Assembly: GCA_028688515.1 (NCBI GenBank)
Contig: JAQTXZ010000001.1
Coordinates: 496,001 to 560,000, forward strand
DNA length: 64,000 bases
Source: Patescibacteria group bacterium
GTDB lineage: Bacteria > Patescibacteriota > Patescibacteriia > 2-12-FULL-60-25
Direction of reading: 5' to 3'
A program made the translations under genes and the position numbers. Shown piece after piece: positions 1 to 64,000 of the stretch; position 1 is the first letter of the stretch; the number at the start of each line of letters is the position of its first letter. Below the pieces are notes generated by a model. It was not told where the DNA came from. It saw only the letters and a list, made by a program, of their open reading frames with translations, and made no database searches.

Positions 1-305
1 GACCGTTCATCGATCCACCTGCTTTCGCTAATGACGATCAGCGAACCGGAGTTCTGCAGAGTTTTGACGTCTCCCATGTTTTCTGACAGCTGCATAGAGA
101 GACGGCAAACCGTGATTCTCTTGAAACGATCATAACTCAGCATGTAACGCGCGCCTTGTTCAGCATCCCTTTTTTCCTGCCACAGGAGCAGGCCGTTACT
201 GCGCAGATTCGCGCATGTGTGCGGTACAGCACCGGGACCGAACGCAACAAGCGCTCCATCATGCGAAGTCCTGCACAAACATAGGTAGCCTTGCCGATTC
301 AACAT
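1..305 (-). CDS. Hypothetical protein, 3' end cut by window edge
   Basis: About 101 codons are open on the minus strand from an ATG at 305-303 to base 1, with no stop, so the gene continues outside the window. The protein begins MLNRQGYLCLCRTSHDG and the last residues seen are SESRWIDER. An AGAGGTG Shine-Dalgarno lies 4 nt before the ATG and overlaps the stop region of the upstream gene at 315-707, whose own start uses the same AGAGGTG box. The two are therefore probably one operon. I recognise no family. It has several cysteines (LCLC, HTC, VCR) but no clear metal-site spacing. The reading frame was translated by hand. Confidence 0.6.
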   Translation of the reverse strand, partial: MLNRQGYLCLCRTSHDGALVAFGPGAVPHTCANLRSNGLLLWQEKRDAEQGARYMLSYDRFKRITVCRLSMQLSENMGDVKTLQNSGSLIVISESRWIDER

Positions 306-314
306 CTTGCACCT

Positions 315-707
315 CTAACGCAGACTATGTCCGTTGCAGCACTTCCAGACAGTGCCGTTTCGATTTTCGTACTTCCGCATCCGTTCTCCGCAACTGATGC
401 AAAAGCGAGTGGCTTTCGAGTCGAACGGCTTGGGCGATTCCATCGTACCGCGCTCCGCGACCAGGCGAGCATGTTCCTCATTGGAAATCACCTCGCTCAC
501 GCCGCCGGAAAGCTCTTCTTTGCCGCCTACCCAGTATTTGTAGACGTAGTTTCCGCGAAACGCCTTGCCATTCTCACCCAATGCGGCAATCTTAAAGAAG
601 ACAGTATCGTGAGAGTGCGACTGGCCGCGACTGCGAAGCGCGCTCTGTTGAATAAGCACCACGATCTGCGTGATGCCGTTGCTGTGGAATAGATCGACCT
701 GCGACAT
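315..707 (-). CDS. Hypothetical protein with C-terminal zinc-ribbon-like motif
   Basis: 130 residues from an ATG at 707, chosen because AGAGGTG sits 5 nt upstream; the longer frame from 779 has no such signal. The N-terminal half is not recognisable. The last 30 residues contain CISCGE, then a tryptophan and KCCNGH, a CxxC...CxxxH pattern that could bind one zinc ion, as in small nucleic-acid-binding ribbons. A TTGACA box at about 779-774 with a TTACTAT stretch 18-19 nt later looks like its promoter. The next gene begins 9 nt after its stop. Function unknown. Confidence 0.65.
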   Translation of the reverse strand: MSQVDLFHSNGITQIVVLIQQSALRSRGQSHSHDTVFFKIAALGENGKAFRGNYVYKYWVGGKEELSGGVSEVISNEEHARLVAERGTMESPKPFDSKATRFCISCGERMRKYENRNGTVWKCCNGHSLR

Positions 708-754
708 TTGACACCTCTTGGCTTGAGTGGAAGCTGTGAACCGTCCTGATAGTA

Positions 755-779
755 AGTCGTATTTTCCGTTAAATGTCAA
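755..779 (-). promoter_or_regulatory. Candidate sigma70-type promoter for the 315-707 gene
   Basis: On the minus strand CTTGACA is followed after 18-19 nt by TTACTAT. It lies about 50 nt upstream of the Shine-Dalgarno-led ATG at 707, giving a leader of ordinary length. Confidence 0.45.
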
Positions 780-884
780 GATTGACGAGCTGTAGGCTGA
801 TTTAAAAAATCATACAGAAAAATACGCGCAACACAGCAGTTATTGGGATGAGGTGATTGAGGAAGTGAAATTGAAGTTTAAAGA

Positions 885-955
885 AGGAGATGGATCCTCG
901 CATGCCCCTCGGCCATGAGCTCGGGGCCGGATGGCGCAAGGATGACAAAAGAGGA
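885..955. repeat. Palindromic intergenic repeat (GGATCC...GGATGACA family)
   Basis: An imperfect inverted repeat starts GGATCCTCGCATG and ends GCGCAAGGATGACA, with a GC-rich centre (GAGCTCGGGG). The same edge sequences recur at 20898-21045 and 46565-46793. It fills the gap between the ABC-F gene and the unknown operon. Confidence 0.6.
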
Positions 956-967
956 CTAGATTGACGA

Positions 968-2770
968 TCAACTCGCCTCCGCGGTCTTCATCTCTTTCTT
1001 GAGAGTTTCCAAACTTTCTTGAGATTTTATCCAATCCGATTCGCGAGCGAGAATTTGTTCGTCCAGTTCTTTAAGACGCTTGGCTTTTTGGACATTGGGC
1101 GGAGTCGGATGTTCAACAAAATATTGAAGGATGGAATTTTTTTCTTTGGTCAACGCCTCCATGTCATGCTCAAGACGTTTTAGACCGTTTTTCGTTTGTT
1201 GAATGTCGCCAAAAATATCGACTTTGGTTCGCATGTAGGGGATCGTGCCTTCCACGATTGGTTTTTCATCTTCCTCCAAAGTAAACTTTTCGTGCGTTTT
1301 TAATTCGTAAACGTAAATCTCGTACGGATAAGGATAGCGTTTTGCGCGTCCGTCTTTGATTTCCAAAATGGAAGTTGCAATCTGCGAAACAAAAGTTCGG
1401 CTGTGGCTGACAAAAATAATCGTACCTTCGAATTCTGACAGAGCTTCTCCCAACGCTTCCACCGTATCAAAATCAAGATGATTGGTCGGTTCGTCAAAAA
1501 CTAAAACGTCGTATCTGCCGAGACAGATGCCGGCAAGACAAAGACGCGCTCGCTCGCCGCCCGAAAGAACGGAGATTGGTTTTTCCAAATCATTTTTGGT
1601 GAACAAAAAATTACTCGCCATGCGCAAAAGGTCTTCCGGCAAAGCGCGTCCAGATGCGGAAACCAAGTAATCGCCGGCAGATCCGATGGTCGGCAGCATC
1701 AGCGGAACATGCTGAGCATAATAAGCCACGCGAAGGTTGTAGCCCCACTTGAAAGAACCGGAGAGCAGTGGCAATTGCTCGGCGATGGTTTTTAAGAAAG
1801 TTGACTTGCCTTGTCCGTTTTCACCCAACACCGCCAAATGCTCGCCGCGATTTATCTCAAAATCTATGTGCTCCAACACAGGTTTGTCCGCTGAATATCC
1901 GACAGACAAATCCTTGCACTCAAGCGCCACAGCTTTTTTCTGCGGCGGCGCGGTTATCTTTATGCGCACGGTACGCATCGAATGCGCAATCTCAATCGTC
2001 TGCAATTTATCGATTTGCTTCATCTTGGATTGCGCCTGCGTTGCCTTGGAGGCTTTTGCACGAAACTTGTCAACGAACCCCTGCAAATGACGACGCTGCG
2101 CCTCTATCTTTTTATTGTAACGCCTGGCTTCTTCCAAGCGTCCTTCTTTAAACTCAAGATAAGCCTCTACATTGCCGGGAAATAGAGTGAGTTTTTGGTT
2201 GTCCAACTCCAAAGTATGTGTGCAAACATTTTTTAAAAATTCACGGTCATGCGAAATGAGCAGCAGAGCACCGCGATAAGTACGGAGAACTTCTTCCAGC
2301 AAAAGCACGGTCTGCAAATCAAGATAGTTTGTCGGTTCATCGAGCAGCAACAGATTGGGTTGACGGACGAGTATGCCGGCCAAGCGGACGCGCATCTGGT
2401 AACCGCCGGAAAGACTCAAAAACTTTGCTTCCAACTTTTCTTTTTTAATCTCAAACGCTCCCGCCATCTTGGCGCACTCCCAAGGTTCGCGATCCGAAAC
2501 TCTTACGAGATAGTCAGTGACCGTTTCGTCCGGCGGAAAAACTTCGTTTTGCTCAAGATAACCGAGGCGCGTGTTTGGATGAAGATTGACTGAACCTCCG
2601 TCAAGAGTTTCTTGCCCCAAAATCATGCGCATCAACGTTGTTTTACCCGAACCGTTTGCACCGATCAACCCGATCTTTTGTCCTTCCGCGATGGAAACGG
2701 TAGCATCATCAAAAAGCCTTCGATTGCCGAAAGATTTGGATATATCCTGAAATTGCAAGACTATAGACAT
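968..2770 (-). CDS. ABC-F family ATP-binding protein
   Basis: 600 residues. It has two ABC ATPase domains and no membrane segments, the hallmark of ABC-F proteins, which act on the ribosome in translation or antibiotic protection rather than in transport. The first domain has Walker A GANGSGKTT near residue 37, signature LSGGYQ near 120 and Walker B LLLLDEPTNYLD. The second has GENGQGKST near 320 and LSGGERARL followed by VFDEPTNHLD. A charged linker of about 80 residues separates them, as usual for the family, and the C-terminus is a lysine/glutamate-rich coiled coil of the Uup/YdiF type. I start at MSIVLQFQD (2770) rather than 12 codons upstream, because the ABC fold begins there. The exact ABC-F subgroup cannot be told by eye. 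Confidence 0.93.
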   Translation of the reverse strand: MSIVLQFQDISKSFGNRRLFDDATVSIAEGQKIGLIGANGSGKTTLMRMILGQETLDGGSVNLHPNTRLGYLEQNEVFPPDETVTDYLVRVSDREPWECAKMAGAFEIKKEKLEAKFLSLSGGYQMRVRLAGILVRQPNLLLLDEPTNYLDLQTVLLLEEVLRTYRGALLLISHDREFLKNVCTHTLELDNQKLTLFPGNVEAYLEFKEGRLEEARRYNKKIEAQRRHLQGFVDKFRAKASKATQAQSKMKQIDKLQTIEIAHSMRTVRIKITAPPQKKAVALECKDLSVGYSADKPVLEHIDFEINRGEHLAVLGENGQGKSTFLKTIAEQLPLLSGSFKWGYNLRVAYYAQHVPLMLPTIGSAGDYLVSASGRALPEDLLRMASNFLFTKNDLEKPISVLSGGERARLCLAGICLGRYDVLVFDEPTNHLDFDTVEALGEALSEFEGTIIFVSHSRTFVSQIATSILEIKDGRAKRYPYPYEIYVYELKTHEKFTLEEDEKPIVEGTIPYMRTKVDIFGDIQQTKNGLKRLEHDMEALTKEKNSILQYFVEHPTPPNVQKAKRLKELDEQILARESDWIKSQESLETLKKEMKTAEAS

Positions 2771-2826
2771 GGGCGCCAGTATGACAGAAAACCGCAAGAT
2801 TGTCATTAACTAATACTCAAAAGAGG

Positions 2827-3213
2827 CTAAACAGCCTCTTTATCCGCCTGCATCATGCCAAAGATGTTGCCTTCGGTGTCTATACCGTAAGCCACCCAAC
2901 CCATGCCCTTGACCGCCATTTTATCAAGCGCAATCTTTCCGCCATTTAAGGCAACCGCAGCCATGGACTCGTCCAGAGAGGGGACCATCGAGGTGCAGAC
3001 GAAAGCATTTGGCGTCGAGCCTTCTTTTGGCGGTGCGCCGCTCCGCAACATCATGCCGCCGTTGATGCCGTCTTCTGTTTTCTCACCGGTTGAAACCATC
3101 CAATAATCTCCTTCGCTCCACTTTTCTATCTTCCATCCGAAAAGAGCTTTGTAAAACTTGGCTGCACGATCAATGTCAGTGCAATGAATTTCAAAGTGTA
3201 CGGGGCGAAACAT
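2827..3213 (-). CDS. VOC (glyoxalase/bleomycin-resistance) family protein
   Basis: 128 residues, the usual length of a one-unit vicinal-oxygen-chelate protein with paired beta-alpha-beta-beta-beta motifs. It opens with RPVHFEIHCTDIDRAAKFYK, where the histidine is a typical metal ligand, and closes with YGIDTEGNIFGMMQ, where a glutamate ligand is usual. WKIEKW and GGMMLR are typical of the subgroup annotated as predicted enzymes related to lactoylglutathione lyase. The substrate cannot be inferred. It lies 56 nt downstream of the ABC-F gene on the same strand order and may be separately transcribed. Confidence 0.85.
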   Translation of the reverse strand: MFRPVHFEIHCTDIDRAAKFYKALFGWKIEKWSEGDYWMVSTGEKTEDGINGGMMLRSGAPPKEGSTPNAFVCTSMVPSLDESMAAVALNGGKIALDKMAVKGMGWVAYGIDTEGNIFGMMQADKEAV

Positions 3214-3243
3214 AGTCTTTGGAATTAAGAATTTTTACCTTAG

Positions 3244-4506
3244 TCAGTTTATAGTCGCATTGTAGTCTTGCGAGACGATTGCAATTGGACCGTTCAAATC
3301 ATAATTTCCGGCACCTGCAATTGATTGCAAAACATCGACGCGTCCGGCTGATGTTGCCCAGACATCTTTTGTGGAGGAATCGCTGGGGTTGATCAAATCT
3401 TCTCGTCTTGTCGCCAAAAAGTTATTCAGCCAACTTTTTTCATCGATTCCTGATTTTGGATTCCCGCCGGCGGCTTGATTTGTGCGAACGACAATTGCAG
3501 ACAAACTGTCCGGACCGTCGCCGCCGCCGTGTTGGATTATCGTGTCGTAAATTACTGCGCGGCTCAACGCGTACTGTAAACCTAGATCATCGGATGTTTG
3601 CATTGCAGGAACGTAATACAGCTCATCGGTTATCGCGTCCTGAACCGCTCTTAAAATCGGATCTTCAGCAGCAGCGAGCCAAGCTTGCGGAAAGCCGGAC
3701 AGACCGTCAACCGACGAATCTTCGTTGTCAGCCAATTCTTTAAGTCGCGGAAGATAGGAAGTTAAAGGACTATGGGGCGCGAGTTCGGCGTACCGCTCCA
3801 CAACAAGATAGGCATCGCTCGTGGCTGTAGTAAAACCTACGCGCCCCACAGTGTAACCGCGCCCGTCATCCAGATTCTCAACGTATCCGTAGTCAAACTC
3901 GGGCGCGCCGTTTTCGAAGACGGTTGTAAGCTGTTCTGCCCTACGTTTTTGGTTGGGCATCAGCCATCCGTCCGTCGCGGATGAGTTTGACTGCACATTA
4001 TCTTGCGGCGTGCGTGCCGCCGCGAGTTCTTTTTGCATATCGTAATCCGCAACCTTGGTGATTGGAGCGCCAACAGTGTAATCGTTAAAAAACACGTCCG
4101 GCACATCAACGATTCTCTTATTCCAGCTTTGACCGTACAAAGCTGCAGCTAAACCTTCGGTTATCACCCAATGCAAGACGCTATAACGTGAAACTGCATA
4201 AACTTTTGGATCTGTCGCGACCTTAACTAATGTCGACCCGGGACGAAAAGTCACATTTTCTCCCAAAGCCAGTTCGGCCAGCGGGTTATCATCCAATGTG
4301 ATAATTGATTGCGAACTTGTCTGATACCAACTTGAATATACGCTTTGATTTGGAAATGCGTGCCGTTCGTCATCGTCCGCGACATAGTAAACTGCCGAGC
4401 CGCTACCCTTAACCAAGCTGCCTGGCCCGATCGCCACGCTGCCGACCGGAGCAATTATCATCACCGCAGCAAGCACAGTGGATTGCAGCATGGCAAGCTT
4501 TAACAT
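3244..4506 (-). CDS. Secreted protein with CPR-type envelope repeat domain
   Basis: 420 residues. A hydrophobic signal peptide (about residues 1-26) leads into PGSLVKGSGSAVYYV, then RHAFPNQSVYSSWY, FRPGSTLVKVATDPKVYAV and LHWVITEGLAAALYGQSW. This series is typical of a beta-rich extracellular domain I associate with Patescibacteria surface proteins. The rest (residues 170-420) is not recognised. It has few cysteines and ends SQDYNATIN. It sits just upstream, on the minus strand, of the deacetylase gene end and is likely exported to the wall or surface. The function is inferred only from location signals. Confidence 0.75.
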   Translation of the reverse strand: MLKLAMLQSTVLAAVMIIAPVGSVAIGPGSLVKGSGSAVYYVADDDERHAFPNQSVYSSWYQTSSQSIITLDDNPLAELALGENVTFRPGSTLVKVATDPKVYAVSRYSVLHWVITEGLAAALYGQSWNKRIVDVPDVFFNDYTVGAPITKVADYDMQKELAAARTPQDNVQSNSSATDGWLMPNQKRRAEQLTTVFENGAPEFDYGYVENLDDGRGYTVGRVGFTTATSDAYLVVERYAELAPHSPLTSYLPRLKELADNEDSSVDGLSGFPQAWLAAAEDPILRAVQDAITDELYYVPAMQTSDDLGLQYALSRAVIYDTIIQHGGGDGPDSLSAIVVRTNQAAGGNPKSGIDEKSWLNNFLATRREDLINPSDSSTKDVWATSAGRVDVLQSIAGAGNYDLNGPIAIVSQDYNATIN

Positions 4507-4509
4507 AAC

Positions 4510-4540
4510 AATATTAAGGACTTTATGGACTTGATGGACT
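4510..4540. repeat. Short direct repeat of GGACTTTATGGACT type
   Basis: The 34-bp gap between two secreted-protein genes holds AAGGACTTTATGGACTTGATGGACTC, a tandem-like GGACT(T) repeat. A close match occurs at 17367-17403, again directly after a gene. Confidence 0.55.
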
Positions 4541-7240
4541 CTAAGGAGCGTTAAGTATATTCAGCCCCTGTTCAACCGTGACATGCTTTATGCCCGTCTG
4601 ATTGATGTAGTCGACAACGCCCTGTAATGTCTGCGGAGTATTGCTATACAACTCCCCGCTGTTATCCTGTTGATGCATCTCAAGTATTAACCACTTTTTT
4701 TGTGCTTTGGCATGATCTATCCAAGCTTTTACCTGATTGACGGTTACATCGGAAGTCACATGCTGATCCATAAGCAGAAACTTGTCGGACGCTTTGTCGT
4801 TATAACCGGACTCAACACTTCGTGCGCCAAGATAACCGGCGTCTTTTACAGCCTGCACAACGGCTTGTGTGTAATCGCCGTACGGATAGGCAAAAGTAGT
4901 AACAGGAGTTGCGCCCATTGCCAGCAATTCAGTCCTGGAATCTGCGACTTCGCGTTGAAGTCTGGCCGCGGAAACCTGACTTAAGAACGGATGCGTTCTT
5001 GTATGCGAACCGATTTCGTTACCATCGGCATTCAGCTCCAGCATTTGTGCGGCAGTCATATAGAATGAATCCGAGCCGTCAAGATATGTACTGACAATGT
5101 ACAGCGTGACATCTATTCCGGCCGCATTCAAAATCGGCCTTGCATTGTCATAAACGCTTTTGTAGCCATCGTCAAAACTTAGCGTGACCATACCCTCGTT
5201 CAACTCCGCACCGGCGATATGCTGTAGCGAAAAAGCGCTGGCGGTCAAAGTTCCGACTTTATTGATCAAGTGGAAGACAGTCATCTTTTGCGCACCGATT
5301 GGCGCGTTTATCGTCACGCTGACAGGACTCCAATCCGCGGCGGCCGCGGGAGTTGCAACATCTTCGTAGCTCAACGATCCGTCGGCCATCTGAAACTCAG
5401 CTGTCACAAAAGATGAAACATTGGATTTGTAGTAATCACTGTATTTGTAGTTCTCGCCCGGCGTGACATCCACCGAATCAAATACCCACTTGGCATCGCC
5501 GGTTGAATATTGAGTAATCTTTGTCTCCAAACCGATTCCTCCGTTGTAGCCTGCAACGGGATAAGTATATAACGAGGTGTTATTGCCCCATCCGTCTTTT
5601 GACCAATACCACGGCAGAGACGGATTGGATGGATCTTGCGCAGCCAAATCCGCATTCATGATCATGTTATTCGGATCAATCGGCGGGGGAGGCGGGGGGA
5701 TTGATGGTTGAAGCTTAAAGTTGTCAACCGTAAGCGTACCGGCTTGATTGATGAGATGAAAGACTGTTAATTTTGTCGCATTTGCCGGCACAGTCAAACT
5801 AGCCGTCGTAGTCGTCCAATTAACTGAAGCGGCCGGATTTGCGATGTCTTCATAAGTGAATGATCCGTCACTCATTTGATATTCAGCCGTAAGGTAAGTT
5901 GGCACGTTAGACATGAACGAATCAGAGAATGTAAACACATCCCCGGGCGTGACATTGATCGAATCAAAAACCCATTTCGCATCTCCGCTCGAATAACTTG
6001 TCATATCTATCTTTGCCGCATTTACTCCATCAATGCCCGCGACAGGATAGGTGAATGTCGCTTGATTGCTTCCCCAAGCGGATTTTGTCCAATTCTCGGG
6101 CAAGCTTGAATCGACTATCGATGGATTTTCCAAAGACGAATTCAAAATCGGATTATTAGGATCAGGCGGCGGGGGAGGCGTGATTGTAACCTGCTTCAAG
6201 ATATAATCATCGACCGTCAAACTGCCGACTTGATTGATCAGATGATAGACGGTGAGGGCTGTTGCGTTTGCGGGGACAGTAAAAGTTGATTGCGATGTCG
6301 ACCAACTCGGCGAGGCTGCAGGGTTCGCGACATCAATATACTGATGTCCGCCGCCGCTCATCGTGTAATCAAGCGTCACAAAAGTCGGCACGTCTGACAT
6401 GTAGGAATCTGAGAATGTATAGGTATCACCAGGAGTGACGGGGATCGGCGCAAAAACCCACTTGGCATCGCCGTCCGTATGCGCACTCAAGTCAATCTTT
6501 GCAGCATAAATTCCATCAGTCCCTGCAACCGGATAAACAAACGACGCCGTATTGCTTCCCCAAGACGAATCGACCCAGCCATCCGGCAAAAGCGGATTGA
6601 TCAACGAGGGAGATTCAAACGAGGCGTTTGGAATCAAATTATCCGGATCCGAAGGAGGTGGGGGAGGCGCTATCGTATTTTGCGTCAACGAAAAATTATC
6701 AACCGTCAAATAACCGACTTGGTTGATCAGATGCATGACAGTGACAGACGCCACGTTGGTTGGAATCTGCACAATGGCCTGCGCCTGCGACCACGTCGGA
6801 TCAGGAGATGCTGCCGGAGTTGCGATATCGACGTATTGATGAGAATTGTCATTCATCGTGTAATCCAGCGTGACATAAGTCGGCACATCTGACATGTACC
6901 AGTCACTGAAAGTATATACGTCTCCTGGAGTGACGTTCACCGAATCAAAATACCATTTAGCATCGCCGTTCGTGTAACTTGTCAACTCGACTTTCGCCGC
7001 ACTTGCGCCGTCGATTCCTGCGACAGGATAAGCAAAGATCGGAGTATTCGTACCCCAGCTCGAAGCATGCCAAAACGTTGGCACATCCGGCGTGCTGCTG
7101 GCGAAAATTTCCAAAGATGGATTTGGAATGATATTCGGGCCGGCCGCAGAAACAGAAATTGGCACGCCTTCAAACAATGATGCGGTGATCGCAATGAAGC
7201 TAAAAATTGCTCCACGCCAACCGTGTCGAGTCGATTTCAT
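4541..7240 (-). CDS. Exported polysaccharide deacetylase with four repeated beta-sandwich-like modules
   Basis: 899 residues. A signal peptide (about 1-33, ending SVSAAG) is followed by four homologous modules of about 155 residues each, separated by proline linkers (PPPPPSDPDN, PPPPPDPNN and similar). Each module repeats W..S.WG.N...F.YPVAG, GDAKW.FD, VTPGD.Y.FSD and HLIN..G.LTVD, which look like carbohydrate-binding domains. The C-terminal 220 residues are a NodB-type deacetylase with TLSFDDGY (metal Asp pair), SHTRTHPF (metal histidines), FAYPYGDY and a late LILEMHQQ histidine. The enzyme probably removes acetyl groups from a surface polysaccharide or peptidoglycan outside the cell. The modules differ enough to be old duplications. 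Confidence 0.9.
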   Translation of the reverse strand: MKSTRHGWRGAIFSFIAITASLFEGVPISVSAAGPNIIPNPSLEIFASSTPDVPTFWHASSWGTNTPIFAYPVAGIDGASAAKVELTSYTNGDAKWYFDSVNVTPGDVYTFSDWYMSDVPTYVTLDYTMNDNSHQYVDIATPAASPDPTWSQAQAIVQIPTNVASVTVMHLINQVGYLTVDNFSLTQNTIAPPPPPSDPDNLIPNASFESPSLINPLLPDGWVDSSWGSNTASFVYPVAGTDGIYAAKIDLSAHTDGDAKWVFAPIPVTPGDTYTFSDSYMSDVPTFVTLDYTMSGGGHQYIDVANPAASPSWSTSQSTFTVPANATALTVYHLINQVGSLTVDDYILKQVTITPPPPPDPNNPILNSSLENPSIVDSSLPENWTKSAWGSNQATFTYPVAGIDGVNAAKIDMTSYSSGDAKWVFDSINVTPGDVFTFSDSFMSNVPTYLTAEYQMSDGSFTYEDIANPAASVNWTTTTASLTVPANATKLTVFHLINQAGTLTVDNFKLQPSIPPPPPPIDPNNMIMNADLAAQDPSNPSLPWYWSKDGWGNNTSLYTYPVAGYNGGIGLETKITQYSTGDAKWVFDSVDVTPGENYKYSDYYKSNVSSFVTAEFQMADGSLSYEDVATPAAAADWSPVSVTINAPIGAQKMTVFHLINKVGTLTASAFSLQHIAGAELNEGMVTLSFDDGYKSVYDNARPILNAAGIDVTLYIVSTYLDGSDSFYMTAAQMLELNADGNEIGSHTRTHPFLSQVSAARLQREVADSRTELLAMGATPVTTFAYPYGDYTQAVVQAVKDAGYLGARSVESGYNDKASDKFLLMDQHVTSDVTVNQVKAWIDHAKAQKKWLILEMHQQDNSGELYSNTPQTLQGVVDYINQTGIKHVTVEQGLNILNAP

Positions 7241-7550
7241 ATATTTGTGTACTTAAAATAATAAAACGGTACACCAACAAATTTTATTTAGTTGTTCGAA
7301 CGGCTCTCTTCACCCCCTCTGTCATCTTAAGCGGAATCGAGTTCGTTTCGCTCAATATGACAGGGGGCTGCTTATTGAGCTTAATTTTTTAATGGCATGA
7401 TGTCAATACAAAAAACGCATACTTAAAAAAACCAGTGTTTAACAAGGTTTTTCACTTTACTTGAGTAAATTGTCCACAGCGCGAAAATCGGCTTTTTTCA
7501 TGCTTCTCGAATTTACTCGCTCGGTATAAAGATCTAATAAGAACAACATC
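7241..7550. other. Intergenic region with one palindromic repeat
   Basis: This stretch of 310 bp has no convincing gene. At about 7308-7366 it holds CCCTCTGTCATCTTAAGCGG...CAATATGACAGGGGG, an inverted repeat of the TGTCAT...ATGACA family seen throughout the window. The rest is AT-rich, with runs of A and T. It separates two genes of the same strand. Confidence 0.5.
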
Positions 7551-8048
7551 TTAATAAACCTCTATCTTGATGTACTTAATACCGAATCTGACAGCTTGAG
7601 GTCTTGTCGGCATCCAAAGGTCTATTCGATTTGTAAAACGATCGTTCATGCGGTCGCGCACGACAAAAGTTTTATCGCCGTAAAGATCCGGAATTTTAAC
7701 GACCGTGTGAACAGGCAAAAAATTTGCAGCTATCGTATTTGTCGCACCGTACAAAGCGTAATTCTCGCAAACGTCAAAACCGGTTGACGTTACGCACGGC
7801 GTGTCGTCAGTTTGTTCTGGCGCGCTTGAATATGCAGTCGCCGCAACCATGACGACCCTGGTTGGTTTTTTTGCAATATGCGAATCGTCGCCCGGCCACA
7901 CAAACCTAACGCCGGGAAGCATCGGAATGATTATAAGTGTAATATAAACCGCCAAAAGCAACACAACAAAACCAGAAAGATAAATCCAGGCCCTGACCTC
8001 CCAAGGCATGTCTTTGGCGTCAAACTCAAAAACGAACTTTTTATCCAT
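7551..8048 (-). CDS. Membrane-anchored 3D-domain protein
   Basis: 165 residues. One transmembrane helix (about 26-48) precedes an extracellular 3D domain (about 70-165), the fold named for three aspartates and found in MltA-type lytic transglycosylases and Rpf/YabE-like proteins. Visible landmarks are VAATAYSS near the start, FLPVHTVVKIP, FVVRDRMNDRFTNRIDLWM (holding two of the acidic residues) and the closing IKYIKIEV. A role in cell-wall cleavage or binding is likely, but catalysis is not proven. A TGCTATACT box lies 7 nt before the ATG, so the mRNA is probably leaderless. Confidence 0.82.
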   Translation of the reverse strand: MDKKFVFEFDAKDMPWEVRAWIYLSGFVVLLLAVYITLIIIPMLPGVRFVWPGDDSHIAKKPTRVVMVAATAYSSAPEQTDDTPCVTSTGFDVCENYALYGATNTIAANFLPVHTVVKIPDLYGDKTFVVRDRMNDRFTNRIDLWMPTRPQAVRFGIKYIKIEVY

Positions 8049-8055
8049 TGAGAAT

Positions 8056-8064
8056 AGTATAGCA
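8056..8064 (-). promoter_or_regulatory. Extended -10 box giving a leaderless 3D-domain mRNA
   Basis: TGCTATACT on the minus strand ends 7 nt before the ATG at 8048, which places transcription start at or next to the start codon. The 32-bp inverted repeat begins a few bases further upstream. Confidence 0.6.
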
Positions 8065-8076
8065 CAATCTGCACTT

Positions 8077-8108
8077 GAGTTGATTCCCCCAATTCAACGC
8101 TGTGCGTC
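8077..8108. repeat. Left arm of a 32-bp inverted repeat flanking the dehydrogenase gene
   Basis: GAGTTGATTCCCCCAATTCA and the following CGCTGTGCGTC match the reverse complement of 8993-9024 at 30 of 32 positions. The pair brackets only the SDR gene. Confidence 0.85.
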
Positions 8109-8197
8109 CCATTTTTAAGGGGACAGCTTTGACGTGTAACGGAAGCAGGGGATCAACTTGCAAACTAATGACCTTAGTGTCTAAAATGACCGCAATT

Positions 8198-8947
8198 ATG
8201 TCATATGCACTTATTACCGGCGCCTCATCCGGCATCGGAGAGGCCTTTGCCCGCAACTTCGCAGCAAAAAAGAAACCTTTGCTGCTCATCGGCCGCAATG
8301 AGGGAAAATTAAGATCTTTGGCCGAAGAGCTGCATAACAAAGAGGGGATTGACGTGCGCATTTTGGCGATAGACTTGGCAAGATCAAAAGAACTTCCTTT
8401 TTTGCCAAGCAAACTCCAACAGATGGGAATCACGGTCGACGTACTGATAAACAACGCGGGATTCGGCAAATACGGCAAAGACATGGATATTAGTTACGAA
8501 GATGACCTCAACATGGTCAACTTAAACTGCCGTGCACTGCTTGCTCTCACGAAACTTTTTTTACCTGATATGCTGCGCGCTAAAAAAGGTGCAATCATAA
8601 ATATTGCATCGATACTTGGATTTTTTCCTTTGCCGAAAATGGCAACTTATTCAGCCACCAAATCTTTCGTTGTCAGTTACACCGAGGCTCTGGCCAAAGA
8701 GTACAAAGACTCTGGTGTTAAATTTCTTTGTTCATGTCCGGGATTTGTTGATACGCCGTTTCATGAACGCGCAGGATCAAAAAGATTTGATTCTATAAAT
8801 TACGAAACAACCGAGCGAATCGTGGAAGAAACTTTAGCCGCCCTCAAATCAAATAAAACCATGGCCATTGTCGGCAAGCAAAAATTTTGGGACAAGATCG
8901 CGCTTTCTATTTTGCCGCGTTGGTTGTTTATAGAGTTGATGAGTTAA
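8198..8947 (+). CDS. Short-chain dehydrogenase/reductase
   Basis: 249 residues, the normal SDR length. The N-terminal Rossmann fold has ALITGASSGIGEAFAR (glycine-rich NAD(P) loop), then LLIGRNEGKL, where the arginine after the second strand suggests NADP preference. INNAGFGKYG is the NNAG motif. The catalytic set is IASILGF (Ser), YSATKSFV (Tyr and Lys, YxxxK) and the upstream Asn. It ends in a short hydrophobic tail. Such DltE/YqjQ-like SDRs act on varied small substrates, so none is assigned. The start at 8198 is chosen because a TTGCAA..TAAAAT promoter with an 18-nt gap overlaps the alternative ATG at 8186. The gene is bracketed by a 32-bp inverted repeat. Confidence 0.92.
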   Translation: MSYALITGASSGIGEAFARNFAAKKKPLLLIGRNEGKLRSLAEELHNKEGIDVRILAIDLARSKELPFLPSKLQQMGITVDVLINNAGFGKYGKDMDISYEDDLNMVNLNCRALLALTKLFLPDMLRAKKGAIINIASILGFFPLPKMATYSATKSFVVSYTEALAKEYKDSGVKFLCSCPGFVDTPFHERAGSKRFDSINYETTERIVEETLAALKSNKTMAIVGKQKFWDKIALSILPRWLFIELMS

Positions 8948-8992
8948 TCGTCCGCACTGAAGTTCATACCTTTTTTGCAAAGGGGGATATTC

Positions 8993-9024
8993 GACGCGCA
9001 GCGTTGAATTGGGGGAATCAACTT
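8993..9024. repeat. Right arm of the 32-bp inverted repeat
   Basis: GACGCGCAGCGTTGAATTGG and the following GGGAATCAACTT are the inverted copy of 8077-8108 with two mismatches. The promoter box of the next gene lies 19 nt beyond it. Confidence 0.85.
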
Positions 9025-9042
9025 ATAACGAATAAACTTTTA

Positions 9043-9051
9043 TGCTATACT
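9043..9051 (+). promoter_or_regulatory. Extended -10 box for the gene at 9062
   Basis: TGCTATACT ends 10 nt before the ATG. It is the same nine bases as in front of the 3D-domain gene on the other side of the inverted-repeat unit. Confidence 0.6.
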
Positions 9052-9061
9052 CTTTTCCAGT

Positions 9062-9877
9062 ATGGCCAAACAATCGCCCCTTAAGAGAAAGACTGTAAAT
9101 GTGCCGCAAAAAAATCATTCCCTCGCGGTCTGGGCAGTCGTGAGCATCGCAAGTTTTCCAACCGTAGCGTTTTCACTGGTTGCAATCGGCTGGAGTTACT
9201 TTCTGGCTTTTCTTTTAGCTTGCGTCACAATGCTCGTCATTCTTTTCATAGAAGGAGTTGTTACGGGCAAAATCTGGATTTTTCACGAGGATTATCGTCA
9301 TATTTTTGATCATCAAGATACGCCGTTCCGCATTCTGGTCGTCACCGGAGGAGTTTTATTGGTTCTGGAAACATTGTTGCTCATCCAGTTTTTTCACAAT
9401 CCTGCCATGGACGGTTTTGTTCTCAACATCGTCGCGCGCAAACAATGCGGAATCAGGAATAACGCGCTGACTCAAGCTGTTTGCCCGCTATTTTCAAATG
9501 AAACAATAAATCCCAAAGAGAGGGCCGTCGTCCTGTCCATGGAGGAAGCCGCCCTTAGACATCTGATGCCTGGCTACACTGCAGGAGCTTGCAGCGTAGA
9601 GCCATTGAGCGACATCCATGCCGATCAGACCAAAGTCAACATGAAATTTTTTGCTTACTGCCAAAGCTGGATGTCTCAAGGTTGCAATGTGGCAAATCAA
9701 ACAATGGCGATAGTAAATTCTCAAATGATAGAAAGCACCAGCGGCTTTTACGCACCACTTACTTGGCAAGAGGACAGAGAAAGCGATTTGTACGGTTCGA
9801 CGGTTGCCGATGGACGATTAATGCAACAGCTTAAATATAAGTTAGCCGATAAATGTTTCGCCATGTTCAACAGATAG
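9062..9877 (+). CDS. Membrane protein of unknown function
   Basis: 271 residues. After a basic N-terminus (KRKTVNVPQKN) there are about three hydrophobic helices at residues 22-42, 44-66 and 93-115. The remaining 155 residues are soluble and presumably external, with four to five cysteines (KQCGIRNN, AVCPLF, GACSVE, GCNVANQ) that could form disulfides. I recognise no domain. It is followed after 23 nt by the beta-CASP nuclease gene, which has its own -10 box, so co-transcription is possible but not required. Confidence 0.75.
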   Translation: MAKQSPLKRKTVNVPQKNHSLAVWAVVSIASFPTVAFSLVAIGWSYFLAFLLACVTMLVILFIEGVVTGKIWIFHEDYRHIFDHQDTPFRILVVTGGVLLVLETLLLIQFFHNPAMDGFVLNIVARKQCGIRNNALTQAVCPLFSNETINPKERAVVLSMEEAALRHLMPGYTAGACSVEPLSDIHADQTKVNMKFFAYCQSWMSQGCNVANQTMAIVNSQMIESTSGFYAPLTWQEDRESDLYGSTVADGRLMQQLKYKLADKCFAMFNR

Positions 9878-9900
9878 TAACGGCGTGCTAGAATCTTGCT

Positions 9901-11250
9901 ATGCACGTTAAACTTTTTGGTGCTGCCAGAGAAGTAACCGGCTCTTGTTATTTAGTGGAATCCTCAAAGGCCAAGATCCTCATTGATTGCGGTCTTTTTC
10001 AAGGCACAACGTTGGCGCACTCAAAAAACTTTAAGCCGTTCGGATTTGCATCCAAGAGCTTGGATGCGGTCTTTGTTACACATGCTCACCTGGACCACAC
10101 CGGTCGCTTACCGATCTTGATCAAGAACGGTTACAAAGGCCCGATTTACACGACTCCGCCGACCGCAAAGTTAACACAGCTTGTTTTGGAGGATGCGGCG
10201 GAAATAATGCATGAGGAGTTTGAACGTTCATATACTCCCAAACTTTACGAGATCTCTGACGTCGCAGGAGTCGTCATTCAAACAAAAGTTTTGGACGAAC
10301 ATAAATCCATCGAAGTCAAAGATCTTAAAGTTGAATTTTTTAACGCCGGCCATATTTTTGGCAGCGTTTTTGTAAAAGTGACTTCGGATGACGGCGAATG
10401 CGTCGTTTTCTCAGGTGACCTAGGCAATACTTCAACTCCTCTTTTGAAACAAAAAGACTTTTTGGCGGATACCGACGTGCTGTTTATCGAATCAACTTAC
10501 GGCAACCGCATTCACGAGGATGAATCGACTCGCGACAAACTCTTGAAAAAAACCGTCGTCGATACCATAAAAAACAAAGGCGTTTTGATGATTCCGGCTT
10601 TTGCCATAGAACGTACGCAGGAGATTCTTTTTGAACTCAATAACTTTGTCGAAAATAAACTCATTCCTCCGGTCGATGTTTATCTGGACAGTCCAATGGC
10701 CATTAAAGCCTCAAAAATCTTTGACGCTTTCCCAAAGTATTACAGCCGCGAGGCATTGAGATTGATCGCTGTTGGCGACAAACTTTTTGACTTTCCTGGG
10801 ATGAGAATGACGTTGACGCGAGACGAATCCAAAATCATCAACGAATCGCCGCGGCCAAAAGTCATCATCGCCGGTTCCGGCATGATGAACGGCGGACGTA
10901 TTTTGCACCATCTGGTAAGATATTTGGGTGACAAAAATTCCACCCTGCTCATAATCGGTTACCAAGCTCACGGCACATTGGGCAACCATCTTTACCAAGG
11001 CGAAAGACAAGTAAATGTCTTGAACGAAAGAATTGACGTCAAAGCCAAGATTGTAAGCATAGGCGCATACAGCGCTCACGCGGACCAACGCATGCTGCTG
11101 GATTGGATAAAATCGTCACCAAAACCTCCAAAAAGAGTATACTGTACACATGGCGAAGAAGCCGCCTCGGCGGCGCTTGCGACATGCATTGAAGAAGAAC
11201 TGAAAATCACAGCAGATGTACCGAGAATGGGGGAAATGATCGAAATTTGA
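9901..11250 (+). CDS. Beta-CASP metallo-beta-lactamase RNase
   Basis: 449 residues. The N-terminal metallo-beta-lactamase core has THAHLDHTGRLP (HxHxDH zinc motif, near residues 60-65), AGHIFGSVFV and FSGDLGN. The inserted beta-CASP domain has ESTYGNR, IPAFAIERTQEIL and VYLDSPMA. The C-terminal part has IAGSGMMNGGRI, IGYQAHGTLG and SAHADQRMLL, followed by THGE. These are the signatures of bacterial and archaeal CPSF/YSH1-like exoribonucleases acting in RNA maturation or decay. There is no KH domain. A TGCTAGAAT box lies 6 nt before ATG, suggesting a leaderless transcript. Confidence 0.94.
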   Translation: MHVKLFGAAREVTGSCYLVESSKAKILIDCGLFQGTTLAHSKNFKPFGFASKSLDAVFVTHAHLDHTGRLPILIKNGYKGPIYTTPPTAKLTQLVLEDAAEIMHEEFERSYTPKLYEISDVAGVVIQTKVLDEHKSIEVKDLKVEFFNAGHIFGSVFVKVTSDDGECVVFSGDLGNTSTPLLKQKDFLADTDVLFIESTYGNRIHEDESTRDKLLKKTVVDTIKNKGVLMIPAFAIERTQEILFELNNFVENKLIPPVDVYLDSPMAIKASKIFDAFPKYYSREALRLIAVGDKLFDFPGMRMTLTRDESKIINESPRPKVIIAGSGMMNGGRILHHLVRYLGDKNSTLLIIGYQAHGTLGNHLYQGERQVNVLNERIDVKAKIVSIGAYSAHADQRMLLDWIKSSPKPPKRVYCTHGEEAASAALATCIEEELKITADVPRMGEMIEI

Positions 11251-11251
11251 T

Positions 11252-11288
11252 TTCATTAATTGTTAATCGTGCATTGTTAATTGATCGT
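11252..11288. repeat. TTGTTAAT-type AT-rich repeat between genes
   Basis: CATTAATTGTTAATCG...GCATTGTTAATTGATCG fills the gap between two plus-strand genes. The same words occur at 28691-28815, 38165-38196 and 51365-51410. Confidence 0.55.
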
Positions 11289-12215
11289 ATGCCCTGGATC
11301 CTTATCGCCATCTTTGGACACTCCGCTAACGGTTTTGCTTTTGTCATCGATAAAATCCTGCTTAAAAATGCTTTTAAGCGCAGCGCAACTTACGCCGGGC
11401 TGGTTGGACTTTTGTCGGGGTTGGCAATCATTTTGATTCCTTGGATCAAGGAATGGCCGGTTGGAGGAGACTTGTTGTTGGCCATCTTATGCGGCATGAC
11501 ATTTATGGCGGCTTTATGGTCTTTTTTTGCGGCTTTGTCGCGCGGTGAGGCGAGTCGCGTCGTTCCCATAATCAGCGCACTGATTCCCGTTATGACGCTG
11601 GTCGGGACAACGACCTTGTTGCACGAAAGACTTTCAACTTATCAGCTCGCAGGATTCGCACTGTTGATCGTTGCGACAGTCATGCTCGCAAGCGGCAAAG
11701 CACAGTCAAGATTGACGACCGCGACCATCCTATTGAGCGTCCTGTCCGCATTGCTTTTTGCGGTCAGCGCAGTCAGTGCTAAAGCGATTTACGACAGCGT
11801 AGGGTTTTTGGGAGGTTTCGTCACAACAAGAATCGTAGCGGCGCTGACAGCTCTTATGCTCGCACTCTTGATCGACCCGATGTCCGGCGCGGAAATGTTG
11901 TCTATCATTAGAGTGAAGAAAGGCAAAAAGAAAAAAGAAGAAGCCATCTCCGGAGCCTCGGCCGCAAAACTAGCGATTCTCGGACAAGTGTTGGGCGGCA
12001 TCGGATTCATCTCACTTCAATATGCAACCGCACTCGGCAGCGCATCCATCGTCAACGCCTTGCAGGTGATGCAATTCGCACTTTTGGTAATCATCGCATT
12101 CTTCCTCAAATCCAAAGCGCAGACCCTACTCGGCGAAAGCCTGAACAAGTCAGTCATCTTCTTGAAAATAATCGCGCTTGTTGTGATGGCGGCTGGATTG
12201 GGATTGATTGTTTAA
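11289..12215 (+). CDS. EamA/DMT-type membrane transporter
   Basis: 308 residues with about ten hydrophobic segments arranged as two similar halves, the drug/metabolite transporter pattern. The first half has FVIDKILLKNAFKRSATYAG and the EamA-like stretch SRVVPIISALIPVMTLVG, then LAGFALLIVATVMLASG. A cytoplasmic loop near residue 220 is very basic (KKGKKKKEE). The second half repeats the pattern with YATALGSASIVNALQVMQFA. The substrate is unknown. The start at MPWILIAIFG is chosen because the upstream codons come from the AT-rich repeat. Confidence 0.88.
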   Translation: MPWILIAIFGHSANGFAFVIDKILLKNAFKRSATYAGLVGLLSGLAIILIPWIKEWPVGGDLLLAILCGMTFMAALWSFFAALSRGEASRVVPIISALIPVMTLVGTTTLLHERLSTYQLAGFALLIVATVMLASGKAQSRLTTATILLSVLSALLFAVSAVSAKAIYDSVGFLGGFVTTRIVAALTALMLALLIDPMSGAEMLSIIRVKKGKKKKEEAISGASAAKLAILGQVLGGIGFISLQYATALGSASIVNALQVMQFALLVIIAFFLKSKAQTLLGESLNKSVIFLKIIALVVMAAGLGLIV

Positions 12216-12218
12216 CGG

Positions 12219-12331
12219 ACGGAAAACCTCTGGTTCGTCGGACTCACCATCTCCTTTATCAAGGAGAAGTTACTCAGCAATTAAGCAACTGAGTGACTCT
12301 ACCCCTTGATAAAGGGGCGAGGGTTTTCCGG
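12219..12331. repeat. Inverted repeat with CCCTT-GATAAAGGGG core
   Basis: The gap begins GGAAAACCTC and ends GAGGGTTTTCC. It contains CTCCTTTATCAAGGAG and CCCCTTGATAAAGGGG, so it can fold into nested hairpins. It could also terminate the EamA transcript. Confidence 0.6.
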
Positions 12332-12348
12332 AAATCAACTCTAATACC

Positions 12349-13356
12349 ATGAAACCCAAACTTACAAAACTCAAAAAAAACCTACTGATCGCCGGTCTCG
12401 CGTTTGCGATTTTCGTTGTGCTTGCGGCAGGCAGTTTTTCCGCACTGAATTTGACATTCAATTCACAGCAGACATTTGGAGTGACTTTCAGCAAACCGTA
12501 CGCAGAAGAATTTAAGCTGGAGCCAAACGAAGTCTTGACCGCGACTTTGGACGATTTAGGGGTTCGGCGTTTTCGCATTCCCGCGTATTGGAGCTTGATC
12601 GAAACAAAGCAGGGGATTCTAGACTGGTCATGGCTGGACAGCGAGCTGGACATTATCGCCAAACGTGACGGCAAAGTCGTCCTTGCAATCGGACAAAAAC
12701 TTCCCCGGTGGCCGGAATGTTGGATTCCGGATTGGGCGATAAAGACGTCCGAGGCTGACCGCGAAAAAGCCGCGTCAGCCTATCTGGAACAGACGATTAA
12801 TCGTTATAAAAACAATTCAACGATAATCAGCTGGCAGATAGAGAACGAGCCCGGCTTCACCTTCGGAGTTTGTCCGCAAATGCGCAAAGGATTTTTTGAT
12901 GACGAAGTAAAACTGGTTCGCAGCTTGGATGATCGTCCGATTGCAACAACAGATTCCGGAGAACTTGCATTCTGGTCCATCGGCAACAAAGTCGACCAAC
13001 TGGGAGTCAGCGTCTATCGCGTTGTCATCGGCCCGCTTGGGACTCTGAGATATTGGTTTGTGCCGCCGCAATTTTATCTGCGCAAAGGCCAGGCGATGAG
13101 CGCGCTTTGGGGTTTTAAAAAAATTTACATCAGCGAGCTGCAAATGGAACCCTGGACAAAACGCTCGACCCTGCTCGAGACTCCGCTCGATGAACAGATG
13201 CAGACTTTTGACTTAAAGCAAATGAACGACAATATCGACTTCGCAAAAAATTCCGGTATTTCGACAATCGATTTATGGGGTGTAGAATGGTGGTATTGGA
13301 TGAAGACTGTGAATAACCGCCCCGAGTTCTGGGATGCGACTAAGACGCTGTTCTGA
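12349..13356 (+). CDS. Membrane-anchored clan-A-like glycoside hydrolase
   Basis: 335 residues. A hydrophobic N-terminal segment (about 13-35) acts as a signal anchor. The rest fits a TIM-barrel glycoside hydrolase of the GH42/GH5 clan. FGVTFSKPYAEEF opens the barrel, followed by RFRIPAYWSLIETKQG and LDWSWLDSELDI. ISWQIENEPG carries the Asn-Glu acid/base pair near residue 164, and ISELQMEPW carries the likely nucleophile glutamate near 261. It ends with a tryptophan-rich strand (LWGVEWWYWMK). Substrate unknown, probably an extracellular polysaccharide or glycan. Confidence 0.8.
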   Translation: MKPKLTKLKKNLLIAGLAFAIFVVLAAGSFSALNLTFNSQQTFGVTFSKPYAEEFKLEPNEVLTATLDDLGVRRFRIPAYWSLIETKQGILDWSWLDSELDIIAKRDGKVVLAIGQKLPRWPECWIPDWAIKTSEADREKAASAYLEQTINRYKNNSTIISWQIENEPGFTFGVCPQMRKGFFDDEVKLVRSLDDRPIATTDSGELAFWSIGNKVDQLGVSVYRVVIGPLGTLRYWFVPPQFYLRKGQAMSALWGFKKIYISELQMEPWTKRSTLLETPLDEQMQTFDLKQMNDNIDFAKNSGISTIDLWGVEWWYWMKTVNNRPEFWDATKTLF

Positions 13357-13361
13357 CTTCC

Positions 13362-13556
13362 CTCTGTCATTGCGAGCGAAGTCCGACGTAGCGCGGTAAT
13401 CTCCTCTGTCCGACTAACACATCCTCCTCATGTCATTTCGACTGAAGCGTAGCGAAATAGAGAAATCCCTTAACTAATAACGAAAGCAACTCTTGTTTAA
13501 AGCACGATCCAGATCTCTCGACTCCGTCCAACTTCGCTCGAGATGACAGAATAAAC
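13362..13556. repeat. Pair of TGTCAT...ATGACA palindromic repeats
   Basis: The first part (about 13365-13410) reads TGTCATTGCGAGCGAAGTCC...CGGTAATCTCC. The second (about 13430-13550) begins TGTCATTTCGACTGAAGCGT and ends CTTCGCTCGAGATGACAG. Both families recur at 38199-38395, 46565-46640 and 49360-49530. The pair lies directly before the shortened ROK-like gene. Confidence 0.75.
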
Positions 13557-13559
13557 GAT

Positions 13560-14060
13560 ATGCCCACCAAATTCCCACGCAAAAAAACAGCACCCAAGCC
13601 CGAGCTTGGCATGATTTTGGAGCTGGGCAAAACTATCAAACTTACTTTAAACGCTGAACGTAGTACGTCGTACGTGGTATGTGGTGCGATTTCGTTAGAT
13701 GGTTTTGTCGCAAACTTTCAAGAAGCGCTGGACGTCCCGCATGAAAGTTATTTGCTCAAAGACTTTTGTGCTGAAGACTTTTTTAAACGCAAAACCGGCC
13801 TAAGCTCTGATCAAGCCTACAAAAAGATGCAAGAAGGCCATGCGGAAATCAACGAGCTTTTTGTAGAATACGGTCAACATATCGGCGCATTAATAGCCAA
13901 CTTGGAATTATTGTTTAAACCAACATCAATCGCTATCAAAGGCGCCATGACCAAAAGTTACGACGCCTGGTCTCACGCCATGGGCAAAGCCCGCAACCAG
14001 CACCTTGGCAAGAAGCCCACAGTCAAGATAGCTATCAGCTCCAGCCGTAGTACGAGTTAA
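13560..14060 (+). CDS. Shortened ROK-like protein carrying a repeat-derived insert
   Basis: 166 residues. The C-terminal part (EYGQHIGALIANLELLFKP, then IAIKGAMTKSYDAW) resembles the closing helix-strand of ROK kinases/repressors, where LG..LANL...L.P..IVIGG is usual. Those families have about 300 residues and an N-terminal nucleotide-binding GxDxGGT, which is missing here, so this is a remnant or a different small protein. Codons 34-42 (RSTSYVVCG) are encoded by GTACG-type repeat DNA, which also fills the sequence after the stop (14045-14106). The ROK assignment is tentative. Confidence 0.5.
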   Translation: MPTKFPRKKTAPKPELGMILELGKTIKLTLNAERSTSYVVCGAISLDGFVANFQEALDVPHESYLLKDFCAEDFFKRKTGLSSDQAYKKMQEGHAEINELFVEYGQHIGALIANLELLFKPTSIAIKGAMTKSYDAWSHAMGKARNQHLGKKPTVKIAISSSRSTS

Positions 14061-14106
14061 GTACGCTTTTAGCACGTTTTTAGTACGCGTTGAATACGTC
14101 GTCCCA
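14045..14106. repeat. GTACG-rich low-complexity repeat
   Basis: GTAGTACGAGTTAAGTACGC, then TAGTACGCGTTGAATACGTC. The same word occurs inside the preceding gene (13658-13686) and inside the UvrD gene (40415-40430). Confidence 0.55.
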
Positions 14107-14110
14107 ACGT

Positions 14111-14139
14111 TTGACTTTTTTTGCGTTTTACATTATACT
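14111..14139 (+). promoter_or_regulatory. Promoter of typA
   Basis: TTGACT at 14111-14116, a 17-nt spacer, then TATACT at 14134-14139. The ATG at 14148 is 8 nt after the -10 box, so the transcript should begin at or within 2 nt of the start codon. Confidence 0.7.
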
Positions 14140-14147
14140 TCGCACCT

Positions 14148-15947
14148 ATGGAATTGCGTAATATAGCCATTATTGCCCACGTTGACCACGGTAAAACGAC
14201 TTTGGTTGATTCGTTATTGAAACAATCCGACACGTTGAGCATGCAAAAGCTGACCGGTGATACCATCATGGACAGCAACGATATCGAGCGGGAACGCGGC
14301 ATTACCATCTTTTCGAAGAATGCAGCCGTTGTTTATCAGGGTATCAAGATCAACATCGTTGACACTCCGGGACATGCTGATTTTGGCGGCGAGGTTGAGC
14401 GTATCATGAATTTGGTGGACGGCGCTTTGTTGCTTGTCGACGCCAAAGAGGGTCCGATGCCTCAAACGCGTTTTGTTCTGAAAAAGGCCATCGAGGCAGG
14501 ACACCGCATAATCGTCGTTATCAATAAAATCGACAAGCCCGATGCCAGACCGGATTGGGTTTTGGATAAAACTTTTGATTTGTTTTTTGAACTCGGCGCA
14601 TCGAGCGCGCAGGCTGACTTTCCGGTTATCTACGCATCGGCCAAACAGGGCAAGGCTGGCGTTGAGGCGGATCTTTCTACCATGAACGGCGTTACGCCAT
14701 TGTTTGATTCGATCATAAAAAACATTCCGGCGCCAAAATCAGATGTGGAAGGCCCGCTGCAAGTTTCGGTCGTCAACGTCTCGCACGACAACTATAAAGG
14801 ACGCATCGCAATCGGACGCGTCATACGCGGAGTTTTTCGCCCGGGCAACGTTGTCTGGATTAACCGCGACGGCAAATCGGCAAACGCCAAAATTACAAAT
14901 ATATCGATATTCGACGGTTTGGAACGCAAAGAGGTTGACGAAGCTCCGGCCGGAGAAATTGTAGCTTTTGCAGGCGTTGAAAACATCAACATCGGTGAAA
15001 CAATCGCAGATCCTGCCAATCCCGAGGCTTTACCGGTTATGGCTATCGAGGAACCGACCGTTAAAATGACTTTCGGAGTTAACACCTCGCCAATGTCCGG
15101 CAAAGAGGGCCAGTACACCACTTCGCGCAACATCAAAGAGAGGCTGGAACGCGAGCTGCAAAACGACGTTGCTTTGCGCGTTGACCTAAAGAACGCCGGC
15201 GAGTCATTTATCGTCGAGGGCAGGGGAGAGTTGCACTTGGCAATTTTGATAGAAAAAATGCGCCGCGACGGATTCGAACTGCAAGTCTCGCGCCCGCAAG
15301 TTATTTTTAAAGAAGTTGACGGCAAAAAACAAGAACCGTTTGAGCAGGTAGAGATAGAGGTACCGGAAAATTTAAGCGGCGTGGTCATAGAGAAACTCGG
15401 CAAACGACGCGGCGAGCTTAAAGACATGAAGAACGAAAATGGCGTTGCCTTTTTGACCTTCGAAATTCCTACTCGCGGCCTGATCGGTTACCGCAACGAG
15501 TTTACCGTCGACACGCGCGGCCAAGGCATCCTAAACACTCTTTTGCTTGGTTACAGGGCCTATGCGGGCGATTTGGGAGGCCAAGAGCATGGTTCGCTTA
15601 TTGCCCACGAGTCCGGATTGGCCGTTACTTACGGCATGTTAACAGCTCAAGAAAGAGGTACGCTTTTTATCCCGGCAAATACAGATGTTTACGAAGGTCA
15701 GATAGTCGGCCAAAACGCAAAGCCCGAGGATTTGACGGTTAATGTCTGCAAAGAAAAAAGGCTTTCCAACATGCGCTCCAAAGGCGACGGAGTTGCCGAG
15801 TCTTTAACCCCGCACCGCATCATGTCGCTGGAGCTGGCGCTCGAATACATCGGCGATGACGAGCTGGTAGAAGTCACTCCCAAAAACATCCGCCTGCGCA
15901 AAATGTTTCTTAAAGAATACGAAAGACGCCGTGCCGGACAACTGTAA
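14148..15947 (+). CDS. typA: Ribosome-associated GTPase TypA/BipA
   Basis: 599 residues, typical for the family. The GTPase domain has [15 protein letters not shown] (P-loop), [12 protein letters not shown] (switch I), [15 protein letters not shown] (G3) and [10 protein letters not shown] (G4). The beta-barrel domain II follows, then EF-G-like domains III and V and the TypA-specific C-terminal domain with [16 protein letters not shown] and [16 protein letters not shown]-like text (here [17 protein letters not shown]) and RSKGDGVAE. It acts on the ribosome under stress. The start at 14148 is fixed by the promoter just upstream. A hairpin terminator follows. Confidence 0.97.
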
Positions 15948-15953
15948 AATCAA

Positions 15954-15979
15954 AAACCGCCTTGTGCGGTTTTTTTGTT
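15954..15979 (+). terminator. Rho-independent terminator of typA
   Basis: AAACCGC-CTTGT-GCGGTTT stem-loop followed by TTTTTG, starting about 8 nt after the stop. Confidence 0.85.
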
Positions 15980-15983
15980 CGTT

Positions 15984-16034
15984 TTGTCATTTCGACCGGA
16001 GCGTTAAAGCGCTGGAGAAATCCCCGTGCTCAAA
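15984..16034. repeat. TGTCATTTCGACCGGAGCG repeat
   Basis: TGTCATTTCGACCGGAGCGT, then TAAAGCGCTGGAGAAATCCC. A near-identical copy is at 38203-38240, and an inverted one ends at about 49520. Confidence 0.7.
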
Positions 16035-16066
16035 ACACCATGGGCAGGTCTTTTTGGCGTTACATA

Positions 16067-16102
16067 TTGACAATTTAGCCAAAATCTGCAAGGATTTGGC
16101 TA
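16067..16102 (+). promoter_or_regulatory. TTGACA box with adjacent inverted repeat
   Basis: TTGACA at 16067-16072 is followed by TAGCCAAAATC (16076-16086) and GATTTGGCTA (16093-16102), an imperfect palindrome where a spacer and -10 would lie. The -10 itself (AAGGAT) is poor. This may be an operated promoter for the gene at 16144. Confidence 0.35.
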
Positions 16103-16143
16103 CAACGACACCTCGACAATCCGGTCAACCAGGAGGACGAGCC

Positions 16144-16611
16144 ATGGAAGCGACACTCAAGTCTTTCATCCAAGGCATGCAGGCAGTACTCCCCAAGCTT
16201 CTGCTGATGAGCAATACTCTGGAGGCCAACGGACTCGTTTGCAATGCGCAAAACAGGCGCAGAGCGCCTGACAACAACGCCTTGCATCGCTACTACGTAT
16301 GGGATCAAGGCAAAATGAGACTGTATATCATGTGCAAATACGACGACAGCTGCTCAAGCGTCGAGATCGGCATCTCGAACAACGAGGGCGATGCAGTCGC
16401 TCTTACAGCGATCAGCGCAGTAGGAGAGAGTGCTCATTGGCATGTACATCTATCATCTCCTAACATCGGCCAATCCTTGAACGCTCTCAAAGACGACATC
16501 AAAAAACTCCTCCCAGACACACCGTCAGCATGTGTTGCTGCGGATACGCATGATGACGTCGTAGCCGCAGAAATCGTCAAACTGATGGCCGAGGCGTTCA
16601 AGAGGGCGTAG
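16144..16611 (+). CDS. Hypothetical protein with strong Shine-Dalgarno
   Basis: 155 residues. The start at 16144 is set by AGGAGG 7 nt upstream; the longer open frame has no signal. The sequence begins MEATLKSFIQGMQAVLPKLL and ends EIVKLMAEAFKRA. It looks like an alpha/beta protein with a helical N-terminus and C-terminus, a central set of strands (RYYVWDQGKMRLYIMCKY, SVEIGISNN) and a helix (GQSLNALKDDIKKLL). I recognise no family. It is a single gene with its own terminator and is one of the group of Shine-Dalgarno-led orphan genes. Confidence 0.7.
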   Translation: MEATLKSFIQGMQAVLPKLLLMSNTLEANGLVCNAQNRRRAPDNNALHRYYVWDQGKMRLYIMCKYDDSCSSVEIGISNNEGDAVALTAISAVGESAHWHVHLSSPNIGQSLNALKDDIKKLLPDTPSACVAADTHDDVVAAEIVKLMAEAFKRA

Positions 16612-16647
16612 CCACGCCACTCCAACCGCCGGCAAGTCTACAGGCTC

Positions 16648-16690
16648 CCGTGACAACACTTGTTGCGAGGAGTTTTTTTGTTTTTTTGGG
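16648..16690 (+). terminator. Terminator of the 16144 gene
   Basis: CTCCCG...CAAC-ACTT-GTTG...CGAGGAG imperfect stem followed by TTTTTTTGTTTTTTTGG. Confidence 0.7.
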
Positions 16691-16790
16691 GTTTTTCTTA
16701 CCATACAAATCCTCATCATCTATGCAAGTCACAGCATACTTATCCACAGTCCAAAACTTGTGTCATTCGTGATAGATTACGGGCGCAACT

Positions 16791-17378
16791 ATGAGCAACC
16801 GAACTGAAATCGTCCTCGATATCGAAACGCAAAATACTTTTCAAGATGTTGGCGCATACAAGGCCTCTTTGCTAAAAATCTCGCTGGTGGGCGTTTATTT
16901 TTATGAGACTGACACTTGGGAGGCTTTCTTGGAGCCGGACTTGCCCAAGCTTTGGCCGCGACTCGAACGATCGTCGCGCATTATCGGATACAACCTTTTT
17001 GGTTTTGATTATCCTTGCATGCAAACTTATTACACGGGCAATATCATGAGCCTGCCTACGATCGACATCATGCTCGAGATAGAAAAGCGCATCGGCTTTA
17101 GGGTAAAACTCGACGACGTGGCGCATGCGACGCTCGGAGTGGGGAAGAGCGGGCACGGTTTGCAGGCCGTTGAGTTTTGGAAGAACGGCGAGATAGAAAA
17201 GTTAAAAGATTATTGCCTGCAAGATGTTCGCGTTACGCGCGATGTTTATGAAAAGGCTTTAACGGAAAAGACTGTTTACTATTTTGATCGGATGGGCCAA
17301 AAGCAGCACGTGTCGCTGCCCATCGCCCCGGCGGACACGGAAGAAGCGCCAAAGATCAACCTATCTTTAGGACTTTAA
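16791..17378 (+). CDS. DEDD 3'-5' exonuclease-like protein (RNase H fold)
   Basis: 195 residues. The RNase H-like core shows IVLDIETQN (DxE, exo I), GYNLFGFDYP (exo II aspartate), TIDIMLEIEKR and YCLQDVRVTRDVYE (exo III, YxxxD). This matches the YprB-like, DnaQ-related exonucleases seen in phage and bacteria. The last 30 residues, after YFDRMGQKQHVSLP, are a short tail. The substrate (DNA or RNA) cannot be told. A TGATAGATT extended -10 box lies about 12 nt before ATG. It is downstream of an orphan gene and upstream of nrdJ, with separate signals. Confidence 0.83.
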   Translation: MSNRTEIVLDIETQNTFQDVGAYKASLLKISLVGVYFYETDTWEAFLEPDLPKLWPRLERSSRIIGYNLFGFDYPCMQTYYTGNIMSLPTIDIMLEIEKRIGFRVKLDDVAHATLGVGKSGHGLQAVEFWKNGEIEKLKDYCLQDVRVTRDVYEKALTEKTVYYFDRMGQKQHVSLPIAPADTEEAPKINLSLGL

Positions 17379-17403
17379 GGACTTTACAGACTTTATGGAC
17401 TCT
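17367..17403. repeat. GGACTTTA tandem repeat overlapping a gene end
   Basis: Three to four copies of GGACTTTA(A/T), also present at 4510-4540. The first copy forms the last codons of the exonuclease gene. Confidence 0.55.
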
Positions 17404-17422
17404 TAATTTTATCCCCAGTCCT

Positions 17423-17438
17423 CCTCAACATCTTGTGG
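17423..17438. promoter_or_regulatory. NrdR box 1
   Basis: CCTCAACATCTTGTGG, a 16-bp near-palindrome. It sits directly against the TATAAT box and matches box 2 in reverse, with one mismatch. Confidence 0.8.
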
Positions 17439-17444
17439 TATAAT
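17436..17444 (+). promoter_or_regulatory. Extended -10 box of nrdJ
   Basis: TGGTATAAT lies between the two NrdR boxes and overlaps the end of box 1. Repressor bound to both boxes would cover it. It predicts a leader of more than 200 nt before the nrdJ ATG at 17668. Confidence 0.7.
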
Positions 17445-17454
17445 CTCGTTTAGA

Positions 17455-17470
17455 CCACAAGATGTTGTGG
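17455..17470. promoter_or_regulatory. NrdR box 2
   Basis: CCACAAGATGTTGTGG, a palindrome with perfect 6-bp arms around a 4-bp centre. Its centre is 32 bp from that of box 1, close to three helical turns, the usual spacing for tandem NrdR sites. Confidence 0.82.
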
Positions 17471-17560
17471 TCTGCCGACAAACCACAGCCGATCAAAGCT
17501 TTAAAAACAAGCTTGATCGCAAATCTGCGATAAACGCGCTTTTCCCAAGGAAACACATAG

Positions 17561-17612
17561 CACATAACATGGAGCACACAACCCACGTTTGTTCCATGCT
17601 CCATGTTATGTG
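17561..17612 (+). repeat. Perfect 16-bp-stem inverted repeat in the nrdJ leader
   Basis: CACATAACATGGAGCA at 17561-17576 and its exact complement TGCTCCATGTTATGTG at 17597-17612 enclose a 20-nt loop. It would form a strong RNA hairpin 55 nt before the nrdJ start. There is no T-run, so it is not a standard terminator. Confidence 0.8.
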
Positions 17613-17667
17613 AATCCACTGGGAGAATTTCGCAGCGTCGGCGATAACAAAATTTACCCACCTTTCT

Positions 17668-20600
17668 ATGAGCCCACAGGCTAATTCTTCGGTTAGCAAA
17701 AATGCGACAAAGCAAACCGACGCCAACGTCAATACAGAGGCAATAATGACCTACCTCAAAACTCTAAAATCGATTCGCCGCAGAGACGGGCACATAGATC
17801 GATTCCAACCGGATAAAATCCGCTCAAGCGTCAGAGAAGCTTTTAGAACAGCCGGCTTTCAAGTCGACAAAGAAGTCAAAACAATAGAAAGGATCGTGGA
17901 ATACGTTACGCACAAACTAACGGTGCGTTTTGACGGCCACAGCGTTCCGTCTTCCGAGCATGTTCGAGAAACTGTCGGCGCTGCGCTGATCGATCTTAAC
18001 TTTCCGCAAGTTGCCAGAACTTATTTGCTTTACAGATTGCAGGAAGTACAAAACAGCCAAGAACCGCAATATGGCAACGGCATAAAATTTCATCGCTATT
18101 TGACCACGGAAGGCGTTCATCCTTACGACGAGCTGGATTGGGATGCGCGAGACGCCGTAATCAGCAACGAAAAAGGTAAAGTTGTTTTTGAGCAAAAAGG
18201 AGTTGAAGTGCCAAAGTTTTATAGCCAGACAGCCACAAACATCATTGTCTCCAAATATTTTCGCGGCAGATTGAATACTCCGGAACGAGAGACCTCGATG
18301 CGCCAGCTTGTTGACCGCGTAGCCAAGACGATCACCGGCTGGGGCCGTGTCGGCGGTTATTTTCAAACTACGCAAGACGCTGATGTTTATGAAGCTGAAT
18401 TGACGTCAATTCTCGTAAATCAACGCGCTGCTTTTAACTCCCCGGTCTGGTTTAACGTTGGCGTTAATCCGCATCCGCAATGCTCGGCTTGCTTCATCAA
18501 CTCCGTGCAAGATGACATGCGCTCGATTTTGCAACTCGCCGTGACCGAGGGCATGCTTTTTAAGTATGGCTCTGGTGCGGGTTCAAATCTTTCGACTCTA
18601 AGGTCATCAAGAGAAAATTTAGCGGCATCATCCGGCAAATCATCCGGACCTGTTTCGTTTATGCGCGGCTATGACGCCTTTGCGGGAGTGATTAAGAGCG
18701 GAGGAAAGACGAGACGCGCGGCTAAAATGGTCATCTTGAACATCGACCATCCGGACATCAAAGAATTTGTTTGGTGCAAAGCCAAAGAAGAAAAGAAAGC
18801 TCACACGCTGATTGACGCCGGCTACGATGGTTCGTTAAACGGCGAGGCGTACGAGTCGATCTTCTTTCAAAACGCAAACAACAGCGTGCGTGTTAACGAC
18901 GCTTTTATGCAGGCGGTGGAGAATGACGGCGATTTTTGGACAAAATTCGTAACCAGCGGCGAACCGGCGGAAAAATACAAAGCCAAAGATTTGCTGCGCC
19001 AAATCAGCGAAGCAGCCTGGCAGTGTGGAGATCCGGGCATGCAATATGATACGACGGTAAACGATTGGCATACTTGCTCAAACACCGACAGAATCCACGC
19101 ATCCAATCCGTGTTCCGAATACATGTTTTTGAATGACACTGCCTGCAATTTGGCTTCGATCAATTTGATGCGCTGCAGGACAGCCGACGGTCAGTTTGAT
19201 GTTGCGACTTATGAGCACATCTGTCGCGTAATCATAACAGCGCAGGAAATCGTCGTCGGTGCCTCGTCTTATCCTACGCCGGCAATTGAGCACAACTCTC
19301 ACGTCTTCAGATCTTTGGGTATTGGATACGCCAATTTGGGAGCGTTGCTTATGAGCATGGGTTTGCCTTACGACTCGGACGAAGGCCGCAACATGGCAGG
19401 CGCTTTAACTTCCATCATGACGGGCATTGGTTATGAACAATCCGCGCTGATAGCTGAGAAACTCGGCACTTTCGACGGCTACACAGCCAACCGCGAACCG
19501 ATGATGGCGGTTATGCAAAAACACCGCGAGGCGGCTTACAAAATCCCTTCCAACGGCGTGCAGCATCATGTTTTGGAAAGAGCACATACCGCCTGGGATG
19601 ACGCTATCGAACAAGGCGAAAAGCACGGTTATCGCAATGCGCAAATTTCTGTGCTTGCGCCGACAGGCACAATTGCGTTCTTGATGGATTGCGACACAAC
19701 CGGAGTCGAACCGGACATCGCTCTCGTCAAATACAAATGGCTGGTTGGCGGCGGAATGATTAAAATCGTAAACAACACCGTGCCGGAAGCTTTGAAAAAG
19801 TTGAACTATACCGAACAGCAAGTCCGTGACATAATCGATTGGATAGACAAACACGACACGATAGAAGGCGCGCCGCATTTGCACGAGGAGCATTTGCCGG
19901 TTTTTGACTGCGCTTTTAAAGCGGCCAACGGTACGCGCTCGATCAACTATCTCGGACATTTAAGGATGATGGGAGCCGTGCAGCCTTTCCTTTCCGGCGC
20001 AATCTCCAAAACGGTCAACATGCCAACGGATAGCACAGTCGAAGACGTTATGACGGTTTATATGGAGGGCTGGAAACTTGGTTTGAAAGCAGTCGCCATA
20101 TATCGTGACGGTTGCAAGCGCGCACAGCCTCTTACCACAAGCAACACGGAAGGCGCCAAAAAAGATACTGATGCTGTCTTATCAAAAGCAAAAGATGCTA
20201 TATCGCAAGCATTCAGCGTGCCCACGTCTAAGGTCGAGTCGGCTCCGATCGTCAGCATCTCGCAACCGTACGCACCGCGCAGACGCCGTTTACCGGACGA
20301 AAGACGCGCTATCACGCATAAATTCCAAATCGGCCCGCACAAAGGATTTATAACCGTCGGACTTTACGATGATGGAACGCCGGGAGAATTGTTTATCACG
20401 ATGTCCAAAGAAGGCAGCGTGCTATCCGGACTTTTGGACGTCTTTAGCACATCAGTCTCAATCGGTTTGCAATATGGAGTGCCGCTCAAAATCCTAGTCA
20501 ACAAATTTGCGCACGTTCGCTTTGAACCGTCAGGATTTACCGCCAACCCAAACATTCGCGTCGCCAAGTCAATTATTGACTACATCTTCCGCTGGCTGGG

Positions 20601-20892
20601 ACTTAAATTCCTCTCACCGGAAGAAAGACGGGCAATCGGCATTAACGTCGACACTTCTGCGACTGCGGAATTGCACATCGAAGAAGTTGCAAAAGACCAA
20701 TCTTTGACATCAGCAACAGAATCGCAGCAGTCCAGCTTGCTGGACTTTAGCCAAAGCAAAGCCGCAGGACTAACTTCAACATTCGACAACCAATCCGACG
20801 CGCCCGCCTGCGACACCTGCGGTTCCATCATGGTCAGAAATGGCGCCTGCTACAAATGCCTGAACTGCGGAGCGACAAGCGGATGCTCGTAA
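17668..20892 (+). CDS. nrdJ: Class II (adenosylcobalamin-dependent) ribonucleotide reductase
   Basis: 1074 residues. It reduces ribonucleotides to deoxyribonucleotides using a radical made from adenosylcobalamin, so it needs no oxygen. An ATP-cone (about residues 35-125, RRRDGHIDRFQPDKI) senses ATP/dATP. The catalytic barrel has FNSPVWFNVG, CSACFIN (first active-site cysteine, near 271), GSGAGSNLSTLRSS, NPCSEYMFLNDTACNLAS (near 481, radical cysteine region) and APTGTIAFLMDCDTTGVEP. The C-terminal 130 residues include a TSCP-like domain and a final CDTCGS...CYKCLNCGA knuckle, typical of NrdJ proteins and probably serving as redox shuttle or zinc site. The promoter has two NrdR boxes. MTYLKTLK at codon 27 is an alternative start. 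Confidence 0.96.
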   Translation: MSPQANSSVSKNATKQTDANVNTEAIMTYLKTLKSIRRRDGHIDRFQPDKIRSSVREAFRTAGFQVDKEVKTIERIVEYVTHKLTVRFDGHSVPSSEHVRETVGAALIDLNFPQVARTYLLYRLQEVQNSQEPQYGNGIKFHRYLTTEGVHPYDELDWDARDAVISNEKGKVVFEQKGVEVPKFYSQTATNIIVSKYFRGRLNTPERETSMRQLVDRVAKTITGWGRVGGYFQTTQDADVYEAELTSILVNQRAAFNSPVWFNVGVNPHPQCSACFINSVQDDMRSILQLAVTEGMLFKYGSGAGSNLSTLRSSRENLAASSGKSSGPVSFMRGYDAFAGVIKSGGKTRRAAKMVILNIDHPDIKEFVWCKAKEEKKAHTLIDAGYDGSLNGEAYESIFFQNANNSVRVNDAFMQAVENDGDFWTKFVTSGEPAEKYKAKDLLRQISEAAWQCGDPGMQYDTTVNDWHTCSNTDRIHASNPCSEYMFLNDTACNLASINLMRCRTADGQFDVATYEHICRVIITAQEIVVGASSYPTPAIEHNSHVFRSLGIGYANLGALLMSMGLPYDSDEGRNMAGALTSIMTGIGYEQSALIAEKLGTFDGYTANREPMMAVMQKHREAAYKIPSNGVQHHVLERAHTAWDDAIEQGEKHGYRNAQISVLAPTGTIAFLMDCDTTGVEPDIALVKYKWLVGGGMIKIVNNTVPEALKKLNYTEQQVRDIIDWIDKHDTIEGAPHLHEEHLPVFDCAFKAANGTRSINYLGHLRMMGAVQPFLSGAISKTVNMPTDSTVEDVMTVYMEGWKLGLKAVAIYRDGCKRAQPLTTSNTEGAKKDTDAVLSKAKDAISQAFSVPTSKVESAPIVSISQPYAPRRRRLPDERRAITHKFQIGPHKGFITVGLYDDGTPGELFITMSKEGSVLSGLLDVFSTSVSIGLQYGVPLKILVNKFAHVRFEPSGFTANPNIRVAKSIIDYIFRWLGLKFLSPEERRAIGINVDTSATAELHIEEVAKDQSLTSATESQQSSLLDFSQSKAAGLTSTFDNQSDAPACDTCGSIMVRNGACYKCLNCGATSGCS

Positions 20893-20897
20893 TACCC

Positions 20898-21045
20898 TTT
20901 GTCATCCTCGGGCGAAGTCAGACGTAGACCCGGGGATCCAATATTATTAATCGGTTTTTATTTTATCTTATTGGATCCCCGCATACGCGAGGATGACAGA
21001 AGGGGTTGGATTCCCGCCTCAACTAACCGCGGGAATGACAGAAAA
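20898..21045. repeat. Two palindromic repeats of the GGATCCCCG...GGATGACA family
   Basis: GGGGATCCAATA and TATTGGATCCCC form a 12-bp stem around an AT-rich loop (about 20934-20983), framed by TGTCATCCTCGGGCG and CGAGGATGACAG. A second copy, GGATTCCCGCC...CGCGGGAATGACAG, follows. They lie between nrdJ and cobO and could act as a transcription terminator. Confidence 0.75.
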
Positions 21046-21051
21046 GAACGT

Positions 21052-21600
21052 ATGGACGTTAATCACGGACAAATACACTGTTACACGGGCGACGGTAAGG
21101 GCAAAACCACCGCCGCCCTTGGACTTATCGTAAGAGCAATCGGTGCTGGTCTTAAAGTCGCATGGGTTGCTTTCGACAAAGGAGGGGATGACCACTATTC
21201 AGAAAGAAAAATCTTGCGCGAACGTTTTCCGGAAGTCGATCTTTTTATCACCGGACTAGACAGAATAGATCAAGCCACAGGAAAATTCAGATTTGGAGTT
21301 ACTGATGAAGATAGACTAGAAGGCAAGAGAGGATTGGAAATAGTACAAAAATTGTTCAATGATAAAACTCACGACCTGATAGTGCTCGACGAAATCAATT
21401 CTTCCGCAAAGCTGAGAATCATCAATGAAAATGAGGTTTTGGATTTGCTGCGACAAAGACCGGAAAACATAGAACTTGTTTTGACCGGTCGAGACGCGCC
21501 GGAGTCGTTTGTCGAACAGGCTGATCTTGTCTCAAAGATCACAATGGTGAAACATTACTTTTATAGCGGAATAAAAGCCAGACGCGGACTGGATTATTGA
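21052..21600 (+). CDS. cobO: Cob(I)alamin adenosyltransferase, CobO/BtuR family
   Basis: 182 residues. It transfers the adenosyl group of ATP to cob(I)alamin or a precursor corrinoid, giving the cofactor used by NrdJ. The N-terminus GQIHCYTGDGKGKTTAALGL is the modified P-loop of the CobA/CobO/BtuR fold. VAFDKGG, then IVLDEINSS (Walker-B-like) and VLTGRDAPE follow, all typical. It ends VKHYFYSGIKARRGLDY, the common family tail. No other cobalamin biosynthesis gene is present, so corrinoid is presumably scavenged. It starts at 21052, directly after the repeat, with no clear Shine-Dalgarno. Confidence 0.94.
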   Translation: MDVNHGQIHCYTGDGKGKTTAALGLIVRAIGAGLKVAWVAFDKGGDDHYSERKILRERFPEVDLFITGLDRIDQATGKFRFGVTDEDRLEGKRGLEIVQKLFNDKTHDLIVLDEINSSAKLRIINENEVLDLLRQRPENIELVLTGRDAPESFVEQADLVSKITMVKHYFYSGIKARRGLDY

Positions 21601-21604
21601 ATTG

Positions 21605-21613
21605 TGCTATAAT
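21605..21613 (+). promoter_or_regulatory. Extended -10 box for the 21624 membrane protein
   Basis: TGCTATAAT starts 5 nt after the cobO stop and ends 10 nt before the next ATG. Confidence 0.6.
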
Positions 21614-21623
21614 ATCGCCATTC

Positions 21624-22310
21624 ATGTTTCGCCTACCTAGCCTCATTTTGCCGCAAGCTCCGCTAAACGCTTGGTATTTAACGGCATACATAATATTTTC
21701 AATCTCCTTGATAGCCCTGGCTTTTTTTTGGATTTGGGCTTTAATCCACGCCACCAGAACGCCAAGAGCGTCGTGGAGCCAAAGACTCGTCTGGGGATTG
21801 TGTTTGCTAATCAACCCGACTGCGACCATTTGGTATTGGTGCATTTGGAAAAGATGGGCGTTCTGGTCCCTCTTTACTCCATTGCTCGGAACTTTTGTAG
21901 CCCTGCCTTTCGTCATACGTTCCATGATGACGAAAGCCGATGCAACAGCGCTTACCAATACGCTTTTCGCCATCGGCAGTAACAGCCTCGTCATCTTGGT
22001 TGCGGTGCTCTTGATTTATCCGATAGTCTTGCGATTGATGGTCGTTCTACATCTTTCCAAAAATACTGCACTGACCGCAATGGAGCGCAATGATTGGGTT
22101 TTGACTTTAGCTTTTCCGCTCATCGGTTTTGGGTCAGCATTGACCTACGCTGCGAAAAATCTAAAACCCTGGGCCCTCGGAAGCCTTGCGTGGCTGGTTG
22201 TCTTGGCGGCAACAGGCAAGATAATGATCACAAACATAACACCCGCGTTAATACCCGCGGGTGATGAAAAGCGTGAGGAGTTTAAGACTATTCGTCAAAA
22301 TCTCCCTTAA
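21624..22310 (+). CDS. Multi-pass membrane protein of unknown function
   Basis: 228 residues with about six hydrophobic helices. Landmarks are the aromatic segment IALAFFWIWALIHA, the basic turn RTPRASWSQRLVWG, TIWYWCIWKRWAFW, and later IVLRLMVVLHLSKNTALTAM. The C-terminal 20 residues are polar and charged. Its 3' end overlaps the acidic-protein gene of the opposite strand by 23 bp. I recognise no transporter or enzyme family. The start at 21624 is supported by the TGCTATAAT box. Confidence 0.72.
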   Translation: MFRLPSLILPQAPLNAWYLTAYIIFSISLIALAFFWIWALIHATRTPRASWSQRLVWGLCLLINPTATIWYWCIWKRWAFWSLFTPLLGTFVALPFVIRSMMTKADATALTNTLFAIGSNSLVILVAVLLIYPIVLRLMVVLHLSKNTALTAMERNDWVLTLAFPLIGFGSALTYAAKNLKPWALGSLAWLVVLAATGKIMITNITPALIPAGDEKREEFKTIRQNLP

Positions 22311-22611
22311 AACGCAGCGTTTCGCGCTCTGTACGATTGACCTGGTCAGCCAAGTCATCTAATGCGGCGAGAGGGTCTGTGATAACTTCTTCGAATTCTT
22401 CTGCGTCTTCTTCGTCGTCTGCAACTGCATTGACTTCGTCATCAACAGCTTCCTCAACAGGTTTAACATCGTCTTCATCCTCATCGTCAGTTTTTACGCT
22501 CATGCCTGCGGTGATTAGCTCGTCTTCGAGTTCTTCTTCCTCGCTGCCGTTGGTGTAGCCCTGCGGATCCCAATCGTCCGAAGGACCAAATGTAAATGGA
22601 AAGGGTGACAT
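22288..22611 (-). CDS. Very acidic small protein
   Basis: 107 residues from MSPFPFTFGPSDDW. About a third are Asp or Glu, in runs such as EEEELEDEL, DDEDEDD and DDEEDAEEFEE, so it is probably disordered in the middle. The tail DPLAALDDLADQVNRTERE could be helical. No family is recognised; acidic tails of this kind can mimic nucleic acid or bind basic proteins, but that is only a guess. The frame is open further upstream to 22698, but those codons look non-coding. It is convergent with the membrane-protein gene. Confidence 0.65.
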   Translation of the reverse strand: MSPFPFTFGPSDDWDPQGYTNGSEEEELEDELITAGMSVKTDDEDEDDVKPVEEAVDDEVNAVADDEEDAEEFEEVITDPLAALDDLADQVNRTERETLRFKGDFDE

Positions 22612-22724
22612 ATGATTGACCGTTAAGAACAATTTAATTTTTGTTGCGGGTCGATAGAAAGGGAGAATAATTAACCGACAAAACCTTGTCAAGTCCATGT
22701 AAAAACATGTATGCTATGCCAACT

Positions 22725-23795
22725 ATGGGAACATTAGAAATCGTCATATTTATCGGCTTGATAGCACTTTTAGGGCTTGTCGCCGTTATTTTGTTAAAAC
22801 TGGCCGGACTCGAAAGATCTGCCGCTCTACCGGCAGATACGCAAGGCCTTACTTTGATACAACAACAGATGGCTCATTTGCAGCAAGACTTGAGCGGACG
22901 TATGAACGAGACGAATCAGGCTTTTCAAGAACAGCATCGGTCAGTTTCCGGCATTGTCAGAGATATCACCGGCCACATGTCTAAAGTGGAAGAGATATCA
23001 CGCCAAGTTTTGGCAGAAACGACAGAACTCCAAAAACTGCAGCAGATATTAAAAAATCCCAAACAACGCGGAGTTTTGGGCGAATATTTTTTGGAAAACT
23101 TGCTTAAAAACGTGCTCCCTCCTGATAATTTTCAAATGCAATATCGTTTTAGCGATGGAGAAATTGTTGACGCCGCAGTCTTCGTTAAGGACAAAATAGT
23201 CCCGATTGACTCAAAATTCAGTTTGGAGAATTACAACCGCATGGCGGCAGAGGAAAATCCGGCGGAACGCGAAAAATTCGAAAAAGAATTCGTTAGCGAT
23301 TTAAAAAAACGCGTCGTAGAAACCTCAAAATACATTCGACCGAACGAGAACACAATGGATTTCGCGTTCATGTTTATTCCGCACGAGGCGATCTATTACG
23401 ATTTGTTGATAAACAGAATCGGATTGGCCGGCGAAGAAACGGAGAACATTATTCAACGCGCGGCTTCCAAATATCACGTACTTGTCGTGTCGCCGACTTC
23501 GTTCTTGGCATACCTACAAACCGTTTTACAAGGCCTTAGAGCGCTTAAAATAGAAGAAGAGGCACGAGAGATACAAAAACGCGTCGATGAGCTTAAAAAA
23601 CATTTGGGAGCTTACGAGAAGTACCACACAAGTCTAGGAAGCCACCTCCAAACCGCAGTCAATCAGTACAACTTAAGCTCGAAAGAATACATGAAAATCG
23701 ATAAAGACGTTTATCGCGTCACCGGATCCTCGAACAATCCACAAGTACCATTTATAGAGAACGGCGCGGAAGAACTTGCCAACGAATTAAAATGA
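22725..23795 (+). CDS. rmuC: DNA recombination protein RmuC
   Basis: 356 residues. An N-terminal membrane helix (about 3-24) is followed by a coiled coil (residues 40-110). The nuclease-like core of the RmuC family follows: KNPKQRGVLGEYFLENLL, then VPIDSKFSLENY (PD-(D/E)xK-like), FMFIPHEAIYYDLL and VVSPTSFLAYLQTVLQGL. A second coiled coil closes the protein. RmuC limits DNA inversions and is linked to cleavage or processing of DNA. The start at MGTLEIVIF is chosen over 22686 because a TGCTATGCC box lies 4 nt upstream. Its stop overlaps the start of the next gene (ATGA). Confidence 0.93.
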   Translation: MGTLEIVIFIGLIALLGLVAVILLKLAGLERSAALPADTQGLTLIQQQMAHLQQDLSGRMNETNQAFQEQHRSVSGIVRDITGHMSKVEEISRQVLAETTELQKLQQILKNPKQRGVLGEYFLENLLKNVLPPDNFQMQYRFSDGEIVDAAVFVKDKIVPIDSKFSLENYNRMAAEENPAEREKFEKEFVSDLKKRVVETSKYIRPNENTMDFAFMFIPHEAIYYDLLINRIGLAGEETENIIQRAASKYHVLVVSPTSFLAYLQTVLQGLRALKIEEEAREIQKRVDELKKHLGAYEKYHTSLGSHLQTAVNQYNLSSKEYMKIDKDVYRVTGSSNNPQVPFIENGAEELANELK

Positions 23796-24412
23796 AACTC
23801 ACGATCGATAAAAAAGCCGCGCGTTACGCAGTCTCGACGTTAATCGCCGGGACGCTTTTTATTGCCGTCATCATAGTCAATGTCCGCTACAGTTATCGCA
23901 ATTTGATCTACTCGCAATCTGCCGTCCCGCAAAAACCGACGATTATCGTGCTCGGCGCAGCGCTTAAACCAAACGGCCAGCCTTCGGACGCGCTCTTGGA
24001 CCGCCTTCAAGTCGGACTCGACCTTTATCTCGAGCAGAAAGGCGATCGCATCCTCGTCACAGGAGACAACGGTGCATTCCACACCAACGAAGTCGCGGCC
24101 ATGAAAGATTTTCTGATTGACAACGGCGTTAGAGACATCGATGTTTTGACGGACGGCCGAGGCTATCGTACGCACGAAAGCTGCAAGCGCGCAAAAGAGG
24201 AATTCAATATCACACAGGCAATCATCGTAACGCAAAACTTTCACCTGCCGCGCGCTTTGTATCTTTGCAATAAAATGGGAGTCAACTCCGTCGGCGTAAG
24301 CGCGGATTTGCACACATATCGCGACATAATACGGAACGTCGCACGCGACTGGCTGGCCAGCTTTAAAGCATGGATAGATATTGATATTTGGACGCCGCGG
24401 CCGCCGGTATAA
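23792..24412 (+). CDS. SanA/YdcF-like DUF218 membrane protein
   Basis: 206 residues. One N-terminal transmembrane helix (about 12-33) is followed by a DUF218 domain: IIVLGAALKPNGQPSDALLD, ILVTGDNGAFHTNEVAAMK, DGRGYRTHESCKRAKEEF, VTQNFHLPRALYLCNKMG and VSADLHTYRD. This is the SanA subgroup (Escherichia SanA supports the envelope barrier). The biochemical activity of the family is uncertain. It is translationally coupled to rmuC through a 4-nt overlap. Confidence 0.9.
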   Translation: MKLTIDKKAARYAVSTLIAGTLFIAVIIVNVRYSYRNLIYSQSAVPQKPTIIVLGAALKPNGQPSDALLDRLQVGLDLYLEQKGDRILVTGDNGAFHTNEVAAMKDFLIDNGVRDIDVLTDGRGYRTHESCKRAKEEFNITQAIIVTQNFHLPRALYLCNKMGVNSVGVSADLHTYRDIIRNVARDWLASFKAWIDIDIWTPRPPV

Positions 24413-24413
24413 T
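24408..24413 (+). promoter_or_regulatory. -10 box before the DUF3800 gene
   Basis: TATAAT preceded by CGG lies 12 nt before the ATG at 24426, overlapping the end of the SanA-like gene. The -35 is unclear. Confidence 0.5.
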
Positions 24414-24425
24414 TTAATCAGACAC

Positions 24426-25152
24426 ATGGGACAAACTCTCTACATTTTTATAGATGAATCCGGAAACTTTGATTTTAGTCCAAGAGGTACGAAATATTTT
24501 GTTCTTACATCAGTAGCTACAATCGAACCGGCCAAGGGAAGAGAGGCCTTCATAAAATTAAAATACAATCTGCTGACAGAAAGAAAGCAATGTGCAGGAT
24601 TTTTTCCACGCCACGGAGGATGCACAGGCCATTCGGGATCGTGTGTTTGACATGATAGAAAAAACTGACGGTTTTGTCGTCGACTCAATTGTAGTACAAA
24701 AAAATAAAACAAATCCCAGTCTCATTGAGACTTTTGATTTAAATCCAGACAAAAACGGCAATGTAAACTTCCGATCCATAAAAACCGTCAAAACCGAAGA
24801 AGAATTCTACAGAATGGTTTCCAATACTCTATTAAAATACACATTCAGACATTATGGAAATCACACGCAGATTGAACAAGTTGTGGTCGTGCTAGGCGCA
24901 CTTTTTACAAAAAACAAGCAAGAGTATATTCTAAAAAATTTGAAAAAATATTTGAAAGAGAATTTTGGTAAACCCTTCTTTATTTATTTCCACCGCGTGC
25001 AATGCGACATTAATTGTCAGATTGCAGATTATTGCGGATGGGCGATATATGTAAATTGGGAGAGAGATGAAACTCGTCCGCTTGAAACAATCAAAGGAAA
25101 AGTCAAAAGCATGTTCGATATTTTTAAAACCGGAAAGACAGAATACTACTAA
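24426..25152 (+). pseudogene. DUF3800 protein interrupted by a one-base frameshift
   Basis: The 5' part encodes MGQTLYIFIDESGNFDF, the DUF3800 opening with its acidic DESG motif (an RNase H-like fold is proposed for this family). The frame is lost at a run of six T at 24600-24605. Removing one T joins it exactly to the second open frame and restores GFFHATEDAQAIRDRVF, the family's conserved FHATED motif. The 3' part continues to 25152 with the basic, aromatic C-terminal half. A restored protein would have 241 residues, close to family length. It may be a real pseudogene, a phase-variable or slippage-decoded gene, or an assembly error. The 3' part also has a GTG at 24592. Confidence 0.85.
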
Positions 25153-25163
25153 AAACAAATGAC

Positions 25164-25220
25164 CACCCTGCCTATTCCTTTCGGAAAGAGCCCGAGGGCT
25201 CTTATTGGCAAGGTGGAACC
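25164..25220. repeat. Nested inverted repeat in the gap after DUF3800
   Basis: CCACCCTGCC and GGCAAGGTGG pair at the outside, with AGAGCCC-GA-GGGCTCT and TCCTTTCGGA hairpins inside. There is no T-run. No tRNA or known riboswitch is recognised. Confidence 0.55.
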
Positions 25221-25274
25221 TTTGATTGAAGTATAAACCAGTTGACGGTACTAAGCAAACTCAAATGATGCGCA

Positions 25275-25302
25275 CAAAAAAACAGGGCCTAGCCGGCTCC
25301 TG
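25275..25302 (-). terminator. Terminator of the 25303 gene
   Basis: On the minus strand the stop is followed by CAGG...CCTG with an inner AGCCGGCT, then TTTTTTTG. Confidence 0.55.
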
Positions 25303-25593
25303 CTACGAAAGAGGGATGATCTGGTCGATATGAATATCAACGACATTCTCGTACTCATGTCTTGTTCCGCCCGGTTCCTGGTAAAAAGGCCGAGGCAGAG
25401 TGCCTTCGTGATCGCGAAGGCCGAGTTTGTTATTCAGGTCATTGCCCGTGATGGATTCCAAGCTGGCAATTTCCTTTATCACCAACGACTGCCTTGAACA
25501 TTTTAAATCACTCCATTTAAATGTTAACGTCCAATGCGCTGTATACAGAACAGCAATCCTCAAACTGGGCGGTTTGCGGTATTCGTCGGACAT
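25303..25593 (-). CDS. Hypothetical small protein with strong Shine-Dalgarno
   Basis: 96 residues. AAAGGAGG lies 5 nt before the ATG, a near-perfect ribosome-binding site that makes the frame credible. The sequence begins MSDEYRKPPSLRIAVLYTAH, includes HWTLTFKWSDLKCSRQSLV, and ends YENVVDIHIDQIIPLS. The HIDQIIPLS end recalls HNH-type wording but the full motif is absent. No family is recognised. It is transcribed divergently from alkD, with 64 bp between the starts, and is followed by a terminator. It belongs to the Shine-Dalgarno-led orphan group. Confidence 0.68.
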   Translation of the reverse strand: MSDEYRKPPSLRIAVLYTAHWTLTFKWSDLKCSRQSLVIKEIASLESITGNDLNNKLGLRDHEGTLPRPFYQEPGGTRHEYENVVDIHIDQIIPLS

Positions 25594-25657
25594 GACAACC
25601 TCCTTTTGGGCCGTGAGAGTCTATCCCAATGTACTGCCCGGATGTTATCATTAATCC

Positions 25658-26422
25658 ATGAAATCTGTCACCAGCAAGCTCAAAAGCATCAAAGCCGAGC
25701 TGCGCAAACACGCGGACAAGGTGCGTGCGGAGCATTCGAAAAGTTTCTTTAAGACCAAAAGAGGGGAGTATGGGTATGGCGACGTTTTCTTGGGTTTGAC
25801 CGTCCCCTTGCAGCGCGAAATTGCAAAAAAGTATTACGATTTGCCGCTATCAGACGTCTTCAATTTACTTAAAAGCAAAATCCACGAAGAGAGATTGACG
25901 GCGCTGATAATTTTGGTCCACGCTTACCAAAAAGGGGATAGCAAAGCTAAGTCTAAAATTTTTACTCAATACTTAAAGCACGCAAAATGGATAAATAATT
26001 GGGATTTGGTGGATACTTCGGCGCCCCAAATAATTGGCGACTTTTGTTGGCGCAATCAAGACAGGGCGACCTCAACGCGACTCATAAAGTCCTCCGACCT
26101 GTGGGAGCGACGCATCGGCGTTCTTGCCTCGTTTATGTTTATCAAACACGGAGACGTTGAACTGTCACTCAATCTGGCGTCAAAATTACTTCAAGACAAA
26201 CACGATTTGATGCATAAGGCCGTCGGTTGGATGTTAAGAGAGGCGGAAAAGCGCAAACCGGACGAGGTTAGACATTTCCTGGAACTTCATGCGACATCAA
26301 TGCCGCGCACCATGCTTCGTTATGCGATCGAAAGATTTCCGGAGCGCGAAAGAAAAAAATTTTTGTTAAAAAAGAAGGACCTTAGAGTCAGGTCCCCGCG
26401 TCGTCTGTCGACGAAGAAGTAG
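25658..26422 (+). CDS. DNA alkylation repair protein, AlkD family
   Basis: 254 residues built of HEAT-like helical repeats. Family landmarks are FFKTKRGEYGYGDVFLGLTV (residues 27-46), PLQREIAKKYYDL, WINNWDLVDTSAPQIIG with the catalytic aspartate region (about 107-123), SDLWERRIGVLASFMFI and LMHKAVGWMLREAEKRKPDE. AlkD glycosylases remove bulky or cationic alkyl adducts such as N3-methyladenine and N7-methylguanine. The basic C-terminal tail (LLKKKDLRVRSPRRL) may be unstructured. Its last 35 bp overlap the end of the convergent gene at 26388. Confidence 0.93.
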   Translation: MKSVTSKLKSIKAELRKHADKVRAEHSKSFFKTKRGEYGYGDVFLGLTVPLQREIAKKYYDLPLSDVFNLLKSKIHEERLTALIILVHAYQKGDSKAKSKIFTQYLKHAKWINNWDLVDTSAPQIIGDFCWRNQDRATSTRLIKSSDLWERRIGVLASFMFIKHGDVELSLNLASKLLQDKHDLMHKAVGWMLREAEKRKPDEVRHFLELHATSMPRTMLRYAIERFPERERKKFLLKKKDLRVRSPRRLSTKK

Positions 26423-26957
26423 GTTCTTTTGCGCTCTTGGCTTTATATTTACGCTTGAGCTGCTTGCGCGCTTGAACGCGTTTCGCCTTTTTAGGCGCTT
26501 TCGACGGATTGGCCAACGCCTCTATCTTGGCATGTACTGCTAGCATGCGGCTGGAAAGAGGCTCTACCATATTAGCGAAATCTTCCATTTCGGCTTCGTT
26601 GCGCACCTTCAAACGCCAGCGATACCAGTTCTGCGCCGCCAGCAAGAAGTTGCCGCCCTTCGTCAACAATTCTGACAGTTCTTCCAGGGATTTTCTATCC
26701 TCTTCATCCAACGCCGGCTTTTCAGGACAAAGCTCCGGGAAGACGAAGCTCTCAAATTCTTGTGCCAGCATGGAGACCATGAATCTAACATGCCCCTTGC
26801 TGGACTTAACAGCCCAGTCGTAGATCTGCCTTGGGAACTCATCGTCCTCATTGGCATCGCGGATGATTGCACCAAGCAGGACGAAACCAGCCAAAAGATG
26901 CTCCGGCTTATGTGCAGCATTGTCAGAAGAATCAAATTCCAACCACCTTTTCGACAT
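26388..26957 (-). CDS. Hypothetical helical protein with basic tail
   Basis: 189 residues. GGAGG lies 10 nt before the ATG at 26957. The first 150 residues look largely helical (HLLAGFVLLGAIIRDANEDD, then QIYDWAVKSSKGHVRFMVSM), with tryptophans in QNWYRWRLKVRN. The last 40 residues are lysine- and arginine-rich (KAPKKAKRVQARKQLKRKYK), suggesting nucleic-acid contact. No family is recognised. Convergent overlap with alkD of 35 bp. Another member of the Shine-Dalgarno-led orphan group. Confidence 0.65.
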   Translation of the reverse strand: MSKRWLEFDSSDNAAHKPEHLLAGFVLLGAIIRDANEDDEFPRQIYDWAVKSSKGHVRFMVSMLAQEFESFVFPELCPEKPALDEEDRKSLEELSELLTKGGNFLLAAQNWYRWRLKVRNEAEMEDFANMVEPLSSRMLAVHAKIEALANPSKAPKKAKRVQARKQLKRKYKAKSAKEPTSSSTDDAGT

Positions 26958-27048
26958 CGCAATTAACCTCCGCGCTAAAAGAACGGGTTGAGGCTATTTC
27001 TTATCACGCGGTATTTGATTACGCAAAAGAGCGAGATGATCTCTCCCT

Positions 27049-27070
27049 GCCCTCCCTTGCCGAAGGGAGG
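27049..27070. repeat. 9-bp-stem hairpin between nth and the 26957 gene
   Basis: CCCTCCCTT-GCCG-AAGGGAGGG, a perfect stem about 30 bp beyond the nth stop. It could limit read-through from nth into the next minus-strand gene, although no T-run follows. Confidence 0.6.
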
Positions 27071-27101
27071 GTTCTAAATCAGACGTGCCACATGCCACGT
27101 A

Positions 27102-27743
27102 TCACTTTTCTTTCGTTTTCGGTTCAAACGGACAGAATTTTGCCAGCGGACACATCCAGCACTTTGGTTTATTTCCTCCAACGCAAATCTCACGTCCAAA
27201 ACGAACCATCGTTCGATTGACGTCGCTCCAAAGTTTTTCGGGCAATAGCTCTTTGATGTCGAATTCTACTTTTTCAGGAGTCTTGCCTTTGGACCAACCC
27301 AAACGTCTCGCAATGCGAAAGACGTGCGTATCAACGGCAATTGATGGCACGCCAAATGAATACGAGAGCACGCAGCTGGCCGTTTTGCGCCCAACGCCGG
27401 GCAAAGCGATCATTTGGTCCATGGTCGACGGCACGCTGCCGTTAAAGTCGTTTAAAAGCTTTTGAGCCAAAGCTTTGAGCGATTTTGCCTTGTTGCGATA
27501 AAGACCGATCGAGGAAATGCTTGCAGCAATACCTTTGACGTCTGCCGCGGCGAGTTTTTTCCAATTCGGATATTTTTTTCTAAAAGAAGGAAAGATTTTG
27601 AGCACCTGAATGTCTGTCGTCCTCGCGGACAGAATCGTCGCGATCAAAGAATCCTCCGGATTACCCAAATCCATATCAGCTTTTTGCGGATAGCGTTTTT
27701 TTAAAGCTTGGACGATTTTTACCGCATTCAGGTCACTTTTCAT
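27102..27743 (-). CDS. nth: Endonuclease III
   Basis: 213 residues. It is a DNA glycosylase/AP lyase for oxidised pyrimidines. Landmarks are the helix-hairpin-helix LPGVGRKTASCVLSYSFG, containing the catalytic lysine (GRKTA), and VDTHVFRIARRLGW with the catalytic aspartate. A [4Fe-4S] loop follows near the C-terminus (CVGGNKPKCWMCPLAKFC, spacing C-x6-C-x2-C-x5-C). A start at 27743 is preferred: TGGTATAGT lies 8 nt upstream, and the frame further up begins with TTG. Confidence 0.95.
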   Translation of the reverse strand: MKSDLNAVKIVQALKKRYPQKADMDLGNPEDSLIATILSARTTDIQVLKIFPSFRKKYPNWKKLAAADVKGIAASISSIGLYRNKAKSLKALAQKLLNDFNGSVPSTMDQMIALPGVGRKTASCVLSYSFGVPSIAVDTHVFRIARRLGWSKGKTPEKVEFDIKELLPEKLWSDVNRTMVRFGREICVGGNKPKCWMCPLAKFCPFEPKTKEK

Positions 27744-27751
27744 ATACAAAC

Positions 27752-27760
27752 ACTATACCA
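27752..27760 (-). promoter_or_regulatory. Extended -10 box of nth
   Basis: TGGTATAGT, 8 nt before the ATG at 27743; it immediately follows the terminator of the upstream gene. Confidence 0.6.
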
Positions 27761-27765
27761 GAGTT

Positions 27766-27798
27766 CAAAAAAAAGACCGACTCGAGAGTTTGAGTCGG
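27766..27798 (-). terminator. Terminator of the 27867 gene
   Basis: On the minus strand CCGACTC-AAACTCTC-GAGTCGG is followed by TCTTTTTTTTG: a perfect 7-bp stem and an 8-T tract. Confidence 0.9.
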
Positions 27799-27866
27799 CT
27801 GCGAGACGGGAGTCGCCCGTCCGTTGAGTCTACGACGCTATTTCCGTCGTTCGTTTGCGCCACTTG

Positions 27867-28283
27867 TTACGCGGGCACAGGTTCGGAGTCCGGAGCGCGA
27901 CGCAACCACGGCGTTCGTTCGGGCAGCGTAGGAACGGCAGACAGCGCATGATGTGCAACTTCTATCATCACCAGCAACAGCTGCTGGAGATATACATCGC
28001 CACCCAGGTGGAATGCGATATCCTCGATAAAGCCCACCTGCGCATGCCGTACTTCAGGCCGCCTGTCCTGCTTCATCTTCGCTCGAATGTATGTGCAATG
28101 GCACTCCAAAGGCTCCATCTCTTCGAACCGCCTCAGAGCCCGTTTCTTGACCGTCGGCTCTACAGCGAGCAATAACTTCAAGAGTTTCTTAACATCGCCC
28201 GAGTAGACGATGTAGGCCCTTTCATTAAGCATCTTGCGTACGAATTCCTCGAAACTCGCACGCGCAACAGTGGCTACTGACAT
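27867..28283 (-). CDS. Hypothetical protein with palindromic operator-like site upstream
   Basis: 138 residues from MSVATVARASFEEF. The start at 28283 is preferred because AAAAGGGG lies 7 nt upstream; an ATG at 28307 lacks a site. The protein is mixed: VRKMLNERAYIVYSGDV, then KKLLKLLLAVEPTVKKRALR, with cysteine/histidine in LECHCTY and a proline-rich tail (PTLPERTPWLRRAP). No family is recognised. It has a TTGACA-17-TATTTT promoter whose spacer is filled by a palindrome, and a strong terminator, so it is a single, probably regulated gene. Confidence 0.68.
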   Translation of the reverse strand: MSVATVARASFEEFVRKMLNERAYIVYSGDVKKLLKLLLAVEPTVKKRALRRFEEMEPLECHCTYIRAKMKQDRRPEVRHAQVGFIEDIAFHLGGDVYLQQLLLVMIEVAHHALSAVPTLPERTPWLRRAPDSEPVPA

Positions 28284-28328
28284 GCAAAAACCCCTTTTAG
28301 ATTCCATCGCAACATGCGTATGGAAGTA

Positions 28329-28357
28329 CTAAAATACACGATTTTATAAATCGTGTC
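28329..28357 (-). promoter_or_regulatory. Promoter of the 27867 gene
   Basis: TTGACA on the minus strand (28357-28352), a 17-nt spacer, then TATTTT (28334-28329). Confidence 0.65.
28336..28356. promoter_or_regulatory. 21-bp palindrome overlapping the promoter spacer
   Basis: ACACGATTT-TAT-AAATCGTGT, a perfect 9-bp inverted repeat covering the spacer and most of the -35 box of the 27867 gene. This is the position of a repressor operator. As an alternative, it could be a weak terminator for the gene at 28379. Confidence 0.6.
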
Positions 28358-28378
28358 AAACCCTATAATACTGCTATT

Positions 28379-28648
28379 TTAAGGCTTTTTGGCAATGTCG
28401 CTCTTTTTAGCCTCGTATTCCTCTTTGCCTATCTCGCCCTTGGCATAGCGCTCATCCAAGATGTCCAAAGCCTTCGAGCTCGAACCGTCTCCATCCTGCA
28501 TGCGGTGCCAATAGTCAAAACGATGGGCCCGGCTGCTGCGAACGATGGCAATAATGGCAACAACGATCAAAATCCAAAAGAAAGCCATTAATAGGCCTCC
28601 CAGCCAATTAAACCCGCCAAAAAGGGGATTGTAACCGTAATACATCAT
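28379..28648 (-). CDS. Small SHOCT-domain membrane protein
   Basis: 89 residues. An aromatic N-terminus (MMYYGYNPLFGGFNWLGG) leads into one transmembrane helix (about 16-37), then a basic turn (RSSRAHRF). A C-terminal SHOCT motif follows: ALDILDERYAKGEIGKEEYEAKK, the short helical module with a conserved RYAKGEI..EEY pattern. SHOCT domains are thought to mediate oligomerisation. The family is widespread in bacteria, with unknown cellular role. Confidence 0.85.
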   Translation of the reverse strand: MMYYGYNPLFGGFNWLGGLLMAFFWILIVVAIIAIVRSSRAHRFDYWHRMQDGDGSSSKALDILDERYAKGEIGKEEYEAKKSDIAKKP

Positions 28649-28978
28649 ATGAATATATTGAATGACTAATGCAGGGGAGTGTCAAGAAAAAAATTTACAA
28701 TTAACAATGTAGAATTAACAATTTAAGAAAAATATTTTGTATAAAAAATATAATAGCATCACGAAATGAAATGAATCCTTCATTGTTATTTGTTAATTGT
28801 AAATTGTTAATTGCCAAAGGGGAGTGATGTGGAAAAGGTAGTGAAAATGGGCTTTTTTGACAATAATTAGCGTCGCACAATATATGTTATACGGCGCATA
28901 GTGGGTTTTCTTAACCATCAAACCCATAAGCAATGCTACCTAACTAAACCATTTAAACTCACCAACTCTTGTTATTTG
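28649..28978. other. 330-bp gap: AT-rich inverted repeat and an orphan promoter-like site
   Basis: 28691-28815 is an inverted repeat of ATTAACAAT/ATTGTTAAT words. On the plus strand, 28817-28853 has G-rich clusters about every 10 bp, followed by TTGACA at 28857 and TATATG or TGTTATACG near 28881-28893. No plus-strand gene lies downstream. A GGGTTT...AAACCC hairpin follows at about 28902-28924. Confidence 0.5.
28691..28815. repeat. AT-rich inverted repeat of TTAACAAT words
   Basis: TTTACAATTAACAATG...GAATTAACAATTT on the left is mirrored by TTGTTAATTGTAAATTGTTA on the right. The same words are found at 11252, 38165 and 51365. Confidence 0.65.
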
Positions 28979-29824
28979 TTATTTGAAATATATCCTTCCA
29001 GGTACCCTGACATCTATATATTCGTTTATTTGATCCATCTTTGGTTTAGTCGCTAAAAACTGCCGTAACGTCTCTATTTGGGCATCCAACAGGTCATCTG
29101 TATCAACTAAGACGTACTTATTCTCCTTTATAAGGACCTGTAACAAGCTTTGAGGCTCTAAGCCTATGTCGAGGGCTTTAAACCAGACTCCAGCCTCTCT
29201 AAGCCTATTGGCGATATCCAACCAACCTCTTACGCGATTTAAATCGACGTATTCGTCGCCTTTGCTATAAGTACTTGTCGTTGAACTGATTACGTAAACT
29301 TCTTTAGGCGAATCAACCGGCGAGGGATTAATAAGAAAACGACGCGTAGTAGATACCGTTGCATCATCGGCGACGTCGGAGATGACGCCGTAGTCGTCAA
29401 CTACATACATGTTGTTTTTAGTGACCAACACCACACTCCTCTGACGTTCACTAATCTTGAGTCGTAAAATATTAGGATAAGACTTATCCACAGTGATGCT
29501 GCTAATGAAAAACTTTGTATCTAAGTAACTTTTTAAATCTTCCGAGTTTAAAAAGAAAATATTATTATTACCCCACGGCCATTGTTTTGGTCTATTAAAA
29601 TAAGCATCCATCTCCCCTCTCACCGCTCCCTCGCTCAAAACCTGAAGCGGCGCTATCTCGATTTTTCGAGCATCAAAAAAACCTGAATACAAAAAAAACC
29701 AAACAATCCCGCAAATAACGAAACCGATAGCCAAACCATAAACAGCGCCTTTGGTTTTTTTTAAGCGCCCTTCTCTTTCTTCGCGATACATGCCCTCATT
29801 TATTTTTTTTGCGGGCCACTTCAT
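28979..29824 (-). CDS. ftsQ: Cell division protein FtsQ/DivIB-like
   Basis: 281 residues with the FtsQ layout. There is a basic cytoplasmic N-terminus (about 1-26), one transmembrane helix (27-49), then a POTRA-type domain (FDARKIEIAPLQVLSEGAVR to VDKSYPNILRLKISERQ). The FtsQ beta domain follows with VLVTKNNMYVVDDYGVIS and a C-terminal VDVRVPGRIYFK. In the divisome it links early and late division proteins. Sequence identity in this family is low, so the call rests on architecture and its place beside alr and the mre cluster. It starts 6 nt after the alr stop. Confidence 0.85.
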   Translation of the reverse strand: MKWPAKKINEGMYREEREGRLKKTKGAVYGLAIGFVICGIVWFFLYSGFFDARKIEIAPLQVLSEGAVRGEMDAYFNRPKQWPWGNNNIFFLNSEDLKSYLDTKFFISSITVDKSYPNILRLKISERQRSVVLVTKNNMYVVDDYGVISDVADDATVSTTRRFLINPSPVDSPKEVYVISSTTSTYSKGDEYVDLNRVRGWLDIANRLREAGVWFKALDIGLEPQSLLQVLIKENKYVLVDTDDLLDAQIETLRQFLATKPKMDQINEYIDVRVPGRIYFK

Positions 29825-29830
29825 AATAGT

Positions 29831-31003
29831 TTAATCAACCACGATGCGCGGTAAAAGCGGATTGATGCGCGTTACAGCCTCGTAGTTGATGGTGTTGATC
29901 TTACCGGCAAATTCCTCTGCACTGATGTTTTCATTCTTTTGTCTGCCCAATAAAACAACTTGATCTTCGACTCTCGCGTTGCCGACATCGGTCACATCAA
30001 CCATCATCATGTTCATGCAAATTCTACCTATAACCTTGCAACGTTTGCCGCGTATTAAAACATGGCCGATGCTTGCCATTTTTCGATCGTATCCGTCCCA
30101 ATAACCCACGGGGATTACAGCCAAGCTGGAAGCTCGCGTTAAACGCTCCGAAAGACCGTATCCAATGAATTTTCCTTTTGGATATTTTTTGATCTGCGCG
30201 ATAATCGTCTTCCAAGCCATTGCAGGACGTAGTTTTATCTCTTTATGCATTTTTTGCGCCACAGCGCGCGTTTCTTTAGATGACCACAGACCATATAAAG
30301 AAATACCCATTCTAATCATATTAAAATGCGTTTGAGCAAACAAAACAGCTGCCGCGGAACAGGCAGTGTGGCAAAATTTTGGCTCAATGCCGGCTTTGGC
30401 AAGCGTTGATTTTTCTTGATTGAAATTTTCCAACTGAGACATGGCAAAAGCCGGGTCCGTGGTATCTTCTATGTTTGCGTAATGCGTATACAAACCTTCG
30501 ATCTCAACTCCGTTTATCTTTTTTAATTTTAGAGCGTATCGCAAAAGATCTTTACCCGCCAAACCCTGCCTGCCTGTCCCGGTTTCAACTTTTAAATGAA
30601 TTTTCGCCGGATGCTTTTTTAGCACTCCCCTTTTTGACAGCAAAATAAGTTTTGAAATTATTTTCGGTTCGTATGCAACAAAAGATAATTTATTCTTTAT
30701 GGCGATTTCCAAATTTTCAGGCCTTATAAAACCCAAAACTAAAATCGATCCCTTTATACCATCTTCTCTTAGCCCCATCCCCTCTTCCAATGAATCCACA
30801 CCAAACCATTTAACACCTTGATTTTGGGCGATTTTTGCCACTTCAACCAAACCGTGACCATAAGCGTTTGACTTTACCACTGCCATCAAAGCAGTCTCTT
30901 TGTTCGTCAAACTCGCAAAAACCTTGATGTTTGACGTGATCGCGGAAGTTGACACTTCCACCCAAGTTTTGGGAGAAATTGCTGATTTTTTATTTATTTT
31001 CAT
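29831..31003 (-). CDS. alr: Alanine racemase
   Basis: 390 residues. It makes D-alanine for peptidoglycan. The PLP lysine is in MAVVKSNAYGHGLVEVA (near residue 44), followed by FGVDSLEEG, VLGFIRPEN, LKVETGTGRQG and HTACSAAAV. The second catalytic tyrosine is in KFIGYGLSERLTR, and GRICMNMMMVDVT closes the substrate site. All key residues are present. ATG at 31003 is taken; the longer frame begins with TTG. It lies between serS and ftsQ in a minus-strand run. Confidence 0.95.
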   Translation of the reverse strand: MKINKKSAISPKTWVEVSTSAITSNIKVFASLTNKETALMAVVKSNAYGHGLVEVAKIAQNQGVKWFGVDSLEEGMGLREDGIKGSILVLGFIRPENLEIAIKNKLSFVAYEPKIISKLILLSKRGVLKKHPAKIHLKVETGTGRQGLAGKDLLRYALKLKKINGVEIEGLYTHYANIEDTTDPAFAMSQLENFNQEKSTLAKAGIEPKFCHTACSAAAVLFAQTHFNMIRMGISLYGLWSSKETRAVAQKMHKEIKLRPAMAWKTIIAQIKKYPKGKFIGYGLSERLTRASSLAVIPVGYWDGYDRKMASIGHVLIRGKRCKVIGRICMNMMMVDVTDVGNARVEDQVVLLGRQKNENISAEEFAGKINTINYEAVTRINPLLPRIVVD

Positions 31004-31031
31004 AATGAACAAACAAATTGGACATTATTTT

Positions 31032-32294
31032 TTATCCAATCAGATCAAATCCGCAGTATGGAATCAAAGCTTTGGGAATTTTTATCGTCCCGTCTTCTTG
31101 CTGATGGTTTTCCATCAATGCAATCGGCGTTCTGGAAAGCGCGGAACCCGTGCCGTTTAGCGTATGGACATGCTGCAGCGATCCGTCTTCATCGCGAGTT
31201 TTTATGTTTAATCTTCTGGCCTGAAAATCCGTGCAGTTGCTTGCGGACGTCACTTCTCCCCAATCGCCCTTGCCATCGTTGCGGCCCCACATCCAAGCCT
31301 CCAAATCGTATTTGCGATAAGCGGGGCCTCCCAAATCGCCGCTGCATATATCTACTACGCGATACGGAATTTCCAAGGCTTGAAAAATATTTTCTTCATG
31401 TTTCAAAAGTTCCAAATGCATCGCCTCTGACTGCTCCGGCGTGCAAAAAACAAACATCTCGACTTTAGCGAATTGATGCACTCGATAAAGGCCGTATGAT
31501 TCTCGTCCGTAAGCGCCGGCCTCCGTACGAAAACAATGCGATAAACCGACGTACTTTAACGGAAGTTGAGTTTTATCCAAAACCTCATCCTTATGATAGC
31601 CGCCAATGGGAATTTCTGCCGTGCCGACCAGCGATAAATCAGTATTTTCAATGGAATAAATTTGCGTTTCAGAACCGCGCGGCTGATAGCCCGTTCCCAA
31701 CAAAATCTCGTCCTTAGCCAAATCTGGAGTTATGAGCGGAGTAAAACCATTCTTAACCAAATAATCCAGTACAAAACGCGTTATAGCCTGTTCCAAAAGA
31801 GCTCCTTTACCCTTCCAAAAATAAAATTTAGCGCCGGCAACTTTGGCGCCTCTTTCAAAATCCAAAATGTCTAATTTTTCTCCCAATTCTACATGATTCA
31901 GCGGCTTGCTAAGCTTGGCGACCTCGCCCCATTTTTTAATCTCCTTATTCTGCGAATCGTCTAAGCCCTCCGGCGCATCAGGATGCGTCATGTTCGGCAA
32001 TCTCATCATAAGCCCCCGGCGTTCCAGTTCTACAGTCTCAAGTGCCTTTTCTTTTTCTGACAGAGTAATTTTTATAGCCTTACCTTTCTCAACCATCACA
32101 GCGCGATCTTCCGCACCTTGAGTCGAAGCGGCCACTTTATTCCTTCCCTCTCTTAACATCTCAATCTCGCGCAGCAAGGCAAGATATTCTTGGTCGACCT
32201 TAATCAACTCTGCGACGCTTGCTTTGACATTGCGCACATCGCAGTTTTTTTGAACCAAGTCCGGATTTTCGCGGACGAATTTTATGTCGAGCAT
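31032..32294 (-). CDS. serS: Seryl-tRNA synthetase
   Basis: 420 residues, a standard bacterial class II SerRS. The N-terminal helical arm (about 27-105, ending ALETVELERRGLMMRLPNM) contacts the long variable arm of tRNA-Ser. The catalytic domain shows TPDLAKDEILLGTGYQPRG, VGTAEIPIGGYHKDE, motif 2 in FRTEAGAYGRESYGLYRVHQ and motif 3 in NGTGSALSRTPIALMENHQ. It is 2 nt downstream of greA on the minus strand, so the two are probably co-transcribed. Confidence 0.97.
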   Translation of the reverse strand: MLDIKFVRENPDLVQKNCDVRNVKASVAELIKVDQEYLALLREIEMLREGRNKVAASTQGAEDRAVMVEKGKAIKITLSEKEKALETVELERRGLMMRLPNMTHPDAPEGLDDSQNKEIKKWGEVAKLSKPLNHVELGEKLDILDFERGAKVAGAKFYFWKGKGALLEQAITRFVLDYLVKNGFTPLITPDLAKDEILLGTGYQPRGSETQIYSIENTDLSLVGTAEIPIGGYHKDEVLDKTQLPLKYVGLSHCFRTEAGAYGRESYGLYRVHQFAKVEMFVFCTPEQSEAMHLELLKHEENIFQALEIPYRVVDICSGDLGGPAYRKYDLEAWMWGRNDGKGDWGEVTSASNCTDFQARRLNIKTRDEDGSLQHVHTLNGTGSALSRTPIALMENHQQEDGTIKIPKALIPYCGFDLIG

Positions 32295-32296
32295 AA

Positions 32297-32758
32297 TTAT
32301 GAGATGTCCAAAATGGAATAGCCCACGACTCCGCCTGGAGTTTCTACATCCACCTGATCGCCTTTTGCGTGATTAAGAAAAGCGCGTCCCATAGGAGACT
32401 CGTTGGAGATCATGCCGTTGACAGGGTCAGCTTCTTCCGAACCTACTATTTTGTATTGACGCTTAATACCGCGCGACTCCACCTCTACGGTTGAACCGAT
32501 GCGCACAGTCGTACTGCCGCCGACATCTTCAATGACAGAAACGTTTTTAAGCAATTCTTCTATCTCGCGCATTCTGCCCTGGACAAAACCCATTTCATCT
32601 TTTGCACTGTGATATTCCGCGTTTTCTTTGAGATCTCCCAAAGCTTTTGCAGATTCAATGCGGGCTGCCGTTTCGCGCACGCGGACGGTTTTGAGTTCTT
32701 GTAACTCGGCTTTGAGCTTTTCCAGTCCTTCCGGGCTTAGATATGTTTTTCCGTTCAT
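32297..32758 (-). CDS. greA: Transcription elongation factor GreA
   Basis: 153 residues. It enters the RNA polymerase secondary channel and triggers cleavage of backtracked transcripts. The N-terminal coiled coil runs from LSPEGLEKLKAELQELK to EEL, with the tip acidic residues in ALGDLKENAEYHSAKDEMGF. The C-terminal FKBP-like domain has VRIGSTVEV, YKIVGSEEADP and ISNESPMGRAFLNHAKGD. Length and motifs are canonical. It heads the serS-alr-ftsQ run. Confidence 0.97.
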   Translation of the reverse strand: MNGKTYLSPEGLEKLKAELQELKTVRVRETAARIESAKALGDLKENAEYHSAKDEMGFVQGRMREIEELLKNVSVIEDVGGSTTVRIGSTVEVESRGIKRQYKIVGSEEADPVNGMISNESPMGRAFLNHAKGDQVDVETPGGVVGYSILDIS

Positions 32759-32864
32759 ATAATAAACAAATATTTGTCCACCATATAAGGTGGATGTAAT
32801 TTAAGTATAGAAAGAGGTTTAACTGGCGTCAAGTCAATCGATTTAATCAATGACGGATGAGAGA

Positions 32865-34799
32865 CTATCTGTTAAAGATCTTATTCCACTCGATCAAAAT
32901 GTTGCGTGCAACCGGGACTGCGCTGCTGGAACCCTCGACGCCTTCTTCCAGAAGAACGGTAACGACGACTTTTGGATTTTCGTATGGAGCATAGACCGTA
33001 AACCAAGCATGGTTAGGTTTGTCATTGCGCCACTGCGCTGTGCCTGTTTTCCCGGCTGACGTGAAAGGGAGCGACGACAAGCCTCGACCTGAACCGAGTG
33101 TTACGGTTTCCCGCATACCGGCTTGAACTGTTTTAATGGCACTTACGGGCGCCAACGTCTCGCTACCGCCTGCGACAAACGAATTTTCCGTGAGACCCGT
33201 CTTGGCAACATGCGGGATCAACTCTTTACCGCCATTGGCGATCTCCCCAGTCGCGACAGCTATCTGCAATGGCGTTACCAAAAAATCACCTTGACCTATG
33301 GCAAAATTGTAAGTATCTCCAGTGTACCACTGCTCTTTTTTCTTCTCGAGCTTCCATTCCGGTGATGGAACGAGTCCGGCTGCTTCGCCGGGTATATCCA
33401 ACCCCATACGCGAACCAAAACCGAATTTTTGCAGCCATTCCCCCATCTTTTGCGGACCCAAACCGGTTATGCCGTTCCCGCCGCCGCAAGTCAGATAAAA
33501 AAACGTATTGACCGACATTGCGATGGCCTTGCGGACATTCGTGACTCCATGTCCGCCCGCCTGCCAGTCCGGAAAAAACCTGGTACCCAGCCAAACGCCT
33601 CCCGTCGAAAGCACGGTTGTGTTGGGAGTGACGACACCCTCCGCAAGCAGCGCAACGGCATACACCGGTTTAATGGAAGAGCCAGAAGGGAATAATCCTG
33701 CCCAGGCACGCGCCAAAAGCGGATTGTTTTCGTCGTTTAAATACGCCGCATACGCCGTACTGGAAACCCGGCCGGAAAAAATATTGTCGTCATAAGCAGG
33801 CAAAGATGCGATTGCCAGAATTGAACCATCACGCGGATCCATGACTATTGCCGAACCGCGCTTTACATGGGCTGTTTCCATGCCCTGTGCCAAAAATGTC
33901 TGCACTTTTTCTTGCAGGTCCGCATCTATCGTCAAAATCAAATCTTGTCCCGCATTCGGCTTCTGTTCGTGAACGACACGCTGTTCGCGGCCAAAAGAAT
34001 CAACTTCCGTCATCTTTTGTCCGGCTTTTCCTTTTAAAAAGTTTTCGTAATAAGACTCCACCCCTGTTTTGCCGATTACATCGGTTCGCCTATAATCCGA
34101 CATGGCCGGATCTTCCAAATCTTGCGGGGACACTTTTCCAACATAACCCAATATATGAGAAAACGTCGGATACTGCGTTGAGAGCGGATACCGTCTTTTA
34201 AAACCGGAGTCGATCGAAACGCCGGGAGCATCCGTCAACTCTATCTTTAGGCTTACTGCGCGGTCATACGAAACATCGCGGGCGACAACGATCTTTTGAT
34301 CCAACGAACGCGCATCCGCAACATCTTGTTCCAGATCAGACAAAGCAATGCCGGTTATTCTGGAAATCCTTCCGAATATATCTTTGCGCTCCGTAATTTC
34401 GGCGGGCAGATCCATTGGAGTGATGGCCACGTCAAAATCCGGAACATTGTCCGCCAAAACTTTTCCGTTCCTGTCCCTGATAATTCCGCGTACCGCCTGG
34501 ACCGTTTCCTTACGCAATCTATTGTTTTCGGCCATTGCAACAAATTTTGCGTGATTTTGTATCTGTATCCAAAATGCCCTTCCGATCAATGACGTTAAAA
34601 TAATCAGAACGAGCGCCACGGCCAAATCAAATCTAAACCTCGACAAAGGCAAGCCGACAAACATCGGGCGTTCTTTTATTTTTAAAATCTCCTCCTCATA
34701 CATCACCTCAGGATCAACATTCCTCTCATTGGTCAAGTTAACGCCCAAGCCAAAATCACCATCTTCGCCCCACGCAAAAACGCCGCGTTTTTTACTCAT
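32865..34799 (-). CDS. mrdA: Penicillin-binding protein 2 (elongasome transpeptidase)
   Basis: 644 residues. It has a cytoplasmic N-terminal stretch of about 50 residues and one membrane helix (about 55-77). A PBP dimerisation domain follows (NRLRKETVQAVRGIIRDRNG). The transpeptidase domain has the SxxK motif in FPSGSSIKPVYAV, SxN in AMSVNTFFY and KTG in TSAGKTGTAQW. It crosslinks peptidoglycan during side-wall growth, normally with a SEDS glycosyltransferase (not in this window). The start overlaps the mreD end by 8 nt, indicating translational coupling. The mrdA/PBP2 call follows from the mreBCD context. Confidence 0.95.
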   Translation of the reverse strand: MSKKRGVFAWGEDGDFGLGVNLTNERNVDPEVMYEEEILKIKERPMFVGLPLSRFRFDLAVALVLIILTSLIGRAFWIQIQNHAKFVAMAENNRLRKETVQAVRGIIRDRNGKVLADNVPDFDVAITPMDLPAEITERKDIFGRISRITGIALSDLEQDVADARSLDQKIVVARDVSYDRAVSLKIELTDAPGVSIDSGFKRRYPLSTQYPTFSHILGYVGKVSPQDLEDPAMSDYRRTDVIGKTGVESYYENFLKGKAGQKMTEVDSFGREQRVVHEQKPNAGQDLILTIDADLQEKVQTFLAQGMETAHVKRGSAIVMDPRDGSILAIASLPAYDDNIFSGRVSSTAYAAYLNDENNPLLARAWAGLFPSGSSIKPVYAVALLAEGVVTPNTTVLSTGGVWLGTRFFPDWQAGGHGVTNVRKAIAMSVNTFFYLTCGGGNGITGLGPQKMGEWLQKFGFGSRMGLDIPGEAAGLVPSPEWKLEKKKEQWYTGDTYNFAIGQGDFLVTPLQIAVATGEIANGGKELIPHVAKTGLTENSFVAGGSETLAPVSAIKTVQAGMRETVTLGSGRGLSSLPFTSAGKTGTAQWRNDKPNHAWFTVYAPYENPKVVVTVLLEEGVEGSSSAVPVARNILIEWNKIFNR

Positions 34800-35325
34800 A
34801 TCTCTCCCTTCTCGCTTCTACGGCGATGACAAACCGTTTGGTAAATATTGTGACGCTGACAAAGATCAACGCGACGATTAGCGCATCCGCGATCAAAACA
34901 CCCGGCAAACGGGCCCAGGGCTCAAAAGCAAGAGGTTGCCCTGATAAAATCGGATATATCCATGACATGAGCTGACTGATGACGCGATCCAAAATGCGAG
35001 CTGATACAGCCAAAGCAACAGCTGAATAAAGCGACCTGTTGGTTGTTATTTTTTCTGACAATAAATCCACAAAAAGCAAGACAACCAGCCAGCGCATCAT
35101 CGTCCAACCGCCGGGCAAAGGCGACAGCATATCGATAACGACGCCGGATAAAACAGCAACGATGTACGCTCCCGATTTTCTATTTAACATAAAAAGCATC
35201 ACGCAAACCGGTAAAATCGGTTTTATGTAATCCAGCATATCCGGCGCCGAACCTAAGAACGACGACTCATAAAGACCGCCGATGACTGCGGCAACGCATA
35301 GCAACGCCCAAGATGATTTGCGCAT
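34792..35325 (-). CDS. mreD: Rod shape-determining protein MreD
   Basis: 177 residues, strongly hydrophobic with about five transmembrane segments (for example WALLCVAAVIGGLYESSF, ILPVCVMLFMLNRKSGAY, LVALIFVSVTIFTK). MreD is poorly conserved at sequence level. The call rests on size, hydrophobicity, LPGGWTMMRWLVVLLFVDLL and its place exactly between mreC and the PBP2 gene. It starts 1 nt after the mreC stop. Confidence 0.9.
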   Translation of the reverse strand: MRKSSWALLCVAAVIGGLYESSFLGSAPDMLDYIKPILPVCVMLFMLNRKSGAYIVAVLSGVVIDMLSPLPGGWTMMRWLVVLLFVDLLSEKITTNRSLYSAVALAVSARILDRVISQLMSWIYPILSGQPLAFEPWARLPGVLIADALIVALIFVSVTIFTKRFVIAVEARRERYE

Positions 35326-35326
35326 A

Positions 35327-36142
35327 TTATTCGCCCGGTCTTAAAGCCTGCGGACGCAAGACTGTCACGACTTCCAGATATTCGAGCGGCGCCATCGGTT
35401 CGATAGATGCGTGCTTAAACGGATCCGTAGGCAAACCCTCCACTTTGTTGATCAACCCGACTATCAAATTGGCCGGAATTTTTCCCTCCGTACCCGATGT
35501 CACCAAAATCTCGTTTTCATTTAAAGATTCTTGTTGCGGAATCAGCGTCGCCTCCGCCGTCCAATTACCCTGGCCTTCCACCAAACCCATTAGTTTGCCC
35601 TCACCGGCTTTGGCAACCGCCACTCTGCTTTGCGCGTCAGAGATAAGAGTAACCGTGGCTGTTCTTTCTTGAATCATCGACACTTTACCTACAAAAATTC
35701 CATCTCCATAAATAACCGCCATACCTATTTCCAAACCGTCTTTAGCGCCCTTGTCTATCATCACGATAGATCTCTCAGGGATTGCCGAACGACTGATGAT
35801 GCGTGCCATCACAGCGTCGTATCCCTCTTTTTGCAAATAACCCAAGGTTTTGCGCAAAACCTCGTTCTCGTCTTCCAGTGCTTTAAGCCTGACGTAGTCC
35901 ACGCTTACTCCGGCTAAACTCTTTTCCAAATCAACATTTTTCTCCAAGCACTGTTCCGCCGTCATATTACCCGAAAAAGTTCGCGAAAGGCGCGTGCCGA
36001 CGGATGTTGCCGCCAAACCGAGCGGAGACAAGGCGCTTTTTAGCAGATTCTCAAATGGCGTGATGACGCCGGTAAAATGCAAAACAGACAATGCAAGCAA
36101 TGCACCGAATATGATAAAAGCTGTTTTACTGCGGCGATTCAT
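35327..36142 (-). CDS. mreC: Rod shape-determining protein MreC
   Basis: 271 residues. An N-terminal membrane helix (about 7-27) is followed by a coiled coil (QCLEKNVDLEKSLAGVSVDY to ALEDENEVLRKTL). Two beta-barrel domains follow, with ARIISRSAIPERSIVMIDKG, DGLEIGMAVIYGDGIFVGKV, LISDAQSRVAVA and ILVTSGTEGKIPANLIVG. It bridges cytoplasmic MreB and the periplasmic synthases. The start at MNRRSKTAF is chosen since the codons before it belong to the inserted repeat between mreB and mreC. Confidence 0.94.
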   Translation of the reverse strand: MNRRSKTAFIIFGALLALSVLHFTGVITPFENLLKSALSPLGLAATSVGTRLSRTFSGNMTAEQCLEKNVDLEKSLAGVSVDYVRLKALEDENEVLRKTLGYLQKEGYDAVMARIISRSAIPERSIVMIDKGAKDGLEIGMAVIYGDGIFVGKVSMIQERTATVTLISDAQSRVAVAKAGEGKLMGLVEGQGNWTAEATLIPQQESLNENEILVTSGTEGKIPANLIVGLINKVEGLPTDPFKHASIEPMAPLEYLEVVTVLRPQALRPGE

Positions 36143-36150
36143 GCAATTTA

Positions 36151-36263
36151 AAGCAAAATTCAAAAAGCAAAATTCAAAATGTCGGTACCCCTACGGGATT
36201 CTATTTTTATTCTTAATTTAATGCCGAAGGCCTCATTCATTTTGCTTCTTGCTTTTTGAATTA
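36151..36263. repeat. 113-bp palindromic element between mreB and mreC
   Basis: The element starts AAGCAAAATTCAAAAAGCAA and continues AATTCAAAATG. It has a short TACCCCTACGGGATT hairpin in the middle and ends CATTTTGCTTCTTGCTTTTTG-AATTA, the inverse of its start. A second copy is at 47337-47455. The right edge contains the mreB stop codon. Confidence 0.85.
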
Positions 36264-37307
36264 GAATATTCTATCCGTCTTTGGCAGGGCGATGTCTTTA
36301 AGCAGGATCGGCGACTCCAATAGCGCTCCGGCGCCGCGGGCGACTGCCGCAACGGGATCTTCTGCGATGCGGACAGGCAAGCCGGTTCCCGTGCCGATTG
36401 ATTCGTCCATGCCGCGCAAAAGAGCGCCTCCACCGGTTAAAATCAATCCGCGGCGATAGATATCCGCCACCAACTCCGGCGGCGTGACTTCGAGGATTGA
36501 TTTGATGTGCTCGACAATACTTCTTACCGACCTTCCTATTGCTTCTCTGATTTGGCTGTCGGTCACCATAATCTCGCGCGGCAAACCCGAGAGCAGATCT
36601 CTGCCACGCATGGAAACTTCCAATCTGTCCTTAAGCGGAATGGCGGAACCGACTGCGATTTTTACTTCCTCGGCAACGCGTTCGCCCAACAACAAATTAA
36701 AGACATCTCTCGCATATTGAATAATATTGCGGTTCATCTCGTCGCCCGCGATTGGAATGGACTTTGCTGTGACGATGCCGTTTAACGAAAGGACCGCGAT
36801 CTCCGTGTTTCCGCTGCCGATATCAACAATCATGTTGCCAACCGGTTCTGAAATCGGAAGCCCATTGCCAATGGCAGATGCCAATGGATTTTCTATCAAA
36901 AAGAAATCCCTTGCTCCTGCGGCGAGCACGACATCTCCGACGGCCTTGCGCTCAACTTCAGTCATGTCGAGCGGCACGCCGACGACTACTCGCGGACGAG
37001 GGACGAAGAGAGAATGTTCCCTGGTGATTTTATTAAAAAAATAACGCAGCATCTTTTCCGCGACTTCAAAGTCGGAAATAATACCGCGCTGAATGGGTTT
37101 TGACATCTGAACGTGTGCCGGAGTTTTGCCGAGCATCATTTTTGCCTCATGGCCGATAGATAGGACTTGGCCGTTGCGCAGGTTGACCGCAACGACAGAC
37201 GGTTCATTAACCACCAATCCCCTGTCTTTGGCGTATATCAAAGTCGTGGAAGTTCCCAAGTCTATGCCCAGATCGGTCGAGAACCGTCCCATGAATTTTT
37301 GAAACAT
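36261..37307 (-). CDS. mreB: Actin-like rod shape protein MreB
   Basis: 348 residues. It forms membrane-bound filaments that organise side-wall synthesis. Actin-fold motifs are STDLGIDLGTSTTLIYAKD (phosphate 1), VVGVPLDMTEVERKAV, IENPLASAIGNGLP, MIVDIGSGNTEIAVLSLNG (phosphate 2), GERVAEEVKIAVGSA and LILTGGGALLRGMDE (adenosine). The start at MFQKFMGRFS is chosen because it gives the usual short amphipathic N-terminus; the frame is open 12 codons further. The C-terminal stop lies at the edge of a palindromic element. Confidence 0.97.
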   Translation of the reverse strand: MFQKFMGRFSTDLGIDLGTSTTLIYAKDRGLVVNEPSVVAVNLRNGQVLSIGHEAKMMLGKTPAHVQMSKPIQRGIISDFEVAEKMLRYFFNKITREHSLFVPRPRVVVGVPLDMTEVERKAVGDVVLAAGARDFFLIENPLASAIGNGLPISEPVGNMIVDIGSGNTEIAVLSLNGIVTAKSIPIAGDEMNRNIIQYARDVFNLLLGERVAEEVKIAVGSAIPLKDRLEVSMRGRDLLSGLPREIMVTDSQIREAIGRSVRSIVEHIKSILEVTPPELVADIYRRGLILTGGGALLRGMDESIGTGTGLPVRIAEDPVAAVARGAGALLESPILLKDIALPKTDRIF

Positions 37308-37383
37308 AATCACGAGCATCTTACTCGTAACGACGCGCTTCAATCAAGTGTGGATAACAATGCTTTATGTACACCAAAGTGCT

Positions 37384-37770
37384 TCATTGACGTCTTGATG
37401 TTTGGACCGCCAAAAACAGATATTCGACGACCGACATGCAAATAATCAACAGTAAAATCCAATACCACGAAAGTGCACGATTAGACGAAAGCCAAAGAGC
37501 CGTTGAGCCTCCCAAAGCCAATAGCATGGCGTGGCGGACAGAGACTCTTACTTCGCGTGTTATCATCGCATCGCGTCTGATGCCGACTCTGAATATTAGC
37601 TCGAGCATGGAGAGCGTGCCGACCAAACTCAAAAACAAAGTAAAGTAAAAAAATATAAAAGCCGTCAGCCCGGCCTCAACCGGATTCATTGTTTGTATCA
37701 CAAACAACCAAGCAATCCATGCCAGCGCCGTGCCTATTCCCATTAAAATTACAAACCAACGAAAAGTCAT
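37384..37770 (-). CDS. Four-helix membrane protein, unknown function
   Basis: 128 residues with about four transmembrane helices: WFVILMGIGTALAWIAWLFV, AGLTAFIFFYFTLFLSLVG, ALLLALGG-like text (AMLLALGGSTALWLSS) and WILLLIICMSVVEYLFLAV. A central basic loop (FRVGIRRDAMITREVRVSVR) faces the cytoplasm. Proteins of this shape recur in Patescibacteria genomes, from memory, but have no assigned role. It lies upstream of mreB on the same strand with a 76-bp gap. Confidence 0.72.
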   Translation of the reverse strand: MTFRWFVILMGIGTALAWIAWLFVIQTMNPVEAGLTAFIFFYFTLFLSLVGTLSMLELIFRVGIRRDAMITREVRVSVRHAMLLALGGSTALWLSSNRALSWYWILLLIICMSVVEYLFLAVQTSRRQ

Positions 37771-37785
37771 AATATCTTTCTGTTA

Positions 37786-37822
37786 TTCCGATCCGCTTTG
37801 CTACAGTCGAAATGACAGACTG
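37786..37822. repeat. Short TGTTATTCCG...GAAATGACAG palindrome
   Basis: CTGTTATTCCGATCCGCTTT, then CAGTCGAAATGACAG. It is a small member of the TGTCAT...ATGACA family, between two minus-strand genes. Confidence 0.55.
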
Positions 37823-37853
37823 TGTTGATGATTATACCTCGTTTTGAGTTGCA

Positions 37854-38159
37854 TTAAAACCCTTGGCTGCGGATATCGAGTTTTAAGACAGCTTTTTCTC
37901 CAAGCAGACGGTTGAGATCGTTGATAAAAGCAACCTGTTCCACGCGCAGCATCTGCATTGCCGCAGGCGAAGTTGTGGCGATCTTAAGCGTTCCCTGATT
38001 AAAAGACGTAAACTCAACCATCGCAGATTTTTTTTCTCCCCAACGCGCCTTTAAAATCCTTGCAGACGAGTCCAAGACTTTGACCGAAGTCATTTTTTCT
38101 TGAATGCCCGCAGACCTGACGGCCTTTGGCATTATGGATTTTAGGGATTCCCAGGGCAT
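37854..38159 (-). CDS. DciA-like protein (DUF721)
   Basis: 101 residues. The fold resembles the DUF721/DciA domain: SIMPKAVRSAGIQEKMTSVK, a WGEKKSAMVEFTSFNQGTLKI strand pair and a C-terminal helix (QVAFINDLNRLLGEKAVLK) ending in a beta strand (LDIRSQGF). DciA is the ancestral bacterial loader of the replicative helicase DnaB. The short form with only the KH-like domain is common. The assignment is by pattern, not by a diagnostic motif. Confidence 0.7.
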   Translation of the reverse strand: MPWESLKSIMPKAVRSAGIQEKMTSVKVLDSSARILKARWGEKKSAMVEFTSFNQGTLKIATTSPAAMQMLRVEQVAFINDLNRLLGEKAVLKLDIRSQGF

Positions 38160-38164
38160 GCGGA

Positions 38165-38395
38165 CTTAATTAACAATTAACAAATTACAATTTTATCCTT
38201 TTGTCATTTCGACCGGAGCGTTAAAGCGAAGTGGAGAAATCTCATCGCCTCTAACTCGGTTGCTTTGTTCTAAGCACGTACCAGATCTTTCGACTCCGTC
38301 GGACTCCGCTCAAGATGACAAAAAGAAAAGCGGTTGCGGTCGAGATGACGGGAAGATTGCCGCGTCGTGACTGCACTTCTCGCAATGACAGAGAG
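38165..38395. repeat. Cluster of palindromic repeats
   Basis: In order: a TTAACAATTAACAAATTACAA word, then TGTCATTTCGACCGGAGCGT (38203) to AAGATGACA (about 38320), then GAAGATTGCCGCG...CTTCTCGCAATGACAGAG (about 38350-38393). All three families occur elsewhere in the window. They fill the gap between the UvrD and DciA-like genes. Confidence 0.75.
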
Positions 38396-41300
38396 TTATT
38401 TCCTGAATTCGCATATATTCTTGAAATCGCAGTACTGGCACAAAAAGGACGACGGGGTGGCGGGAAAGTCGGAGATGAGGATTTCGTCCATGCGGCGTTT
38501 TAGGTCCTCTTCAAAGTCTAACTTGTCCTCGTCTTTAAGCAAAGGGACTTGCAGTTCCGCACAGCCCTGACCGGAGGACTCGGCGCTTGGGGCGCGGACA
38601 AACAGGTATGCGAGCTTGGTGACTTTTTGGCCTTTTGCCTCGGTGGCCATCTGATACAGCCAAAGCTGTTCGCGATCCAAAGCATCTGCCTTGTCTCCCT
38701 CTTTGTGTTCGCTAGTCTTGTAATCATAAATTGCTACTCCGCCATCTTCCTCGTCCATGCGGTCAATCTTGCCCTTTATGCTATGTTCACCCAAACGCCA
38801 GTCAAAATCTCCTTCCAGCGCTTTGACCTTTGGAAGTTTGACTGACCAAGCGTGCCAAAGACGTAACACGGCCTCGCGGCCTTCGGCAAAATATTTGTCA
38901 TGGTCCTGACGGTTTTTGTACCACTCGTCTATCCAACACTCTTTGTAAATATCCAAAGCCTCGTCCTCGGTGACAAGCAATCCGCCTGACGTTGCTTGAA
39001 ACTGAGCCGCGGGAGCAAAAAGACTACCCTGCTGCGCACCGGCGCGTTCAAGATGGCGTTTGAAAATCTGTTGTAAAGTTAAGTGGACGGATTGACCGAA
39101 ACTTTTTTGATGGCTGCCCAATACGGGGATGCGATAGATGTGCGCAAACTTGTATTGCATCGGGCACTTTTTGTACGCCACCAGCTGGGTAAATGAAAAA
39201 CGACGTTTGAGCGCAAACACTTCGCGCAGCGCCATCCTCTCCTCTTCCTGCTTGGATGTGGGCTGCAATAAAGCAGTATCAGACACTTCAATTTCGGGCG
39301 CCTGCGGAATATCAATTCCCGACTCTGTCAAAAACAGTGAGGGCTTCTTTTTGCGCGCACCTCCGTAATCGCTGGCGCCGGTCATTATCAAATTGCGCTT
39401 GGCACGAGTCATGGCCACGTAACACAAACGACGTTCTTCCTCGATATGCAAATCGCCCTCTTGGATTCTTTCTTGCACCAAACCGTCCGGCAGCGGAATC
39501 GCGTCCGTTCTGGCGCGCGTGGGGAATTTTTGATCAACCATCGAAACAAGATAAACCGTTTCAAATTCAAGACCCTTGGAGGCATGAATTGTCATTATGC
39601 GGACGACATCCGGTCCGGTTTCTGCGTCAGACTTTAAGGCTCCCTCTTCCCCGCTCTGGATTTCCATTTCCAACTCTTCGATAAAATCTTTTAGATGCGG
39701 CGCGTGAGTATTCGCCTCAAAGCGCCTGATGCGATTTACAAACTCGTTTAACAATCCGATCGCCTCAACCCGATCGCGCTCGGGCAAAGACATGATGTGG
39801 TTCAAGTAGCCGGATTCATTGATGGCTTTGTGCAAAACAGCCAAAGGCGTTTCGCGGCTGGCAGACTCCGCAAGTTTGTCTATCAAGCTCTGCGCGTTTT
39901 GAACCGATCTAATCGCATCCGGCGAGTCTTTGATATACAGCGAGACCTGACGCAAAGCTTCCCACAATGTGATGCCTTTGCGCGCCGTGTAGCCGACTGC
40001 TTCATGAAGAGCCTTCATAGGAACTCCAATGCAAGGCAAAGTTAAAACGCGCCAAACAGTCGTCGAGTCGTGCGGATGAACGGCGAGCTTTAGCAAGGCC
40101 ATTACGTCGACAATGGCCGGCTTTGAATACAAACCGCGCAAAGCAAAAAATCTAAAAGGCACGTTGCGATTGGCAAGCGCATCAACAAACGGCAAAGCTG
40201 CGTCGTTTGAGCGCACAAGGATGGCAAACTTGCTCCAACCCATGTCTTTAGCCTGTCCCGCATGGCGCTCCACAATATCCTCGGCCACCCAAGCCGCCTC
40301 GCGCAAAAGGGTTGGAAACCATTCGACTCGCACGTCGCACGCCGCGCGTTCCTGGTCCTTGGTCAGAGGTCCTGGGTCCTGGCTTTGAGTTGGTGACGTA
40401 GGACTCGGCACGCTTGGTACGTGGGACGTCAATTTCTTAGATAATCCCTGATCTGCCAGCGAAACTTCCAAGCGATGCGGGTTGTTATTGCCAATGACTT
40501 TATAGGCTGTGTCGAGAATGTTTTGATGCGAGCGATAGTTGTCGGTCAGTGCGACGGTAACAGCTTCTGGATAGTCATCTTTGAATTGCAAAATATTTGC
40601 CAGCGACGCGCCGCGGAATTTATAAATTGCCTGATCATCGTCCCCCACCACGCTGATGTTGCGTCGCGGTTCACCCAATAATTTAATCAGCTCATACTGC
40701 GCCCAGTTGGTATCCTGAAACTCATCAATGAGCAAATGTTTGAATTGTTCACGATATTTGTTCAACAAAGCCGGACGCTCTTTAAAAAGCCTTAACGTTT
40801 CCATGATAACGTCGCCAAAGTCCAAAGCGCCTTCGTCACGTAGTATTTTTTGATAAGCCGCATAAATATCCGCCAACTCTTTAAGACGTTTGCGCTCACT
40901 GCCGAGTATTTCTACGCTATCCCCGTCCAGCGCAACATTCTCCGCAAATTCGACATATTTGTCCGGCGTAATCCCCTCGTCTTTTGCGCGGCTGATGTGA
41001 CGGATAAGCGCGTGAAGAAATTTAACCGGATTGCCGAGAGGACGATAATGATCCAGCGGCAACTCTTCCAAACGCCGTTTGAGCAAAATCCACGCATCAG
41101 TCTCGGACAAGATGCGGAAAGTATTAGGCACGCCGATCTCCAGCCCGTGACGTTCCAAAATGCGCTGGCAAAACCCATGGAACGTATGAATCCAAAACTC
41201 ATACGCCCCGTTTGGCAATTGCTCCAACACTCGATCCTCCATTTCTTGCGCCGCTTTTTCCGTAAACGTCAACGCCACAATTTCGTCCGCCGTCAACTTT

Positions 41301-41443
41301 TTTTCATTCAAAAGCCACAAATATCTGCTCGTCAACACAGTCGTCTTCCCGGTCCCTGCCCCGGCCACAATCAAAAGCGGCCCCGACTCGTGAGTCACGG
41401 CGCGTGTTTGAGGGGAGTTGAGTTTTTCCAAAAGGTCGCTCAT
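38396..41443 (-). CDS. UvrD/Rep-type helicase fused to a RecB-like nuclease domain
   Basis: 1015 residues. The superfamily 1 helicase part has VAGAGTGKTTVLTSRYL (Walker A), ALTFTEKAAQEM, LLIDEFQDTNWAQYELI (Walker B), VGDDDQAIYKFRGA, VTVALTDNYRSH and MTIHASKGLEF. The C-terminal 260 residues form a PD-(D/E)xK nuclease: KGKIDRMDEEDGGVAIYDYK holds the Asp and Lys. CPMQYKF plus the final CQYCDFKNIC supply four cysteines for an iron-sulfur cluster, as in AddB and Cas4. It probably processes DNA ends in repair. Residues 338-371 are a low-complexity insert encoded by repeat DNA. Confidence 0.94.
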   Translation of the reverse strand: MSDLLEKLNSPQTRAVTHESGPLLIVAGAGTGKTTVLTSRYLWLLNEKKLTADEIVALTFTEKAAQEMEDRVLEQLPNGAYEFWIHTFHGFCQRILERHGLEIGVPNTFRILSETDAWILLKRRLEELPLDHYRPLGNPVKFLHALIRHISRAKDEGITPDKYVEFAENVALDGDSVEILGSERKRLKELADIYAAYQKILRDEGALDFGDVIMETLRLFKERPALLNKYREQFKHLLIDEFQDTNWAQYELIKLLGEPRRNISVVGDDDQAIYKFRGASLANILQFKDDYPEAVTVALTDNYRSHQNILDTAYKVIGNNNPHRLEVSLADQGLSKKLTSHVPSVPSPTSPTQSQDPGPLTKDQERAACDVRVEWFPTLLREAAWVAEDIVERHAGQAKDMGWSKFAILVRSNDAALPFVDALANRNVPFRFFALRGLYSKPAIVDVMALLKLAVHPHDSTTVWRVLTLPCIGVPMKALHEAVGYTARKGITLWEALRQVSLYIKDSPDAIRSVQNAQSLIDKLAESASRETPLAVLHKAINESGYLNHIMSLPERDRVEAIGLLNEFVNRIRRFEANTHAPHLKDFIEELEMEIQSGEEGALKSDAETGPDVVRIMTIHASKGLEFETVYLVSMVDQKFPTRARTDAIPLPDGLVQERIQEGDLHIEEERRLCYVAMTRAKRNLIMTGASDYGGARKKKPSLFLTESGIDIPQAPEIEVSDTALLQPTSKQEEERMALREVFALKRRFSFTQLVAYKKCPMQYKFAHIYRIPVLGSHQKSFGQSVHLTLQQIFKRHLERAGAQQGSLFAPAAQFQATSGGLLVTEDEALDIYKECWIDEWYKNRQDHDKYFAEGREAVLRLWHAWSVKLPKVKALEGDFDWRLGEHSIKGKIDRMDEEDGGVAIYDYKTSEHKEGDKADALDREQLWLYQMATEAKGQKVTKLAYLFVRAPSAESSGQGCAELQVPLLKDEDKLDFEEDLKRRMDEILISDFPATPSSFLCQYCDFKNICEFRK

Positions 41444-41509
41444 GGCAAATATCCTAGACTAAAGACTTGCGACTGACAACTGTAACTTAATACTAAATAG
41501 AGTTCGTGA

Positions 41510-41545
41510 TCAGATATAAAAAAATAGCTCGCATTAACGAGCCAC
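41510..41545 (-). terminator. Terminator of the 41575 gene
   Basis: On the minus strand GGCTCG-TTAATG-CGAGCT is followed by ATTTTTTTAT. Confidence 0.85.
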
Positions 41546-41574
41546 AAAGCAAGAAACCATCCTGTCGCGAGTCA

Positions 41575-42153
41575 TCACCGATCAGCGTTGCGCTCGGTCA
41601 CCTCTCGCTCCTCCAGTTCCAACTGCGCAAGTCGCGCCATCAGTTCTTGAGTTGTATAGACGGTTTTGAGTGGAAAGAGCTTTTTGGGTTGCACCAATGT
41701 TACGAGTTCAGAGAAACGGAATCGACCCGTCGGGTAGACGGTCATCACCGGCATGGACTCACAGTGATGATTGCCTGACACGCCCTGCGTAACCCAAATG
41801 CTTCGACCCGCAATACGGGCAACCTTTGCCCATATGTCATAGTCGCATTGACTAAAGTACCGTATCCCCAACACCTTATCGAGTCGCATGCCTTCTGAAT
41901 AGTCTGCGATCGATCTGCCCCGCCCTTTATCTGAATATTCTCGACAAAAGATTGAAAGGATCTCCCTGATAGGGAAACCGCAACGCTGCAGTACCTCTAC
42001 AGCGCCCTGACGAACGGGTCGCACCGTATCAATCCCACAGATGTAATCCTTAGGGCTCATGTAGCCACATGATGAGACTCCCCACCACCACCAGTGTGGA
42101 GCGTCAAGAATCATCTCAAATTCCTCTTCCTGAGCATTCAGTTTTGTATTCAC
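41575..42153 (-). CDS. Hypothetical protein with GTG start
   Basis: 192 residues. GAGGAGGTG lies 4 nt before a GTG at 42153, and a full promoter lies upstream, so GTG (giving MNTKLNAQEEEFEM) is preferred over the ATG at 42186, which overlaps the -10 box. Landmarks are LDAPHWWWWGVSSCGYMSPK, YICGIDTVRPVRQGAVEVL, FSQCDYDIWAKVARIAGRSI and a C-terminal charged helix (LMARLAQLELEEREVTER). No family is recognised. It is a single gene with a strong promoter, strong Shine-Dalgarno and terminator. Confidence 0.7.
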   Translation of the reverse strand: MNTKLNAQEEEFEMILDAPHWWWWGVSSCGYMSPKDYICGIDTVRPVRQGAVEVLQRCGFPIREILSIFCREYSDKGRGRSIADYSEGMRLDKVLGIRYFSQCDYDIWAKVARIAGRSIWVTQGVSGNHHCESMPVMTVYPTGRFRFSELVTLVQPKKLFPLKTVYTTQELMARLAQLELEEREVTERNADR

Positions 42154-42176
42154 CTTACACCTCCTCTGTGTTGCAC

Positions 42177-42205
42177 TATATAACATGGTACAAACCGACC
42201 GTCAA
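42177..42205 (-). promoter_or_regulatory. Sigma70-type promoter of the 41575 gene
   Basis: TTGACG (42205-42200), exactly 17 nt, then TATATA (42182-42177) preceded by TGT. The predicted leader carries the Shine-Dalgarno. Confidence 0.75.
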
Positions 42206-42224
42206 TCGGATCATCCTCGATCAA

Positions 42225-43409
42225 TTATATCTTCCCCTCTTCAATCCCCTTCCCAATCCTCTCCATAAGCTCTAAATAAAACTTGATGTTTATCATTGTC
42301 GCCAGACGCTGGCCGAGGACTTCTTGGACGTCAAAGAGGTGGTGGAGGTAGCCGAGGGTGTAGCGGGACAACTCAATCGAATGTCCGCTGCGCTGAATGT
42401 CCGCTGCGCTGAATGTCCGTTCGTTGCCACTCACTGAATATCCGCTTTGCTGAAAATCCAAAGTCGTCAAATCGCCGGCAAACTTCGCGTTGGTGATGTG
42501 AAGGGTTTCGTAGAAATCGGGACGAGAGAGATCGTCGTGGACAAAACGGTAGAGCAGGCCGTGGCGGGCGTTGCGGCTGGGGAGGACGCAATCCATCATA
42601 TCCACTCCCCTTTTGACGTAAGCGACGATTTCGTGCGGCTTTGCACCGCCCATAAAATACCGCGGTTTGTCGGCAGGCAAAACGGATTGCAAGGCGTCCA
42701 AAACCTTGCACGATTCCTCGAACGGTTCGCCGACCGAAAGACCGCCGATGGCATAACCGTCGAAACCGATTTGCTTGAGGTCGTTGGCATGTTTGACGCG
42801 AAGGTCGACATTGATGCCGCCTTGGTTGATGCCAAACAACATCGCACCAGGATTATTTGATGTATCACGATTTTGCTCAAAGTAATCTTTTGACCTTTGT
42901 GCCCAACGAACAGTTCGATCAACAGAATTGTTCAATGTCTCTTGGTCGTATTCCGGCGGAGTGCACTCATCCAAAACCATGACAATATCACTCCCCAAAG
43001 TCTGTTGAATTTCTATGGACTTTTCCGGCGTCAGCATATGCTTGGAGCCGTCGATATGCGAGGCGAATTCCGCTCCCTCTTCCGTAATCTTGCGACGCGC
43101 AGCAAGAGAAAAGACCTGATAGCCTCCGGAGTCTGTCAAAATCGGACCGTGCCAATCCATAAACTTATGCAAACCTCCGAATGCGCGCATCACATCCATG
43201 CCGGGTCGCAGGTAAAGATGATAAGTATTTGAAAGTAGAATCTCTGCGCCCAGCTTTTCCATGTCAGCCGAAGAAAGAGTCTTGACCGCACCTTTGGTGG
43301 CAATCGGCATAAAAAACGGCGTCTGGATCTCTCCATGCGCCGTTTTTAACACCCCGCGTCGCGCCGCGGAGATTGTTGATGTTTTAAGAATTTGCAAACC
43401 GTTGGACAT
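42225..43409 (-). CDS. tgt: Queuine/preQ1 tRNA-ribosyltransferase lacking zinc ligands
   Basis: 394 residues. Tgt exchanges guanine 34 of certain tRNAs for preQ1 (bacterial type), the first tRNA step to queuosine. The TIM barrel is complete: TPFFMPIATKGAVKTLSSAD, LLSNTYHLYLRPG, ILTDSGGYQVFSLA (catalytic Asp), YAIGGLSVGEP, YFMGGAKPHEIV and GVDMMDCVLPSRNARHG (nucleophile Asp). The usual C-terminal CxCxxC is absent. Residues 316-345 instead read as repeat-coded text (ERTFSAADIQRSGHSIE), and the HN..H position is IN..K. The start at MSNGLQIL is taken from family alignment. It lies 5 nt downstream of the gene at 43415. Confidence 0.93.
   Translation of the reverse strand: MSNGLQILKTSTISAARRGVLKTAHGEIQTPFFMPIATKGAVKTLSSADMEKLGAEILLSNTYHLYLRPGMDVMRAFGGLHKFMDWHGPILTDSGGYQVFSLAARRKITEEGAEFASHIDGSKHMLTPEKSIEIQQTLGSDIVMVLDECTPPEYDQETLNNSVDRTVRWAQRSKDYFEQNRDTSNNPGAMLFGINQGGINVDLRVKHANDLKQIGFDGYAIGGLSVGEPFEESCKVLDALQSVLPADKPRYFMGGAKPHEIVAYVKRGVDMMDCVLPSRNARHGLLYRFVHDDLSRPDFYETLHITNAKFAGDLTTLDFQQSGYSVSGNERTFSAADIQRSGHSIELSRYTLGYLHHLFDVQEVLGQRLATMINIKFYLELMERIGKGIEEGKI
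42379..42451. repeat. 16-bp tandem repeat inside tgt
   Basis: GAATGTCCGCTGCGCT occurs twice head to tail (42379-42394, 42395-42410). A partial copy follows (42411-42420), and a diverged one, GAATATCCGCTTTGCT, lies at 42436-42451. It encodes the residues that replace the zinc site. Confidence 0.85.
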
Positions 43410-43414
43410 AAGTC

Positions 43415-44986
43415 TTACGGCTGCAGCTCGTCCTTCTTTTCTTTGGCAAAAGCAAACCATTCCTCAAGCAGTGACAAGAAGAATTTATACGGGGCTTCGA
43501 AGATAAAGTCAAAGAAGAAAAGGAAGATGTTAATGCGGCTGATGCCTTGGGAAAGCCAGCGGCCGGCGCGCAAAATCGGGATCGAGAAAAAGTCGACCAG
43601 TGAATTCCACAGAGTAACCCTGCTGTCTACAACGACGACCTCGCGGGCGCCTAAACGCAGGCGGTACGCGAAAAAGCTGACCAAGCAAAGGAAGAAAATA
43701 AAAATCAAAGTGGAAATCCAAGTGAATGAAAGATAGCCGAGTATCAGATAAATGGCACCGAAAGTAATCACGAAAGTCAGCAAGTACGTCAAAGTGAGCA
43801 TGCTGGTGGCAAAAGCCGTACGCTGCTTGGGAAAGTTAATTGTTTTTAATGTCGGTTCTTGATCGCTTACCAATTCGTCTGCGGATGACAAAATACGCTC
43901 CGTGTTGTCAAAGCCCGGTAAACGGATGAACAAACCGACCATAAACATGATAAACGGAGGGAACAACAAGTTAACAATCAAGGCGCCAAGATGCACGATC
44001 CCGTAGGCATACCACTCCACAGGCACCTCAACCAGCAAAGCGATGATCATCTTGGTCAAAAGCAAATACAACATGGCGCGCACGGTTCCGCGGCGCAATC
44101 TGGCTTTGACTGTCGCATATTTGCCCTCAATGTGACCGGTCATTTCACCTTTTAAGATTTCCATCTTTTCCATCATTGCCGGCACTTCTGAAGCCGGTTT
44201 TCTGTCCGTTGTTTCCACCAGCATGTTTAAAGCCACGGCCCACGGCTTAACGGCTTTTTGAAATCTTTGCGAAAGCACATAACTTAATTGACGGCTAATG
44301 CGATGCTGCACAGCCACGAGGCGCTCGGCAATCGGGCGCGGGTTTCCCATCCATTGTTGCGGTTCCAGCCATTCCGGCAAATAAGCGCGCAAAAGTTTAT
44401 AACCAATAATCTCGTCATCAGCCTTCATGAGCGTGCGGTAGCATGCGACGTAAATCTGCAAGCGCAGTTCGTAATCATCCAAACCGTTTCCGCGCATCTT
44501 TACCGAGTGGCGAATGCGTTCAAACAAAAACGACACCAATGCCTTTTCGCGAGAAGCATCAACCAGAACATCTTCCAACTCAACGGCAATCATTGCCTTT
44601 AACCATTCCTGATGGCTTTCGGGGCCGGCGTTGACTTTAGAGACAAGTTGAAGTTTGTAGATGATCCATGACACCCGATCGATCATACTGACCGGTAAAA
44701 CGCCGTTTTGCAGGTAACGGGCAGCAATCAACTCGCGAATCAGGTGCTCTGCGATCACCTTGGGATCCTGCTCCAGCAATAATTGACGTCTTAATATGCG
44801 CAAAATGGCAGCTTTTCTGATCAAATGCTCATCTTTATAATCAACCAAATTACGGACTTTTTCATATAAAAAAGCAAAACGGCTGACTGCCGCATGCACG
44901 GTAATCCTGTCCTCATCTTCCTTAATAATTGGCTTATTTAAGCCAAAAATCTCAATCAGTTGTCTACCGTTTTTAGTTAAGGGCAT
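43415..44986 (-). CDS. Large membrane protein, unknown function
   Basis: About 523 residues. The first 330 residues are soluble and helical (FAFLYEKVRNLVDYKDEHLI, RILRRQLLLEQDPKVIAEHL). They are followed by about four to five transmembrane segments (MLYLLLTKMIIALLVEVPVE, LLFPPFIMFMVGLFIRLP, LLTFVITFGAIYLILGYL, WISTLIFIFFLCLVSFFAY) and a final amphipathic stretch (FFSIPILRAGRWLSQGISR). I recognise no domain name. An alternative start is ATG 44992. A TGGACA-17-TATGCT promoter lies at 45036-45008. It ends 5 nt before the tgt start, so co-transcription with tgt is likely. Confidence 0.75.
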   Translation of the reverse strand: MPLTKNGRQLIEIFGLNKPIIKEDEDRITVHAAVSRFAFLYEKVRNLVDYKDEHLIRKAAILRILRRQLLLEQDPKVIAEHLIRELIAARYLQNGVLPVSMIDRVSWIIYKLQLVSKVNAGPESHQEWLKAMIAVELEDVLVDASREKALVSFLFERIRHSVKMRGNGLDDYELRLQIYVACYRTLMKADDEIIGYKLLRAYLPEWLEPQQWMGNPRPIAERLVAVQHRISRQLSYVLSQRFQKAVKPWAVALNMLVETTDRKPASEVPAMMEKMEILKGEMTGHIEGKYATVKARLRRGTVRAMLYLLLTKMIIALLVEVPVEWYAYGIVHLGALIVNLLFPPFIMFMVGLFIRLPGFDNTERILSSADELVSDQEPTLKTINFPKQRTAFATSMLTLTYLLTFVITFGAIYLILGYLSFTWISTLIFIFFLCLVSFFAYRLRLGAREVVVVDSRVTLWNSLVDFFSIPILRAGRWLSQGISRINIFLFFFDFIFEAPYKFFLSLLEEWFAFAKEKKDELQP

Positions 44987-45007
44987 ATGCATTAAGACAA
45001 TGGCCGT

Positions 45008-45036
45008 AGCATAGCATGTTTTCGTGATTTTGTCCA
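45008..45036 (-). promoter_or_regulatory. Promoter of the 43415-44986 gene
   Basis: TGGACA (45036-45031), 17 nt, then TATGCT (45013-45008) preceded by TGC, about 16-21 nt before the ATG. Confidence 0.6.
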
Positions 45037-45101
45037 CCCCCCGAACCCGTCCAAAACTACCATCAAAGGCTTGTCAATTTGCTCAAAAAGTGGTAAAAAT
45101 T

Positions 45102-45110
45102 TGGTATATA
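45102..45110 (+). promoter_or_regulatory. Extended -10 box for the 45117 gene
   Basis: TGGTATATA ends 6 nt before the ATG. Confidence 0.55.
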
Positions 45111-45116
45111 CCGGCT

Positions 45117-45383
45117 ATGATTTGGGCATTATCAGTTTCCCTGGCCGTCCTTGGATTGGCCTACTTGATCCGTAGCATGCATACGGCTTTTGAAGTTAGA
45201 AATACTTTTTTTCTCATTATCGGCGCATTCCTGATACTCTATATTGGTGCTGTGATATTTGTAACTTACAACATCAAGGCCTGGGGAGCAGAAAAACTCA
45301 TCAACCCTGCAAATTCTACGGGCGATTCCTCTTACACATACGACGAACCCCTCCAGCCGGTCGACATGACCACGTATCCATAA
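45117..45383 (+). CDS. Small two-helix membrane protein
   Basis: 88 residues with two transmembrane helices (IWALSVSLAVLGLAYLI and FFLIIGAFLILYIGAVIF) joined by a short polar loop, then a 35-residue polar tail ending DMTTYP. No family is recognised. The start at 45117 is fixed by the -10 box just upstream. The GH5 gene follows after 19 nt, so they may be co-transcribed. Confidence 0.68.
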   Translation: MIWALSVSLAVLGLAYLIRSMHTAFEVRNTFFLIIGAFLILYIGAVIFVTYNIKAWGAEKLINPANSTGDSSYTYDEPLQPVDMTTYP

Positions 45384-45402
45384 GGGAAATTAAGAATTAA
45401 GA

Positions 45403-46560
45403 ATGAAGGATTTTGACATCAGAATCAGATATACGTTCATCATGCTCTTGACTGTTGTCGGATGTTTTTTGACGTCCGGCGCTCATGCTGCTGACATCGG
45501 ACAGTTCGTGTCAGTGTCCGGGACGCGGCTTACGCTTAACAATCAGACCTGGATGCCTGTCGGGATGAATTTGATGGATCACGAGACGATTTGGGATACA
45601 AACAAAACCGAACCGACTTTGACTTGGCTGCGCGATAAAGATTTTGCGGATTTGGAAAAATCAGGTTTTAATTCCGTGCGTCTAGTCGTTAAATCCGATT
45701 ATTTCCAAGACGTTGATCCGCCGCATAAATTTTCTGAAGCCGGTTTTAAATGGCTCGATGCTGTGATTGCGCTCGCAAAAAAACACAACATCAAATTGAT
45801 TCTCGATATGCACATGCCAACCGGAGGCGTGCAGCAGGATTATCAAATCAATGACGACAATCAAGCTTTTTGGAATGACGACTGGGCAAAAGGACGTTTT
45901 GTAGACGTCTGGCGTGAGATAGCACGTCGTTATGCAAAAGACCCGACAGTCTGGGCTTATGACACAATGAACGAGCCGGCGACGACTGATTTTAAGGCGT
46001 ATCAAAATTTGATGCGCAGTGCCATCAACTCGATCAGGCTTTACGACGACAGCCACGTTATCATGCTGCAAAAAGGCATGAAGATTAATAACGACGGCAG
46101 CTGGTCGGTGGAATACCCGCAAACCGACGACGCGAATATCGTCCGCTCAATCCACTTTTATCAGCCGACCGATTTTACTTTGCAAGGTGCGGCTTGGTTA
46201 AACTCCCCCACCTCGTCATCGCGAGAAGGGAATCCGACGATGGACGCGGCAATCTCCTATAACCACTCGTCGACCACTGAACTGAACTTATTGACGCAGG
46301 ACTTGCAGACAATCGTCGACAAAGCGCAAAGCTCCACGCATGCCGTCGTACTTACGGAGTTTGGACTCCTGTGGCCCAAGAAACTGACCGGCCAGCCGGA
46401 TTGGATTGTCGACGTTGCAAAACTGGCTTCAAATTTTGGAATAGGCTGGCATTATTGGCATTATACCGGCACGACCTGTTCGCAGTCATTCAACTTAAAG
46501 ACCCTTTACGGCACTTGCCATCCTTTGACTTTCGGGATGTTGTCGGGGGCTGCAAAGTAG
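45403..46560 (+). CDS. Secreted GH5-like cellulase-family glycoside hydrolase with repeat insert
   Basis: 385 residues. A signal peptide (about 10-30, ending GAHAA) precedes a TIM barrel of GH5 type: PVGMNLMDHETIW, FNSVRLVVKSDYF, KLILDMHMPTGG, VWAYDTMNEPATTDF (acid/base Glu), VRSIHFYQPTDF and VVLTEFGLLWPK (nucleophile Glu), then WHYWHYTG. Both catalytic glutamates are present. Residues 268-285 (PTSSSREGNPTMDAAISY) are encoded by an intergenic repeat sequence, between the barrel's HFYQP strand and the next helix. The substrate is unknown. The ATG lies in an AATTAAGAATTAAGAATG repeat word, so a downstream start at MLLTVVG is possible. Confidence 0.9.
   Translation: MKDFDIRIRYTFIMLLTVVGCFLTSGAHAADIGQFVSVSGTRLTLNNQTWMPVGMNLMDHETIWDTNKTEPTLTWLRDKDFADLEKSGFNSVRLVVKSDYFQDVDPPHKFSEAGFKWLDAVIALAKKHNIKLILDMHMPTGGVQQDYQINDDNQAFWNDDWAKGRFVDVWREIARRYAKDPTVWAYDTMNEPATTDFKAYQNLMRSAINSIRLYDDSHVIMLQKGMKINNDGSWSVEYPQTDDANIVRSIHFYQPTDFTLQGAAWLNSPTSSSREGNPTMDAAISYNHSSTTELNLLTQDLQTIVDKAQSSTHAVVLTEFGLLWPKKLTGQPDWIVDVAKLASNFGIGWHYWHYTGTTCSQSFNLKTLYGTCHPLTFGMLSGAAK
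46206..46257. repeat. In-frame copy of the CGTCATCGCGAG...GGCAATCTCC repeat inside GH5
   Basis: CTCGTCATCGCGAGAAGGGA, then ATCCGACGATGGACGCGGCA and ATCTCC. It aligns with the intergenic copy at 46570-46635 downstream of the same gene and with 13365-13410. Confidence 0.85.
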
Positions 46561-46564
46561 ATCC

Positions 46565-46793
46565 CCCTTCTCTGTCATCGCGAGCGTAGTCCGACCCGCC
46601 AACATCTGCGAAGTTGTGGCGGGCGGCAATCTCCTGTCCGACTAACGCTCCTCTGTCATTCCCGCGGTTAGTTGAGGCGGGAATCCAATAAGATTAAATT
46701 GAAACACATTAATTCCATTGGATCCCCGGGTCTCCGTCGGACTTCGCCTAGGATGACAGAAGGGATGACAGATTACGCTCGCAATGACAAAAA
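46565..46793. repeat. Cluster of four palindromic repeats between GH5 and queH
   Basis: Units begin TGTCATCGCGAGCGTAGTCC (46572) and TGTCATTCCCGCGGTTAGTT (about 46656), continue with ATTGGATCCCCGGGTC (about 46716) to AGGATGACAGAAG, and end CGCTCGCAATGACA (about 46788). The two outer units are an inverted pair. Confidence 0.8.
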
Positions 46794-46796
46794 AAT

Positions 46797-47372
46797 ATGA
46801 AACCCAGTCTCCTACTCCACGCCTGCTGCGGCGTATGCAGCGCTTATGTGCCGGAAAAATTGATACCGGATTTTGACGTGACGGTGTATTACGAAAATTC
46901 GAACATCTTTCCGGAGGAAGAATTTTACAAAAGACAAGAAGCCGCAAAAACAATGGCAAACAAATTCGGCTTGCCTTTTGTGGAACCGACATACTCCCCG
47001 ACCGGCTGGTTTAAATCCATCGCGGGTTTCGAGCAAGAACGCGAAGGCGGTCCGCGCTGCGAGCACTGCATCAACTTTAGATTGAGCGAGACAGTCAAGT
47101 TTGCAAAACAAAACAATTTTGAATGGGTAGCAACCACGTTAAGCGTCAGCCGGACAAAAAACGTTGATCAGATAAACCGTATCGGCCATGCGCTGGCAGA
47201 AATGCATGGACTGAAATTTTTAGGCGAGGATTGGAAAAAAGGCAACGGCGAAGTCATCTCGCAGCGACGCGCCAAAGAAACGGGCATCTACAGACAAAAC
47301 TATTGTGGATGCGTCTATTCACTGAATGACAAAGTAAAGCAAAATTCAAAAAGCAAAATTCAAAATGGTTGA
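46797..47372 (+). CDS. queH: Epoxyqueuosine reductase QueH
   Basis: 191 residues. QueH (formerly DUF208) reduces epoxyqueuosine in tRNA to queuosine using an iron-sulfur cluster and is unrelated to QueG. Landmarks are LLHACCGVCSAYVPEKL (first cysteines), VTVYYENSNIFPEEEFYKRQ, the CEHC pair in RCEHCINFRL, WVATTLSVSRTKNVDQIN, KKGNGEVISQRRAKETGIYR and YCGCVYS. All expected cysteines are there. The last 11 residues (KQNSKSKIQNG) and the stop come from a palindromic element. Together with tgt it indicates queuosine formation from imported precursor. Confidence 0.95.
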   Translation: MKPSLLLHACCGVCSAYVPEKLIPDFDVTVYYENSNIFPEEEFYKRQEAAKTMANKFGLPFVEPTYSPTGWFKSIAGFEQEREGGPRCEHCINFRLSETVKFAKQNNFEWVATTLSVSRTKNVDQINRIGHALAEMHGLKFLGEDWKKGNGEVISQRRAKETGIYRQNYCGCVYSLNDKVKQNSKSKIQNG

Positions 47373-47455
47373 GTCCCTTCGGGAATTTGGAATTAATAAA
47401 AATAATACCGCAGGCCTCATCCATTTTGCTCTTTGAATTTTGCTTTTTGAATTAA
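47337..47455. repeat. Second copy of the AAGCAAAATTC palindromic element
   Basis: AAGCAAAATTCAAAAAGCAA, then AATTCAAAATGG, a GTCCCTTCGGGAATT hairpin, then CATTTTGCTCTTTGAATTTT and GCTTTTTGAATTA. It overlaps the end of queH and supplies its last codons; its other edge abuts the stop codon of the L,D-transpeptidase. Confidence 0.85.
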
Positions 47456-48369
47456 ATTATGGTCACCGGTATTCCCTTATCGGCCCAGCGGTAAATCCAT
47501 TTGATGTTTGCGAGATTAACGTTGACGCAACCGTGGCTCATAACATGACCAAAATTATTGTGCCAGTAAGCATAATGGATATATTTGTGTGGCATAATGC
47601 GAAGATTGTATGGCACGTTACCCAAATCATAATTATTCGGATTGCCGACGCCGTACGACCAAACATAATCCACAACCGGCACTTTTTCCATAACGCTAAA
47701 CTCCCCGATCGGAGTCGAAAAAGCCCTGACTCCGCTTGAAATCAAGAAAGTATTTATCAGTTTGCCATTCTCAAAAGCATAAAGTCTTTGCTCTTTGAGA
47801 GATATTTTTATTGATTTGCCGCTTTGCGTGGAAGTGGCATTTGTCGCACTGGCAATTTTTAGCGGCCCGGACATGGCATAATCAAAGTCAGCGTAAGCAA
47901 TCGGATATTCTTTCAACGCGGCATCATCGACTATCATCGCTTTTGCTGCGTATTGCAAAATGTCTTGATTAGACCGCAGAGCCTGACGCCTGTATGCGCG
48001 GCGTTGGATATGCCACAACAAATTCGGCGCATTCTCGTCATAAACCAAACCGCGCAGCGGACCTTTGGCAATTCTTTTTGACGGATCAGCCACATCGATT
48101 ACGGATTTGATTGCAGGCCAAGTTTGGACTTTTGCAGCAGACTTTAAACGTTCAAACAGATCCTGATCGTTTTCCGTTATTTGATATCTTCGTGAATTAT
48201 TGACGTCTATGTACCATGTTCGACCGCTAACCTTCTCTTTTACAAAATCGCCAGCCAAATCGCCTATCGAAAATCCAACCGGCGAATGCGGAGCGGCCAA
48301 GGCAGGCAATGCGAAGCAGCCTACGGCAAACGCGATGCCCAGACTCCAAAATGCTTTATGGAGAGTCAT
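47452..48369 (-). CDS. Exported L,D-transpeptidase (YkuD family)
   Basis: 305 residues. A signal peptide (about 1-26) precedes an N-terminal domain of about 150 residues with WYIDVNNSRRYQITEN, a CPR-type repeat. The YkuD domain starts KSIKISLKEQRLYAFENGKL and contains FLISSGVRAFSTPIGEFSVM, YIHYAYWHNNFG and the catalytic MSHGCVNVNLANIKWIY (His, Ser, Cys). It forms 3-3 crosslinks or attaches proteins to peptidoglycan, or trims crosslinks. The C-terminal stop lies at the edge of a palindromic element shared with queH. Confidence 0.94.
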   Translation of the reverse strand: MTLHKAFWSLGIAFAVGCFALPALAAPHSPVGFSIGDLAGDFVKEKVSGRTWYIDVNNSRRYQITENDQDLFERLKSAAKVQTWPAIKSVIDVADPSKRIAKGPLRGLVYDENAPNLLWHIQRRAYRRQALRSNQDILQYAAKAMIVDDAALKEYPIAYADFDYAMSGPLKIASATNATSTQSGKSIKISLKEQRLYAFENGKLINTFLISSGVRAFSTPIGEFSVMEKVPVVDYVWSYGVGNPNNYDLGNVPYNLRIMPHKYIHYAYWHNNFGHVMSHGCVNVNLANIKWIYRWADKGIPVTII

Positions 48370-48380
48370 ATAATTATATC

Positions 48381-49268
48381 TTATCCCAAACGTTTAGATT
48401 TTGTCATGCTGACATCTTTGGCAAGCAAAAAACCGTCTTGTTTGATATTTGGAAAATTGACTATCACTTTGCGGTAACCGGACTTTTCGATTAACAGCCT
48501 ATACGTGCCGCGATTGACCATAAAAGCGTATCTGCCTTTGGGTGAGGTCGTTTGCGTTTCTATAAGTTTGTTAAAACGCTGATCAAACAATCTGACAATT
48601 GTCCGGTCCAAAGGTTGTCGCGAACCTGCATCGATGATCGTGCCGAACGGCGGCTGCGAAGGTTTGAATGTGGCGAGCCTAACCAGCATGATAATCAAAT
48701 AGACGGTAAATATCGCCCAAAACAAGTATGTATTTTGCAAAATCGCATAATAAAAAGCCGCACCAGTACCCATAACAACAATCAAATGCTGCGTCGTTTT
48801 GCTTAAACCGTATCTGCGTTTCCAAAAAGAAGCTTTTCCGATTTTTAATTTTGGAACCAGCGGAATATTTTTTGTAACAGCGCCGTAATCCTGCGTCAAA
48901 ACGTGCTGCGAATTTAAAACATCATCAAAAAATCTTTCTGCAGATTTTTTATTTTGCTTGCTGAATGTAAAAACAAAACCCGGCTTTGTAACCTCCACAA
49001 AGTACTCTCCTTTCGGCGCAACGAGTCTGTATCTCCCGCGCTTATCTGACACTACGGTTGCAGTGACAAATCCTTGAGGATTCTTAAAACGTATAACTGC
49101 ACCCGCTATCAATTCCCCCGTCTCGCAGTTAAACACGACTCCGTATCCACTTTTGCGTCGGCGAAAATCCGCGTAAACAGGTCTTGTCAAAACCCAAATT
49201 AAAAACAAAAACAAACCGTACAAAACAACAGCATAATTCGTCAGTATCGCATTCAACATTGCGTCCAT
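48381..49268 (-). CDS. Membrane protein with two carboxypeptidase-regulatory-like domains
   Basis: 295 residues. An N-terminal membrane helix (about 9-27) is followed by a first beta-sandwich (VFNCETGELIAGAVIRFKNP, RGRYRLVAPKGEYFVEVTKP). A middle pair of transmembrane helices (LIVVMGTGAAFYYAILQ and AIFTVYLIIMLVRLA) separates it from a second, similar domain (IIDAGSRQPLDRTIVRLFD, GRYAFMVNRGTYRLLIEK). Both are of the CarboxypepD_reg-like type. The role is unknown, presumably surface or envelope. The start at 49268 is forced because a TGTTATAAT promoter overlaps the ATG at 49277. Confidence 0.85.
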   Translation of the reverse strand: MDAMLNAILTNYAVVLYGLFLFLIWVLTRPVYADFRRRKSGYGVVFNCETGELIAGAVIRFKNPQGFVTATVVSDKRGRYRLVAPKGEYFVEVTKPGFVFTFSKQNKKSAERFFDDVLNSQHVLTQDYGAVTKNIPLVPKLKIGKASFWKRRYGLSKTTQHLIVVMGTGAAFYYAILQNTYLFWAIFTVYLIIMLVRLATFKPSQPPFGTIIDAGSRQPLDRTIVRLFDQRFNKLIETQTTSPKGRYAFMVNRGTYRLLIEKSGYRKVIVNFPNIKQDGFLLAKDVSMTKSKRLG

Positions 49269-49275
49269 TACTGAC

Positions 49276-49284
49276 ATTATAACA
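49276..49284 (-). promoter_or_regulatory. Extended -10 box deciding the start of the 48381 gene
   Basis: TGTTATAAT, ending 7 nt before ATG 49268. Transcription should begin at the A of the start codon or 1 nt before it. Confidence 0.65.
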
Positions 49285-49319
49285 TAATTGAGACGTACTT
49301 CGCGTACAAGACACGGCAA

Positions 49320-49535
49320 ATCCCTCTAAATCTCCCTTTGACGAGGGAGACTTCGAAACAGCTCTGTCATTGCGCCGTTAGACGGGAGCCGCGACAATCT
49401 CCTCTCTCTTTGTCATCCTCGGGCGGAGTTGGACGGAGTCGAGAGATCTGGTTTGTGCTAACAACTGAAGCAACTATGTTAGAAGCGATAGGATTTCTCC
49501 ACTTCGCTTTTACGCTCCGGTCGAAATGACAGAAA
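49320..49535. repeat. Palindromic repeats between the DEAD helicase and the 48381 gene
   Basis: A CTCCCTTTGACGAGGGAG hairpin is followed by TGTCATTGCGCCGTTAGACG...GACAATCTCC (about 49367-49402), then TGTCATCCTCGGGCGG, GTCGAGAGATCTGG and GCTCCGGTCGAAATGACAG (ending about 49531). They belong to the same three families as elsewhere. No gene is seen in this gap. Confidence 0.75.
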
Positions 49536-49550
49536 GAGAAATGACGTTGG

Positions 49551-50783
49551 CTAGTAACGCCTGCGTCTTGGCGGGTAGCCGGAGGGGCGTCTTTGCGGGC
49601 GATAGTCATCCGAACGAGTTGCCAATGTTTGTGATTTTGAGGCAGGCCGAGCGACGGGTAACACCGGATTTTTAGTTATCGGTAGATAGGAGCGAGTCAA
49701 ACGCTCTATGTCATTTACTTCTTTGCGCTGATCAGGAGTTGCTATCGAAATCGCGTGGCCGGATTCGCCTGCGCGCCCTGTTCTTCCGATGCGATGCACG
49801 TAATCCTCCGCTTGATCAGGCAAATCGTAGTTGATGACCAACTCGATGCCTTTTACATCAATGCCTCTGGCAGCAATATCGGTCGCGACCAAAATACGAA
49901 AACGCCCGCTCTTAAAACCATCAAGAGCCGTACGGCGCTGTGCAAGTGAACGATTGGAATGGATTTCATCAGCTGACAATCCCATGCCGCGAACGGCCCG
50001 TGCAACTTTTTTGGCGCCGTGCTTGGTGCGCGTAAAAACAAGAACCGAGCCTCGATGCTCTGCCAAAATTTTGTCCAACAGCCGAAGTTTGTCATCCTTG
50101 TGCACCACAAAAAGTTCTTGTGTAACTTTTTCCGCCATTGTTCCGGGACGCGCGATCTCCACCTGCACAGGCAACTTCATGTAAGTGCTTGCGATTCTAA
50201 CAATCTCGGCCGGCATTGTTGCAGAAAACAACATTGTTTGACGATCTTTTGGCAATGCCTGCAATATCTTTTTGATTTGAGGCGCAAAACCCATGTCCAA
50301 CATGCGATCAGCTTCGTCCAAAACAAGAACATGCACATCTCGCAGATCAACAGTCTTTTGTTCAAGATGATCTATCAGACGCCCAGGCGTGACAACTAAA
50401 ACGTGCGGCTTCTTTCTTAAAGCCGCAATCTGCATATTCATCGACGCGCCTCCGATCAAAACCGCCGTCCTTAATCCGACGGGTCGTCCAATTTGCTGCA
50501 AAACTTCTTCGGCTTGTATGGCCAGTTCGCGCGTAGGCAAAATGATCAATCCCCTGCCTTTTACGATGGCCAAGCGCTGAATCAGCGGAATTCCAAAAGC
50601 CAATGTCTTGCCGGTACCGGTTTGCGCCACGCCGATGATATCTTTGCCCTCAATTGCGATGGGAATCGACTTTTGTTGTATGGGAGTTGGCGTTTTAAAC
50701 TTGTTCTTCCAAAGGACTTCCAAGAGTTTTGGCGCGATGCCCAAACCATAGAATCCAGGCTCCAATTGCGTTGTCATTGTCAT
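49551..50783 (-). CDS. DEAD-box RNA helicase
   Basis: 410 residues. It unwinds RNA with ATP, likely in ribosome assembly or mRNA decay. It has the full motif set: Q motif near TPTPIQQKSIP, AQTGTGKTLAFG (I), PTRELAIQ (Ia), VTPGRLIDHL (Ib), VLDEADRMLDMGF (II, DEAD), FSATMPAEI (III), LVATDIAARGIDVKG (V) and YVHRIGRTGRAG (VI). A short basic tail (PQRRPSGYPPRRRRY) may bind RNA. It is a RhlE-like compact form. Start 50783 or 50777 (two ATGs 6 nt apart). Confidence 0.95.
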   Translation of the reverse strand: MTMTTQLEPGFYGLGIAPKLLEVLWKNKFKTPTPIQQKSIPIAIEGKDIIGVAQTGTGKTLAFGIPLIQRLAIVKGRGLIILPTRELAIQAEEVLQQIGRPVGLRTAVLIGGASMNMQIAALRKKPHVLVVTPGRLIDHLEQKTVDLRDVHVLVLDEADRMLDMGFAPQIKKILQALPKDRQTMLFSATMPAEIVRIASTYMKLPVQVEIARPGTMAEKVTQELFVVHKDDKLRLLDKILAEHRGSVLVFTRTKHGAKKVARAVRGMGLSADEIHSNRSLAQRRTALDGFKSGRFRILVATDIAARGIDVKGIELVINYDLPDQAEDYVHRIGRTGRAGESGHAISIATPDQRKEVNDIERLTRSYLPITKNPVLPVARPASKSQTLATRSDDYRPQRRPSGYPPRRRRY

Positions 50784-50863
50784 ATTCCGACAGTGTACTC
50801 GCAAAAGGCAAAAACGTCACGTTTCAGACAAACCAAAAGAGCCGGCTAGTTGCATAGCCTAAC

Positions 50864-51364
50864 TCACTCTAACTGTCCGTTCGTCTGCTGCGGAGGCATG
50901 TCCGGACGAACCTGGACGCTTTGCGCGGTTATGCTTCCGTCTGAATTGGCAGAGCCAATGACTGTCACCTGTTCGCCGACGTTCAAGCCGGAGAGATCGG
51001 TCGTCGAAGTTTTAAGCGCTTGAGTGGACGAAGTGACCAAAACAAGTTTTGAACTTCCATCCTGCATTTTGATGCTCATGCTGGTGTCATCTTTTTTCAA
51101 TATCTCACCTGATACAAAACCGCCGCCAGCGCCTGCTCTTGCTCCGCCTGCTCCGGAACCGGTTCGAATCGCAAACTGTCCTACAGCAGCGCCGCCTGCG
51201 CCTCCGGAACCGCCTGCGAAACGCGCGAATTCACCTTGAACATTGGCCGACGGCTTAACAGGCAAAACGTATCTGGAAACCGCAAAACCTCCGCCGAACG
51301 AAATTATCGCAGCGACGATGATCGCAACAATCATCGAACTTTGTTTGACTGTAGAACTTGGCAT
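50864..51364 (-). CDS. Membrane-anchored glycine-rich protein with OB-like domain
   Basis: 166 residues. One N-terminal transmembrane helix (about 10-32) is followed by a glycine/alanine-rich linker (GGSGGAGGAAVGQFAIRTGS) and a small beta domain (FVSGEILKKDDTSMSIKMQD to VGEQVTVIGSANSDGSI). The latter resembles DUF5666/OB-type domains found near MacB-like exporters. It ends with a proline- and glutamine-rich tail. It is the last gene of the exporter cluster (adaptor, ATPase, permease) on the minus strand, 40 bp after the permease, so it may be part of the same system. Confidence 0.75.
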   Translation of the reverse strand: MPSSTVKQSSMIVAIIVAAIISFGGGFAVSRYVLPVKPSANVQGEFARFAGGSGGAGGAAVGQFAIRTGSGAGGARAGAGGGFVSGEILKKDDTSMSIKMQDGSSKLVLVTSSTQALKTSTTDLSGLNVGEQVTVIGSANSDGSITAQSVQVRPDMPPQQTNGQLE

Positions 51365-51410
51365 AGTGACAAATTAACAATTAATAATTAACAAATTACA
51401 ATTATCATTC
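51365..51410. repeat. TTAACAATTAATAATTAACAA repeat word
   Basis: ACAAATTAACAATTAATAAT, then TAACAAATTACAATTATC. It overlaps the stop of the permease gene and fills the gap to the next gene. Same family as 28691-28815. Confidence 0.55.
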
Positions 51411-52637
51411 GAACCTTAAGGCGACGATTGGATTCATCTTGGATGCGCGTCTGGCGGGATAATAGCCGAATACGATGCCGATCGCGGCGGAGACGCCAAA
51501 AGCTAACAGTACAGTCTCGAGAGTCACCTTAGTGCTCGCGAAACCAAAATGCTGCACGCCCCAGGCAAGTATCCAGCCCAAGATGATGCCGAACGCGCCG
51601 CCGAAGAATGTAAGCATTACGGACTCTAGCAAAAACTGCATGCTGATGTCACTCTCCTCTGCGCCGATAGCTTTGCGCAAACCAATCTCACGAGTTCTTT
51701 CCGTGACATTTGTAAGCATCATGTTCATGATGCCGACGCCGCCGACCAAAAGCGAAATGCCGGCGATTGAAGCGAGAAGGATTGTGAACGTGCCGGTAAC
51801 GCTTGATGCAGTCGCTACAATATCCGCTTGGTTGATCACGCTAAAGTCAGCCAGTGTCGGATCGCTTATATTATGGCGTTGCAATAATAAATCCGTTATC
51901 TGTTGCTGCACGGTTGTCATGGATTCGGAATCGACCGCCTCTACCGCAATGGACGAAACATACTTGTCCCCCGAAAGATAGCGCTGCGCTGTTGTCAGCG
52001 GCACATAAACCGCATCGTCTGGATTCTGAAAACCGCTGCCGCCTTTTGCAGCCGTAACGCCGACAACGGTAAACTCCATATTGTTGATGCGTATTTTTTG
52101 TCCCAAAGGGTCGGATCCTTCGCCGAATAAATCCGTGACGGTAGTCGGTCCGAGAACGGCGACTCTGTTATAATTTTGCAAATCAGCGCTGCTGATAAAT
52201 ACGCCTTCCGCAACCTGAGTATTGCGCACGTCAGGATAGGCGTCGGTCGTGCCGATGACATTCGTGTTGGTGTTGCCGCCTTTAACGGTGATTTGATATC
52301 TGCGAGAAACCTCCGGCTCAACAGCTTTTACCAAACTGATCGACGATTGAATTGCAGTCGCGTCATCCTGCGTCAAAGTCTGCGCAGAACCTCGCCCGGC
52401 GCTGACCGACACTCCCACGCCGCGCTGTTGGCCGGGACTGACATACAACAAATTAGCACCCGCGGATGTGATGCTGGATTCGATGCTTGCTTGCGCGCCC
52501 TGCCCGATTGCGGTCATGGCAATAACGGAAGCAATACCGATTACTATACCCAAAATCGTCAAAGCCGATCTGGCTTTATTTGTAGACAATGCAGTATAAG
52601 TTTCTTCCAATAAATCGGCTATGCGCATAACATCCAA
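51405..52637 (-). CDS. MacB-type ABC transporter permease
   Basis: 410 residues. Four transmembrane helices are arranged as one near the N-terminus (SALTILGIVIGIASVIAMTA) and three near the C-terminus (ILLASIAGISLLVGGVGIMN; FGGAFGIILGWILAWG; ALGVSAAIGIVFGYYPARRA-like). They surround a large external domain with ALTQ/ATAIQ-like text (LTQDDATAIQSSISLVKAVE). RTREIGLRKAIGA is the coupling motif of FtsX/MacB permeases. With the ATPase and adaptor genes upstream it forms a tripartite-like exporter, without an outer membrane protein. Substrate unknown. Confidence 0.92.
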   Translation of the reverse strand: MDVMRIADLLEETYTALSTNKARSALTILGIVIGIASVIAMTAIGQGAQASIESSITSAGANLLYVSPGQQRGVGVSVSAGRGSAQTLTQDDATAIQSSISLVKAVEPEVSRRYQITVKGGNTNTNVIGTTDAYPDVRNTQVAEGVFISSADLQNYNRVAVLGPTTVTDLFGEGSDPLGQKIRINNMEFTVVGVTAAKGGSGFQNPDDAVYVPLTTAQRYLSGDKYVSSIAVEAVDSESMTTVQQQITDLLLQRHNISDPTLADFSVINQADIVATASSVTGTFTILLASIAGISLLVGGVGIMNMMLTNVTERTREIGLRKAIGAEESDISMQFLLESVMLTFFGGAFGIILGWILAWGVQHFGFASTKVTLETVLLAFGVSAAIGIVFGYYPARRASKMNPIVALRFE

Positions 52638-52639
52638 TT

Positions 52640-52712
52640 ATGAATTAAGAATTTAGGGTTATAAGATTCTATATTATGCAATAACCGCAATTCATAATTC
52701 TTAATTCTTAAT
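52640..52712. repeat. AATTCTTAATTC inverted repeat between ATPase and permease genes
   Basis: AATTATGAATTAAGAATTTA on one side and AATTCATAATTCTTAATTCT on the other form an AT-rich hairpin. Parts recur near 45384-45402. Confidence 0.6.
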
Positions 52713-52714
52713 TT

Positions 52715-53398
52715 TCAATTCTTACTGACTTCTTCCTTGACGACCAGGCCGTCGCGAATGTGAATTATTCTTTGTGCATGTTCGGCCACATCTCTCTCGT
52801 GCGTGATCAAAATAATAGTATGGCCTTTTGCATTCAGCTTTTTGAAAGTCTCTAAAACCAATTCACCGGTTTGCGTATCCAAGTTACCCGTTGGTTCGTC
52901 GGCGAGAATAAGCGACGGATTTGTGACAAGCGCACGAGCAATCGCCACGCGCTGCATCTGTCCGCCGGAAAGCTGATTGGAAAGATGCTCGAATCTGTCT
53001 TCGGATAAACCCGTGGAAAGCAATGCCTCTCTGGCACGCTTGTCACGTTCTTCTTTTGGGACGCGCGCGTAAATTAAAGGTAGCGCCACATTGCGCAAAA
53101 CAGTTGCACGCGGCAAAAGATTGAACGCCTGAAAAACAAATCCGATTTTATCTTTTCGTATGTGCGCCAAATCTTTTTGCGAGTAAGACGAAACATCGTG
53201 TTCATCCAAAAAATATCTCCCCCCCGTCGGCGTGTCCAATGCTCCCAAAACATGCATCAAAGTGGATTTACCTGAACCCGAAGGACCCATGATAGCCACA
53301 AACTCGCCGTCTTTAATCGTAAAAGTTATACCTTTTAATACTTTTACAGTCTCACCTGCATTGGAATAATCTTTGGTTATATTCTCAAGCTTGATCAT
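52715..53398 (-). CDS. MacB/LolD-type ABC transporter ATPase
   Basis: 227 residues, one ATPase domain. Walker A is [19 protein letters not shown], the Q-loop lies near [20 protein letters not shown], the signature is [16 protein letters not shown] and Walker B is [11 protein letters not shown]. The switch histidine is in [12 protein letters not shown]. It powers the permease encoded just downstream and works with the adaptor encoded upstream. The stop is followed by an AT-rich repeat before the permease gene. Confidence 0.95.
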
Positions 53399-53407
53399 AA
53401 GTTATTA

Positions 53408-55408
53408 TTACCCGCCCGGCCCGCTTCCGCTTATAAATCTTACATTGCCCCCGCCCGTTGCGCCGCCAGTCATCGTGCTGCCCGCACGCAGCAACGAGTT
53501 GGCGCCTGTTGCGCCGGTCGCGCTCGTCTGTCCGGTCGTTGTCTTTATTGTTTGAGAAATAACTCGATCGCCTTCTTTAAGACCGGCCGTGATTTCCGTC
53601 AAAGCATCATTTGATGCTCCGACTTCCACAATAACGCGCCCGGGAGTTTGACTCGTTTCGATCAAACCGTCGGCGCCCGCAGGCGTGGAAGTATCCAATG
53701 TCTGAACATAATGCTGCGTCCCCTGAACTTTCACCGCGGCATTGGGCACGGTCAAAACGTCCGCGTGAACTTCCGTAATTATGGAAACAGATGCGCTCAT
53801 ACCTGATTTAACGCGATCGTCTTGACTGTCAAAAGCGACTTTTATTCCATAAGTAACAACGCCTTGCGAGACGCTGCCAATCGGGCTTACCTCCGCAACT
53901 TCACCCGTAACAGACAGGCTGTCTATGGCATCAAATGTAATGGTCGCTTTTTGCCCGACAGCAACGGTTGAAGAATCGACTTCATTTAATGATATTGATA
54001 CGATCTTTTTATCTGTCACCAAGGTCAACAATGACGAACCACTGGAGGCTTCGTTGTTCTTTTGAGCCGTGACTGCACCAACAACTCCGTCAAACGGCGC
54101 AACAACCGTATAATCCTGCAAGGCCCTGTTTGCATCGGCGAGTTTGTTTTGAGCATTGGAAAGCGCCGTAACTTTTTGATCAACCGAAATTTGTTCCATT
54201 CTCAAATCCAAAGGATCGGTTCCCGCCTTTACCTTATCCAACTGCGCCTGTGCTTCTTGAACTTTTTCATCGGCCGTAGCCAAATCGGTTGCCGACGCGC
54301 CGGCTTTAAGTTCATCGAGCGAGTTAACGGCTTTTTGATAATTTATCTGCGCATTTTTATACGAGCTGTAAGCGTCTTCTATGGATTGATTCTCTGCGGC
54401 GATGGAACTTATTTTTAAGTTGACGCTGCTTTTATCCGAATTGATAGTTGATTTTAAAGAATTCAAATCGCTCTGCGTAAAATTGGTATTCGCAATGCTG
54501 GCCTGCAGACCGTCCGAAACGTCACTAAGCAAATCGGACGTGTCGCTTAAAGCCGTTGCAACCAAATCCGCGGCCTCCTTGATCTTATCCGGGTCTTCGT
54601 TCTTTAATGCCAAAACATCGACTGCGGTTTTCGCTGCTGCACTTGACTGCTTGACAACATCGTAACTGTGCAACGAATTGAATTTGTAAGCGTCATTCAA
54701 AACGGAGAAAGCCTGCGAGAGACCGTTTTTGATTATCGGCGAATCTACTCCAAGTATGCCGTCAGCGTCGGTGCGCGAAGTTTCAAGCGTTTGAACGCTT
54801 GACTGCAAATCAATAACATACTGATCATATTCGTCGCGTACGGTTTGCGGCATTGTTCCATCCGAGGTCATCTTGATATTGTTGGCGGCGGAATCCACAT
54901 CGGCCTGCGCTTGTTGCAATTCAAAATCCGTCGGACCGGCCTGCAGCGTTTCCAAATCGCGCTTGGCTTTTGCCAAACTGTTCTCGGCTTGAAGTACGGT
55001 AATCGCATCAGCCGGCTGCTGGGCTTTTTGCAAATTCAATTTTGCGGTCGTTAACGCAACTTGCGCGTCCTTAACGTCCTGCGACGCATCGCGGATTACC
55101 TGCAGCGCATCCGTCCTGTCCAGTGTAACCAAAACCTTGCCGGTTGTAATTTTATCTCCGACTTTTACCGCAACGCTTGTTATTGTTCCGTTTGCTTTTG
55201 GCTTTACATCCAACTGCTGATCTCCGCTCACCTGGCCCGTTCCGTTAATCATCGTAACAATCGTGTCTTTGGAGGCTGCCGCCAATCCATACTTTGTTGC
55301 GGCCTGGCTTGTTCTTGCAGACGAATACCAAGCAACCGATGCAATAACAACAACTGCAACGCCACCCCAATAAAGAGCTTTGCGGCTTTTGAGAAATTTG
55401 AAATTCAT
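53408..55408 (-). CDS. MacA-like periplasmic-adaptor (HlyD family) protein
   Basis: 666 residues. A membrane helix (about 12-31) precedes a split lipoyl domain (GQVSGDQQLDVKPKANGTIT, IVTMINGTGQ). A very long alpha-hairpin coiled coil follows (about 100-450, for example AKLNLQKAQQPADAITVLQA). Then come the second lipoyl half (VVAPFDGVVGAVTAQKNNEA), a beta-barrel (ISLNEVDSSTVAVGQKATIT) and the membrane-proximal domain. The hairpin is much longer than in Escherichia MacA. That length could span the cell wall of an organism without a typical outer membrane, but this is inference. The C-terminus is Gly/Ser/Thr-rich. It heads the exporter operon. Confidence 0.9.
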   Translation of the reverse strand: MNFKFLKSRKALYWGGVAVVVIASVAWYSSARTSQAATKYGLAAASKDTIVTMINGTGQVSGDQQLDVKPKANGTITSVAVKVGDKITTGKVLVTLDRTDALQVIRDASQDVKDAQVALTTAKLNLQKAQQPADAITVLQAENSLAKAKRDLETLQAGPTDFELQQAQADVDSAANNIKMTSDGTMPQTVRDEYDQYVIDLQSSVQTLETSRTDADGILGVDSPIIKNGLSQAFSVLNDAYKFNSLHSYDVVKQSSAAAKTAVDVLALKNEDPDKIKEAADLVATALSDTSDLLSDVSDGLQASIANTNFTQSDLNSLKSTINSDKSSVNLKISSIAAENQSIEDAYSSYKNAQINYQKAVNSLDELKAGASATDLATADEKVQEAQAQLDKVKAGTDPLDLRMEQISVDQKVTALSNAQNKLADANRALQDYTVVAPFDGVVGAVTAQKNNEASSGSSLLTLVTDKKIVSISLNEVDSSTVAVGQKATITFDAIDSLSVTGEVAEVSPIGSVSQGVVTYGIKVAFDSQDDRVKSGMSASVSIITEVHADVLTVPNAAVKVQGTQHYVQTLDTSTPAGADGLIETSQTPGRVIVEVGASNDALTEITAGLKEGDRVISQTIKTTTGQTSATGATGANSLLRAGSTMTGGATGGGNVRFISGSGPGG

Positions 55409-55502
55409 ATATTGATTTGCAGTGAAATTATGCCTAATTTTACGCATTATTAAGCCGAAGCCTGTTCGGATGATAATATACGTTAAACAGCGTTTCTTTA
55501 TT

Positions 55503-56621
55503 TCACCTGACTGAAGCGTAACCGTTTTTCAATCCATCTTTAGAGTATACGATCTGCCACAGCTGATTCTGCCGCGCGCGAAAAGTTCCGGCGCAGGCAA
55601 GCAGATAAAATTCCCACATGCGATGAAAGTGTTCGTCGTATTTTATTTTCAGCTCATCCCAGTGTGACTCGAAGTTGTTAAACCAAGACAGCAACGTCTT
55701 GTCATAATCAGTCGAAAAATTATGCCAGTCTTCCATGACAAACAAACCCTCGGACGCTTTGGCGATCTGCTGCGCAGAGGGAAGCATCGAGTTTGGAAAA
55801 ATATATTTACCGATCCAAGGATCCGTCGTATTTCCGGAACGATTGCCGCCGATCGTGTGCAGCAAAAAAAGTCCGTCGTCTTTTAAACAGCGCTGAACGA
55901 CTTCAAAATAAGTTCGATAATTTTTAACGCCCACATGTTCAAACATGCCGAGCGAAACAATATGATCGAATTTTTCATTGACATCATGATAATCCTGCAA
56001 ACGAATCTCTATCGGCAAGCCTGCGCAAAGTTCTTGCGCCAACTTCACTTGTTCTTTGGAGACGGTAATGCCGACAACTTCCGCGCCATATTTTTCTGCC
56101 GCGAATTTTGCAAAGCTCCCCCATCCGCAACCGATATCCAAAACTTTTTGTCCCGGCTTGAGTCCAATCTTGCGGCAAACGAGATCCAGCTTTGCTTCTT
56201 GAGCTTGATTGAGGTCTGATGAGTTTATCCAGTAACCGCAAGTATAGACCATGCGGCGATCCAGCATCGCGCGATACAAATCGTTTCCAATGTCATAATG
56301 CGCCTCGCCGATTTTGAAAGCGCGGCGTCCGGACTGCAGGTTCAAAGCGCGTGCCAAGATGGCGTTCTTTACCAAAGTTAAGTTAGGTTTGAGTTTTGAT
56401 CTGACATCGCTCCTCAAAAGCCTAGAAACCAACTCGTCTATCCGATCGCACTCCCACCAGCCGTCCATGTAAGACTCGCCAAAACCAAGCGTGCCATGCG
56501 CAAGAACGCGCGCATAAAATCGGTCGTCTTTAACCTTAATATCCCACGGTCGCGAACCGTGGATTTGAACGTCCGTGTCCTGCAGTATGGACTCGACGCT
56601 TTGGCGTAAATTATTGCTCAT
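55503..56621 (-). CDS. cfa: Cyclopropane-fatty-acyl-phospholipid synthase
   Basis: 372 residues. It transfers a methylene from S-adenosylmethionine to unsaturated lipid chains. The N-terminal domain (ESILQDTDVQIHGSRPWD, GFGESYMDGWWEC) is followed by AHYDIGNDLYRAMLDRRMVY and the SAM site KVLDIGCGWGSFAKFAAEKY. Catalytic-site text follows (VGITVSKEQVKLAQELC, SLGMFEHVGVKNYRTYFE, LLHTIGG), and ends with YLLACAGTFRARQNQLWQIV. All key motifs are intact. The start at MSNNLRQS is chosen because the extra frame upstream looks unrelated. It is a single gene between the exporter operon and purH. Confidence 0.95.
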   Translation of the reverse strand: MSNNLRQSVESILQDTDVQIHGSRPWDIKVKDDRFYARVLAHGTLGFGESYMDGWWECDRIDELVSRLLRSDVRSKLKPNLTLVKNAILARALNLQSGRRAFKIGEAHYDIGNDLYRAMLDRRMVYTCGYWINSSDLNQAQEAKLDLVCRKIGLKPGQKVLDIGCGWGSFAKFAAEKYGAEVVGITVSKEQVKLAQELCAGLPIEIRLQDYHDVNEKFDHIVSLGMFEHVGVKNYRTYFEVVQRCLKDDGLFLLHTIGGNRSGNTTDPWIGKYIFPNSMLPSAQQIAKASEGLFVMEDWHNFSTDYDKTLLSWFNNFESHWDELKIKYDEHFHRMWEFYLLACAGTFRARQNQLWQIVYSKDGLKNGYASVR

Positions 56622-56807
56622 AAAAATCTGTAATAAGCATAACAAAAATGGACAAAAAGTCCACCTCGAAACGGAGATCAAATCTCGAAGCAAGAATCTA
56701 AATCTTCAATACTATCGCTGGACAAACAAGGCTAAAAGGAATAGTTTATGGCCGTCGCCAAACGCATAGAGCGTTGGATGGCATCGACCTTTTCAGGAGA
56801 AGATTCG
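56622..56807. other. Gap upstream of purH
   Basis: The divergent cfa/purH gap holds a TGGACAAAAAGTCCA palindrome (about 56649-56663) and a CAATACTATCG stretch near 56708-56718. The frame of purH is open from an ATG at 56748, with AGGA before it, but homology begins at 56808. The role of the extra 20 codons is unknown. Confidence 0.4.
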
Positions 56808-58412
56808 ATGAGAAAGCCCACTGCTCTGATTTCCGTATTCGACAAGACAGGCATCGTGGAATTCGCGCGCGATCTCGTTGACCTGGGATGGGATATCATC
56901 TCGTCCGGAGGCACGGCCAAGGCGCTGCGCGCAGCGGGTCTCGAAGTTCGCGACGTCGCTGAACTCTCCGGCCTCGCCGCCATTCTCGACCACCGCGTGG
57001 TCACGCTTGTTCCGCAGGTGCACGCCGGTCTGCTCGCACTCGACAAGCCGGAACACGACGCGGATCGCGCCAAGATCAACGCACCGTGGATCGACATGGT
57101 CTGCGTCAACCTCTATCCGCTTGAAGCCGCCATCGCCAAACCTGACGCGACGACCGCGAGTGTGATCGAGAGCACTGACATCGGCGGTCCGACCATGCTT
57201 TCTTCTGCGGCCAAGGGAAGGCGTGTCGTGATCTGCGACCCCGCGGACTACGGGCGCGTCCTCGCCTGGCTCAAAGAGGACCGGCCGAACACAGAAGCCT
57301 TCGTCACGGAGTTGTGCGCCAAGGCTGACGGCATGGTCGCCGGTTACCGCCTTGCATCCGCGCGTTTCCACAGCGACGGAGCAATCGAGGGCATGATTGG
57401 GACCAAGGCAATGGACTGCAAATACGGCGAAGCGCCCTACATGACCGCCGCCTTGTTCAGGACTAATGACAATCCGCTGGCCGTACACTCAATGACCAGC
57501 ATCACCGGAACCGCACCCAGCTATATCAACCTCACGGACCTGGACCGACTGCGCGTCACAGTCAACAAGATCGCTGCCACGCTTGCCATAAACGGCTTCC
57601 CCGAGAGGTTTATCGCCTCTGTAGTGAAACACGGCAACGTCTGCGGAGTCGGCATCGCGACGACACCCGGAGAGGCGATCACCAAGATGATCGACAGCGA
57701 TATTCAGTCTGTACATGGCGGAGTGGCCATGTGCAACTTCCTGGTCGGCGAGTCGGAAGCGGAGTTCATCCGTAACTACAAGACCTCGTCGGATAACAAG
57801 CGTATGCTTGACGGCCTGGCGGCACCCGGTGTCACGGAAGCGGCTGGGCAGGTCATGGAACGCAAGCGTGGCAAGTGCCGTGTCTTTGAGAATCCAGCCC
57901 TGGCACGTATGGGATTCGAGAGCCTAGATCGTGTCTCCTACCGCGCTTTAAGCAAAGGCAACTTCCTTCGTCAGGAAGGCGAGCCTTTCGTCCTTGAGGT
58001 GAATGACCCGCGTATCAACCGGCTGCTCGGCGACCTGGACCTGCAACAAAAGGTGGATATCGCACTGGCCTTCGCCATCGGCTCAACAGCTGATAGCAAC
58101 ACCATCACGCTTGTGCGTGATGGTATGCTGCTCGGTCAAGGCGTTCGTCAGACCTCGCGCGTCAGGGCGGCAATGGTGGCCGTCATGAACGCGCAATTGT
58201 CAGGCCACAACACGCATGGCGCCCTTGCCTACAGCGACAGCTTCTTCCCCTTCCAGGACGGTCCGGAAGTCCTGGCTCGGGCCGGCGTCAAAGTCATCTT
58301 TGCCTCGAGTGGCAGTATCAACGACGAGAGTGTCCGCGACTTCTGCCGGTCGAACGGCGTGAACCTTTGGACATTACCGGACAAAGTCTGCCGCGGCTTC
58401 TTCGGCCACTGA
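56808..58412 (+). CDS. purH: Bifunctional AICAR transformylase/IMP cyclohydrolase, divergent
   Basis: 534 residues. PurH carries out the last two steps to IMP. The N-terminal MGS/cyclohydrolase domain has ALISVFDKTGIVEFARDLV, SSGGTAKALR, DIGGPTMLSSAAKGRRVVIC and NLYPLEAAI. The transformylase part has the KH pair in VVKHGNVCGVGIA, then SVHGGVAMCNF, LGQGVRQTSRVRAAM and SDSFFPFQDGPEVL. QPGGS is replaced by ASSGS, and the domain order is normal. The start at 56808 has AGGAGAAG 6 nt upstream. The gene is visibly richer in G and C than its neighbours, with codons such as CTC, GCC and CGC. No other purine gene is nearby. Confidence 0.9.
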   Translation: MRKPTALISVFDKTGIVEFARDLVDLGWDIISSGGTAKALRAAGLEVRDVAELSGLAAILDHRVVTLVPQVHAGLLALDKPEHDADRAKINAPWIDMVCVNLYPLEAAIAKPDATTASVIESTDIGGPTMLSSAAKGRRVVICDPADYGRVLAWLKEDRPNTEAFVTELCAKADGMVAGYRLASARFHSDGAIEGMIGTKAMDCKYGEAPYMTAALFRTNDNPLAVHSMTSITGTAPSYINLTDLDRLRVTVNKIAATLAINGFPERFIASVVKHGNVCGVGIATTPGEAITKMIDSDIQSVHGGVAMCNFLVGESEAEFIRNYKTSSDNKRMLDGLAAPGVTEAAGQVMERKRGKCRVFENPALARMGFESLDRVSYRALSKGNFLRQEGEPFVLEVNDPRINRLLGDLDLQQKVDIALAFAIGSTADSNTITLVRDGMLLGQGVRQTSRVRAAMVAVMNAQLSGHNTHGALAYSDSFFPFQDGPEVLARAGVKVIFASSGSINDESVRDFCRSNGVNLWTLPDKVCRGFFGH

Positions 58413-58418
58413 CACCTC

Positions 58419-58452
58419 GCCACCCCCAGCTTCAGCGAAGGGTGGCTTTTTT
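58419..58452 (+). terminator. Terminator of purH
   Basis: GCCACCC-CCAGCTTCAGCGAA-GGGTGGC followed by TTTTTT, 6 nt after the stop. Confidence 0.88.
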
Positions 58453-58460
58453 GTTTGAAA

Positions 58461-59030
58461 TTATTTCCTAATTTCCACTCTGGTGAGCAACGCCTCGATT
58501 TTATCCAAATCAAACTGCGAATAGTTGTTGCCGGACAAATCCAGAAGCTGAAGACGGTTAAGGTTTCCGAGTTCGAGCGGGAGACCTGTCAGTTTGTTAT
58601 TCGCAGCGTTCAAAACCTCCAAATTCTTAAGCTGACCAAGCTCTGCCGGCAGCGCGGTCATTTGATTGTTGCTTATGTCCAAAAACTTGAGTTTTTGCAT
58701 CCTGTTCATTTCCGAGGGCAACGAACCGGTTAACTGATTGTTGGAAAGATCAAGTCTTTCAATGTCTGTCCGGTCAAACAGCTCTGACGGAAGCGAAGTC
58801 AATCCGCGATCGCTCATATCAACAACAGGTCCGGACGGGACGGTCATATCGATGAGAGGCCGTTCCACTTTGCCGGCATCGGTTGAAGTCGGCACAAGCG
58901 CAGTCGGTTCGGTTGAAGTGGGAGATGTCGACGCCGGTACGTTTGAAGTTGGAACGGTTGACCAAAAACTGTTGTCGCAACCTGCGCCGAATGCAACAAC
59001 GAGCGATACTATAATTAAATATTTGTACAT
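58461..59030 (-). CDS. Leucine-rich-repeat lipoprotein
   Basis: 189 residues. A lipobox (VAFGAGC, cysteine near residue 18) marks it as a lipoprotein. A Thr/Pro/Ser-rich linker (about 25-60) is followed by five or six leucine-rich repeats: LTSLPSELFDRTDIERLDLS, NNQLTGSLPSEMNRMQKLKF, NNQMTALPAELGQLKNLEVL, NNKLTGLPLELGNLNRLQLL, ending FDLDKIEALL. It likely binds a protein or glycan partner at the surface. It is convergent with purH and shares the terminator region. Confidence 0.9.
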   Translation of the reverse strand: MYKYLIIVSLVVAFGAGCDNSFWSTVPTSNVPASTSPTSTEPTALVPTSTDAGKVERPLIDMTVPSGPVVDMSDRGLTSLPSELFDRTDIERLDLSNNQLTGSLPSEMNRMQKLKFLDISNNQMTALPAELGQLKNLEVLNAANNKLTGLPLELGNLNRLQLLDLSGNNYSQFDLDKIEALLTRVEIRK

Positions 59031-59057
59031 AACGGTTGAAAATTAGGAGTTATTTTT

Positions 59058-59090
59058 AATGGATTCTCGCCTGCGCAAGAATGACAATGC
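59058..59090. repeat. GGATTCTCGCCTGCGCAAGAATGACA repeat
   Basis: ATGGATTCTCGCCTGCGCAA, then GAATGACAATG, a short member of the GGATCC...GGATGACA family. Confidence 0.5.
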
Positions 59091-59096
59091 GGTTAA

Positions 59097-59846
59097 TTAT
59101 TGTTTTAGAGATCTGACTGCGATGCGGTTCATGACGATGAAGAGTATCGCCGATATTGACAGCATGACCGCAAATGAGAGCAGCGGCGAAGCGTCAGCAT
59201 AACCAATCATACCATAACGGATCAGATTTATGTTGTGATGTAAAGGGTTGAAAAGACTCAGATAATCCCAAGGCGCAGGCAGGCTGCTCAACGGGTAAAA
59301 GATGCCCGCCAAAAAAATCATGGGCTGCATAATAAAAGTCATGACCAAAGTAAAAGACTCGAAGTTTTTTATCAAAAGACCGATAATGACGCCGAGCATG
59401 CCAAATTCTAAACCTGTGATAAACATAGCCGCGACAAAGACCAGGACGTGCATCAGCGCGATTCCCGGGATGAACCAAATTGTAATCAAGGCGGCGATTA
59501 CGACTGTGAAGAGTCCGCGCGTAAACGCGGCCATGGCATAGGCTATGCCGACTTTCCAAGGCGCAATCGGCGCGAGTTGAATATCGACTATCGTACCGAC
59601 ATTCTTGCTCAGTATAAGCGCAAACGCCGGATTAGAGAAACTCGAGTTAACCATCATCATGCCCAAAAGACCGGTGTAAACAAAAGCCGTGTAATCCGCG
59701 CCGGCGACAGTTCTGCCAGCCGCAACAACGCTGAAAATCGCCAAATACAAAACCGTCGATACGATGGGAGTCGCGACTGTATCAAACCAAATTTTTTGGA
59801 ACCTCTTGACCTCGCGGGCAAACAACGCCCACATATAAGTAGTCAT
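59097..59846 (-). CDS. ABC-2 type transporter permease
   Basis: 249 residues with six transmembrane helices of the ABC-2 family. TYMWALFAREVKRFQKIWFD is the interfacial N-terminus, followed by STVLYLAIFSVVAAG, TAFVYTGLLGMMMVN, GLFTVVIAALITIWFIPG, VFVAAMFITGLEFGMLGVII and MQPMIFLAGIFYPLSSLPA. SLFNPLHHNINLIRYGMIG precedes the last helix. It forms the membrane part of an exporter with the ATPase encoded directly upstream (1-nt gap). Substrate unknown; relatives export drugs or polysaccharides. Confidence 0.92.
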   Translation of the reverse strand: MTTYMWALFAREVKRFQKIWFDTVATPIVSTVLYLAIFSVVAAGRTVAGADYTAFVYTGLLGMMMVNSSFSNPAFALILSKNVGTIVDIQLAPIAPWKVGIAYAMAAFTRGLFTVVIAALITIWFIPGIALMHVLVFVAAMFITGLEFGMLGVIIGLLIKNFESFTLVMTFIMQPMIFLAGIFYPLSSLPAPWDYLSLFNPLHHNINLIRYGMIGYADASPLLSFAVMLSISAILFIVMNRIAVRSLKQ

Positions 59847-59847
59847 A

Positions 59848-60747
59848 TCATTGAGAGGTTAGCTTAAGAAAAATTTGCTCCAATGAAGCAGCTTCGTTTT
59901 TGATACTCTTGAGATTGCTGCCGTAATGCCTGATTACAGAAGACATGTCTTTATCCAATTCAGTGATAGGCAGATGAAATTCCTTTCCGTCCGCGGCAAC
60001 TCCCGCAAGGTGCGCGACGTTTAAGTCGAAAAGCTCAAAAGCAACGACGTTTTCCGAAAACTCGCGCTGAATATCGCTGACCCTACCCTCTTTGATCACA
60101 CGGCCGTGGTTAATCAACGAAATCTCTTCGCATAATCTTTCCGCTTCTTCGATGTAATGCGTCGTAAACAGAATCGTCATCCCCTCTTTGTTCATGCGGC
60201 GCACCAGCTCCCAAGTTTTTTGACGCAAAGCAACGTCAACGCCGGAAGTCGGCTCGTCGAGAATCAAAAACCGAGGACGTCGGACAATGGCCTTGGCGAT
60301 CATAAGCCTGCGTTTCATGCCGCCCGAAAGATTGCGCGCTCGTTCATTACGCTTGTCTTCCAGCTCTAGATCGGACAGGACTTGCGTAATCAATTTAGCC
60401 CGCTCGCCGAACGGCACGCCGTACATGCCTGCGTTATAATGCAAAATTTCCTGCACCGTAAACGCCAGCTCGGTGACGATTTCTTGCGGCACAACGCCCA
60501 TCATCTTTTTTGCCTCAACCGTCTGCGTTACGATGTTTTTGCCAAAAACCGTCAAAGTCCCATGATCGGGTAACATAATCCCGCTGATTATATTAATCAG
60601 CGTGCTTTTACCTGCGCCGTTTGGGCCAAGCAGACCGTAGATTTTACCCTCATCGATTTTTAGCGAAATTTTGTCGTTCGCAATTATTCGACTCCCCTGC
60701 TTGACCTTAAACGTTTTGGTAACATCAGAGACATCAAGGGCTTTCAT
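59848..60747 (-). CDS. ABC-2 exporter ATPase
   Basis: 299 residues. The nucleotide-binding domain has GLLGPNGAGKSTLINIISGI (Walker A), VVPQEIVTELAFTVQE (Q-loop), NLSGGMKRRLMIAKAIV (signature), FLILDEPTSGVDVALR (Walker B) and LFTTHYIEEAERLCEE (switch His). The C-terminal 80 residues are the usual extension of CcmA/DrrA-like exporters. It is the first gene of a two-gene operon with the ABC-2 permease. Confidence 0.95.
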   Translation of the reverse strand: MKALDVSDVTKTFKVKQGSRIIANDKISLKIDEGKIYGLLGPNGAGKSTLINIISGIMLPDHGTLTVFGKNIVTQTVEAKKMMGVVPQEIVTELAFTVQEILHYNAGMYGVPFGERAKLITQVLSDLELEDKRNERARNLSGGMKRRLMIAKAIVRRPRFLILDEPTSGVDVALRQKTWELVRRMNKEGMTILFTTHYIEEAERLCEEISLINHGRVIKEGRVSDIQREFSENVVAFELFDLNVAHLAGVAADGKEFHLPITELDKDMSSVIRHYGSNLKSIKNEAASLEQIFLKLTSQ

Positions 60748-60785
60748 TTATCAATCCTACCAGACGCGTAAAAGTATGCAAGCGC

Positions 60786-60832
60786 AAAAAAAATCGTCCC
60801 GGTAGGAGTCGGGACGATTTTATTCAACCGAA
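60786..60832 (-). terminator. Terminator of the 60838 gene
   Basis: AAATCGTCCCG-ACTCCTAC-CGGGACGATTT on the minus strand, followed by TTTTTG. The stem is 11 bp and could work in both directions. Confidence 0.9.
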
Positions 60833-60837
60833 TTCAG

Positions 60838-61371
60838 TTACTTGGCGGCGCGCTGGAACGTTCCATGCATGTTGCGCATTCCGGCTTTCATCGTGCCCAT
60901 GCCCATCATCTCGCCGCGGCCAAGGCCGAAAGCGAAATATTGTTGAGGGATATCATTGTCAGTCGCCCATTGCTTTAAAGCATCTGTCTCCGTTTTTATG
61001 GCAGCTTGACGCTCATCGGGCGTATTATCTTTTAATGACGCCATAAAATCCTGAACTGCCTTATGCTTGGCAATAATCAGATCCTCTTGAGCTTGAGTCA
61101 GTTGGCCGTTTGTGACGGCTTGGTCAAGTCGAGTCTTCATCTGATCTTGGCGCTGCGCTTGCATCTGCTGTTGATTCAACGCATGCTGATCGTCAAAAAC
61201 TTGCTGGACCTCTGTTGGATTAAGATTAAACTTTGTGGCAATGGCACTCACCAAGCCGCTCATGCGATTTTGGATGTCGATTGGCGTTTGCGCGGCATAA
61301 ACACCGGCCCCCAGGCTGATTGTCCCCGCAAGTGCCACAGCCCCGATGGCCAATTTATGCACTGTTTTCAT
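60838..61371 (-). CDS. Secreted small helical protein (DUF2680-like)
   Basis: 177 residues from MKTVHKLAIGAVALAG. A signal peptide (about 1-25, ending GVYAA) precedes a helical mature part with SAIATKFNLNPTEVQQVFDD (an NPxEV helix-turn typical of DUF2680-like repeats), QLTQAQEDLIIAKHKAVQDF and ALKQWATDNDIPQQYFAFG. The tail is methionine-rich (GRGEMMGMGTMKAGMRNM), which could bind a metal such as copper. The frame is open 77 codons further upstream, but those codons lack signal-peptide logic. Confidence 0.8.
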   Translation of the reverse strand: MKTVHKLAIGAVALAGTISLGAGVYAAQTPIDIQNRMSGLVSAIATKFNLNPTEVQQVFDDQHALNQQQMQAQRQDQMKTRLDQAVTNGQLTQAQEDLIIAKHKAVQDFMASLKDNTPDERQAAIKTETDALKQWATDNDIPQQYFAFGLGRGEMMGMGTMKAGMRNMHGTFQRAAK

Positions 61372-61512
61372 AAATAAGATGTAGTTAAGAATAATCTTTT
61401 TTACGTCCGCCCCGATCGAAAGGCGCACAACCCGCGAGGGTATTAAAGCATACGCAACAGCTAAAATAATTATTTCACTACGAAAAGCTTGACGAATCTG
61501 ATGAGCTGAAAT

Positions 61513-61605
61513 ATGATTGATATTAGTTATGCAAAAACGCAACTTAATGAATTTAAACTGGTGGCTCTTCGCTTTGTAGGCGGAGTCGTTGTTGCATTTC
61601 ACTGA
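61513..61605 (+). CDS. Possible 30-residue peptide
   Basis: The frame encodes MIDISYAKTQLNEFKLVALR followed by FVGGVVVAFH. It ends with TGA 19 nt before a rho-independent terminator, which otherwise has no plus-strand gene to serve. The C-terminal half is hydrophobic. There is no good Shine-Dalgarno. A second short frame overlapping it ends in NWWLFAL. It could be a small gene, a leader peptide or chance. Confidence 0.3.
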   Translation: MIDISYAKTQLNEFKLVALRFVGGVVVAFH

Positions 61606-61624
61606 AAACGCAAAAAGACCGAAT

Positions 61625-61647
61625 CCGCCCAGCAGGCGGTTTTTTTA
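61625..61647 (+). terminator. Rho-independent terminator before the 61684 gene
   Basis: CCGCC-CAGCA-GGCGG followed by eight T. It lies 25 nt before the Shine-Dalgarno of the next gene, so it either ends a small upstream transcript or acts as an attenuator. Confidence 0.8.
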
Positions 61648-61683
61648 TTTTTGCTCGCACTTTAACAACTAAACGGAGACAGG

Positions 61684-62490
61684 ATGATGAACTCACAAAC
61701 TGACGTCATCGATTGGAAAAGAATTGAAAAAGCACTTCGTCAAATGTTGCGCAATGTAAATTCGCAACGCTCTGAAAAAGATGCACTCGCGAACCTGCAG
61801 CGCCTGCTCGAATTTTGCGGTCCAGGTTCGCTCAATCGACCGATGATCGTAAAAATCGCCAAAGCAGCGCTGGTCGAGCAATCAATTGTTTACGCTCCTT
61901 GTTGTCCTGATTATAGCCACCTGGACGGAAGGTATACTTTTCGCGGATTAGATGGCGGCATTTCGCTTTTAGCTGAACTGCACATCGCTTTTCTCGAACG
62001 TCTCGCGCCGATTCTACCCAATGCGCAAATTACTTTATTGCTCGCCAATCAAGAAGCGGAGGACGCGGCGATCATCCGCGCCGTGGGAACAACCCGGGAA
62101 GAATTTCAAGACAAACTGTACATGTCGCTAACAGCAATACGTACTAGAATCGGCCGATTGGGCTGGGAAGCGAAATTCATGACTGACGTCATTCCGGATC
62201 TTGTCACAAAAGAAAAATCTTTCGCGCAAGAAATCTCAAACGACAATTCCAAGCGCGTAAGATTGCAGACTGAGCTGGGTTCCCGGATGGACATGTATCG
62301 GCGCATAGATAACCATATGTTATACGAAGAAATGATGCGGCGTACAGTTCGTACCGCGGCACAATATCTTACCTTGGGCGAATTCGCCTTTCGCGAAAAC
62401 GCCCTTGTATGCAACCATACCACCACAAACCTTTCGTGGTATGGAGAAACGAACGCGGCCATTTTGCACAACCCCGTCTCCGTATACTGA
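61684..62490 (+). CDS. Hypothetical protein, first of a three-gene unknown group
   Basis: 268 residues. GGAG lies about 7 nt before the start (ACGGAGACAGG), which has two ATGs in a row. A helical N-terminus (IEKALRQMLRNVNSQRSEKD) is followed by a patterned core: IVYAPCCPDYSHLDGRYTFR, LDGGISLLAELHIAFLERL, ITLLLANQEAEDAAIIRAVG. The end is ALVCNHTTTNLSWYGETNAA. The CCPDYSH and CNH parts suggest a metal or catalytic site. I do not recognise the family. A stem-loop (62498-62520) and another gene follow on the same strand. Confidence 0.72.
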   Translation: MMNSQTDVIDWKRIEKALRQMLRNVNSQRSEKDALANLQRLLEFCGPGSLNRPMIVKIAKAALVEQSIVYAPCCPDYSHLDGRYTFRGLDGGISLLAELHIAFLERLAPILPNAQITLLLANQEAEDAAIIRAVGTTREEFQDKLYMSLTAIRTRIGRLGWEAKFMTDVIPDLVTKEKSFAQEISNDNSKRVRLQTELGSRMDMYRRIDNHMLYEEMMRRTVRTAAQYLTLGEFAFRENALVCNHTTTNLSWYGETNAAILHNPVSVY

Positions 62491-62497
62491 TCCTTGT

Positions 62498-62520
62498 CCG
62501 GAAACACGACTCGTTTCCGG
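62498..62520 (+). repeat. Stem-loop between the 61684 and 62532 genes
   Basis: CCGGAAAC-ACGACTC-GTTTCCGG, an 8-bp perfect stem. No T-run follows, so it is more likely a processing or stability element than a terminator. Confidence 0.7.
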
Positions 62521-62531
62521 ATAAACTCGGT

Positions 62532-63128
62532 ATGATTAAATTCATTAAAACATTAGCCTATCCTTTAACTCCGCCGTCCGGGGAAATATTTAGCTACCTT
62601 TGCAAACTCACGTCTCAGCGTATGGATCCGCCAAGTTTATACCCAAACACGCTTGAAACAGACAGTCTCACCATATTCCATTCTCCGCTTCAGCGCGTAG
62701 TCTCATCGCTTAATAAACGCGAGGGACAAAGATTTGTCGTTCGGAATGAATTGCGCGAAATACCTTTTAAGCTTGACGATTTGTGTTCACGAGAGGAATG
62801 GATGCTTTACCGCAGCGCTATTGTTAGACGACGATTTGTCCAATTTTTTGTTGAGGACAGGCTTACACTCCGTCGCGATATGATTGAAAATGAAATTCAA
62901 AATCTTTTAACGCAAATAACATCAGTCAATAACGAGGTGACTGTTGTATCGCACTCTTTCAGACTAAAAATAATCGAGGCATACATTAAAACTTCCGGCG
63001 GAATCTTTCTACGTCCTCAAACCCTCGCTGATTGGATTATGCCCGGTCAAAAAACCTATGGGTGGGGCGAGGGTTTTGAGATTAATCGAGATGACATTAT
63101 TTCCATTCCAAAATCTTCCCCGCTTTGA
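62532..63128 (+). CDS. Histidine-phosphatase-fold-like protein without the RHG motif
   Basis: 198 residues. The layout recalls phosphoglycerate mutase-like phosphatases: YPLTPPSGEIFSYLCKLT matches the usual D.PLT..G...A..L, FHSPLQRVVSSL matches the SPL.RA..TA strand-helix, and VTVVSHSFRLKIIEAYI matches the late VVSHG helix. The usual N-terminal RHG, with the phosphorylated histidine, is not there; the N-terminus is MIKFIKTLAYP. It may therefore be inactive, or use another site. The start at 62532 is the best ATG. Its end overlaps the convergent transglutaminase-like gene by 32 bp. Confidence 0.6.
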   Translation: MIKFIKTLAYPLTPPSGEIFSYLCKLTSQRMDPPSLYPNTLETDSLTIFHSPLQRVVSSLNKREGQRFVVRNELREIPFKLDDLCSREEWMLYRSAIVRRRFVQFFVEDRLTLRRDMIENEIQNLLTQITSVNNEVTVVSHSFRLKIIEAYIKTSGGIFLRPQTLADWIMPGQKTYGWGEGFEINRDDIISIPKSSPL

Positions 63129-63705
63129 TTTCCATCGGATGCGCTTTGCGGAGCGTCGCGATCTGGGAACGCGTGAGCAGCTGAATGTGACTGACATCGG
63201 CCAGATATTCAGCAACAAACCAGTTATCATCCTCATTCGTCATCCAGCCGAGCTTGTCGAAACGCGAAAGATCGACGGGACGTGAATAGCTGCGCAAAGT
63301 TTTATTGCCATCGTCGTTAAAGTATTCGTGAAAATAAGAAAGCACTAACTCGCGAAGAGTTTGGTAAACAGGCTCGCGATAACGCAACACTGAATGATTT
63401 GTTTTGGAGACGGCGCCCCAACAATCGTGACGCTTGTACAGTGCGACGACATGATCAAAATCGTGCGAGTTGCTCGTCAAATCCAACACAATCGGCTGTT
63501 GGCCGTGGAGACGAAAAGCAAGCGCCGCCAGCATCGCGCCTTCGATGCAATGAGCCCGCTTCTCTCGAATCACGCGGCGCGGTGAAATACATGTATCGCC
63601 CTCAGGTTCGTTATTAATGGGAATCGAATCCAAATAGTCCTGAACCTTACTGGGCGAGTTCAATCGGCGGAGAAGATGCAATTCGGATTTTGTGAGGTCG
63701 AACAT
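63097..63705 (-). CDS. Transglutaminase-like cysteine-protein family member
   Basis: 202 residues. The core CISPRRVIREKRAHCIEGAM presents a cysteine at the N-terminus of a helix, then LAFRLHGQQPIVLDLTS and NSHDFDHVVALYKRHDCWGA with the histidine of a Cys-His(-Asp) triad. This fits the transglutaminase/arylamine-type fold seen in many uncharacterised bacterial proteins. Further parts are EYFNDDGNKTLRSYSRPVDL and a helical C-terminus. Substrate unknown. It is convergent with the phosphatase-like gene, with a 32-bp overlap of coding ends. Confidence 0.7.
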   Translation of the reverse strand: MFDLTKSELHLLRRLNSPSKVQDYLDSIPINNEPEGDTCISPRRVIREKRAHCIEGAMLAALAFRLHGQQPIVLDLTSNSHDFDHVVALYKRHDCWGAVSKTNHSVLRYREPVYQTLRELVLSYFHEYFNDDGNKTLRSYSRPVDLSRFDKLGWMTNEDDNWFVAEYLADVSHIQLLTRSQIATLRKAHPMEIKAGKILEWK

Positions 63706-63788
63706 GGCGATACTTAAAACTATTGAATATTCTCAAAATGCATAGTATCATAACAACGAATATTCTAATAATTTAAGCAAAAAAATTT

Positions 63789-63974
63789 ATGGGCAAAATG
63801 TGTTCTACCAAAACGCCATGCGGCGGCGCGGGTTACTTTATAGGTTTTATCGGCGCAGCGGTTTATTACTTAGGCAGCGCCACAAACTTTTGGGTCGGCG
63901 TCCTCGGCTTCCTCAAAGCCCTCGTCTGGCCGGCGTTTATGGTTTATGGAGTTTTGAAGTATTTGGGACAGTAA
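63789..63974 (+). CDS. Small two-helix membrane protein
   Basis: 61 residues. A short cysteine-containing N-terminus (MGKMCSTKTPCGG) precedes two hydrophobic helices (YFIGFIGAAVYYLGSA and FWVGVLGFLKALVWPAFMVY). The compact GGAGYFIGFIGAAVYY pattern recurs in small Patescibacteria proteins, from memory. Function unknown. A TAATAAT stretch lies about 22 nt upstream. Confidence 0.75.
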   Translation: MGKMCSTKTPCGGAGYFIGFIGAAVYYLGSATNFWVGVLGFLKALVWPAFMVYGVLKYLGQ

Positions 63975-64000
63975 ACTATCTATCTAATCGCTTTTTATCT

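Follow-up and report, generated by a model that had tools for sequence, protein, structure and literature searches.

A CGTC-tagged palindromic repeat lies in frame in a GH5 gene of a Patescibacteria group bacterium, with a GIY-YIG nuclease as candidate partner of such repeats

In the 64,000-nucleotide stretch of DNA analyzed here (the window), a gene for a GH5 glycoside hydrolase carries in its reading frame a copy of a palindromic repeat (REP) that is dispersed through the genome. It is very probable that a multi-copy REP with the TGTC/CGTC tag entered the post-beta6 loop of this enzyme in frame and replaced part of that loop. The copy occupies positions 46214-46257 of the forward strand (44 nt, CGTCATCGCGAGAAGGGAATCCGACGATGGACGCGGCAATCTCC) and encodes residues 271-285 of the protein (SSSREGNPTMDAAIS). 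A previous sequence-only reading had set its limits at 46206-46257 and residues 268-285; the repeat itself stands, and its start lies eight bases further in. To avoid circularity, the GH5 copy was excluded from the covariance model used to score it, which took 18 other copies as input, and it was nevertheless recovered with 34.6 bits (E=1.4e-8 in the 64-kb window), so that its DNA likeness to the intergenic copies survives proper modelling. The copy has diverged from the consensus and contains a C.A mismatch in its stem, as might be expected if a native loop resembled the repeat by chance, but the model that gave this E value had never seen the copy and the homologues differ in exactly the repeat-encoded residues, which leaves chance resemblance a next to negligible probability. 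The nearest fetched matches to the element are two sequences identical at 37 of the 44 positions, one in genome G004 and the other in G025 (L157), and no known structured RNA in Rfam matched at the GH5 repeat site.

The intergenic copies that the sequence-only reading had marked at 13365, 46570 and 49367 are real, with the limits given in Table 1, and the 39-nt copy on the reverse strand is a further one absent from that reading. A copy does follow the GH5 gene, as had been described, although its distance of about 310 bp has to be corrected to 13 bp from the stop codon, or approximately 316 bp from the insert. Genome-wide, the pattern GTCATNGCGAGN{5,35}GCAATCTC has 18 matches compared with none in a reversed-sequence control, and a covariance model that included the GH5 copy finds about 68 related places at a cut-off of E<=0.1, related subtypes with other stems among them. 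Most copies are intergenic, and about 10 of the 68 places sit well within conserved genes. The architecture consists of a 5-bp outer stem with approximately 22-26 nt between the arms. The outer AT...AT pairs are present in every copy used, the GH5 copy pairs alignment positions 5-40 and 6-39 as expected, and its tag is CGTC while that of most copies is TGTC. The REP consensus is open in five of six frames, to which we give no weight because a random 40-mer is roughly estimated to be open in about four.

Other repeat structures were also observed in the window. The REP at 46573-46634 has a second hairpin, CCGCCAACATCTGCGAAGTTGTGGCGGG, set into its center as a nested element. A chimeric REP at 49408-49444, with a CCTCGG-type head and a CTCGAG-type tail, suggests recombination between subtypes. 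Short intergenic repeats of the AATTAACAATTAACAAATTACAATT type occur at 28692, 38168 and 51379, and a sequence of this kind may be the source of the 'LRIKNYELRIK' stretches in the protein encoded at C4:410233 and in LeuRS.

Table 1. Location of the GH5 gene, the REP copies, the other genes with in-frame copies and the clade-B GIY-YIG genes. Plain coordinates refer to the window; C2 and C4 without a genome label belong to this genome (G000).
Feature	Location	Strand	Basis
GH5 glycoside hydrolase, 385 aa, intact, carrier of the insert	45403..46560	+	PF00150, E=4.2e-33
REP copy in GH5 frame, 44-nt subtype, CGTC tag	46214..46257	+	leave-one-out covariance model
Intergenic REP, near consensus	13365..13404	+	60.5 bits
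Intergenic REP, CTCGAG subtype (in-frame subtype of LeuRS and UvrB)	13511..13548	-	23.2 bits
Intergenic REP, CTTGAG subtype (in-frame subtype of ArgRS)	38283..38320	-	18.9 bits
Intergenic REP, 39-nt subtype	38352..38390	-	40.8 bits
Intergenic REP, 13 bp past GH5 stop, about 30 nt extra in center	46573..46634	+	model and sequence
Intergenic REP, dRS3/CGTC-1-like, TGTCATTCCCGC...GCGGGAATCC	46654..46686	+	sequence reading
Weak intergenic REP-like match, another subtype, TGTCATCCTAGGCGAAGTCC...	46720..46758	-	12 bits
Shortened intergenic REP, outer ends only	46768..46789	-	covariance model matches
Intergenic REP, diverged	49365..49402	+	24.5 bits
LeuRS with in-frame REP pair	C2:60248-62698		congeners show insertion
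UvrB with in-frame REP	C4:478342-480495		congeners show insertion
ArgRS with in-frame REP	C4:19535-21475		congeners show insertion
MnmA with in-frame REP	C4:374430-375623		congeners show insertion
MurL-MurD fusion (L093) with in-frame REP	C4:410233-412299		one congener (G006) as comparison
ComEC with probable in-frame REP	C2:88466-90076		ORF and family naming
Wzy/O-antigen ligase with three probable in-frame REP copies	C2:141676-143280		ORF and family naming
Clade-B GIY-YIG gene of this genome, inverted REPs at flanks (L203/L238)	G000:C2:97378-97671		
Clade-B GIY-YIG nuclease with REPs (L156)	G004:C11:17200-18300		
Further clade-B GIY-YIG genes bracketed by inverted TGTC/CGTC REPs, several phyla	L207/L208, L221-L233		

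The enzyme that carries the insert has the PF00150 domain and the two catalytic glutamates expected after beta4 and beta7 (E191 and E319, invariant in 10 aligned sequences), which upholds the original assignment to GH5 with intact glutamates and barrel motifs. Nine GH5 homologues from the genus and the family (59% to 30% identical) do not have the repeat-encoded residues, so the insertion withstands the comparison with homologues that the sequence-only reading had proposed, and a search of their loci with the leave-one-out model found no REP. Although the repeat encodes 15 residues, the net gain relative to the homologues is approximately 4-6 (about five between the invariant W265 and the next helix), and the YP...W found in nearly all of them is missing from this GH5. 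This indicates that native loop residues (YP...W) have been lost; judging from the alignment, the event is not a clean insertion, and the native loop appears to have been partly replaced, with the loss occurring at insertion or afterwards. No relative with more than 60% identity, and hence no empty site, was found in the genus, the family or the genome contigs, so the insertion event is not readable base by base.

In the AlphaFold model of the enzyme (mean pLDDT 77.7), residues 256-282 fall below 50 and form a loop between the strand 246-254 and the helix 291-308. This low confidence supports the view that the repeat sits in a predicted loop tolerant of it. The earlier notion of a tolerated surface loop is therefore sustained as regards the loop and its tolerance, but not as regards a harmless surface site: the predicted post-beta6 loop lies on the catalytic face, beside H251 and Y253 of the beta6 strand, and its YP...W has been replaced. 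Both facts fit a gene in decay, which would be turning into a pseudogene after the repeat had ruined a conserved loop; we regard this as unlikely, since the frame is open from end to end, the catalytic glutamates and barrel motifs are kept, the codons are used as in coding DNA (0.17 per codon) and the genes that carry such repeats elsewhere in the genome are essential ones. Among solved structures, CelC (1cec) is the nearest by sequence, and T. maritima Cel5A and CelC lead by fold. These GH5 cellulases have their fold and catalytic residues in common with the present enzyme, whereas the repeat-derived residues in the beta6-alpha6 loop are a feature of this GH5. CelC also has extra residues in the same region of the catalytic face, so that a benefit of the repeat-encoded residues, for example as a new substrate-binding loop, might be imagined as the reason for their retention. 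This is very improbable, as little order is predicted for the insert, nothing points to a benefit, and REPs of many kinds and frames occur in unrelated proteins.

In-frame elements in Rickettsia are a textbook case of selfish DNA that creates new protein segments. In the present genome, we surveyed the open reading frames over all 68 places and named their carriers by NCBIfam/Pfam. As a result, in-frame REPs were identified in conserved genes, essential ones among them, in several frames and on both strands (Table 1); ComEC and the Wzy/O-antigen ligase probably carry them as well. The GH5 copy is not unique in the genome. The count leaves out N-terminal overlaps (PolX, delta prime, DHH, GrpE) because the true start may be downstream. 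UvrB of this genome contains PDLSTPSNFARDDG at a place that is a short linker in seven congeners; in the eighth congener, G001 (L099), a different palindromic repeat of the CCCCCT...AAAGGGGG type stands in frame in the linker. The editing-domain loop of LeuRS holds pairs of REPs of differing types in G000, G004 (L098) and G002 (L130), which looks as though the type had been exchanged or reinserted among the three; in six congeners the loop is free of REPs. One of the carriers (L093) is itself unusual in that a MurL-like epimerase and MurD are fused in one ORF. Landing in frame has recurred in the genome and the genus, in LeuRS, ArgRS, UvrB, MnmA, MurL-MurD and others, and the copies would have spread as selfish, non-autonomous DNA. 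The copy in GH5 may persist because the element is short and free of stops in most frames and because the site tolerates a change of length.

It has been reported that CGTC-tagged REPs, with the tag variants TGTC and CCTC, have AT pairs at the first stem positions, an unpaired 3' tail, dimers and dispersed intergenic copies, that they include Rickettsia RPE-4 and RPE-6 and Neisseria dRS3, and that copies within genes occur in frame, for instance in uvrB of R. conorii, a repair gene, and in genes for tRNA synthetases (Di Nocera et al. 2013, PMC3733652). The present element agrees with them in its tag, the A-T pairs at stem positions 1 and 2, the unpaired 3' tail, the dimers and the dispersed intergenic and in-frame copies. 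In contrast, the four published families have a stem of 8-9 bp and a loop of 4-5 nt (PMC3733652), whereas in the GH5-type element an outer stem of 5 bp encloses a middle of 20-plus nt; its tail is CTCC instead of CCA, and its host is outside the groups highlighted in that study. We therefore place it in the CGTC REP superfamily by tag and behavior, outside the four published families. The sequence-only reading had likened the insert to Rickettsia palindromic elements, which are likewise palindromic repeats in frame in conserved protein genes, as seen here in GH5, LeuRS, UvrB, ArgRS, MnmA and MurL-MurD. The link is wider than this analogy, given that RPE-4 and RPE-6 are themselves CGTC-tagged REPs (PMC3733652); RPE-1, a longer palindromic insertion (PMC3733652), is likened here by description. 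As that reading had also supposed, we found no description of in-frame palindromic repeats in Patescibacteria in the open-licence literature searched.

To our knowledge, no account of how CGTC-type REPs move has been established since the type was defined. One of the two 37/44 matches to the GH5 element lies just upstream of an ORF for a GIY-YIG protein of approximately 95 aa in G004, and the stop codon of this ORF runs into another REP. The GIY-YIG genes of the family fall into clade A (YhbQ-like), a mixed group and clade B (support 98/90), and REPs bracket clade B, not clade A. With bracketing defined as a REP within 200 bp on both sides by an objective hairpin test, 36 of 63 clade-B genes (some of which are not independent, such as the G006 duplicates, and one of which, L218, was typed B by score and lies outside the clade in the tree) are bracketed, as against 0 of 31 other GIY-YIG genes (Fisher p=8e-9), 0 of 28 background sites 600 bp away and 2 of 1260 shuffled flanks. 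In the class-wide sample alone, which was chosen by protein score, the proportion is 15/29 (p=1.5e-6). Inverted matches between the two flanks agree with the hairpin test, and the partners are often matched. REPs of the present model occur in 20 of 41 family genomes and 42 of 144 sampled class genomes; G003, G007 and G008 had no matches to it, so that a GIY-YIG link there, if any, would involve other REP types or none.

The association extends over Patescibacteria-like genomes, Cyanobacteria, Proteobacteria and Bacteroidota. Among PLSDB records, clade-B genes are bracketed in Planktothrix, Azospirillum, Neorhizobium, Rhizobium, Shinella, Sphingobium, Novosphingobium, Spirosoma, Aeromonas and N. 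gonorrhoeae, with a separate REP type in every case, dRS3-type repeats in that of N. gonorrhoeae; bracketing is not clear in the records of Photobacterium and R. tumorigenes. CGTC REPs have been reported to lack a dedicated transposase, in a study in which GIY-YIG is not mentioned (PMC3733652); our observations depart from this absence of an associated gene, dRS3-type repeats included. No paper that joins GIY-YIG to REPs was found in the open-licence literature searched, and the association of clade B with REPs is new. It makes the GIY-YIG nuclease a candidate partner of CGTC REPs, possibly with a mobilizing role.

A comparable arrangement is known from the REPtrons of GTAG REPs and RAYTs, where small palindromic repeats also bracket a nuclease or transposase gene; there the gene encodes an HUH Y1 transposase and here a GIY-YIG protein. 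The present system is not one of these REPtrons, as its tag is TGTC/CGTC and the Y1_Tnp fragment of the genome is unflanked. A RAYT/Y1 transposase was rejected as the mover: the sole match in the genome is this fragment, which lies in a REP-free stretch of high GC content, and within the family the presence of Y1_Tnp bears no relation to the number of REPs (G014 and G004, with 71 and 30 REPs, both lack it). The high-GC stretch (G000 C4:28444-31695, L032) looks foreign and holds a DNA methyltransferase-like gene in addition to the truncated Y1 transposase.

We give roughly an even chance to the proposal that the copies derive from a cassette, a gene for a GIY-YIG protein of about 95 aa between two REPs. 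The nuclease would cut target DNA, repair of the cut would bring in a copy of a REP or of the entire cassette, and the in-frame survivors would be those copies whose host loops tolerate them. No target-site duplication could be defined. Genome G006 has one cassette in duplicate (96% over 522 bp); the flanks of the two copies are unrelated, and the right end of each coincides with the outer REP tag. In Azospirillum lipoferum 4B, a clade-B gene and REP pairs separate sufB from sufC; the spacer at this place contains neither the gene nor REPs in A. ramasamyi, A. oryzae and strain B510, and it is too diverged to give base-exact cassette borders, and the repeat-rich alignments of S. meliloti pSymB and Planktothrix gave no clean border either. 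The in-frame insert of MurL corresponds to one of the REPs beside the genome's own GIY-YIG gene (C2:97378), and the 49 bp of this match take in nine bases outside the REP.

It is important to consider that GIY-YIG domains also occur in homing endonucleases. Rather than the mobilizer, the nuclease could itself be parasitic, a free-standing homing endonuclease with a preference for landing in REPs, which would spread by other means. A weak match to TIGR01453 (group I intron endonuclease) agrees with this, as do REP types that sometimes differ between the two sides of one gene (L184, for example), and the association by itself gives no direction. Nevertheless, REPs stand on either side of about half of the clade-B genes and are often inverted and matched to each other, the duplicate cassettes of G006 end on the right side at the outer REP edge, and the related Azospirillum lack both the nuclease and any flanking REPs at that site; we thus hold a homing endonuclease to be a serious explanation with a probability well short of even. 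The broader form of the cassette proposal, in which the small GIY-YIG clade is the dedicated mobility enzyme of TGTC/CGTC REPs across bacteria, including dRS3 and by extension RPE-4 and RPE-6, and the GH5 repeat is the non-autonomous product of a new nuclease-REP element, has in our judgment slightly less than an even chance of being correct.

The host genome has 1.29 Mb and is 99% complete, and uL30 (PF00327) gave no match in it compared with a match in 13 of 14 control genomes; its small size and the missing uL30 are consistent with Patescibacteria. These results extend the phenomenon of in-frame REPs to a lineage of ultra-small genomes, in which essential genes carry such repeats and REP-free sister genes serve as controls. 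They also name a testable enzyme, clade B of GIY-YIG, for the movement of CGTC REPs, and its bracketing by such repeats would revise the published statement that they have no associated transposase (PMC3733652). Should the nuclease be no more than a parasite of REPs, its link to them would still be a new finding and a useful marker; if it moves them, one small nuclease family would explain repeats from Cyanobacteria to Neisseria.
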